Position numbers and translations under genes: made by a program
Notes under the pieces: generated by a model
Told to the model about the DNA's origin: nothing
Database searches by the model: none
The model's input: only the letters and a program-made list of their open reading frames with translations
In this document: piece after piece, positions 1 through 29,006 of the stretch
How positions within the stretch are numbered: position 1 is the first letter of the stretch
How the letters are laid out: each line of letters starts with the position of its first letter
Source of the DNA: a virus
Virus record (IMG/VR): IMGVR_UViG_3300023108_000112
Coordinates: 1 to 29,006 of that record
Strand: one strand, 5' to 3'
Length of the DNA stretch: 29,006 nucleotides

Positions 1-195
1 AAGACTGGTGATCCACAATCCGCTCCTGCTCCCGCACCTGCTCCAAAGGTAGAAGCTAAGGTAGAAAAGGTAGAAGACGACGATCTACCATTTGAGCCAG
101 ACGAGCCCAAAGCGGCAGCCGATGCTGCTAAAGGTGGAGCTGATGCTAATGACATTTTAGCAATGATCCGTAACAGACAAAAGTCTGAAGATTAA
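1..195 (+). CDS. 32: C-terminal end of a probable gp32 single-stranded DNA-binding protein (partial)
   Basis: The frame is open from base 1 and ends at TAA 193-195, giving the last 64 residues of a protein whose start lies outside the window. The visible part is low-complexity: an Ala/Pro run, Lys/Glu/Val repeats, an acidic patch DDDLPF, and a short predicted helix ILAMIRNRQ before the end. A flexible Pro/Ala linker followed by an acidic C-terminus is typical of single-stranded DNA-binding proteins, where the tail recruits replication partners. Its position just before uvsX and uvsY fits T4 gp32, which coats single strands during recombination-dependent replication. The OB-fold and zinc site are not in view, so the identity is inferred from tail and context only. 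Another acidic-tailed replication protein remains possible. Confidence 0.5.
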   Translation, partial: KTGDPQSAPAPAPAPKVEAKVEKVEDDDLPFEPDEPKAAADAAKGGADANDILAMIRNRQKSED

Positions 196-204
196 TATAT
201 TGGC

Positions 205-278
205 GCCCCGTTAGTTAAATGGTATAACAGTAGATTTGTAATCTTCCGTTACTAGTTCGATTCTAGTACGGGGCTCCA
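205..278 (+). tRNA. tRNA-Thr (anticodon UGU)
   Basis: A full cloverleaf can be folded. The acceptor stem GCCCCGT (205-211) pairs with ACGGGGC (268-274), followed by T275 and an encoded CCA (276-278). The D arm is GTT/AAC (214-216 with 226-228) around a loop containing GG. The anticodon stem 230-234/242-246 has one T-T mismatch and holds the loop TTTGTAA with anticodon TGT at 237-239. The T arm ACTAG/CTAGT encloses TTCGATT (256-262). The anticodon reads ACA (Thr), a frequent codon in this AT-rich DNA. It lies between the probable gp32 tail and uvsX, on the same strand, so it is probably processed from their transcript. Confidence 0.92.
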
Positions 279-299
279 CCTCACCCTTTAAGGAATTTA

Positions 300-1367
300 A
301 TGGCAAAGGCTTTTGACCCATCAAAGTTTCGCAAAGAACTGACTAAATCTATCTCAGGTATGAGTACAGGATTTAATGATCCTACTGATTGGGTTAGTAC
401 AGGAAACTACGCACTAAATTATTTGATATCCGGCGACTTCTATAAAGGAATACCTCTAGGTAAAGTGAGCGTATTTGCAGGAGAGTCAGGCGCTGGTAAA
501 AGTTATATTTGTGCTGGCAATATTGTAAAAGCCGCACAGGAACAAGATATCTTCGTTGTGCTAGTAGATAGTGAGAACGCACTAGACGAAGAATGGCTAC
601 GCAATCTAAATGTAGATACATCCGAAAGCAAACTGCTAAAACTCAATATGAGTATGATTGATGATGTAGCTAAAACAATCTCTGTCTTTATGGATGACTT
701 CAAAAAGCTAGACGGAGAAGACAAACCCAAAGTATTATTTGTTATTGACTCACTAGGTATGTTGCTAACTCCAACAGATGTTGATCAGTTTGGCAAAGGC
801 GATCTAAAAGGTGATATGGGTAGGAAACCTAAAGCACTAACAGCCCTAGTAAGAAATTGTGTCAATATGTTTGGTAGCCATAACGTAGGACTTGTAGCAA
901 CTAATCATACATATGCATCTCAGGATATGTTTGATCCGGATGATAAAATTTCAGGCGGACAAGGATTTATTTACGCCTCTTCTATTGTAGTAGCGATGAA
1001 AAAGCTAAAGCTAAAAGAAGATGAGGATGGAAATAAAACCTCAAATGTAAATGGCATTCGTGCTGCTTGTAAAGTTATGAAAACACGATATGCTAAACCG
1101 TTTGAAGGAGTACAAGTTAAGATTCCGTATGAGACAGGAATGGATCCGTATAGTGGATTAGTGGATCTATTTGAGAAGAAAGGATTGCTTGTAAAGGATG
1201 GCAACAGACTACGTTACACAGACTCTGCAGGAGTAGAGCATAAAGAGTATCGCAAGGCATGGACTGGTGAGCGACTAGACATGATTATAAATGATCTACC
1301 CAATCGTCCTCTTGAGCTAAATATACCATATGTTGAAACTCAAGAGGAGATAACACAAGATGAATGA
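300..1367 (+). CDS. uvsX: UvsX, RecA-like recombinase
   Basis: This is a RecA/UvsX-family strand-exchange ATPase. It forms filaments on single-stranded DNA and drives homologous pairing for recombination-dependent replication and repair. Visible motifs are Walker A GESGAGKS (residues 61-68), Walker B LFVIDS (146-151), and a Gln/Gly-rich DNA-binding loop region around 200-225 (ATNHTYAS ... ISGGQGF). At 355 residues it is slightly shorter than T4 UvsX (391 aa), as is usual for marine relatives. ATG 300 is preceded by AAGGA at about 290-294, a good ribosome site. Its end overlaps the next gene by 8 bases, and uvsY follows one gene later. The identification is secure. Confidence 0.95.
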   Translation: MAKAFDPSKFRKELTKSISGMSTGFNDPTDWVSTGNYALNYLISGDFYKGIPLGKVSVFAGESGAGKSYICAGNIVKAAQEQDIFVVLVDSENALDEEWLRNLNVDTSESKLLKLNMSMIDDVAKTISVFMDDFKKLDGEDKPKVLFVIDSLGMLLTPTDVDQFGKGDLKGDMGRKPKALTALVRNCVNMFGSHNVGLVATNHTYASQDMFDPDDKISGGQGFIYASSIVVAMKKLKLKEDEDGNKTSNVNGIRAACKVMKTRYAKPFEGVQVKIPYETGMDPYSGLVDLFEKKGLLVKDGNRLRYTDSAGVEHKEYRKAWTGERLDMIINDLPNRPLELNIPYVETQEEITQDE

Positions 1368-1572
1368 ACAGCTCATTGTTGATACATGGACTTTATTCAA
1401 AGATCATTTAGATAAAAAGAATCTACCTGCTGTAGCAGAACAGTTTGTTGAACTATGTGCTGACTACGGGGTAGATGATCCAACGTTAAAAACTGTATTA
1501 GGCAACTGTCCTTATTTGGATCACGCAATTGCTTACTACTTGGACGAACCTGACCTCGAATACGATGAGTAA
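1360..1572 (+). CDS. Conserved small acidic protein between uvsX and uvsY
   Basis: A 70-residue acidic protein, rich in Asp/Glu and Leu with no membrane segment or catalytic motif; it looks like a compact helical domain (LIVDTWTLFKDHL, VAEQFVELCADYG). The ATG overlaps the uvsX stop, and AGGAG lies about 10 bases upstream (around 1345), so translation is probably coupled to UvsX. I recall similar proteins beside uvsX in marine T4-like phages, but cannot verify that here. Its place between recombinase and mediator suggests a role in recombination or replication. That is inference from neighbours only; no function is recognised. Confidence 0.75.
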   Translation: MNEQLIVDTWTLFKDHLDKKNLPAVAEQFVELCADYGVDDPTLKTVLGNCPYLDHAIAYYLDEPDLEYDE

Positions 1573-1574
1573 AT

Positions 1575-2033
1575 ATGGCAGGATGGTACTCTAGTGTTAC
1601 TAGAGACGTAAACTCTATACCTAATGCTATTCAACACTTTGAATCAGAACTAGCACAAGCTCGTATGGAGTGTAAGCTGAGAGGCTCACTTGAAAAAGCT
1701 AGTTCTGAACTTCCAGGTATAGTTGAGCATAGGTTCAATCAGTTACAAGAGATTGAGGCTATTCTCAACTACCTAAACATAGAACTTCGCAAACTAAGAT
1801 CCTCATTCTTTAAAAAATATTTAGAAAATTATCAGCGAGCACTGTCTAGTAGAGATGTAGAAAAATATGTAGATGGTGAACCTGATGTTGTTGATTTTGA
1901 ACATATCATAAATGAGTTTGCACTGCTTCGTAATAAATGGCTAGGCGTTATGAAAGGCTTAGATCAGAAGCAATGGCAAATTACTAACATTACTAAACTA
2001 AGAGTAGCAGGTATGGAGGACGCAACATTATGA
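1575..2033 (+). CDS. uvsY: UvsY, recombination mediator
   Basis: A 152-residue, strongly helical, charged protein matching the marine type of UvsY. UvsY binds single-stranded DNA, UvsX and gp32, and loads UvsX onto gp32-covered DNA. The most telling region is about residues 46-100 (LPGIVEHRFNQLQEIEAIL, then LNIELRKLR and FKKYLENYQRAL), followed by a VDGEPDVVD patch. T4 UvsY is 137 aa, so the length fits. It starts two bases after the preceding stop, with no strong ribosome site, suggesting coupled translation. Its TGA overlaps the ATG of the next gene. Similarity to T4 UvsY itself is weak by eye; the call rests on the marine family pattern and the uvsX neighbourhood. Confidence 0.85.
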   Translation: MAGWYSSVTRDVNSIPNAIQHFESELAQARMECKLRGSLEKASSELPGIVEHRFNQLQEIEAILNYLNIELRKLRSSFFKKYLENYQRALSSRDVEKYVDGEPDVVDFEHIINEFALLRNKWLGVMKGLDQKQWQITNITKLRVAGMEDATL

Positions 2034-2791
2034 TTTACGAATTTCATAGACAGCATCGAGGCAACGCAGGAGACTTTTACTGTAACCCTAGCAGATACTT
2101 TGCAGATTTTTCTGCCAAGACTTGTCCTATTCAACTTCAAGATAATCCAAGATATCAAGTAACTGATGCCGAGGGTAAGATTGTTGTTATAGGAGGAGGT
2201 GGTTTGATACATCCAACGTTCACAGAGAATATTGAATTTATTGTAAAACAGCAACCCGCAAAACTCGTAGTCTGGGGTATTGGAACCAATTATGATGTAA
2301 ATAAGGACAGAGGATATCCTGAATGGCTTGGCAATGCTGATATGATTGGTTTGCGAGATGCTAACAATATAGGCATTGGCGAATATGTTCCGTGTGTAAC
2401 TTGTATGCATCCAGCATTTGATAATCCTTATGAAATAAAGCATGACAAAGTATATTATCTACACGCAAGAAAAGAAAAGCCAGATGTAGATGCACCTGTA
2501 CTAACTAACAAGGCAAAAGACATATATAATATTATTCGCTTTTTAGCTTCAGGCGAAACTGTAGTAACTACTAGCTATCACGGAGCCTATTGGGCTATGC
2601 TACTTGGCAGGAATGTTCAAGTAGTGCCGTGGAGCACAAAGTTCAAAACTTTTAAATATACGCCTGTAATGTTAGAGTCAATCAATGATGTGTCCAATGA
2701 CACTATGTATATCCATCCTACATACTTGGAAGAATGTAGAGATCTAAACAAACGGTTTTATGAGAGATTTAAAAATTTATGTGGGCTATGA
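2030..2791 (+). CDS. Polysaccharide pyruvyl-transferase family protein
   Basis: A 253-residue protein resembling the polysaccharide pyruvyl transferase (CsaB/WcaK-like) family, which moves a ketal-pyruvate group from phosphoenolpyruvate onto sugars. Visible features are an N-terminal GNAGDFY segment, the glycine-rich loop GGGGLIH (55-61), VWGIGTN (81-87), IGLRD (106-110), and the late motif TSYHGAYWAMLLG (181-193), which matches the conserved Ser/His region of the family. The ATG overlaps the uvsY stop and is preceded by GGAGGA (2015-2020). It opens a run of glycan-related genes. The substrate is unknown; it could decorate a host surface glycan or a virion glycan. Confidence 0.75.
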   Translation: MIYEFHRQHRGNAGDFYCNPSRYFADFSAKTCPIQLQDNPRYQVTDAEGKIVVIGGGGLIHPTFTENIEFIVKQQPAKLVVWGIGTNYDVNKDRGYPEWLGNADMIGLRDANNIGIGEYVPCVTCMHPAFDNPYEIKHDKVYYLHARKEKPDVDAPVLTNKAKDIYNIIRFLASGETVVTTSYHGAYWAMLLGRNVQVVPWSTKFKTFKYTPVMLESINDVSNDTMYIHPTYLEECRDLNKRFYERFKNLCGL

Positions 2792-3476
2792 TCCAAGAGA
2801 GGACTTAGCATATGAAGTATGTCGCCATAGCATTCTAACACGAACACCTGGCGCTACTGTATATCCAATTAAGAAAACAATGTTAGAGAAGTCAGGCTGG
2901 TACTGGCGTCCAATAGATAGATTATCATCTACTGAATTTACATTTACTAGATTTCTAGTACCTGCGCTAACACACTACAGAGGGTGGGCATTGTTTATTG
3001 ATTGTGATACGCTATTACAAACTGACTTGAACGAACTGTTTGATTTAGCTGACGACAAGTATGCTGTAATGGTAGTGAAGCACGACTACACACCACTCAG
3101 CCAAACTAAAATGGATGGCAGACTACAAACTGTATATCCACGCAAAAACTGGTCCTCGGTAATGTTGTTCAACTGTGAGCATCCTTCTAATAAAGTTTTG
3201 ACTAAGGAACTTATTAGTGACCCATCTAAAGATGGTGGATACTTCCATCGTTTCAATTGGCTGCAGGATGATGAGATAGGCGAACTGCATCACGAATGGA
3301 ACTGGCTTGTAGGGCACTACTACAAACACGATGGATCACCAAAGCTAATACACTATACAGAAGGCGGGCCTTGGTTCAAAAACTATTTTATGCAGGACTT
3401 ATCAGATGTTTGGAAGGATGAGTATCAACAACTAATGGAGAGAGAATTTACCATCAAGGACACTGTTGATAAATGA
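2760..3476 (+). CDS. Glycosyltransferase-like protein with DxD motif (GT8-like)
   Basis: A 238-residue protein with a GT-A-like layout: an opening strand KIYVGYDPRED (5-15), then the metal- and nucleotide-sugar-binding DxD motif inside LFIDCDTLLQ (DCD at 81-83), and later an acidic/aromatic region (WLQDDEIGELHHEWNWL) with a terminal IHYTEGGPWF. This arrangement resembles GT8 retaining transferases, where a late His/Gly-rich motif helps bind the donor. The start lies 32 bases inside the previous gene, with no clear Shine-Dalgarno, and its stop overlaps the next ATG. It is most likely a cytoplasmic enzyme of phage-encoded glycan modification. Donor and acceptor cannot be read from sequence. Confidence 0.75.
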   Translation: MRDLKIYVGYDPREDLAYEVCRHSILTRTPGATVYPIKKTMLEKSGWYWRPIDRLSSTEFTFTRFLVPALTHYRGWALFIDCDTLLQTDLNELFDLADDKYAVMVVKHDYTPLSQTKMDGRLQTVYPRKNWSSVMLFNCEHPSNKVLTKELISDPSKDGGYFHRFNWLQDDEIGELHHEWNWLVGHYYKHDGSPKLIHYTEGGPWFKNYFMQDLSDVWKDEYQQLMEREFTIKDTVDK

Positions 3477-4432
3477 AAACCACTGTTTGTGCCTTCATCA
3501 ACTCAATACCTCCATCTGCCCGTAGAAGTCACAAAGCAGACTTACTCATAAATTTTATCAAAGGAGTCAATGCTAATAAAGACTCTGGCAAAATTTATGA
3601 CTCTAGATATAATCGCCCCGTCCCAGTTGATGTTGCTGTATTACAAGGCTGGGTGCATGAGAATTCCTCAAGAACTCCTCATCTAAATTTTCGTCGTAGT
3701 ATTATAAAACGACAACAAGACGATAATAAAAATCTTATTGTTATTGATAGTAACCTGTTTGGTTACAATGTAGATAAGTTACACCCTATGATGTATCATC
3801 GTTTTAGCATGGGCGGAGTATTTCCAACTACTGCTAACTATTTTGATACTATTGTAGATGAGACACGCTGGGATAAGATATCCACAGATTTAGATATAAA
3901 AGTAAAGCCATGGCGTAAGTTAGGAAGTTACATCTTACTATGTTGCCAACGCAACGAAGGTTGGAGTATGAAAGGACTGTCTGTTGTAGATTGGATTCAT
4001 CAAACAGTTCAAGAGATCCGCAAGCATACAGACAGAGGCATACTTGTAAGAGCTCATCCAGGAGACAAACACGCTCATAGATATTTGCGAGAGACAAAGC
4101 ATAAAATATCTAACAACAAAAGTATCAAAAAGGATTTTGAAAAAGCATGGGCTACAATAACATACAATTCTAGTCCAGGTGTAGCCAGTGCTATTGAAGG
4201 AGTACCTCTGTATGTTACAGATCCAATTCCACAGACTAGCCAAGCATTTGCTGTAGCCAATACAGATTTATCTACTATTGAGTCTCCACAAACATTTGAT
4301 AGAACAGATTGGCTACAGCGATTAGCTATGTGTCATTGGAAAATGGAAGAGCTACGCAATGGCGATGCTTGGCGACATATGAAACAATTTATCTCCGATA
4401 AAGAGCCTTATGTAACCTTAGGGAAGAAGTAA
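3473..4432 (+). CDS. Putative capsule-type glycosyltransferase, paralogue of the gene at 5998-6846
   Basis: A 319-residue protein that shares two blocks with the gene at 5998-6846: EIRKHTDRGILVRAHPG (181-197) and YNSSPGVASAIEGVPLY (231-247). The layout, a strand ending in an RxHP motif followed by a Ser/Pro-Gly loop and a helix ending in G-(I/V)-P-L, resembles the nucleotide-sugar-binding domain of GT-B enzymes such as KpsC/KpsS capsule transferases. The first 150 residues differ from the paralogue, so they may recognise different acceptors. It starts in an ATGA overlap with the upstream gene and its tail overlaps the convergent minus-strand gene by 44 bases. The family assignment is tentative. 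Confidence 0.6.
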   Translation: MKTTVCAFINSIPPSARRSHKADLLINFIKGVNANKDSGKIYDSRYNRPVPVDVAVLQGWVHENSSRTPHLNFRRSIIKRQQDDNKNLIVIDSNLFGYNVDKLHPMMYHRFSMGGVFPTTANYFDTIVDETRWDKISTDLDIKVKPWRKLGSYILLCCQRNEGWSMKGLSVVDWIHQTVQEIRKHTDRGILVRAHPGDKHAHRYLRETKHKISNNKSIKKDFEKAWATITYNSSPGVASAIEGVPLYVTDPIPQTSQAFAVANTDLSTIESPQTFDRTDWLQRLAMCHWKMEELRNGDAWRHMKQFISDKEPYVTLGKK

Positions 4433-5138
4433 AGTCTTTATCTTTGTGCTTTGCTTTTAAATGCCATAGTTTTCCTTGCATTTGATTATTGAATGGGCTT
4501 AGTATCTTATCTGGCTTTGGAGATAATTCTCTATAGCTAAAGTCATCTACAAACTCTCTACACTCACGAATAACTCTACCAAACGAATCTCCATCAAAAG
4601 GCTTATACATATTTGAAAAGTCTCGACGATGATAGATGCTGCGATACTTTGCATAGAACATAGGCTTGTATCTATGCTCTCGATTGATTATAAAGAATCC
4701 TGTCTCTACAGAATAGTAACCTTGCTGGGGAACTCCAAAGTGAGCAGATATATTATCTGAACTATCATCCCCTATCAAAGAGTGTAACCAAAGGGGTGTA
4801 ATGTAACCTTCTGAGATTACATCAGCATCTACCCATACTAGATAACCAGTAGAAGGCTTGAGATGTTCTATAATAGGAAATGCCTTTTTAGAAAATATAG
4901 TAGCTCGGCTGTTAGTATGTGTTGCTTTTTGGAATTTATGAAAAGCAGATCCTAAATTATTCACATCCTTGATTGTAATTCTAGGATCAGTTATAGGCAA
5001 AGTGTCTTCTGTATAAACAGTAAGAGTAAAGCCAGTCCAATACTTCAGCCAAGTTTGAATCATATAAGTCCCAACCTTGTTGTAATAGTCGAGACTCATA
5101 CTTGTTACAACATCAAAACTTCCAGTATTTTTCTCCAC
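4389..5138 (-). CDS. Glycosyltransferase-like protein with DAD motif
   Basis: A 249-residue putative GT-A enzyme. It opens with a strand FDVVTSMSLDYY (8-19) and a helix, and carries a DxD-type motif in LVWVDADVIS (DAD at 104-106), followed by a GYYSVETGFFIINR segment and an FDGDSFGR patch. The same layout occurs in the upstream gene (5113-5958), so the two are likely distant paralogues. I chose the GTG at 5138 because starting at the internal ATG would delete the first beta strand. The start overlaps the upstream gene by 26 bases, and the stop overlaps the convergent gene at 3473-4432. Substrate is unknown. Confidence 0.65.
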   Translation of the reverse strand: MEKNTGSFDVVTSMSLDYYNKVGTYMIQTWLKYWTGFTLTVYTEDTLPITDPRITIKDVNNLGSAFHKFQKATHTNSRATIFSKKAFPIIEHLKPSTGYLVWVDADVISEGYITPLWLHSLIGDDSSDNISAHFGVPQQGYYSVETGFFIINREHRYKPMFYAKYRSIYHRRDFSNMYKPFDGDSFGRVIRECREFVDDFSYRELSPKPDKILSPFNNQMQGKLWHLKAKHKDKDFTSSLRLHKALYRR

Positions 5139-5958
5139 GCTTCACCATAAGATCTCTTTTATTGCTTTTACCTGTTTGTTTTCTGTCACCCTTTAGATGA
5201 TCTAACCAAGTACCTAACACACCATTGATGAGAGGATGTCCTCCCCCACCAGTCTTTACAGCCACGCTATACATACCAGCACTGTAATCTAACACATCTG
5301 GATACATACGCATAAATTTTTCTAAGCAGGAGCCAAACACATAACTATCGTGCCATTCATCTAATTTGAATATCCCGTCCTCAGCATTCTCATATTGATA
5401 TTCAAGATTAGCTACAAACTGTCGTGCTTTAGCGGATTTGCAATCAATCCCATAAAAGCCACACTCAGGCCATGTCTGAGATCCTTTGCCTCTGCCTACA
5501 TATGTTAGCCATACATCAGAAGGGAACAGAGATGCATATTGTTCATAGTTCCAGTGACTATGCACAACCATGTCAGCATCAATCCATACAACCCAACCTT
5601 TGCCAGTATTTCTTTCACAAGCATCAAATACCGCATATACCTTGTTTGCAAATCGCATCGCATCCCATTTGAATTTTTTATCATAGTCCCTAGGACGCTT
5701 GTGCGGGAAAGGACACTCGCCATTAGCCTTAGGAACCTTGCCCCATTTCTTTTTGAACTTCATCAACTTTGGTAATGCTTCCCGTTGATTCAATATTAGA
5801 ATCTTGCTAGGTGCGGGATTGATTGGATCACAATCCTCAGCATACACTAGCAACTTCATATTATCATCTGTATTTTGTGCCCATGTGTCTAAGAACTTTT
5901 GAGCATAGAGATCTAAACCCTCTTTGTTGAAAGTTGTTACCGCAAGAATGTCTGTCAT
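5113..5958 (-). CDS. Glycosyltransferase-like protein with DAD motif
   Basis: A 281-residue putative GT-A glycosyltransferase. It begins with a strand ILAVTTFNKEGLDLY (4-18), has a basic central region (KRPRDYDKKFKWDAMRFANK), and bears the DxD-type motif in VVWIDADMVV (DAD at 127-129). Further on are a Cys/Gly patch (PECGFYGID) and a conserved-looking DEWHDSYVFG segment. ATG 5958 has AGGAG about 7 bases upstream on the minus strand. It is the first gene of a two-gene minus-strand unit with 4389-5138, and faces the plus-strand gene at 5998 across a 39-base divergent region. Confidence 0.7.
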   Translation of the reverse strand: MTDILAVTTFNKEGLDLYAQKFLDTWAQNTDDNMKLLVYAEDCDPINPAPSKILILNQREALPKLMKFKKKWGKVPKANGECPFPHKRPRDYDKKFKWDAMRFANKVYAVFDACERNTGKGWVVWIDADMVVHSHWNYEQYASLFPSDVWLTYVGRGKGSQTWPECGFYGIDCKSAKARQFVANLEYQYENAEDGIFKLDEWHDSYVFGSCLEKFMRMYPDVLDYSAGMYSVAVKTGGGGHPLINGVLGTWLDHLKGDRKQTGKSNKRDLMVKRGEKYWKF

Positions 5959-5997
5959 CAGTTTCTCCTGTATATATAGTATATATAAGTATTTAAT
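5959..5997. promoter_or_regulatory. Divergent, TATA-rich intergenic region (possible bidirectional late promoter)
   Basis: These 39 bases separate two outward-facing genes and contain two TATATATA runs (5971-5978 and 5980-5987) that read the same on both strands. On the plus strand TATAAGTA (5984-5991) differs from the T4 late box TATAAATA by one base, and each TATATATA also differs by one. The minus-strand gene has AGGAG before its ATG, whereas the plus-strand gene at 5998 has no visible ribosome site. A shared promoter for both genes is likely from the geometry, but its class is uncertain. Confidence 0.4.
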
Positions 5998-6846
5998 ATG
6001 AAATCATTTAATTTGCACACAAATAATGGAGCACTCAACTCCAAATCTGTATTCGCTGCCTTCGAGGCTGGAGCTAAACGATTAGGCTACACTGTTTACC
6101 ATAACTCCGACAAAGGAGATGTAGATGTCATATGGGGCGTCCTCTGGCATGGTAGAATGTTGAAGAACAAAGAGATATGGCACAGAGCAGCTCGCAATCG
6201 TACACCTGTCATAGTATTAGAAGTAGGTGCTATAGAACGCAATGTCACATGGAAAATGGGAGTAGGCGGAGTCAATAACTCAGCTTACTTTGGACCTCGA
6301 GCAAACGACAGCAAGCGAGCTGACAAGCTAGGACTAAAGCTAGATCCATGGAAACAAAACACAAATGGTTCTATACTCATAGCTTGTCAAAACAATAAGT
6401 CAGCACAATGGCACGACGAGCAACATCAAGAGCGATGGCTGATGGATACACTAGCTACAATAAGAAAACATACTGATAGAAATATTATTGTAAGGCAGCA
6501 TCCACGATGCCCAATGCGTCTGAGAAACCTACCTGCCAACACTATTCTACAAATACCTAAAAAGATTCCTAACACATATGATGACTATGACTTTACTGTT
6601 GAGAAGGCATACGCCGTAGTCAATTGGAGTTCCAACCCAGGCATCATAGCAGCAATGAAAGGAATACCACTCTTTACTTCCTTTTCGAGCCTAGCGTGGA
6701 GCGTGGGTAATCTGGATGTAAATAATATAAACAATCCAGACACACCTGACAGACGACAATGGCTGAATGATTTTGCATATACCGAATGGACTACGAAAGA
6801 AATATCTACGGGTAAGCCACTAAAACGATTGACAAATATTTTATAA
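5998..6846 (+). CDS. Putative capsule-type glycosyltransferase, paralogue of the gene at 3473-4432
   Basis: A 282-residue protein sharing with 3473-4432 the blocks IRKHTDRNIIVRQHPR (155-170) and SSNPGIIAAMKGIPLF (211-226), plus a similar C-terminal TPDRRQWLNDFAYTEWT region. The RxHP and Ser-rich/Pro-Gly loops suggest a GT-B donor-binding domain of the KpsC/KpsS capsule-transferase type. The N-terminus is shorter than in the paralogue. No Shine-Dalgarno is visible before ATG 5998; the upstream bases are A/T only. It closes the glycan island, and a strong promoter for the next block overlaps its 3' end. Confidence 0.6.
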   Translation: MKSFNLHTNNGALNSKSVFAAFEAGAKRLGYTVYHNSDKGDVDVIWGVLWHGRMLKNKEIWHRAARNRTPVIVLEVGAIERNVTWKMGVGGVNNSAYFGPRANDSKRADKLGLKLDPWKQNTNGSILIACQNNKSAQWHDEQHQERWLMDTLATIRKHTDRNIIVRQHPRCPMRLRNLPANTILQIPKKIPNTYDDYDFTVEKAYAVVNWSSNPGIIAAMKGIPLFTSFSSLAWSVGNLDVNNINNPDTPDRRQWLNDFAYTEWTTKEISTGKPLKRLTNIL

Positions 6847-6857
6847 CCTGTTATAAT
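6829..6857 (+). promoter_or_regulatory. Sigma70-type (early) promoter
   Basis: A consensus -35 TTGACA (6829-6834) and -10 TATAAT (6852-6857) are separated by exactly 17 bases. The bases from the -10 onward, TATAATGAAAGTAT, are identical to those of the second such promoter at 15980-16008. Initiation about seven bases after the -10 would give a leader of roughly 13 bases with TAGGTAGA before ATG 6877. It lies at the 3' end of the preceding glycan gene and is probably used by unmodified host polymerase early in infection, driving the HARP-like gene and uvsW. Confidence 0.85.
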
Positions 6858-6876
6858 GAAAGTATAGGTAGAATTT

Positions 6877-8214
6877 ATGATGACATTTGGACTAGAGGAT
6901 GTAGATTCTCACGAACCACAGGACCCAGTGACTATTGAAGATTATTTAGATATTATATCAGCTAATAAAAAAATTCTAACAGATCCTGATCAAAAGTTAT
7001 TCTATAGCTTACACAGACAATCTATGAAGGGTATGGGTTTGACTGAACGGCAGCACGAACTGCTAAAACTCAAACTACTTGAATACTCTGAGTGGCTCGA
7101 GGCACGCTATCCTGACTTTAGAGAAGACTTGGATCATCTGCGTCACCCATATCGTATTATTGATAGAACAAGAACTATCAAAGTAATAGAGCGAGAAGTG
7201 CCAGTGTTTGGGGGACTCATCAAAGCTCAGATGATGGCTATACGCTTTCCATTTTCTAATAAAATGATAAAGCATATTGATTTTATCAAGTCTGTACAAG
7301 ATAAAAAAATGTACGACAATAAAACAAAGACGCACTTCGTCAAACTAAACGAACGCAACGCATTAGATATTATCACACACTTCAAAGATTTAGAATTTGA
7401 TATTGAGCCTCAGCTATTAGAGTATTATGATGAGGTATGTCAAATACAATCTAACAGTGATACTCATTGCCCTGGTGTATATGATTATCAGTTACGCAAT
7501 GTTCATCCACGAGTGGTTGAATACGCACATGAAAAGTTTGGCGAACCAGGACCGCACAACTTACATTTATATCGAGATGCTGCAGGTATATTAGGACTGT
7601 CTCATTTTGATTTGAAAGCTAGTAGAGAAAACGATGCGAAGCTAACACAAGTCAGCCAAAATATATTATTGAGAACTACTAATCTTTGCTTTGCTTCATC
7701 TAAAATATATGGACTAGATCAAATTTTTGAAAGCATACACGAGCTAGATAGATATCCATTACTCATATCTATGCCAGTATTATCTCGACACGAGTCTGTT
7801 TCATTCTATCAAGCTAATGGAATTGATCATGTCTTAGGTCCTGGCGAGTCAGTTCCTGATATTGTTATCCTAGCCAAGCTACATACATATTTAGAATCAT
7901 ATGTAAAAAATTCTGAGATGGCAGTTTTGTATCGCAAGGATAAGAGATCAATAGATGATTGTGAATTTAATAACTATGTCACTAGACACGAACTAAATAA
8001 TTTACCAACCAAGGACACTAAAGTTATCTTTTTACATCAGCAAAAGAGAATACCTAAGCCACTGCTTGAATCTAGTTGGAGGCCTAGAACTGTATTGATG
8101 CTACGAGCTTCTATCTCTACTAATAGAACTATTACTGTTTTTAGAGAATCAGCAGACTTAAACTTAACGTACTCAGATGAATTTTTCACAGGACATCATT
8201 ACTTTACAATATGA
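6877..8214 (+). CDS. HARP-like domain protein upstream of UvsW
   Basis: A 445-residue protein of uncertain function. Residues about 120-186 (MAIRFPFSNKMIKHIDFIK, then YDNKTKTHFVKLNER and ITHFKDLEFDIEPQLLEYYD) look like a HARP module. That is the strand-helix substrate-recognition domain found next to SF2 helicases such as SMARCAL1, in which YD..TK.W-type residues precede a hydrophobic helix. No Walker A or DExH box is visible, so it is probably not an active helicase alone. The C-terminal half (VLYRKDKRS, KVIFLHQQKR) may be a degenerate RecA-like domain. It starts with two consecutive ATGs (6877 or 6880) behind a consensus promoter, and its TGA overlaps the uvsW ATG, suggesting the two work together. 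The HARP call is by eye. Confidence 0.6.
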   Translation: MMTFGLEDVDSHEPQDPVTIEDYLDIISANKKILTDPDQKLFYSLHRQSMKGMGLTERQHELLKLKLLEYSEWLEARYPDFREDLDHLRHPYRIIDRTRTIKVIEREVPVFGGLIKAQMMAIRFPFSNKMIKHIDFIKSVQDKKMYDNKTKTHFVKLNERNALDIITHFKDLEFDIEPQLLEYYDEVCQIQSNSDTHCPGVYDYQLRNVHPRVVEYAHEKFGEPGPHNLHLYRDAAGILGLSHFDLKASRENDAKLTQVSQNILLRTTNLCFASSKIYGLDQIFESIHELDRYPLLISMPVLSRHESVSFYQANGIDHVLGPGESVPDIVILAKLHTYLESYVKNSEMAVLYRKDKRSIDDCEFNNYVTRHELNNLPTKDTKVIFLHQQKRIPKPLLESSWRPRTVLMLRASISTNRTITVFRESADLNLTYSDEFFTGHHYFTI

Positions 8215-9674
8215 AACCATGTAAACTTGTAATACAAGACGAAGTCAATATCAAGTTAGAAGGCTTGCCAGTAGATGTAAGACGCAAAATAGCAAACGCT
8301 CTAAAGTTTGAAGTTCCATATGCTAGGCATACGCCACACTACAAGCTAGGGCGTTGGGATGGCAAAGTTCCTTTCTTCAACATAGGAGGAACAGGATATG
8401 TCAATCATCTAGGCACTGTGGTAGAGATCCTATCTAAACACAACTACACTATCTCAGATATTGATGATAGACGGCAGACAATAGACTTACAGTTTCCAAC
8501 TATTACAGAGAACTATTGGGCGAACCAAGGAGTATGCTGGCCCAAAGGACATCCTGCTGAGGGTGAAAAAATACTACTACGTGACTACCAGGTAGAAGCG
8601 ATAAATAATTTTTTAGCTAACCCGCAGTCACTGCAGGAAATAGCTACGGGCGCAGGTAAAACTATTACCACAGCCACACTCTCACACATAGCAGAACAAC
8701 ATGGACGAACACTTGTCATTGTACCAAACAAATCTCTTGTGCAGCAGACTGAAGAAGATTACAGAAACTGCGGGCTGGACGTCGGCGTATACTTTGGTGA
8801 TCGAAAAGACCTTGCCAAAAAACATACCATATGCACTTGGCAGAGTCTTAACATCCTTGGAAAGAAAAGCAAAGACGCAGAAGTAGAAATAACTCTCGCA
8901 GAGTTTTTACAAGGTGTACAAACTATTATTGTAGACGAAGTGCACCAAGCAAAAGCTGATGTTCTAAAGGCACTACTAACACAAAGCCTAAAGAACGCTG
9001 CCATACGATGGGGACTAACTGGTACTATACCAAAAGAAAAATTTGAATTTGAAGCACTCCACGCTGCCATAGGTCCTGTAATTGGATCTATTAGTGCTAA
9101 GGAGCTACAGGACAAAGGAGTGCTATCACAGTGTCACGTGAACATTCAACAACTAATAGACATTGTTGAGCATCGTGACTATCAAAGCGAACTCAAATAC
9201 CTTGTTACTAACGACAAGAGAGTTGAGTATCTGGCTAGCCAGATCATCAATATTAGACAATCAGGTAACACACTCATTCTAGTGGATCGTGTATCCGCAG
9301 GTAAAAAGCTACAAGAGCTTGTGCCAGACTCAGTGTTTATCAGTGGCGAAGTAAAAGTAAAAGATCGAAAAGAGACATATGACGAAGTCCAGGATGCGAG
9401 CGACATGGTTATTATTGCTACATATGGTGTAGCAGCAGTAGGCATCAACATCCCAAGAATATTCAATCTGGTTCTTATAGAGCCAGGCAAATCATTTGTT
9501 CGTGTGATTCAGTCTATTGGTAGAGGAATCCGCAAAGCAAAGGACAAGGACTTTGTACAAATATGGGACTTCACATCTACTTGTAAATTTGCCAAGCGTC
9601 ATTTAACTGAACGTAAAAAGTTTTATAAACAAGCCCAATACCCATTTACACTACAAAAGGTTGACTGGACATGA
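8211..9674 (+). CDS. uvsW: UvsW, SF2 DNA/RNA helicase
   Basis: A 487-residue superfamily 2 helicase that in T4 unwinds branched recombination intermediates and R-loops and shifts replication to the recombination-dependent mode. Motifs in order: an N-terminal substrate-binding region with LGRWDGKVPFF (46-56), Q-motif-like LLRDYQVEAI (122-131), Walker A ATGAGKT (145-151), DEVH box (242-245), motif III GLTGT (268-272), and motif VI QSIGRGIRK near the end. Length closely matches T4 UvsW (about 500 aa). The start is in an ATGA overlap with the HARP-like gene and the stop overlaps the next ATG. Identification is secure. Confidence 0.95.
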   Translation: MKPCKLVIQDEVNIKLEGLPVDVRRKIANALKFEVPYARHTPHYKLGRWDGKVPFFNIGGTGYVNHLGTVVEILSKHNYTISDIDDRRQTIDLQFPTITENYWANQGVCWPKGHPAEGEKILLRDYQVEAINNFLANPQSLQEIATGAGKTITTATLSHIAEQHGRTLVIVPNKSLVQQTEEDYRNCGLDVGVYFGDRKDLAKKHTICTWQSLNILGKKSKDAEVEITLAEFLQGVQTIIVDEVHQAKADVLKALLTQSLKNAAIRWGLTGTIPKEKFEFEALHAAIGPVIGSISAKELQDKGVLSQCHVNIQQLIDIVEHRDYQSELKYLVTNDKRVEYLASQIINIRQSGNTLILVDRVSAGKKLQELVPDSVFISGEVKVKDRKETYDEVQDASDMVIIATYGVAAVGINIPRIFNLVLIEPGKSFVRVIQSIGRGIRKAKDKDFVQIWDFTSTCKFAKRHLTERKKFYKQAQYPFTLQKVDWT

Positions 9675-10090
9675 AAATTCTAACACTTGAAAATAAATCA
9701 TTTGACTTGAACAACTTACCTGAGGAGATTGATGAGGACTTTAGGTTTTCTATTTTAGATAACTCAACTCCGTCAGATCCTGACTTTTATTTTGTGCCTC
9801 TTATCTTTTTAGAATCATTTAGCAACTCCGCTATCGTTCTAGAGATCAATGGACACGAAGTAATGATGCCTATTGATTTCCATATTGCTGTAGGTGATAG
9901 CCGCACAGGCAAGGACTTAGAAGTCCTGCCACTTACAAGTTTGAATGATAGAGGCTTTGAGGCATTCTTATTCAATCCTCTAAAGAGCTACAAAGCAGAC
10001 TATGGCGAAATCAAAGTAACTAACTTTTACAATGACATCAAATGGTACTTCCCTAAGATAAAGTCAGGGCAGTACTATCGGTGCCACTAA
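9671..10090 (+). CDS. Conserved unknown protein, reading frame apparently broken near its C-terminus
   Basis: A 139-residue product starting in an ATGA overlap with uvsW. It contains conserved-looking stretches: VPLIFLESFSNSAIVLEING, MMPIDFHIAVGD, EVLPLTSLNDRGFEAFLFNP and DIKWYFPKIKSGQYY. I recall a similar protein in marine T4-like phages that continues past this point with a P-x-C-A-(F/L)-F-x-K segment. Here the frame ends abruptly with RCH and TAA at 10088-10090, while the -1 frame continues with exactly such a segment to 10176 (see next entry). The ancestral gene therefore probably spanned 9671-10176. No function is known; linkage to uvsW suggests replication or transcription. Confidence 0.75.
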   Translation: MKILTLENKSFDLNNLPEEIDEDFRFSILDNSTPSDPDFYFVPLIFLESFSNSAIVLEINGHEVMMPIDFHIAVGDSRTGKDLEVLPLTSLNDRGFEAFLFNPLKSYKADYGEIKVTNFYNDIKWYFPKIKSGQYYRCH

Positions 10091-10176
10091 CAGACGATGA
10101 GAATCCATTGTGTGCTTTCTTCATCAAGGATGTAAATCGTCAAACAGAAATTATTGACTTCTGCAATCTTATATAG
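10078..10176 (+). other. Out-of-frame (-1) continuation of the preceding gene
   Basis: From about base 10078 the -1 frame encodes 32 residues, SVPLTDDENPLCAFFIKDVN followed by RQTEIIDFCNLI, and stops at TAG 10174-10176, five bases before the next gene's ATG at 10181. Joined after GQYY this gives a plausible complete C-terminus and normal gene spacing. No classical slippery heptamer is visible at TACTATCGGTG, so a one-base deletion (natural or a sequencing error) is more likely than programmed frameshifting. Confidence 0.65.
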
Positions 10177-10180
10177 TATT

Positions 10181-10633
10181 ATGGCAAAGCTACCAGTTAA
10201 AGATGTTCTTGCTGCTGTAGATATAGGAGCAAAGAATGTATGGGACGAGCTGAGTGATGAGGAGAAAAAGTCTGTATCATTTTGGCTATTAAATAGATAT
10301 GCTTCTAGTGTAAAAGGTTCAGACGCTGAGATAGCAGTATTGAAGACTAACGAGTTCTTCAATAAACATTATATGATTATGTCAAAGCATCCTAAACTAC
10401 AATGGCAACTACTCTGTCTGTCAGCAGACTACGGAAAGATTAAATACCATGAGTGGATTGGATTGAAGTCTGGCAAGGATAAACTAGATGCACAAAACAG
10501 CAAGTTTCTATCTGTTCTTGAAAAGGCATACCCAAATCAAAAAATGGACGAGCTACTCATATTAGCAAAAATGGCAACTAAAGAAGATATACAGGAACTA
10601 GCAGACAATCATGGCATCGACATCAAACTCTAG
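10181..10633 (+). CDS. Conserved unknown protein downstream of uvsW
   Basis: A 150-residue, largely helical cytoplasmic protein. Notable stretches are VWDELSDEEKKSVSFWLLNR (25-44), VLKTNEFFNKHYMIMSKHP and LQWQLLCLSA, and a C-terminal EDIQELADNHGID. I start it at ATG 10181; a longer TTG-start reading would overlap the broken end of the previous gene. No good Shine-Dalgarno is visible. It overlaps the next gene by 23 bases. I recall relatives in marine T4-like phages beside uvsW but do not know a function. It has no catalytic motif I recognise, and a small replisome or transcription accessory subunit is only a guess. Confidence 0.75.
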   Translation: MAKLPVKDVLAAVDIGAKNVWDELSDEEKKSVSFWLLNRYASSVKGSDAEIAVLKTNEFFNKHYMIMSKHPKLQWQLLCLSADYGKIKYHEWIGLKSGKDKLDAQNSKFLSVLEKAYPNQKMDELLILAKMATKEDIQELADNHGIDIKL

Positions 10634-11306
10634 ATTCAAATGCGAATACTGTAAGAAAAGTTTTTCTAAAGAGAGTACAATACTCGTTCACGTTTGCGAA
10701 AAGAAACGACGAGCGCAGCAACGTGACGAGAAAAGAGTACAAACAGGATTTTACGCATTCAATTTATTCTATAGGAAAGGCACAGGCTTCAAACGTGACA
10801 AGACGTATGAGGAGTTCTGTAACTCTCCTTACTACAATGCCTTTGTAAAGTTTGGTTCATTCGTTACTAACGTCCGCCCTCTGTATCCAGAGAAATATAT
10901 TGAATACATCGTAATGAGCGGAGTAAAGATTGACAAATGGTGTGATGAGGCATTATACGAAAAATATGCTGTGGATCTTATAAAGAAGGAAGATGTACAT
11001 ACAGCATTAGAGCGTAGCATACAAACAATGACAGAGTGGGCAACTGAGAATCCACCAGCACAATGGAATCATTATTTTAGATTAGTAAATCTAAACAGAG
11101 CAGTATATCATATCAAAGATGGAAAGCTATCACCATGGCTACTACTAAACTCTGTACAGGCACAGGATATGATGGGACGATTCAACGAGGAGCAACTTGG
11201 ACTGATCTATCATATATTAGATCCAGATCATTGGGGTAAAAAGTTTTCACAATCATCTAGGGATGTTATTTTAGCAAAAGAGGTGATAAAGGAAAGCAAA
11301 TTATGA
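10611..11306 (+). CDS. Conserved protein with N-terminal C2H2-like zinc finger
   Basis: A 231-residue protein. Residues 10-30 form a finger, CEYCKKSFSKESTILVHVC: two Cys two apart, then His and Cys, a C2H2/C2HC-like arrangement. It is followed by a very basic stretch (EKKRRAQQRDEKRVQ) suited to nucleic-acid binding. The rest is a helical domain with aromatic blocks (YEEFCNSPYYNAFVKFG, YPEKYIEYIVMSG, WNHYFRLVNLNRAVYHIKDG). I recall relatives in marine T4-like phages without an assigned role. Overlap with both neighbours (23 bases upstream, ATGA downstream) places it in the uvsW transcription unit. DNA binding is inferred from the finger and basic region. Confidence 0.75.
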   Translation: MASTSNSRFKCEYCKKSFSKESTILVHVCEKKRRAQQRDEKRVQTGFYAFNLFYRKGTGFKRDKTYEEFCNSPYYNAFVKFGSFVTNVRPLYPEKYIEYIVMSGVKIDKWCDEALYEKYAVDLIKKEDVHTALERSIQTMTEWATENPPAQWNHYFRLVNLNRAVYHIKDGKLSPWLLLNSVQAQDMMGRFNEEQLGLIYHILDPDHWGKKFSQSSRDVILAKEVIKESKL

Positions 11307-12295
11307 GAAAAGGATATCGTACTACACATCTACATTTTCCAGCAGGAGGTGGTGGTAGGATGCTCCTATCTTTAATATCAAGTATGTATTATAAACATCC
11401 TTTATATAAGATAGGTATGGCTGGCGAGGCACATGATATGCATCACAGTACCAATCTTGACTTTCGTAAAACTGATAATACGATACCAAAAAAGCCAGAA
11501 GATGATTTCTATTGGTGGCATCATATAGATTGGGCTGTCGATCACGAACTTATTAAGAACTGTAATTACGTTAGGATGGTAGTGACTGACAAAGACACTG
11601 AGCAGATAGCTTACCTAAGAATAATAAAAAATTTTATAGGAGATTCTTTAACTTACTATCATGAACAACAAGAACCAATTAGTTTAACACTTCGAGAGAA
11701 AACAGTTTTCTTATCTTCAGACCCAACAGATATATTACATTGGTATGACGTAGATGAGATTTACAAATCGTTTATCAAGATTGGTAGAAAAGTCAGCAAA
11801 CATCTATCGGGGCATTCGCCAAAGATAAGAACTATGAGTAGGCAAGATGTATGGGATTTATCTCACAGTTACAAAGAACCTTTGCCGCTAAATATCTGGC
11901 GACTTGAAAAATACTGGCATCAGTATCGAGCTTGGAGAATTATATTAGCACATAGTAAAAATATTCCTTTAGGAATAAAAGAGATGATAAAGGATCACTT
12001 AGTTCATACAAATGAAGATTTAAAATCAACTAAAGATGGAATGCTAAAATATTTTTCTGAAACTACTTTTGATCCTGTATTGCATTCTACTAACAATACA
12101 TTGCCTATACATTTTAGAAACATAATGACTAAACCACATTATACTATTAAAACTTTGGAGAATTTTTATAACAAAAAATTACCTCCTGCATCTAAAAATT
12201 TTTACCTTCATTATCTTAAATATAATGAAGAGTTTGCAAAATTATTTTTCCCATCATTAAATTGGGGGACAGGTTACATAGATGACGCCGTATAA
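11303..12295 (+). CDS. Sulfotransferase-like protein, paralogue of the next gene
   Basis: A 330-residue protein sharing its overall plan with 12282-13289. Near the N-terminus, HLHFPAGGGGRMLLSLISS (9-27) resembles the 5'-phosphosulfate loop of PAPS-dependent sulfotransferases. Near the C-terminus, IHFRNIMTKPHYTIKTLENF resembles the 'YEDL...NPeetl..l..FlG' block of that family. The C-terminal FFPSLNWGTGY is also shared with the paralogue. The classical loop Lys is replaced by Arg, so activity is uncertain. Its DNA is visibly richer in A/T than the uvsW genes, suggesting separate acquisition. It starts in an ATGA overlap and ends 14 bases inside the next gene. A sugar or peptide sulfotransferase is the leading guess; a structurally related P-loop protein is the alternative. 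Confidence 0.5.
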   Translation: MRKGYRTTHLHFPAGGGGRMLLSLISSMYYKHPLYKIGMAGEAHDMHHSTNLDFRKTDNTIPKKPEDDFYWWHHIDWAVDHELIKNCNYVRMVVTDKDTEQIAYLRIIKNFIGDSLTYYHEQQEPISLTLREKTVFLSSDPTDILHWYDVDEIYKSFIKIGRKVSKHLSGHSPKIRTMSRQDVWDLSHSYKEPLPLNIWRLEKYWHQYRAWRIILAHSKNIPLGIKEMIKDHLVHTNEDLKSTKDGMLKYFSETTFDPVLHSTNNTLPIHFRNIMTKPHYTIKTLENFYNKKLPPASKNFYLHYLKYNEEFAKLFFPSLNWGTGYIDDAV

Positions 12296-13289
12296 AACTA
12301 CACATTTAGATTTTCCCGGAGGGGGTGGTGGTAGAATGCTCTTATTTTTAATATCAAGCATGTACCAAGAAAGTCCAGAATATACCATTGGTTATCTAGG
12401 CGATGCTCATCAAATGGATCATTATAATATACATTATTGTTTTGATCCAGAAGATCCTTTCCAGCCAATAAATCAAGTTGAGTGGAGATCTCAAATTGAT
12501 AAATCGCCTGACTATAAATTTTATTATTGGCATAATATTGGACAACAGTCCAAACTTTATTTCCAAAATCAAACTGAAGGGAAATATCTTCAAAACTGTA
12601 ACTACATTAAGATGCTCGTTACTGAGGATGATTTTGCTCAAATAAATTTCTTACGAATTATAAAAAATGAATTGGGTGATGGAATGGATTATGTTCGAAA
12701 AAGATCTAAGGCGTCACTCAAAATACCATATGAGATTATTCAACTAGGCGATAAACCTAATGAGATTATGAGATATTATGATATCAAAAAAATGTATAAA
12801 ACATTTATTAAGATAGGTAAAAGAGTATGTAACTACCTTGAAAGAAGATATCCTATTTTAAAATATATAGATAGGCAAGATATTTTAGATCAATATTCTT
12901 CAACCTTACCAAAAAATGATGTATATAGATTTAAGAGACGATACACAACATATCGTGCTTGGCGTATGATATTATCAGAAGAAACTCTTGAGTTAGGATT
13001 GCTGAAACTTTTAAAAGAAAGAATAGATCTTTTTTCTATAGAATATTATACTACAAAAGATGATCCTGGAAAACTATTTACTGATACTACTAATATATTA
13101 TTTGTAGACTATCGATCTATAATAACTAACCCAGAAGAGACAATTCAAAAACTAGAAGAGTTTTATGGTAGATCAATGCCAAGCCCATCTATAAACTTTT
13201 ATAAAACTTATCTTAGATATAATGAAGATTTAGCAAGTGTGTTTATTCCTTCACTAAACTGGAAAACAGGAGACTTTAAATGGACATAG
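12282..13289 (+). CDS. Sulfotransferase-like protein, paralogue of the previous gene
   Basis: A 335-residue protein with the same plan as 11303-12295: N-terminal TTHLDFPGGGGGRMLLFLIS (6-25), a middle region with IKIGKRVCNYLERR and IDRQDILDQY, and a C-terminal FVDYRSIITNPEETIQKLEE block. The latter is the clearer match to the sulfotransferase 3' region. It ends with IPSLNWKTGDFKW, as in the paralogue (SLNWGTGY). The region is very A/T-rich. No Shine-Dalgarno stands out; the start lies within the end of the upstream gene, so translation is probably coupled. It overlaps peptide deformylase by 10 bases. As with its sister, the sulfotransferase assignment is by motif only. Confidence 0.5.
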   Translation: MTPYKTTHLDFPGGGGGRMLLFLISSMYQESPEYTIGYLGDAHQMDHYNIHYCFDPEDPFQPINQVEWRSQIDKSPDYKFYYWHNIGQQSKLYFQNQTEGKYLQNCNYIKMLVTEDDFAQINFLRIIKNELGDGMDYVRKRSKASLKIPYEIIQLGDKPNEIMRYYDIKKMYKTFIKIGKRVCNYLERRYPILKYIDRQDILDQYSSTLPKNDVYRFKRRYTTYRAWRMILSEETLELGLLKLLKERIDLFSIEYYTTKDDPGKLFTDTTNILFVDYRSIITNPEETIQKLEEFYGRSMPSPSINFYKTYLRYNEDLASVFIPSLNWKTGDFKWT

Positions 13290-13771
13290 TATATTACCCA
13301 AATGAGATCCTCACTACAAAAGTTGCTGAGGTAGATATCACTAATCCTGGATTTGATCCTAAAGAGATCAAAGCTATAATGATTGATACAATGCTGAGTA
13401 ACAACGGGATTGGACTTAGCGCCAACCAAGTTGATTTGAATCATCAACTATTTGTTATGGGAGCAGATCCAAAGAACGCAGAGCTTTGTATCAACCCTAC
13501 AGTATTACAACACACTGAGGATACTGTATTAGAAGACGAAGGATGCTTGAGCTTCCCTGGCATATTTGTTCAAGTCAAACGCCCTAGAGAAATCCTAGTA
13601 GAATATACAGATGAGAATATGGAGCAACGACGACAACACCTAACAGGATATGCTGTCAAAGTATTCTTACACGAGTGGGATCACCTACAAGGAGTATGCT
13701 TCAAGGATCGTGTGTCACCACTAAAATGGAAAATGGCTTCCAAAAAAGCGAGTAAGAGAAATGGAAAGTAA
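13280..13771 (+). CDS. def: Peptide deformylase
   Basis: A 163-residue metallo-hydrolase that removes the N-formyl group from nascent proteins. All three family motifs are present: GIGLSANQ (43-50, motif GxGLAAxQ), EGCLS (87-91, metal-ligand Cys89) and HEWDH (131-135, two His ligands and catalytic Glu132). The protein ends shortly after the third motif, so it is a short form like other marine phage deformylases. These are auxiliary metabolic genes thought to keep host or phage protein maturation going during infection. It overlaps the upstream sulfotransferase-like gene by 10 bases and the HNH gene by 11 bases. Confidence 0.93.
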   Translation: MDIVYYPNEILTTKVAEVDITNPGFDPKEIKAIMIDTMLSNNGIGLSANQVDLNHQLFVMGADPKNAELCINPTVLQHTEDTVLEDEGCLSFPGIFVQVKRPREILVEYTDENMEQRRQHLTGYAVKVFLHEWDHLQGVCFKDRVSPLKWKMASKKASKRNGK

Positions 13772-14258
13772 ATATTCTAAATGGTATTTTGAGTTGATGA
13801 CATCACGTCCAGTTCGAGAAGATACTTATTTAGAAAAGCATCATATAATTCCCAAATGTGTAGGAGGTTCTGATGATGAAGAAAATCTTATTCTTTTAAC
13901 ACCTAGAGAACATTTTATTGCACACTTATTGCTAACTAAAATGTATGAAGGAGAAGCAAGGCACAAACTGCTATACGCATTCAATATGATGTTTGTTAGA
14001 AGTAGCAAGAATAGATTGCGTGGCAACTTCAATTCAAAGTTATATGAATCTATTCGTAAAGAAGCACATCAACATTTTGGAAAGCACGGGAGAAAAGGTA
14101 GGCCCGCTTGGAATAGAGGAATGACTCGATCTCAAGCGGTAAAGGATGCTGTGAGTAAAGCCAATAAAGGCAGGACTGCTTGGAATAAAGGAGTGCCTCG
14201 AACTGAAGAGGACAAGGCTAAGATGCGAGCCGGTTGGGCTAAAAAATTGGGGAAGTAA
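13761..14258 (+). CDS. HNH homing endonuclease with NUMOD3-like repeats
   Basis: A 165-residue free-standing HNH nuclease. The N-terminal catalytic core contains HHIIPKCVGGSDDEENLILL (27-46) and TPREHFIAHLLL (47-58), giving the His-His, Asn and His residues of the beta-beta-alpha-metal fold. The C-terminus carries two NUMOD3-like DNA-binding segments, GRKGRPAWNRGMT (110-122) and GRTAWNKGVPRTEE (137-150). It overlaps the end of peptide deformylase by 11 bases and ends one base before the mini-DnaE-like gene. That is typical of a homing endonuclease gene inserted between genes, so either neighbour junction may mark its target site. Confidence 0.88.
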   Translation: MESKYSKWYFELMTSRPVREDTYLEKHHIIPKCVGGSDDEENLILLTPREHFIAHLLLTKMYEGEARHKLLYAFNMMFVRSSKNRLRGNFNSKLYESIRKEAHQHFGKHGRKGRPAWNRGMTRSQAVKDAVSKANKGRTAWNKGVPRTEEDKAKMRAGWAKKLGK

Positions 14259-14259
14259 C

Positions 14260-14847
14260 GTGGATGTGGATATAGATTTTGCTGATAGAAATTTATTATT
14301 AGATATAATTCCTCACCGTGCAGCAACACTAGAGAACGGAGCTAAACACAATACAGGAATATATGGAACTGCTATCCCGTGGAATCCGTTAACTGGACAA
14401 GCTACGATAAACTATAAGCAGGCAGAAGAGAGAGGCTATTTCAAAATAGACTTTCTGAATGTCAATATATACAAAGGTGTTAGAGATGAAGGACATCTAG
14501 ATGAGTTGATGAATACAGAGCCAGAGTGGGAGTTGCTACAGCACGACGAATTTGTAAATCAAGTATTTCACTTGAGCGGGCACGGACCGTTATGTCGTAA
14601 GCTACAACCTACTAGCGTCGAAGAACTCGCAATGGTCCTAGCTATCATACGTCCATCCAAAAGGTATCTAGCGGATCAAGGCTGGGACGCTATACGCCGA
14701 GAAGTATGGAAGCCTCCATACAATGGAGACTATTACTTCAAGAAAGCTCATGCCTTTTCTTACGCAATTGCTACAGTCGTTCATATGAATTTACTCTGTG
14801 AGCAAATTATTTCGGACGACGAACTAACTGCACATTCTTCCTCTTGA
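14260..14847 (+). CDS. Miniature DnaE-like protein (Pol III alpha palm remnant)
   Basis: A 195-residue protein aligning by eye with scattered blocks of bacterial DNA polymerase III alpha. DVDIDFADR (2-10) matches the palm motif PDxDxDF, with Asp4 and Asp6 at the two catalytic positions. GYFKIDFLNV (59-68) matches KFDFLGL, whose Asp (here 64) is the third catalytic acid. Then VFHLSGHGPL matches VFQLES, SVEELAMVLAIIRPS matches the block ending RPGP, and YYFKKAHAFSYAIA matches FNKSHSAAYAL. The PHP, most of the fingers and all C-terminal domains are absent; full-length DnaE exceeds 1,000 residues. The start is GTG 14260, immediately after the HNH gene stop. Polymerase activity is doubtful at this size. 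It may be a degenerated or repurposed gene. Confidence 0.65.
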   Translation: MDVDIDFADRNLLLDIIPHRAATLENGAKHNTGIYGTAIPWNPLTGQATINYKQAEERGYFKIDFLNVNIYKGVRDEGHLDELMNTEPEWELLQHDEFVNQVFHLSGHGPLCRKLQPTSVEELAMVLAIIRPSKRYLADQGWDAIRREVWKPPYNGDYYFKKAHAFSYAIATVVHMNLLCEQIISDDELTAHSSS

Positions 14848-15175
14848 CTCTCTTTAGTGTTAGGTTGTGCAGATTAACTGTTGGGCCTAGCACTATATTG
14901 ACATCTTTGCTGTTCATATTTCTCAAACAGTATCTAATAGGCTCAACATCTTTGCTTAGGAATATTGTAATAGGTATTAACCTATTTGATTCCATCCACC
15001 ATGTTTGTCCTATCTCTAGTAGATATTGTTTGTCCTCAGTAGTCTTAAGCATAGAGTAATCTAATATTGTTGTAATATTATTATCTTGATTTACAACAAT
15101 ACCAACGTATTCTTTTCCGCCGTATGTGATTACACTGATAAATGGGTAGTTTTCTTCTATTTGGTTTCGTAACAT
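14807..15175 (-). CDS. Conserved unknown protein, small beta-rich domain
   Basis: A 122-residue cytoplasmic protein on the minus strand. The N-terminal half looks beta-rich (ISVITYGGKEYVGIVVNQDN, TTILDYSML), like a small barrel or Sm/SH3-type fold. A middle WWMESNRLIPITIFL segment and a basic tail (LKRVKRKNVQLVRRPK) follow, which suggests nucleic-acid binding. I recall similar proteins in marine T4-like phages but no function. Its 3' end overlaps the mini-DnaE gene by 41 bases. It diverges from the virion gene at 15207 over 31 A/T-rich bases. No Shine-Dalgarno is visible. Confidence 0.7.
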   Translation of the reverse strand: MLRNQIEENYPFISVITYGGKEYVGIVVNQDNNITTILDYSMLKTTEDKQYLLEIGQTWWMESNRLIPITIFLSKDVEPIRYCLRNMNSKDVNIVLGPTVNLHNLTLKRVKRKNVQLVRRPK

Positions 15176-15193
15176 TAATCTATTTTTATTCCA

Positions 15194-15201
15194 TATAAAT
15201 A
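15194..15201 (+). promoter_or_regulatory. T4-type late promoter
   Basis: The box TATAAATA matches the T4 late promoter exactly. It lies five bases before the ATG (15207) of a predicted virion protein. T4 late transcripts begin about five to seven bases after the box, which would put the first transcribed base at or next to the start codon, giving a leaderless or nearly leaderless mRNA. Late transcription would require phage gp55/gp33 and the sliding clamp, none of which are in this window. Confidence 0.8.
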
Positions 15202-15206
15202 ATATT

Positions 15207-15983
15207 ATGCAGTTAATACCACGTTATTTAGTAGATAATATTATTACGATAGTAGGTAGTGAGCAAGGCCTTTCTACGGAGATGATGCCAGTGTATACAC
15301 GACAGATCAAAGTCTATAAAGGAATAGACAATACAATACAATTTAGATTATTGAACGCCGATCACAAACCCATAAACATTGATTTATATAAAATAATGTT
15401 TGTAGCATTTGATGACAATGGTAGAAAAGTAATTGAAAGAGAGTGCCATCCATACGCACCAACAGATAGTACAGTTCATCGAGGCAAGTTTCAAACAACA
15501 ATTACAGAAAATGATTTATACAACTTGCCAAAGCAAATGATGAGATATAACATTTATCTAATAGATGAGGAGAACCGTCGTCACATAACTTATGTAGATA
15601 GTCACTTTGACAATAATGCTACAATAGTTGTTGATGACTATGCCTTTCCTCCAGCCAAGCCTGCCGGAGTGGCGACGGTATTTACTCCAGATAATAATTT
15701 CTGGTACAGTGAATATCTATCTGCTCAACCAGCCCTAAATGGATCTGAGGCGTTACACACTGTGGCAGTATATACCACAGGATACGCAGGCACTGTAACT
15801 GTGCAGGCTACACTTGAGAACACACTGTCCTCACCAACATGGGGAGACTTGTTTGACATAACACTGGACGGAACAGAAACAGAACCAGTAGCAAAGAACT
15901 TCAACGGAGTATTTTCATTCTTGCGTGTGAAGTTTGATAATGACCCAGTAGATAAGATAAAAAAGATTCTCATCCGAGATTGA
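15207..15983 (+). CDS. Virion structural protein (marine T4-like type)
   Basis: A 258-residue beta-rich protein. It opens with IPRYLVDNIITIVGSEQGLS and VYTRQIKVYKGIDNTIQFRL, a pattern I associate with tail or neck structural proteins of marine T4-like phages. A TITENDLYNLPKQMMRYNIY segment and a YAFPPAKPAG linker follow. Residues about 150-258 look like a separate beta-sandwich (VAVYTTGYAGTVTVQATLEN, FSFLRVKFDN) that may bind partners or glycans. There is no signal peptide. A perfect late box sits immediately upstream, consistent with a structural role. The exact position in the virion is unknown. Confidence 0.7.
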   Translation: MQLIPRYLVDNIITIVGSEQGLSTEMMPVYTRQIKVYKGIDNTIQFRLLNADHKPINIDLYKIMFVAFDDNGRKVIERECHPYAPTDSTVHRGKFQTTITENDLYNLPKQMMRYNIYLIDEENRRHITYVDSHFDNNATIVVDDYAFPPAKPAGVATVFTPDNNFWYSEYLSAQPALNGSEALHTVAVYTTGYAGTVTVQATLENTLSSPTWGDLFDITLDGTETEPVAKNFNGVFSFLRVKFDNDPVDKIKKILIRD

Positions 15984-16008
15984 CTTTTGTAAATAATCAT
16001 GCTATAAT
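15980..16008 (+). promoter_or_regulatory. Sigma70-type (early) promoter, leaderless geometry
   Basis: A -35 TTGACT (15980-15985) and -10 TATAAT (16003-16008) are spaced by 17 bases. The -10 and following bases, TATAATGAAAGTAT (16003-16016), are identical to the promoter at 6829-6857. The primase ATG begins at 16015, only six bases after the -10, so the predicted start of transcription coincides with the start codon. The -35 overlaps the stop codon of the virion gene. It probably drives the primase-helicase unit early in infection. Confidence 0.82.
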
Positions 16009-16014
16009 GAAAGT

Positions 16015-16992
16015 ATGAGCCTATTATCTGATACTGTATGGGCACACCTTCCATACAAGAGAAAACAAACGCCTAGTGGCTGGACCGCATTCAACTCTGT
16101 ATGTTGTCATCATCGAGGACACAAAGCAGATAACAGAGGGCGCTCTGGCATCATTATATCCAACGAAGTAATCAGCTACTCTTGCTTTAACTGTGGCTAC
16201 AAGGCATCTTGGCAGCCTGGACGCAACCTCACGGCTAAAATGAAGCAGTTACTAGAGTGGTTATCAGTTCCTTCTGATTTGATTACACGGATCTCATTTG
16301 ACATAATGCGTGTCAATCAAGACATAGAGCACATACAATATGTCTCACATCGTCCTCAGTTTGATCCTGTTAGACTTCCTGTTGGTTCTCAACTAATGAC
16401 TGAGACACAAAACGAAGCAGTTGTTCCTGTATTAGAATATATGGCTAGTAGAAACTTGCTTATGTCTGATACAAACTTCTACTGGAGTCCTGAGCTAGGT
16501 ATGAAGAATAGATTTATTATTCCCTTCTACTATGGCGGAGAATGTGTTGGCTATACAGCTCGTACCTACAAGACTGAAGGGAGCATAGCAAAGTATCTAA
16601 CATACTCGCAGCCAGGATTCGTATATGGTATGGATGCTCAACCATATGATAGGCCTTACGCTATCGTGTGTGAGGGCCCGCTAGACGCTCTTCTCATCAA
16701 TGGGTTAGCAGTATTAGGTAGTGACATAAACCCGCAGCAGGCGCTTCTTATAAACTCTCTGAATAAGAATATCATCGTAGTACCTGACAGAGATAAAGCA
16801 GGAGCAAAGATGATTGAGGCAGCATTGGAGAATGAATGGATGGTAAGTATGCCTCCTTGGCGTAATGAAATAAATGACATAAGCGATGCAGTAGCTAAAT
16901 ACGGTAGAACACTAACTCTTTACAGTATAATGAAATACAAAGAGAGGACCAGTCTAAAAATAAAATTGAGAATGAAAAGATGGATAAAATAA
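16015..16992 (+). CDS. 61: DNA primase, gp61-like
   Basis: A 325-residue DnaG-type primase that makes RNA primers for lagging-strand synthesis with the gp41 helicase. The N-terminal zinc ribbon is visible as CCHHRGH (30-36) and CFNC (57-60). The TOPRIM core holds VCEGPLDALL (218-227, with the catalytic Glu220) and VPDRDKAG (256-263, with metal-binding Asp258 and Asp260). Length is close to T4 gp61 (342 aa). The start sits at the predicted transcription start of the upstream promoter, and no Shine-Dalgarno is present. Its 3' end overlaps a 44-residue gene by 13 bases, and the helicase follows two genes later. Confidence 0.92.
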   Translation: MSLLSDTVWAHLPYKRKQTPSGWTAFNSVCCHHRGHKADNRGRSGIIISNEVISYSCFNCGYKASWQPGRNLTAKMKQLLEWLSVPSDLITRISFDIMRVNQDIEHIQYVSHRPQFDPVRLPVGSQLMTETQNEAVVPVLEYMASRNLLMSDTNFYWSPELGMKNRFIIPFYYGGECVGYTARTYKTEGSIAKYLTYSQPGFVYGMDAQPYDRPYAIVCEGPLDALLINGLAVLGSDINPQQALLINSLNKNIIVVPDRDKAGAKMIEAALENEWMVSMPPWRNEINDISDAVAKYGRTLTLYSIMKYKERTSLKIKLRMKRWIK

Positions 16993-17114
16993 AAGATGCT
17001 TTCCGTAAGCTCTGGGAAATTATTTCTTTTCCATTTGTATGGGTAAAAGAAGAAATTGAATTTAGAAAACGATTAAAGAAATTGAGAGAACAAGACCCTT
17101 TTATTTATGAGTAA
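16980..17114 (+). CDS. 44-residue conserved microprotein
   Basis: A 44-residue amphipathic, highly charged helix: an N-terminal MDKIKDAFRKLWEI, an aromatic FPFVWV kink, then KEEIEFRKRLKKLREQDPF. I recall very similar short proteins ending in 'RDPFIY(K/E)' in marine T4-like phages, so I regard it as real despite its size. It starts within the last codons of primase and stops three bases before the carbamoyltransferase ATG. The aromatic patch followed by a charged helix could let it lie on a membrane or bind a replisome partner. No function is known. Confidence 0.75.
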   Translation: MDKIKDAFRKLWEIISFPFVWVKEEIEFRKRLKKLREQDPFIYE

Positions 17115-17116
17115 GT

Positions 17117-18619
17117 ATGATTACTTGGGGCGTCAGCGCAAACAGTCATAACGCATCGCTAACAGCATTCGATGGAGATAAAATTGTATTCTCTAGTCAC
17201 TCAGAACGATTTAGTAGAATAAAAAACGATCCACATCTAAACAGTAAAATTATAAACTATGCTCTACAATGGGGCTACCCTTCTGAAGTAATATGGTATG
17301 AAGATCCAATTCTAAAAAGTGTCAGGCAGCTAAAAGCGGGTCAAGGTTGGAAGTTTGGCGAGAACAATGTTGAAAAGTATATGGCAAAGTATGGCATACA
17401 CTCTCCCGTGAATACAATGAGCCATCATCAGTCACATGCCGCTGCAGGATACTACACCTCAGGATTTTCAAATGCTACAGTTATAGTAATAGATTCTATT
17501 GGAGAATTTGAGACTCTAACTGTATGGGAAGGCACTGGACAGAACCTACATCAAATATTCTCACAAGGATATCCACACTCAATTGGTTTATGGTATAGTG
17601 CTATGACGCAACGACTAGGACTAAAGCCAAATGAGGAAGAATATATACTGATGGGAATGGCAGCATTTGGTGATAGCAATAAATATTTTGACGAGATACT
17701 AGATACATTTTTTGACTTGACGCCATCTGCTATAGATAATATATTTGGCAAGATACCAACTATAAAGCTAAAGCATAATCTACATCGAGGATGCTTATGG
17801 TGGAAGCCAGATATGATAGCACACGAATTTGGTGGTCCAACTTTTTGGGCATATGATGTGGCAGCAGCAACACAACGAGTCTATGAGATGTTACTTGAGA
17901 CAATCTCTAGAGAAGTAAAGAGTCGAACTACTAGCAATAACCTAGTCCTTATGGGCGGGTGTGCTTTGAATTGTAGTGCTAATACTAATATATACAGTAT
18001 GTGGGATAATGTATGGATTATGCCTGATCCAGGTGACTCCGGTTCATCAATTGGATCTGTATTAGCATATAGGGGCAGACATATAGACTGGCCCGGTCCA
18101 TACTTAGGATATGAAATAGAAGGAACACTAAATTATGACAGAATCATCTCAGAACTTGAATCCATCGGACTCTGCGGAATTGCAAGAGGACATGCAGAGA
18201 TTGGTCCTCGTGCCCTCGGCAATCGCTCTCTTATTGCTGATCCTCGGGATCCAAATTGCAAGCGTAGGGTTAACCATATTAAACAGCGGCAAGAGTTCAG
18301 ACCCTTCGCCCCCGCAATCCTCGCTGAATATGCCGATGAATATTTCGACGGCCCAACAGGACCATATATGCAATACACTCCGAAGTGTCGAGAGCCAGAA
18401 CGTTTCCCAGGCATTGTACACACTGATGGAACCTCAAGAGTCCAAACAGTTACAAGAGAGGATAACCCTAGCTTTAGAGAATTGTTAGAACTATGGTATG
18501 ACAAGACAGGCTGTCCTATGTTGCTAAACACTAGCCTAAATATAAAAGGACAGCCTATGGTAAATGACTTAGGAGACGCACGTGACTTTGAAAAGAAATA
18601 CGGAGCAAAAGTATTCTAA
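17117..18619 (+). CDS. NodU/CmcH-type carbamoyltransferase
   Basis: A 500-residue full-length carbamoyltransferase of the NodU/CmcH/TobZ family, which moves a carbamoyl group from carbamoyl phosphate (through carbamoyl-AMP) to a hydroxyl of a sugar or other small acceptor. The N-terminal ASKHA/Kae1-like domain shows GVSANSHNASL (5-15), HSERFSRIK (28-36), the metal-binding HHQSH (103-107) and IDSIGE (125-130). The C-terminal YrdC-like part has GPRALGNRSLIADPR, EFRPFAPAIL and LLNTSLNIKGQPMV. All key blocks look intact. It lies between primase and helicase and overlaps the helicase start by one base (TAATG). The acceptor may be a glycan, a nucleotide or a modified base; the sequence does not say which. 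Confidence 0.9.
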   Translation: MITWGVSANSHNASLTAFDGDKIVFSSHSERFSRIKNDPHLNSKIINYALQWGYPSEVIWYEDPILKSVRQLKAGQGWKFGENNVEKYMAKYGIHSPVNTMSHHQSHAAAGYYTSGFSNATVIVIDSIGEFETLTVWEGTGQNLHQIFSQGYPHSIGLWYSAMTQRLGLKPNEEEYILMGMAAFGDSNKYFDEILDTFFDLTPSAIDNIFGKIPTIKLKHNLHRGCLWWKPDMIAHEFGGPTFWAYDVAAATQRVYEMLLETISREVKSRTTSNNLVLMGGCALNCSANTNIYSMWDNVWIMPDPGDSGSSIGSVLAYRGRHIDWPGPYLGYEIEGTLNYDRIISELESIGLCGIARGHAEIGPRALGNRSLIADPRDPNCKRRVNHIKQRQEFRPFAPAILAEYADEYFDGPTGPYMQYTPKCREPERFPGIVHTDGTSRVQTVTREDNPSFRELLELWYDKTGCPMLLNTSLNIKGQPMVNDLGDARDFEKKYGAKVF

Positions 18620-20043
18620 TGAGCAGACAGAACACAGACTATGGATATGATATACAACGTGTATATCTTGAGATGTTTCTAACAGATGCTGAATCGTTTA
18701 TTAGGTGTCAAGGTGTATTTGAGCCAAAGACATTTGATAAGAGATTACAATCAGCAGCAAAGTTTCTAGCAGACTATGTAGCAGAGCATAACGCAATACC
18801 TACACGGGATATGGTGAATGGTGCGTGTGGTACAGAGCTACGAGATCCTGGCCCAATGAAGACAGAGCATTATGATTGGCTACTAGCAGAGTTTGAAACT
18901 TTCAGCAGACACAAAGCACTTGAGGAAGCTATTCTCAAGTCAGCAGACTTACTAGAGAAAGGCGAGTATGGCCCAGTAGAGGATCTAGTAAAGAACGCAG
19001 TGCAGATAGGATTACAAAAAGATTTAGGAACTAACTACTGGGCAGATCCTAGAGGCAGACTAGAGTGGATCAAAAGTAGGAACGGACAAGTAAGCACAGG
19101 CTGGACAACACTGGATCAGAAACTATTTGGTGGATTCAACAGAGGAGAACTGAATATATTTGCTGGAGGCTCTGGCGCAGGTAAAAGTTTATTCCTGGCT
19201 AACTTAGGAGTCAATTGGGCAAAGGAAGGATTGAATGTAGTTTATCTAACATTTGAGCTTTCAGAACAGATTGTTAGTATGAGACTTGACTCTATGGTTA
19301 CAGAGATACCTTCTCGAGAAATATTTAAGAGTATAGATGATGTAGAGATGAAGGTAAAGATTATAGGAAAAAAGTCTGGCGCATTCCAAGTAAAGTATAT
19401 GCCATCAGGTAAAACAGCAAACGATATTAGAGCATACATAAAAGAATTAGAAATCAAAACAGATAGAAAAATAGATGTATTGCTTGTAGATTATTTAGAT
19501 TTGATGATGCCTATTGGCAAACGCATCTCGGCTGAGAACTTATTTGTAAAAGACAAATATGTATCTGAAGAGTTGCGTAATTTAGCTATGGAAACAAACA
19601 CACTATTTGTAACAGCATCTCAGTTGAATAGAGCCTCTGTAGAAGAGATAGAATTCGATCATAGTCATATCTCAGGAGGATTATCTAAAATACAAACAGC
19701 AGATAATGTAATAGGTATCTTTACTTCTAGAGCTATGCGGGAACGAGGACGATATCAAATCCAGCTAATGAAAACTAGAAACTCCTCAGGAGTAAATGCT
19801 AAAATAGATTTAGATTTTAATATTGATACACTACGCATAACAGACTCAGAGGATGAGGAAGGTGTAACTGTTACATCTAACACAAGTGCTCAGTCTATAT
19901 TGAGCAAGGTAAAGAGAAACGGATCAGCACCTACAAGTCCAGATGAAGTACCCGACGAACCTAAAATGAAAATCACAGCTAAAACAGATAGCACTAAACT
20001 TCGAGATTTTCTAAACAACCTTAAAACGTCTGAGGAAGACTAG
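18619..20043 (+). CDS. 41: Replicative DNA helicase, gp41/DnaB-like
   Basis: A 474-residue hexameric helicase that unwinds the fork ahead of the polymerase and anchors the primase. It has an N-terminal helical domain (about 1-150), then the RecA-like core: Walker A GGSGAGKS (183-190), catalytic Glu in LTFELSE (210-216), Walker B LLVDYLDLM (288-296), and a QLNRAS segment with an SHISGGLSKIQTADNVI block (sensor and arginine-finger region). The C-terminal 60 residues are a low-complexity, charged tail. T4 gp41 is 475 aa, an almost exact match in length. The start overlaps the carbamoyltransferase stop as TAATG. Confidence 0.95.
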   Translation: MSRQNTDYGYDIQRVYLEMFLTDAESFIRCQGVFEPKTFDKRLQSAAKFLADYVAEHNAIPTRDMVNGACGTELRDPGPMKTEHYDWLLAEFETFSRHKALEEAILKSADLLEKGEYGPVEDLVKNAVQIGLQKDLGTNYWADPRGRLEWIKSRNGQVSTGWTTLDQKLFGGFNRGELNIFAGGSGAGKSLFLANLGVNWAKEGLNVVYLTFELSEQIVSMRLDSMVTEIPSREIFKSIDDVEMKVKIIGKKSGAFQVKYMPSGKTANDIRAYIKELEIKTDRKIDVLLVDYLDLMMPIGKRISAENLFVKDKYVSEELRNLAMETNTLFVTASQLNRASVEEIEFDHSHISGGLSKIQTADNVIGIFTSRAMRERGRYQIQLMKTRNSSGVNAKIDLDFNIDTLRITDSEDEEGVTVTSNTSAQSILSKVKRNGSAPTSPDEVPDEPKMKITAKTDSTKLRDFLNNLKTSEED

Positions 20044-20072
20044 CAACTAATAAGTAAAATAAAAGGAGAACT

Positions 20073-20936
20073 ATGTCATGTGGATGCGGGCGCTCGCCAG
20101 ACTTTTGTAGAGGATGGCACGCTCTTACAGAAGAAGAATGGCAAGAAGAACTTGCTAAGTTTCGTATTGAGGAACAACAGGAAGCAAAATCAAACACAAA
20201 GTATCACGAAGTCACTGTACTAGAAGTACATCATACAACACCATCACTATTTAAGATTAGAACAACAAAGCCAGAAGGTTACGCATTCAAGCCAGGTGAG
20301 TTTACAATGATTGGGCTACCTGACAGTATAAAGCGAGCTTATTCTTTTACATCAGCACCTAGTGATGACTACCTAGAGTTTTATTCTATCAAAGCACCTA
20401 ACGGAGAACTTACATCATTATTGAAGTATGTTTTACCTGGCGACACAATGCATGTTGGTAAAAAAGCCAAAGGCACTTTGCTTGCAGAAAACTTTACACC
20501 TAAAGAATCTGAACGAGTATGGCTACTAGCTACAGGAACAGGTATTGCTCCATTTATGTCTATACTTAGAAGTAGGCAACTTAAAACTATGTTTGAAAGA
20601 AAAACATATGTAATGTGGAGTGTTCGTAAAAAAGAAGACTTACTAGCATATGACGAGGAGCTAACTAGAAATTCGTTTATTCATTATATGCCAATCGTTA
20701 CACAAGATGCTGAACACTTTGGCTGGACTAAGCGCATTCAAGAATATTTGTTAGATCCTGCTACACACGGACTGACTATGATTCCAGAACTAGATCCTAT
20801 AAAGGACAGAGTTATGTTATGCGGCTCTATGGAGTTCAACGAAGACTTGCGTGAGATACTAGAAGAGCGTGGGTTTGTAGAAGGAAGTAATCAACAACAA
20901 GGAACCTACGTTCTAGAGAAAGCATTCGTAGGATAA
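20073..20936 (+). CDS. Ferredoxin-NADP reductase (Fpr type) with N-terminal Cys/His module
   Basis: A 287-residue flavoprotein of the ferredoxin/flavodoxin-NADP(H) reductase family, which shuttles electrons between NADPH and ferredoxin or flavodoxin. FAD binding is marked by RAYSFTSAP (88-96), NADP binding by GTGIAPFMS (155-163) and CGSMEFN (250-256). The protein ends YVLEKAFVG, typical of bacterial Fpr. Unusually, about 42 residues precede the domain. They begin with CGCGRSPDFCRGWH (3-16), a motif I recall as a stand-alone small protein in marine phages and whose spacing is reminiscent of a CDGSH-type [2Fe-2S] site. ATG 20073 has AAGGAG upstream. The host pathway it feeds is unknown. Confidence 0.88.
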   Translation: MSCGCGRSPDFCRGWHALTEEEWQEELAKFRIEEQQEAKSNTKYHEVTVLEVHHTTPSLFKIRTTKPEGYAFKPGEFTMIGLPDSIKRAYSFTSAPSDDYLEFYSIKAPNGELTSLLKYVLPGDTMHVGKKAKGTLLAENFTPKESERVWLLATGTGIAPFMSILRSRQLKTMFERKTYVMWSVRKKEDLLAYDEELTRNSFIHYMPIVTQDAEHFGWTKRIQEYLLDPATHGLTMIPELDPIKDRVMLCGSMEFNEDLREILEERGFVEGSNQQQGTYVLEKAFVG

Positions 20937-20939
20937 ATA
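20932..20939 (+). promoter_or_regulatory. Late-promoter-like box for the membrane-complex operon
   Basis: GATAAATA matches the marine form of the T4 late box (NATAAATA). It overlaps the reductase stop codon and lies 16 bases before ATG 20956, with TAGGA in between as a ribosome site. This would give the three membrane genes their own late transcript. One mismatch to the strict T4 box and overlap with coding sequence lower the certainty. Confidence 0.5.
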
Positions 20940-20955
20940 ATTGATAGGATTTTTT

Positions 20956-21420
20956 ATGGAAACAAGATTGAAATGGTGGGCAATGTTTTGCTCGTCGATA
21001 GTAATGTTATTTTTATGTTGGCAGTTTGGATTTCTTACAACACTTTATAATACAGATGTAACATATATTAGTTGGTTGATTATTGGACTATACATCGTAT
21101 TGAGTTTGAGAGCTGGTTGGAAGATCCATATGTTCGACATTACAAACGATAAGCAATCTAGCTCACGCCCAGAATGGTATATGAGTGAAATGCTGCTAAG
21201 CCTAGGAATGGTAGGAACTGTTATAGGCTTTATCTATATGCTCAGCACAATGTTCACAGACATTAATGTTCAAGACATTAATAGCGTTCAATATGCATTG
21301 GGACAAATGGCAACTGGTATGGGGACGGCATTATGGACAACACTAACGGGCCTTATCTGTAGCATCTTGCTAAAGTTGCAATTAGTGTATATGGACGAGT
21401 TTGTGAAATATGAAAAATAA
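20956..21420 (+). CDS. MotA/TolQ/ExbB-like inner-membrane protein
   Basis: A 154-residue protein with four likely membrane segments (about 7-29, 37-52, 80-99, 117-140). The last two carry the signature of the MotA/TolQ/ExbB proton-channel family: LGMVGTVIGFIYML (83-96) matches 'lGLLGTVxGm', and ATGMGTALWTTLTGLICSIL (119-138) matches the 'aL.tTa.GL..aip' channel helix. The large cytoplasmic loop of real MotA is missing, so it is a compact version. I start at ATG 20956, behind TAGGA, rather than a TTG 15 bases upstream. It overlaps by 11 bases a gene with a MotB/ExbD-type anchor, the expected partner. An ion-driven complex is inferred, not shown. Confidence 0.7.
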   Translation: METRLKWWAMFCSSIVMLFLCWQFGFLTTLYNTDVTYISWLIIGLYIVLSLRAGWKIHMFDITNDKQSSSRPEWYMSEMLLSLGMVGTVIGFIYMLSTMFTDINVQDINSVQYALGQMATGMGTALWTTLTGLICSILLKLQLVYMDEFVKYEK

Positions 21421-22186
21421 GTATATAAGCACTCTCGCCCTTACGGATTTATTATTCAATCTAATTTTAGGATTTGTATTCCTTTTCCTTATTAGCTTTT
21501 TATTGATTAACAAACCAGAGAAGACTGCTGACGTAGAAAAGAAAGCAGAGATGATAGTCATAATGCATTGGGAAGACATGCATGAAGCTGACATTGATCT
21601 CTGGGTACAAACGCCTCATGGAACGGTGAACTTTGTTCAACCAACTAGAGGCAATGTGTTCTTAGACAAAGATGATTTAGGAACACGAAATGATTGGTAT
21701 TGGAAACCAAACGGTGAATTGGAAGTTGTTCGTATCAACCGAGAAGTTGTTACCTTTAGAGCATTAGAAGTAGGAGACTACACAATCAATGCTCATTATT
21801 ATTCTTCAGCTCCAGCAGTATTTCCAAAGCAGTTAGTAGAAGAAGGTTGGCTCAAAGAGAATCCATCTATGCGAGGTCCTGCCAATGTTACTGTTGAGGT
21901 TATAAGGTTGAATCCTTTCTATATTGTGCATACAAGCTCGCATATTTTAGAAGAAAAAGGAGCCCAAAAAACTTTTATCAATTTTGAACTTGATGATCTA
22001 GGAGTAGTTAGAAACATTAACTATCTACCAAAGAATTTGATTCGGGGTAAAGTACCTGGACAAGAATATCATCTATCAGATGTACCTGATGAAGTTGATG
22101 AAGGATTACAACGAGCATTGAGGCAACAGACAGCACCGGGCCCAAGCCCAACAACACCAAGTCCATCACCACCATCATCAAACTGA
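21410..22186 (+). CDS. MotB/ExbD-like anchor with a DUF2135/YfaP-like periplasmic domain
   Basis: A 258-residue protein with one N-terminal membrane helix, TDLLFNLILGFVFLFLISFL (12-31). An Asp at residue 13 sits at the membrane entry, where MotB, TolR and ExbD place their essential proton-binding Asp. The rest would be periplasmic. Residues about 58-165 (HEADIDLWVQTPHG, NVFLDKDDLGTRND, RALEVGDYTINAHYY, PANVTVEVI) resemble the Asp-rich beta-sandwich of DUF2135/YfaP proteins ('aDlDLhV.dPdG...GtY.v.v.yy'). The C-terminus is a Pro/Ser/Thr-rich linker. The usual OmpA-type peptidoglycan-binding domain is absent. It overlaps the MotA/ExbB-like gene by 11 bases and precedes a third membrane gene by 12. 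Confidence 0.65.
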   Translation: MKNKYISTLALTDLLFNLILGFVFLFLISFLLINKPEKTADVEKKAEMIVIMHWEDMHEADIDLWVQTPHGTVNFVQPTRGNVFLDKDDLGTRNDWYWKPNGELEVVRINREVVTFRALEVGDYTINAHYYSSAPAVFPKQLVEEGWLKENPSMRGPANVTVEVIRLNPFYIVHTSSHILEEKGAQKTFINFELDDLGVVRNINYLPKNLIRGKVPGQEYHLSDVPDEVDEGLQRALRQQTAPGPSPTTPSPSPPSSN

Positions 22187-22198
22187 CCGGAGAGATAC

Positions 22199-22759
22199 AT
22201 GACACTTTTAATGATATTTGGCTTCTTAGCCGCAGCTTTGTTTGTATATGCTATTATCCAAAGTAGAGCAACACTACATCAATATTATATTATTCCTACA
22301 GCACTAGCTACAGTAATTGGTATTGTATTCTTTTATAATACTGTATTAGGATATCCAACTACTGCACTGAATAGTAAAGAGTTTGAATATCTCTCATATC
22401 ATACTGATGGTGAAACTATTTGGATTTGGGTAAAGCACGATGACGAGGATGAACCACGCTCATATGCTAAACCCTATACAGAGCAAACTCAAGCTGAACT
22501 TGAAGCAGGAGACGCTTCTAGAGAGCAAGGAAAAACTGTTAGAGGTGAGTTTATGGAAGAAGAGGCTCTTGAGGAGAACGATGGATCATTTGTTTTAGGT
22601 TCTTCTAAGTCTGCTGGCGGAGCATTGGAACTATATGATTTAGATCCTGCTAAGTATTTGCCGCAAAAAAATCCACAAGCAAATAATCCTCCAGCAGTAG
22701 TTATGGAAGCTATGAGACAAGGTGTTACACCAACTACAACATCTATGGGCGGACCTTAG
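22199..22759 (+). CDS. Membrane protein, third gene of the late membrane operon
   Basis: A 186-residue protein with two N-terminal membrane helices (about 1-20 and 28-48). A short WIWVKHDDEDEPRSYAKPY strand-like stretch, a long acidic region (QAELEAGDASREQGKTVRG, MEEEALEEND), and a Pro/Thr-rich tail follow. GGAGAG precedes ATG 22199. No family is recognised. Tight linkage to the ExbB-like and ExbD-like genes makes a third subunit or regulator the natural guess. The tail could lie in the cytoplasm or the periplasm, depending on topology. Its end overlaps the convergent gene by 17 bases. Confidence 0.7.
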   Translation: MTLLMIFGFLAAALFVYAIIQSRATLHQYYIIPTALATVIGIVFFYNTVLGYPTTALNSKEFEYLSYHTDGETIWIWVKHDDEDEPRSYAKPYTEQTQAELEAGDASREQGKTVRGEFMEEEALEENDGSFVLGSSKSAGGALELYDLDPAKYLPQKNPQANNPPAVVMEAMRQGVTPTTTSMGGP

Positions 22760-23243
22760 CCATAGCACTATAGGATAGTAATCTACGATCTCTATTAGTA
22801 GATACTATTCTATATATTGTTTCCGGTGGAATAGCAATAGCATAACCTAGCTTTAATCTAACTGACATTAAATCTTTTATTTCAAATACAGTAGTAGCAG
22901 ATATTGACACCCATATATTATATTGAACTTTACTTTGTCGATCTACATGGATTTTATGATTATGAAAATTTGTTCCAGTATTTTTATAATATAAAAGTTG
23001 CCTAATAGGAGTTGTCCATTCTACTACTTTTTTAGGATATGATGTTGGCTTTCTAAACAACCCCCAGTTATAATAATTTAGAAGAGATTGTGTATTGAGA
23101 CATGATTGAGTTACTAGATAGCCTTCGTCAAACCAATTACACCCTGACATCCATATACAAGGGGTAAGGACATCATTTGGGTAATTATGTTTGCGTAACC
23201 AAGTTTTATTTTTGTCTTTAAATACTCGATAAATTTGTATCAT
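22743..23243 (-). CDS. Unknown minus-strand protein
   Basis: A 166-residue protein with no recognised domain. It is rich in Tyr, Trp and Asn, with three Cys in the first half (LTPCIWMSGCNWFDEGYL, TQSCLNTQ) and a beta-like C-terminal half (VQYNIWVSISATTVFEIKDL, SVRLKLGYAIAIPPE). No signal peptide or membrane segment is evident. The start is ATG 23243 without a clear ribosome site; a TATAAAAA-like box lies about 35 bases upstream on the minus strand. It is convergent with, and overlaps by 17 bases, the membrane operon. A/T richness is higher than in the core genes, so it may be an accessory insertion. Confidence 0.6.
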   Translation of the reverse strand: MIQIYRVFKDKNKTWLRKHNYPNDVLTPCIWMSGCNWFDEGYLVTQSCLNTQSLLNYYNWGLFRKPTSYPKKVVEWTTPIRQLLYYKNTGTNFHNHKIHVDRQSKVQYNIWVSISATTVFEIKDLMSVRLKLGYAIAIPPETIYRIVSTNRDRRLLSYSAMAKVRP

Positions 23244-23365
23244 ATAACTTACTACACGAACATTATATAAGTTTAGTTTTTATACAACCAGCATTTATGA
23301 CACCAAACAACGCTACGGAATACACCGTAAATAACGATTCTTTTTTTAACAGTCGTTTAGACATA

Positions 23366-23373
23366 GATAAATA
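23366..23373 (+). promoter_or_regulatory. Late-promoter-like box before the small lipoprotein cluster
   Basis: GATAAATA, identical to the box at 20932-20939, lies 16 bases before a 20-residue gene (ATG 23390, with AAGGA just upstream). It is the only promoter-like element I see in the 146-base gap between the minus-strand gene and this cluster, so it probably drives 23390-24032. Confidence 0.45.
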
Positions 23374-23389
23374 TCTAAAAAGGAATAGG

Positions 23390-23452
23390 ATGGAACCAAT
23401 TGGAATTGCGATGCTATTGATAGCATTTTTTGTGCTAGGCACATCAATATAA
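23390..23452 (+). CDS. 20-residue hydrophobic membrane peptide
   Basis: ATG 23390 follows AAGGAATAGG, a plausible ribosome site, and the frame ends at TAA 23450-23452. The 20-residue product is one hydrophobic helix (IAMLLIAFFVLG) with an N-terminal Glu-Pro. It sits between a late-type box and the lipoprotein genes. It may be a tiny membrane effector such as a holin or antiholin partner, but a peptide this short could also be chance. Confidence 0.4.
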   Translation: MEPIGIAMLLIAFFVLGTSI

Positions 23453-23467
23453 CACATAAGGAAACAC

Positions 23468-23593
23468 ATGGTAAGAGTTATAATAATTTCATTATTGTTA
23501 ACTTCTTGCTATACAATAACAGCAAGTGAATGCAATGCTCGTCATTTCTTTGACGAAAAGGCTAGAAGCCAATGTATGGCATTTGTTCAATAA
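23468..23593 (+). CDS. Small lipoprotein with paired cysteines
   Basis: A 41-residue product with a signal peptide and a perfect lipobox LTSC (residues 11-14), preceded by the ribosome site AAGGAAA. The mature part contains ECNARHFFDEKARSQCMAF, with two Cys that could form a disulfide. The next gene encodes a clearly related segment, C-E-A-R-H-F-W-D-R-K, so this is a tandem paralogue pair. It is probably tethered to the inner leaflet of the outer membrane or the outer leaflet of the inner membrane. Function is unknown; a lysis or surface-exclusion role fits the size and late context. Confidence 0.6.
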   Translation: MVRVIIISLLLTSCYTITASECNARHFFDEKARSQCMAFVQ

Positions 23594-23775
23594 AAAAATA
23601 TTTTATACTAGTATTATTTATAAGTATAATACAATCATCTTGTAGTGCATTTATAAATTGCGAAGCTAGGCATTTCTGGGATAGAAAATACAACGACGGA
23701 ATTGCCTATAATAAATGCGTTGCATATAGGAGTAAGGAGAAGGATAGATGGTACGATCGTATATTTGGATTTTAG
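23572..23775 (+). CDS. Small exported protein, paralogue of the upstream lipoprotein
   Basis: A 67-residue product with an N-terminal hydrophobic signal (YFILVLFISII) ending in QSSC, an imperfect lipobox. The mature part has INCEARHFWDRKYNDGIAYN then KC, matching the Cys-x-Ala-Arg-His-Phe block of the previous gene, and a charged tail (RSKEKDRWYDRIFGF). The start codon at 23572 overlaps the upstream gene by 22 bases, and its end overlaps the next gene by 28. The duplicated C-(x-A-R-H-F)...C unit defines a small family of exported phage proteins of unknown function. Confidence 0.55.
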   Translation: MYGICSIKKYFILVLFISIIQSSCSAFINCEARHFWDRKYNDGIAYNKCVAYRSKEKDRWYDRIFGF

Positions 23776-24032
23776 CGGCATTTGTATTAATGGGAATGTC
23801 TGACGGAGAAAGACGAGCAGAGCAAGTTCGCATTAAAGAAATGATGGCACTGTCACAAGTATATAATAAACAACCTAGTCCAGTTGGAAATCGTAGAGCA
23901 TTGAGGATTCAGCGTAATAGGTATAGAAACAATCTGCCTCCTATCTTTCCCAAAACAATTTACAGAGAACCACAGCGTCCTCCACAACCTAATTCATATG
24001 TCAGGTTCTATGGCGGCATCCCCCGCGGCTAA
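23748..24032 (+). CDS. Small signal-anchored, Arg/Pro-rich protein
   Basis: A 94-residue protein with an N-terminal hydrophobic segment (SYIWILAAFVLMGMSDG). A charged helix (ERRAEQVRIKEMMALSQVYN), a basic stretch (RRALRIQRNRYRNN) and a Pro-rich tail (REPQRPPQPNSYVRF) follow. AGGAGAAGGATAG lies directly before ATG 23748, a strong site. It may be an exported or membrane-anchored periplasmic protein; a helix plus Pro-rich tail recalls spanin subunits, but there is no lipobox and the match is only in style. It ends 14 bases before the methyltransferase. Confidence 0.6.
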   Translation: MVRSYIWILAAFVLMGMSDGERRAEQVRIKEMMALSQVYNKQPSPVGNRRALRIQRNRYRNNLPPIFPKTIYREPQRPPQPNSYVRFYGGIPRG

Positions 24033-24046
24033 CTAATAAAGGATTT

Positions 24047-24967
24047 ATGGCAAAACCTTGCCCACTATGTGCAAGTACAAATACTGAAGAAATTGATTTT
24101 GTATCTCGCAAGAGATTGAACGATGCTTATATAGCAGAGTATGGTATAGACATTATGGATGATGTCAAAACAGATATGCCACTAGCTAGATGTAACGATT
24201 GTGATTTACGCTACTTCTATCCGGCATACCCCGGTGGGCAATCCTTCTATGACAAGCTACAGCAGTTTGAATGGTATTACAAAGAAGAGAAGTATGAATA
24301 TCACTATGTAAGCAAAATGTTCAAGGGCACAGGTTCTGTGCTTGAGATTGGTTGTGGCACAGGTGAATTCAGCTCTCACATTCCTATGCAATTATATAGA
24401 GGATTAGAGTTCTCTGAGGTAGCAGTACAAAAAGGAATTGCTAAAGGTAGGAACATCTCATCAGAAACTATTGAGGTACACGCTCAGCAGAATCGTGAGA
24501 AATATGATGTAGTTTGTTCGTTTCAAGTATTAGAGCATGTTGTAGATCCACAGTCGTTTATTGCAGCATGCCTAGCTTGTCTAAAGCCTCACGGAGTGCT
24601 TATACTAACAACACCTTCAGAAGACTCTTGGTTACAATACAAGCAGGATTTTTGCCTCAATCTGCCTCCACATCACATTACACGATGGACTGACAGATGC
24701 TTCAATAATGTAGCTAAACAATTTAATTTACGACTAGAAGACATACATCACGAACCATTGGACGACTTTCATCATCCTTGGTATCTGAATGCGTTTTTTG
24801 TGTATATGATAAACAAAAAGCTAGGCATCAAACATTCTGTATTGCGGCAGCCCAAGCATTGGATATCACATAAAATAAGTGATTGGATTGTAAAGACTAT
24901 AGGAAAAGATATACCCAATGCCTTCCAAGGTTATGGGCATACAGCGGTAGCAGTATTTAGGAAATGA
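24047..24967 (+). CDS. SAM-dependent methyltransferase with N-terminal zinc-binding Cys pairs
   Basis: A 306-residue class I methyltransferase. The N-terminus has CPLC (5-8) and CNDC (49-52), a four-Cys zinc site common in sugar and natural-product methyltransferases. The SAM-binding motif I is VLEIGCGTGEF (98-108), followed by acidic motif II near GLEFSEVA and a motif IV region DVVCSFQVLEHVVDP. The layout resembles C- and O-methyltransferases that act on nucleotide sugars or capsule units. AAAGGA precedes ATG 24047, and it shares an ATGA overlap with the SGNH gene. Together with the glycan island, a sugar acceptor is the favoured guess. Confidence 0.82.
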   Translation: MAKPCPLCASTNTEEIDFVSRKRLNDAYIAEYGIDIMDDVKTDMPLARCNDCDLRYFYPAYPGGQSFYDKLQQFEWYYKEEKYEYHYVSKMFKGTGSVLEIGCGTGEFSSHIPMQLYRGLEFSEVAVQKGIAKGRNISSETIEVHAQQNREKYDVVCSFQVLEHVVDPQSFIAACLACLKPHGVLILTTPSEDSWLQYKQDFCLNLPPHHITRWTDRCFNNVAKQFNLRLEDIHHEPLDDFHHPWYLNAFFVYMINKKLGIKHSVLRQPKHWISHKISDWIVKTIGKDIPNAFQGYGHTAVAVFRK

Positions 24968-25656
24968 GAATAGTCACGTTTGGGTGTTCCCATACAGCAG
25001 GACAAGGTTTAGAAGATGTATATCCAAATACTATGGGTATATCTAAACGTGGCTGGCCCTCTAAACTAGCCGAACTAAATAATTGTGATATTCTAAATTT
25101 AGGCTTTGGCGGAGGATCTAATCTTCGTATATTTCTAGCTTATTCTTATTACGCAAAACATTTAAGAAAAGATAGAGACATAGTTCTAATACTATGGACA
25201 TATCCACATCGTTGGACTTTTTTCAATACAGATAAAAATGTTTGGATTGATGCTTTACCACCAGATAATTTATCAAACATACATCCTAGTCGCCAAGCTG
25301 AACATAGGTATTATTATAAGAGATTATATACATCTGAAAATCAAGAAGAACGTTTATCAGATTTAGTGTCAGCAGTTAATTCAATACAAAGTATTTGGAA
25401 AACACCGTTAGCACATATAGCAGTTAAACAAGAGACATATAATTTATTCCAACTGCAAAAAATGAAAAATACTGATAGCTGGATTAAATACAACCCTATT
25501 GGTTATTGGTATGATTCCATTGGAAATTTTGATTTGAATATGCCTATTAGAGGCTTAGACAATTTACATTTATCAGAAGAGAGACAACATTATTTTGCGG
25601 AGCAAATACAACAACAATGGCTTTGGACAGTAAAACAAGAATTAGGTTGGCAATAA
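24964..25656 (+). CDS. SGNH-hydrolase-like protein (esterase or acetyl-transfer)
   Basis: A 230-residue protein with the SGNH signature. The nucleophile is Ser9 in FGCSHTAGQG (6-15); Gly and Asn fall in GFGGGSNLR (47-55, Asn53); and the catalytic Asp/His are in LDNLHLS (198-204, Asp199 and His202). There is no signal peptide, so it would act in the cytoplasm or in a virion, probably adding or removing acyl groups on glycans. The ATG overlaps the methyltransferase stop, and its end overlaps the next gene by 40 bases. The DNA is strongly A/T-rich. Confidence 0.75.
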   Translation: MRIVTFGCSHTAGQGLEDVYPNTMGISKRGWPSKLAELNNCDILNLGFGGGSNLRIFLAYSYYAKHLRKDRDIVLILWTYPHRWTFFNTDKNVWIDALPPDNLSNIHPSRQAEHRYYYKRLYTSENQEERLSDLVSAVNSIQSIWKTPLAHIAVKQETYNLFQLQKMKNTDSWIKYNPIGYWYDSIGNFDLNMPIRGLDNLHLSEERQHYFAEQIQQQWLWTVKQELGWQ

Positions 25657-25940
25657 AGCCTACAGACGAATATACATATGTATGGGACGCCAATACGGCT
25701 GACGAAACTATATTAGAGAACGGAAGATATACACGAGTTACTACAAAAAAATATGGGAAGAAGTTATTCTCAAATGAACAAAGAATTTTAAATATGAGTA
25801 TATCTACTATACTATTAGCTAAACACTATCAAGAGAATAACCAAAAATTTAATTTTAAATGTTCAGATAAAGATTATGAGTTAGCTTGCTTATATAATCC
25901 ATCTATAGAATTTTACAAACAATATAGACTAACTGGCTAA
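25617..25940 (+). CDS. Unknown small protein
   Basis: A 107-residue cytoplasmic protein, basic in the middle (RVTTKKYGKKLF) and with a Tyr-rich C-terminus. Segments LAIKPTDEYTYVWDANTAD and NMSISTILLAKHYQENNQK are the longest structured-looking parts. No motif is recognised. The start at 25617 lies inside the SGNH gene, 40 bases before its end, without a clear ribosome site, so translation is likely coupled. Its stop overlaps the convergent methyltransferase-like gene by 12 bases. Confidence 0.55.
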   Translation: MALDSKTRIRLAIKPTDEYTYVWDANTADETILENGRYTRVTTKKYGKKLFSNEQRILNMSISTILLAKHYQENNQKFNFKCSDKDYELACLYNPSIEFYKQYRLTG

Positions 25941-26768
25941 ACCATTTGCTATGTCTTTGCGTGAGATAGAATACGCTCCCATTGTATCCCTACCATATTG
26001 TGTCCAGTCAACTTTTTGCCAAGGCTCTACTGGTCCACGAACATATATAAATGAATTAGGATTAGTTACTGCTATCTCTTGAGGATCTGTAATAATCTGT
26101 CCAGCACGTCTGCCTTTACGCCTAAACGCAAAATCAGCTTCTTGAGGATTTCTTGTAAATGAATACTCTTTAGGTATTTCGTTTTGAACCTCTGCTTCTC
26201 GCTCGCCTCTAGTCCATAGTTGAGCAACTGCAGGTACGGAGTATCCTTTTGCTCCTTCTGAGCCATCACCTTCGGAAGGCAAGTAAAACGCATTCTTTGG
26301 TAAGTTGTATTGATCTACCAAACGAAACTCTTTGCTCATACGATTCTGTACAGATGGACGACGAAAAGTTATTGGAACTATTTGTGCGATATGATCTGCA
26401 AATGTAGCTGCCTTATTAAAGAAAGCTACTGCTAAATTAGAGTTAACACCAAACGGAGGATTCATAATAACAGTCTTACCAGGCTCGTAATTGTGATTAG
26501 ACTTAAGGAAGTCTGCTTGTTGTATGTCATCACGCTGAGGATCTAAATCATACATCTGTATGCCTGGAAAATGTTTGGCTAAATCACCATTACCAGCAGA
26601 TGGTTCTATCATAGTAGATGGCTTTGGGTCTAACCCAGACAATGTCTTTTTTACAAAGGCAGCAAAGTTTTGTGCTACAGCAGGACGAGTAAAAAACTGA
26701 TCTTTCTCTGTCCCTGCAATCTCTTTACGCTGTCGTTGTGACAGCTCTGTTAATTCATAATATCTCAT
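25929..26768 (-). CDS. N6-adenine DNA methyltransferase-like protein with possible capsid-targeting N-terminus
   Basis: A 279-residue protein of the gamma-class adenine methyltransferase type. Motifs are DQFFTRPAVAQNF (23-35), the SAM loop EPSAGNGD (55-62), and the catalytic NPPF (103-106), where Asn-Pro-Pro-Phe binds the target base. The first eight residues, MRYYELTE, almost repeat those of the upstream minus-strand gene (MRYYEISE). They end in L-x-E, the cleavage consensus of the T4 prohead protease gp21, which removes N-terminal capsid-targeting peptides from internal proteins. I infer the enzyme may be packaged and injected with the DNA. GAGGA lies about 12 bases upstream. The distal part (160-279) has no recognised domain. 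Confidence 0.75.
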   Translation of the reverse strand: MRYYELTELSQRQRKEIAGTEKDQFFTRPAVAQNFAAFVKKTLSGLDPKPSTMIEPSAGNGDLAKHFPGIQMYDLDPQRDDIQQADFLKSNHNYEPGKTVIMNPPFGVNSNLAVAFFNKAATFADHIAQIVPITFRRPSVQNRMSKEFRLVDQYNLPKNAFYLPSEGDGSEGAKGYSVPAVAQLWTRGEREAEVQNEIPKEYSFTRNPQEADFAFRRKGRRAGQIITDPQEIAVTNPNSFIYVRGPVEPWQKVDWTQYGRDTMGAYSISRKDIANGLAS

Positions 26769-26802
26769 TTATTTTTTTCATCCTCTAAGTCTCATAGTTT
26801 AG

Positions 26803-28203
26803 TTATTCCCAATCATCATCCGGGAAGTTTATCTTGATAGAATGATTATCTGGATCACTTCCTGCCATAACTGCTTGAGCATGGAAGGCTAACGCATCTC
26901 CCCATTCCTGCCAGTTACCTGGATCGAATTGCTTTAGCTTGAATGTTCTAATAGTTTTAGCTTTGCCGTATTTTTTCATATGAGGTTTAGATACTTTCTC
27001 AGGACCTAATACAGTAATTTTTTTAGTATCTATTTTTATAAACCCGCCATCAGACGTAGTCATTGAGATTTCGTCTGGTAGCTTTTTAGCGTTCTTTTCA
27101 GCATCTAAATTTACTTTGAGTTTGTCCAATGCCATAGACAGAGCTGTATCCATTTTGACATTTAGCTTGTCCGAGTATTCTGATTCATATGACTGTACCA
27201 TATGGCGAACTGCTTGTGCCATTTTGAATGCTTCTGACTTCATAGTAATGCCAGCTTTGTGCTTGAGCCACTCACGAACCATGATAGACACCTTAGCATC
27301 ATTTGCCTCTAGTGAAGCGTTTAAACGCTCGTAGCCCTTGTTATCGTGTGAGTCAATTACTTTGTAGCCCGTAGGATCTAATGCTACTGCTTGCATGGGT
27401 TCTGATGGATGTATAATAGATTGTCCTGCTCTGTCAATAATAGTTGAATAACCTAGCTCAATAAGAATTAGTGTCCAACGATTAGTAGGCGCATCAGCTT
27501 TGATATTATCTTTAATATCAAATCTTACAGTATGATCCGTGCGGTTTGCTCGAGCAGTTTTATCCTGCATCATCTTTATCAGCTCTTCTTCGTATTCTGG
27601 TTTGAATGATGTAGCTAACTGGGACGTGAGACAGAAGTAAGTATATCGAGACATATTCCAAAAACGCCCGCCTGGAGTCTTTACTCTTGCTCCATCATTT
27701 GCTGCAGCTAATATAGACTTGGCTGCCTCCCAGCCTACTGCTTCTGACATACGATTTTTCTGAACGAAAAAGTCTTCAATCATTCGTGCTAGTTTATCAT
27801 AATCCTGATCCCACATCCTAGAGTTATATGTCTTCAAATCCATAGCACGATTCATATCAACCTGTAATATACCAACCTGTGGTTGCTCACCAGCAAACGG
27901 TACATCTAAGATGCGTTTCCTAGGATTATAATAAGACTTCCACGCTTCTTTTAGTGGATACAAATAAATGCCATTTGGAGTATTGTAGCGTGACTTTGGA
28001 TTGATGCCAACCTTAAAACCAGATATGTTCTTTCCGCCTTTAGGTTGTAAGTCGCCCATATCCATTACATATGAAATGAATATGTCTTCTCGATCCTTAT
28101 ACTGTTCTAGTTTATCAGTAAGAGGCACTCGAGGATTTAGTTCTTTACCTGTTTTATCCGAAATAGGATTTCTTCTCGCTTCTGATATTTCGTAGTATCT
28201 CAT
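26803..28203 (-). CDS. Large putative internal/late protein with possible capsid-targeting N-terminus
   Basis: A 466-residue protein beginning MRYYEISEARRN. Its first eight residues match the neighbouring methyltransferase and end in I-x-E, the gp21 protease consensus. Residues about 43-84 (ISYVMDMGDLQ, FKVGINPKSRYNTPNGIYLY) match a block I recall from proteins of large phages ('GINP.S.Y.TP.GIY.YPL'), which may be an enzymatic N-terminal domain; ADP-ribosyltransferase is only a speculation. The C-terminal 200 residues are helical and charged. It is transcribed from a perfect minus-strand late box ending seven bases before the start codon and precedes the methyltransferase by 34 bases. Precise function is unknown. 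Confidence 0.65.
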   Translation of the reverse strand: MRYYEISEARRNPISDKTGKELNPRVPLTDKLEQYKDREDIFISYVMDMGDLQPKGGKNISGFKVGINPKSRYNTPNGIYLYPLKEAWKSYYNPRKRILDVPFAGEQPQVGILQVDMNRAMDLKTYNSRMWDQDYDKLARMIEDFFVQKNRMSEAVGWEAAKSILAAANDGARVKTPGGRFWNMSRYTYFCLTSQLATSFKPEYEEELIKMMQDKTARANRTDHTVRFDIKDNIKADAPTNRWTLILIELGYSTIIDRAGQSIIHPSEPMQAVALDPTGYKVIDSHDNKGYERLNASLEANDAKVSIMVREWLKHKAGITMKSEAFKMAQAVRHMVQSYESEYSDKLNVKMDTALSMALDKLKVNLDAEKNAKKLPDEISMTTSDGGFIKIDTKKITVLGPEKVSKPHMKKYGKAKTIRTFKLKQFDPGNWQEWGDALAFHAQAVMAGSDPDNHSIKINFPDDDWE

Positions 28204-28210
28204 AATGTAT

Positions 28211-28224
28211 TATTTATATAAATA
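28211..28224. promoter_or_regulatory. Overlapping bidirectional T4-type late promoters
   Basis: TATTTATATAAATA contains two perfect TATAAATA boxes, one per strand (plus 28217-28224; minus 28218-28211), sharing two bases. The minus box ends seven bases before ATG 28203, so the transcript for the tagged internal proteins would be leaderless or nearly so. The plus box leads, with AAGGAT in between, to the lipoprotein ATG at 28240. This ties both divergent units to late transcription. Confidence 0.82.
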
Positions 28225-28239
28225 GCATAAAGGATAGAC

Positions 28240-28389
28240 ATGAATAAAGTATGTATATTATTATTTATTGTCGTAGTATTGGCGGGATGTTCCAGTAAAA
28301 CTGCAGACTGTGGATTTTTTGTATTAGAGAAGGACCTTGCTAACTGCGAGCGAGTAAAGTCAAATCCTGGATCAGGAATGAGGTTCTAA
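28240..28389 (+). CDS. Small lipoprotein
   Basis: A 49-residue protein with a signal peptide (VCILLFIVVV) and perfect lipobox LAGC at residues 14-17. The mature part, about 33 residues, includes a Cys pair (DCGFFVLEKDLANCE) echoing the paired-Cys design of the lipoproteins at 23468-23775, and a basic tail. AAGGAT precedes the start and a late box is upstream. It ends directly before the next lipoprotein start. Function is unknown; small late lipoproteins in phages include outer spanins and exclusion factors. Confidence 0.7.
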   Translation: MNKVCILLFIVVVLAGCSSKTADCGFFVLEKDLANCERVKSNPGSGMRF

Positions 28390-28605
28390 ATGATGTTACC
28401 TAGAATAATCGCGTTTTTATGTTATGCAGCTATCATAACAGCAATACTCATATTAGTAACAGCTTGCTCACCATCAGGACATTCTAACTCAGCTCGTCCC
28501 AATTGGCAGCAGTCTTCCGTTACTAATAAATCGTGTAACTCTAACCCAAGAGGTGACGGCGGCGCTACATATGGATTTCCACAACGATGGTTTGGTGGTT
28601 GCTAA
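28390..28605 (+). CDS. Second small lipoprotein
   Basis: A 71-residue product starting immediately after the previous stop codon. The hydrophobic N-terminus (IAFLCYAAIITAILILVTAC) ends with the lipobox VTAC (about residues 23-26). The short mature part is rich in Ser, Asn and Gly, with two further Cys (KSCNSN and the C-terminal GGC). A second ATG lies one codon further on. It is probably co-translated with its partner, giving two adjacent late lipoproteins. It overlaps the convergent gene by four bases. No family is recognised. Confidence 0.65.
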   Translation: MMLPRIIAFLCYAAIITAILILVTACSPSGHSNSARPNWQQSSVTNKSCNSNPRGDGGATYGFPQRWFGGC

Positions 28606-28904
28606 TCAACCGGACAATCCTGCATACCAATATCTTCGAATGCCAAGCAGTTGATTTGATGACGAATCTCCGCGCCATATGCATCAGCTATTCCAATCAA
28701 ATCTTCTAACCATATATAACCAGCCATGAACCAAATCATGAATATACTCCATAACAGTATTCGTCTCCAACGACGATAGTTTGGTGGTGTCACAACTCCC
28801 TCCCTCTTATAGTGTGGTGATAATTCAGGCAACCAATCAGTACCCCCATTTCTCACATGCCAATGCTCTCCGGGTAGATGTGGATTACGATCTGGATCTG
28901 ACAT
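28602..28904 (-). CDS. Small single-span membrane protein
   Basis: A 100-residue protein with a charged, His/Pro-rich N-terminus (DPDRNPHLPGEHWHVRNGGT) and one membrane helix (ILLWSIFMIWFMAGYIWL, about 50-68) preceded by RRWRR, predicting a cytoplasmic N-terminus. The C-terminal 32 residues, with two Cys, would be periplasmic. I chose ATG 28904, preceded by GGGGGAGGAT (close spacing); a TTG start at 28934 would add ten residues. It is the last of a minus-strand run entering from the right edge. Role unknown. Confidence 0.6.
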   Translation of the reverse strand: MSDPDRNPHLPGEHWHVRNGGTDWLPELSPHYKREGVVTPPNYRRWRRILLWSIFMIWFMAGYIWLEDLIGIADAYGAEIRHQINCLAFEDIGMQDCPVD

Positions 28905-28934
28905 ATCCTCCCCCGAACGAGTGTAGCGAGCCAA

Positions 28935-28947
28935 CGGCTGAAAGCCG
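28935..28947. other. GC-rich hairpin between minus-strand genes
   Basis: CGGCT-GAA-AGCCG forms a five-pair stem with a three-base loop, followed on the plus strand by GGTTTT. It lies between a partial minus-strand gene and the membrane-protein gene, in a GC-rich patch unlike the surroundings. It could act as a weak plus-strand terminator or an RNA-processing site; the T-run is too short to be sure. Confidence 0.35.
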
Positions 28948-28974
28948 GTTTTGCGGTGATAGCATTATCCTACT

Positions 28975-29006
28975 TCAAAATGGATTCCAATATTCGTCCC
29001 ATTTAT
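28975..29006 (-). CDS. C-terminal end of a minus-strand gene (partial)
   Basis: Reading leftward from the right edge, one frame gives K-W-D-E-Y-W-N-P-F and then TGA at 28977-28975. The aromatic, acidic ending is plausible for a phage protein, and the strand matches the gene at 28602-28904, but only nine residues are visible. An alternative plus-strand ATG at 28980 is also open to the edge. Confidence 0.3.
   Translation of the reverse strand, partial: KWDEYWNPF

Follow-up and report, generated by a model that had tools for sequence, protein, structure and literature searches.

Here we describe three consecutive plus-strand genes, A, B and C, in a viral DNA stretch of 29,006 nucleotides (IMGVR_UViG_3300023108_000112, hereafter the window), which we read as a family of energy converters of the ExbBD/TolQR type that has not been described before, common to bacteria and phages and acting on the envelope. 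A and B would form an ion-driven inner-membrane converter with C as a third subunit, and the phage version would maintain or remodel the host envelope, or uptake through it, during infection; we assign this reading a probability of about 0.6. An earlier note on this DNA had paired a MotA/ExbB-like channel with an ExbD/MotB-like anchor, and this pairing was borne out by a channel-family match above cut-off for A and by the topology and membrane-entry aspartate of B. The observation is thus confirmed, for a set larger than was claimed, being also chromosomal in bacteria and widespread in phages; the interpretation given there was partly supported.

Gene layout and distribution of the trio

Gene A (20956..21420, + strand; 154 aa) encodes a predicted four-helix channel subunit of the MotA/TolQ/ExbB family with a short cytoplasmic loop, gene B (21410..22186, +; 258 aa) a one-helix anchor with Asp13, a predicted TerD-like periplasmic beta domain (residues 46–213) and a proline-rich tail, and gene C (22199..22759, +; 186 aa) a protein in which two helices at the N terminus are followed by a small soluble domain (about residues 58–118). 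The start of A is an ATG at 20956, with AGGA six bases upstream and a TTG at 20941 as an alternative start, and A and B overlap by 11 bases (21410–21420), as noted earlier. The GATAAATA box reported ahead of the set is present, the copy of its ATAAATA core (20933..20939, +) including the stop codon of the preceding gene. Its reading as a late promoter did not hold, ATAAATA being not above chance in the window (10 occurrences versus 14.1 expected); a late promoter via TATAAATA was likewise rejected (4 versus 4.2 expected).

In a first set, 34 of 36 phage or viral loci and 64 of 69 bacterial ones had the genes in the order A-B-C, as did 131 of the 135 distinct loci in a wider viral set. Recurrence of the same order across viral and bacterial loci argues that the trio is not a chance arrangement, and its presence as a chromosomal operon in many bacteria shows that it is not a phage-only affair. 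The order was found in Rhizobium phages of unrelated groups, and overlapping genes recur. The trio lies between UvsY-like and UvsW-like genes in a T4-like contig (L024) and between topoisomerase/gyrase and late-sigma genes in Pootjesviridae, and is also present in 16-3-like phages and in prophage-like loci. Label changes on a tree were counted in support of exchange between phages and bacteria, which would have happened more than once, in one direction or the other. The pattern scans used to gather loci comprised two with Asp13 and D61/D63 (one of which gave the best 80 of 193), one with D61/D63 and one with D88/D89, a later scan giving the best 80 of 276; because the patterns contain those columns, conservation of the columns proves little in loci fetched by them.

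The neighborhoods of the bacterial trios were mapped for 26 loci, and 18 neighboring proteins from 11 of these were scanned against Pfam, revealing mostly housekeeping and mutually unrelated functions: fumarase, aconitase, IspA, BolA, queuosine synthesis, DUF520, hemerythrin, LigD, TetR, formyltransferase, histidine kinase, 3-hydroxyacyl-CoA dehydrogenase, DUF302 and an FHA/VWA protein (locus L054). Four of the 18 had no Pfam match. A defence island or common partner in bacteria was rejected, as no partner was shared among these 18 proteins. The recurrent neighbors of the viral trios include ClpP, ClpS and Hsp20.

The three proteins

Window A matched the Pfam family MotA_ExbB (PF01618) with an E-value of 2.5e-7 and 30.9 bits (cut-off 22.9), and 22 of 25 aligned A members, the window's included, matched it at E ≤0.1. 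Searched against solved structures, the A5 profile found MotA (8gqy, E 8e-6) and also 8vvi, 8vvn, TolQ (8odt) and ZorA (8qyh). Window A has the four helices ascribed to it, seen as four hydropathy peaks, with GMVGTVIGF at residues 84–92 and a last helix rich in Thr and Gly; by a simple hydropathy count, exactly four peaks occur in just 29 of the 91 rows of the A alignment (98 references minus seven, mostly near-copies or fragments), with a range of 1 to 7. The GxxGT and TM4 Thr motifs are nearly invariant: T88 is kept in 88/91, T129 in 90/91 and G87 in 91/91 rows, and in 130, 132 and 133, respectively, of 134 viral sequences. T88 and T129, in the last two helices, correspond to the pore threonines of ExbB/TolQ. 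The median cytoplasmic loop is 17 aa in phages versus 61 aa in bacteria, and the median tail 8 aa versus 30 aa. Judged from the sequences, A has been stripped of most of its cytoplasmic domain in phages, and the phage version may therefore be near the smallest functional unit of the class. A also matched the PADLOC model of ZorA (E 1.4e-6), but fell far under the NCBIfam cut-offs for ZorA, the best scores being 18.1 bits where 500 are needed and 15.6 bits where 100 are needed. In PHROGs no significant family was found for A, B or C, the sole row for A having an E-value of 0.97.

The model of B contains one helix (residues 3–33), in agreement with the one-helix protein described before, and a single hydropathy peak was present in 93 of 93 aligned B rows (99 references minus the fragment L079, the doubtful L116 and four near-copies). 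Asp13, encoded at 21446..21448 (+), sits at the membrane entry and is expected to carry the ion. Its conservation, on which the earlier note had staked its proposal, was seen in 30/30 phage rows, without a loss, and in 57/63 bacterial rows; these rows came from searches without the Asp13 pattern, and for one of them (L049) the reading begins at a start codon ahead of the annotated one. Six bacterial B proteins have no Asp at this position, so that the motor may work without it in some lineages. ExbD and MotB families were absent from the Pfam matches of window B at E up to 1, and from the 13 Pfam families listed for 25 B members. Similarity of B to the PADLOC ZorB model was weak (E 0.025).

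The periplasmic part of B had been likened to DUF2135/YfaP (PF09906). This assignment was dropped: the family was matched by one of 25 members, not the window's B, at E 0.053 and 14 bits versus a cut-off of 22, and the predicted fold is TerD-like. The B model has a mean pLDDT of 82.5, with domain blocks at 84–98 and residues 131–160 at 67–83. Structure comparison placed three TerD-family entries first (TerD 3ibz, Z 9.8, 3.5 Å over 130 residues; 2qng, Z 9.2; 2qz7, Z 9.0), followed by two rows at Z 8.6 and 8.3 and the remainder at ≤5.4; the top score is only moderately above the Z of 7 to 8 that the comparison tool gives as usual when a model has no clear match. TerD was thus nearest among the 50 matches listed, and ExbD, TolR and OmpA entries were absent from them, an absence that excludes nothing. 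Foldseek gave modest TM-scores against 2qng (0.35/0.49), and neither the PDB (best 2qng, 2.8e-3) nor a viral structure library (best 1.4e-3) yielded a match at E 0.001. In sequence comparisons, PF02342 (TerD) was matched by neither window B nor 25 members at E up to 1, a search of solved structures with B gave nothing significant, and neither B nor C came near any NCBIfam cut-off. When the profiles of B and TerD were compared, the HH score was 19.3 (p 0.022 local, 0.0009 global), the best of 60 shuffled decoys scoring 19.9. The domain is therefore predicted, from the model, to be nearest to the TerD fold, some members of which bind Ca2+, a kinship that sequence profiles do not confirm. No substitution of W54, D61, D63, D88, D89 or E112 occurs among the 135 distinct viral B proteins, a set gathered in part with patterns that contained D61, D63, D88 and D89. 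The invariant acids D61, D63, D88, D89 and E112 suggest that the domain probably binds Ca2+.

C is the third, two-helix protein of the earlier description, with helices at residues 2–21 and 28–50 in its model, and a conserved partner in the 131 ordered viral loci. Its model (pLDDT 76) has no clear known fold, and C matched no family in the searches made (alignment of 94 references minus six, mostly near-copies or fragments). Small OB-like barrels headed the structural matches at Z 6.5, within the range expected without relationship, and an OB-like barrel was rejected. By the positive-inside rule, the soluble domain is probably periplasmic.

Proposed mechanism and alternative roles

In the converter that we propose, a ring of A subunits, probably five, would surround B helices, probably two, and protons or another ion would pass via Asp13 of B and the threonines of A. 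The resulting movement would be handed to the periplasmic arm of B, a TerD-like beta domain where ExbD/TolR or MotB carry another domain, with C as a near-obligate third subunit beside or above the motor. The bacterial trio would be an envelope machine, of which phages would keep a version almost without the cytoplasmic domain, so that infected cells would make a phage motor; in some large environmental phages this motor would probably work with a phage SbmA/BacA-type transporter. A more far-reaching proposal is held tentatively, as possible but somewhat doubtful in its entirety: that the trio represents a hitherto undescribed kind of ion-driven motor of the envelope, in which a TerD-like domain that binds Ca2+ serves as the rotor arm and C is a third subunit of its own. 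Many Alpha- and Gammaproteobacteria would carry this machine on the chromosome, and it would have been shared repeatedly with phages as different as 16-3-like phages of rhizobia, T4-like phages and environmental viruses of jumbo size, whose minimal version would control, with SbmA/BacA, the envelope traffic of the infected cell.

In environmental virus contigs an SbmA/BacA (PF05992) gene often lies close to the trio, on one side or the other: 28 of the 135 viral trios have one within the sequence retrieved around them, with three SbmA clusters represented. Of 26 large contigs that carry the trio, 15 also have SbmA; these 26 are part of those of 67–343 kb, SbmA being known beforehand in eight and found in seven of the other 18. 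Such co-occurrence, together with the recurrent ClpP, ClpS and Hsp20 neighbors, is consistent with nutrient scavenging, in which the trio would power the outer-membrane step and SbmA/BacA the inner-membrane step of peptide import feeding phage synthesis. We consider this unlikely, as SbmA is absent from the vicinity of most trios, and the searches, run for other purposes, turned up neither a TonB-like arm nor an outer-membrane receptor. Among 15 SbmA contigs checked for the trio, five were already known to hold it (G578, G581, G586, G602 and G610), whereas the other ten, which are fragments and were not known beforehand to hold B, had it in two cases (G599 and G606) and lacked it in eight. Because SbmA is missing from the window, from all seven rhizobial phage isolates searched and from around every bacterial trio examined, it does not belong to the trio core: encoded nearby in about a fifth of viral loci, it is a separate, optional partner.

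The moron-like placement of the trio at different sites in unrelated phages (the T4-like contig, Pootjesviridae, 16-3-like phages and prophage-like loci) would also suit superinfection exclusion, in which a phage motor alters the envelope of the infected cell and blocks injection by other phages, the advantage being exclusion and not physiology. The resemblance of B to TerD points the same way, as the ter operon has been described as having a part in inhibiting phages and in colicin resistance (PMC8123226); that resemblance is one of fold, however, and the bacterial neighbors scanned are mostly housekeeping-like rather than defensive, which leaves exclusion a rather unlikely explanation, if one to be taken seriously. 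That phage A has shed most of its loop and tail, like an output-disconnecting subunit, and that A and B resemble ZorA and, weakly, ZorB in PADLOC would fit a counter-measure, the phage proteins acting as decoys or dominant inhibitors that enter the ring or rotor of a host trio or Zorya-like motor. A decoy, however, would need neither both threonines of A, nor Asp13, nor the invariant periplasmic acids, nor C, all of which are kept, and the resemblance to ZorA is one shared by the whole channel family; we regard this explanation as improbable. The lysis role proposed earlier, a pore-forming or lytic machine made late in infection, drew on membrane proteins within a phage operon and on the claimed GATAAATA box, which is no commoner than chance. 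Bacteria carry chromosomal relatives, and among the isolate phages opened, in which many neighbors are hypothetical, only TM3_3_14B has annotated lysis-type neighbors, its lysozyme and endopeptidase genes lying >3 kb from the trio. A lytic function, left without support, is very improbable.

An ion-driven converter acting on the envelope remains our preferred reading. A conserved, motor-like operon present in well above a hundred viral contigs would make phages suppliers of their own envelope energy converters. As the same operon lies in bacterial chromosomes, work on the phage copies can inform on the function of the host copies and vice versa, and isolated phages with known hosts (16-3, P10VF and RHph_N34) make the trio directly testable.

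Comparison with known systems

To our knowledge, all known motors of this class (Mot, Ton, Tol, the gliding motors and Zorya) are bacterial. In agreement with the earlier statement that no phage system of such composition had been described, we found neither a phage-borne MotA/ExbB operon nor a TerD-motor pairing described in the open-licence PMC literature. The TerD family shares with B the predicted fold and, in the same order, a Trp, a DxD(L) motif and another acidic motif; TerD itself is soluble, whereas B is membrane-anchored and periplasmic and is not recognized by PF02342. Zorya ZorAB has a similar channel core, but trio A is without the long cytoplasmic tail and the periplasmic domain of B is modelled otherwise. 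MotAB/PomAB also combine a four-helix A, for which the solved MotA chain 8gqy is the best profile match, with a one-helix, Asp-bearing B; however, phage A is too short to accommodate a torque-generating cytoplasmic domain, the B domain is modelled as TerD-like, and no flagellar gene was present among the scanned neighbors. TolQR and ExbBD resemble the trio in their PF01618 channel subunit, their one-helix partner with a single membrane-entry Asp, their GxxGT and TM4 Thr motifs, and their adjacent, overlapping genes. By contrast, trio A carries an additional hairpin at its N terminus and, in its phage form, is almost devoid of a cytoplasmic domain, trio B is modelled with a TerD-like domain instead of the ExbD/TolR domain, and C stands where TonB or TolA is found in the operon.

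A three-gene membrane operon with a MotA-like channel subunit

The window carries three co-directional genes at 20956-22759, here called A (20956-21420, plus strand), B (21410-22186, plus strand) and C (22199-22759, plus strand). They stand directly behind the gene for an FAD/NAD-binding oxidoreductase (20073-20936), on a virus record of 29,006 bases that also encodes a Nol-like carbamoyltransferase (17117-18619; PHROG 1601) and the T4-type replication proteins UvsX-like recombinase (300-1367), UvsW-type helicase (8211-9674), primase-like protein (16015-16992) and DnaB-like helicase (18619-20043). The membrane features described for the trio in the earlier note were seen: A (154 aa) shows four hydropathy peaks and contains the motif GMVGTVIGF, B starts 11 bases inside the end of A and has a single helix with Asp13, and C has two helices. 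The late promoter proposed from a GATAAATA box did not hold up, as the frequency of this box in the window was no higher than expected by chance.

A matched the MotA/TolQ/ExbB family PF01618 in Pfam (30.9 bits, cut-off 22.9), and its profile matched the solved structures of MotA (8gqy, E 8e-6), the channels 8vvi and 8vvn (~3e-5), TolQ (0.005) and ZorA (0.013). B and C gave only noise-level matches in Pfam, PHROGs and NCBIfam. Among 91 aligned A sequences, G87 was present in all, T88 was Thr in 88 and T129 was Thr in 90. The window protein clearly has four helices, a topology that may not hold for every A sequence, a crude count giving four hydropathy peaks in 29 of the 91 and one to seven in the rest. 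The TM2-TM3 loop had a median length of 17 aa in phages (13-31, n=30) and 61 aa in bacteria (13-93, n=61), and the C-terminal tail measured 8 aa in phages against 30 aa in bacteria; the phage form of A is pared down to its membrane part. Asp13 of B was Asp in 30/30 phage and 57/63 bacterial sequences, the other six (Bradyrhizobium loci L050-L052, L054, L058 and L065) replacing it by Val or Ala and carrying an Asp four positions upstream, in FDP. In the larger viral set it was present in 133/133 readable sequences, with Asp13 included in the search patterns.

Distribution in phages and bacteria

Searches by tblastn detected B in 24 phage records, and in 26 with a Rhizobium phage B as the second query (GenBank and RefSeq copies of one phage being counted separately), all from phages of Rhizobium or Sinorhizobium. 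The carriers belong to unrelated groups, including Pootjesviridae (RHph_N34, P10VF), RHph_I1_18 (171 kb), RHph_N3_13 (68 kb), and the group of 16-3, NV1.1.1, AP-16-3 and TM3_3_14B (59-64 kb). All eight phage loci opened had the order A, B, C, and none of the three genes bore a functional name. In two phages an extra gene separates A from B and looks like a homing element inserted into the operon: the translation reads by eye as a GIY-YIG type protein in NV1.1.1 (locus L011, 5183-5920), and the annotation in TM3_3_14B (L046, 5120-5878) is Seg-like homing endonuclease.

Viral contigs were sampled as 32 loci at first, and later as the best 80 of 193 relatives and 75/75 relatives; 135 of the 179 viral loci held a distinct B. 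A, B and C were in order on the same strand in 131 of these 135; of the other four, three run into the end of a contig and L043 lacks C. With ORFs taken from the first start codon, A and B overlapped or abutted in 106/131 loci, with a median overlap of 11 bases. In the T4-like contig L024, the trio is located between UvsY-like and UvsW-like genes, near the major capsid and tail tube genes.

Screening of species genomes yielded 67 bacterial loci, in Bradyrhizobium, Devosia, Azospirillum, Skermanella, Plasticicumulans, Acidiferrobacter, many gamma- and alphaproteobacterial MAGs, one Gemmatimonadota MAG and one Rokubacteria MAG. Together with two plasmid loci, A was present in 67/69, C in 66/69 and all three in order in 64/69; L116, lacking both A and C, is a doubtful match. 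Counted alone, B occurred in 43 of the 289 genomes sampled from the class of Azospirillum (35 at E < 1e-40) and in 32/274 of the class of one gammaproteobacterial MAG. Two carriers are assemblies of ~0.9 Mb (G004) and ~1.1 Mb (G003), which may be incomplete. Two separate B copies were present in an Azospirillum genome (G010, L101; same contig, ~24 kb apart) and a Skermanella genome (G007, L087), and L054 and L065 have two consecutive C genes. The bacterial neighbors (18 proteins from 11 loci scanned) were mostly housekeeping and varied among lineages, and the trio thus seems to stand alone, without fixed neighbors.

On the B tree, loci from Shinella (L098) and Ensifer (L099) clustered with the 16-3-like phages, with which they share an upstream protease, and therefore look like prophages. 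Phage and bacterium labels switched four times, at least three of these being forced by well-supported branches, on a tree made by a quick method with long branches, in which L098 and L099 counted as bacterial; counting them as phage would lower the number. We claim only that the trio was exchanged between phages and bacteria more than once, in whichever direction.

The periplasmic domain of B and the third subunit

In the AlphaFold model, B consists of a long helix (3-33) and a beta domain whose pLDDT is mostly 84-98, falling to 67-83 in an insertion (131-160). The best Foldseek match in the PDB was 2qng (E 2.8e-3, probability 1.0, TM-scores 0.35 and 0.49). VIA-align, on whose scale Z 7 to 8 is typical of models without a clear match, ranked TerD 3ibz highest (Z 9.8; 3.5 Å, 130 residues), followed by 2qng (9.2), the TerD homologue 2qz7 (9.0), 9a6r (8.6; SCP2, a TerD relative) and 7jtk (8.3), and then by the Ca2+-bound protein 2lge and others at Z ≤5.4. 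A genome-derived TerD query matched 2kxt/2kxv, 3ibz, 2qng and 2qz7 in phmmer, confirming one family. Alignment of the B domain (85 sequences) with TerD (36 sequences, from 61 domains after requiring at least 120 residues and removing duplicates) by hhalign placed the Trp, DxD(L) and second acidic motif in register, at a score of 19.3 (p 0.022 local, 0.0009 global), against 19.9 for the top-scoring one among 60 shuffled decoys; a four-sequence TerD profile gave no match. As the sequence link is weak, we claim a TerD-like fold for the modeled domain, and not family membership. W54, D61, D63, D88, D89 and E112 were invariant in 135/135 distinct viral B, collected with patterns containing Asp13 and D61/D63, or D88/D89, which fits a putative metal site; by analogy with TerD and 2lge, Ca2+ may be the ligand.

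C had two hydropathy peaks in 76/88 sequences. Its model shows two helices, a short positively charged loop, a small beta domain and then a helix, with no convincing match among known folds; by the positive-inside rule, the soluble domain would be periplasmic.

Neighboring genes, possible role and known systems

An SbmA/BacA-type transporter gene (PF05992; E 1.3e-132 for the single example scanned) was present within the fetched stretch of 28/135 viral loci. At 60% identity, 27 aligned SbmA formed three clusters: 14 located 1-351 bases 3' of C; 11, of which nine overlap or directly adjoin the 5' end of A and two lie 1.2-1.3 kb 3' of the trio; and two at 3.2 kb behind it. The gene precedes A in L284, L288, L292 and L294-L299, and follows C in L214, L216, L225, L030-L032 and others; SbmA of L030 and L032 had only weak PHROGs matches, to phrog_11436 (unknown family). 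PF05992 occurred somewhere in 15/26 large trio-bearing viral contigs (8 known beforehand; 7/18 of the rest), and in 0/7 rhizobial phage isolates. Conversely, B was near SbmA in 13/79 viral SbmA loci (10/32 among those > 12 kb) and present in 7/15 SbmA contigs (5 known beforehand; 2/10 of the rest). The linkage is genuine but optional, being a feature of some of the viruses. Phages of the 16-3 lineage have a gene for a trypsin-like serine protease (PF13365 in 16-3; signal-peptide-like start) close upstream of A (L010, 4106-5005; L011, 3928-4710; L046, 3829-4698; L044; L049), as do the prophage-like L098 (6531-7259) and L099 (6900-7532). Genes for ClpP, ClpS, Hsp20 and a protein of iron-sulphur assembly are further recurrent neighbors of viral trios, as are T4-type neck and tail genes.

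In ExbBD, TolQR and MotAB, an A-type ring surrounds the B helices, ions pass at the Asp of the B subunit, and the two subunits move against each other (PMC9389320). By analogy, a ring of A would surround the helices of B, ions would pass by Asp13, and B, moving against A, would turn or pull its TerD-like domain on the periplasmic side, where C would be its partner. Among possible benefits to the phage, we rank maintenance or re-tuning of the infected cell's envelope and uptake highest, followed by exclusion of other phages and then interference with the host's own trio, with lysis the least likely.

Generic ion transporters are reported to carry many appended domains of unknown function, none of them TerD-like in the available part of the source (PMC12505986). 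The parts are members of known superfamilies or folds; as far as we searched an open-licence library, the composition of the trio, its phage spread and its bacterial counterpart are unreported.
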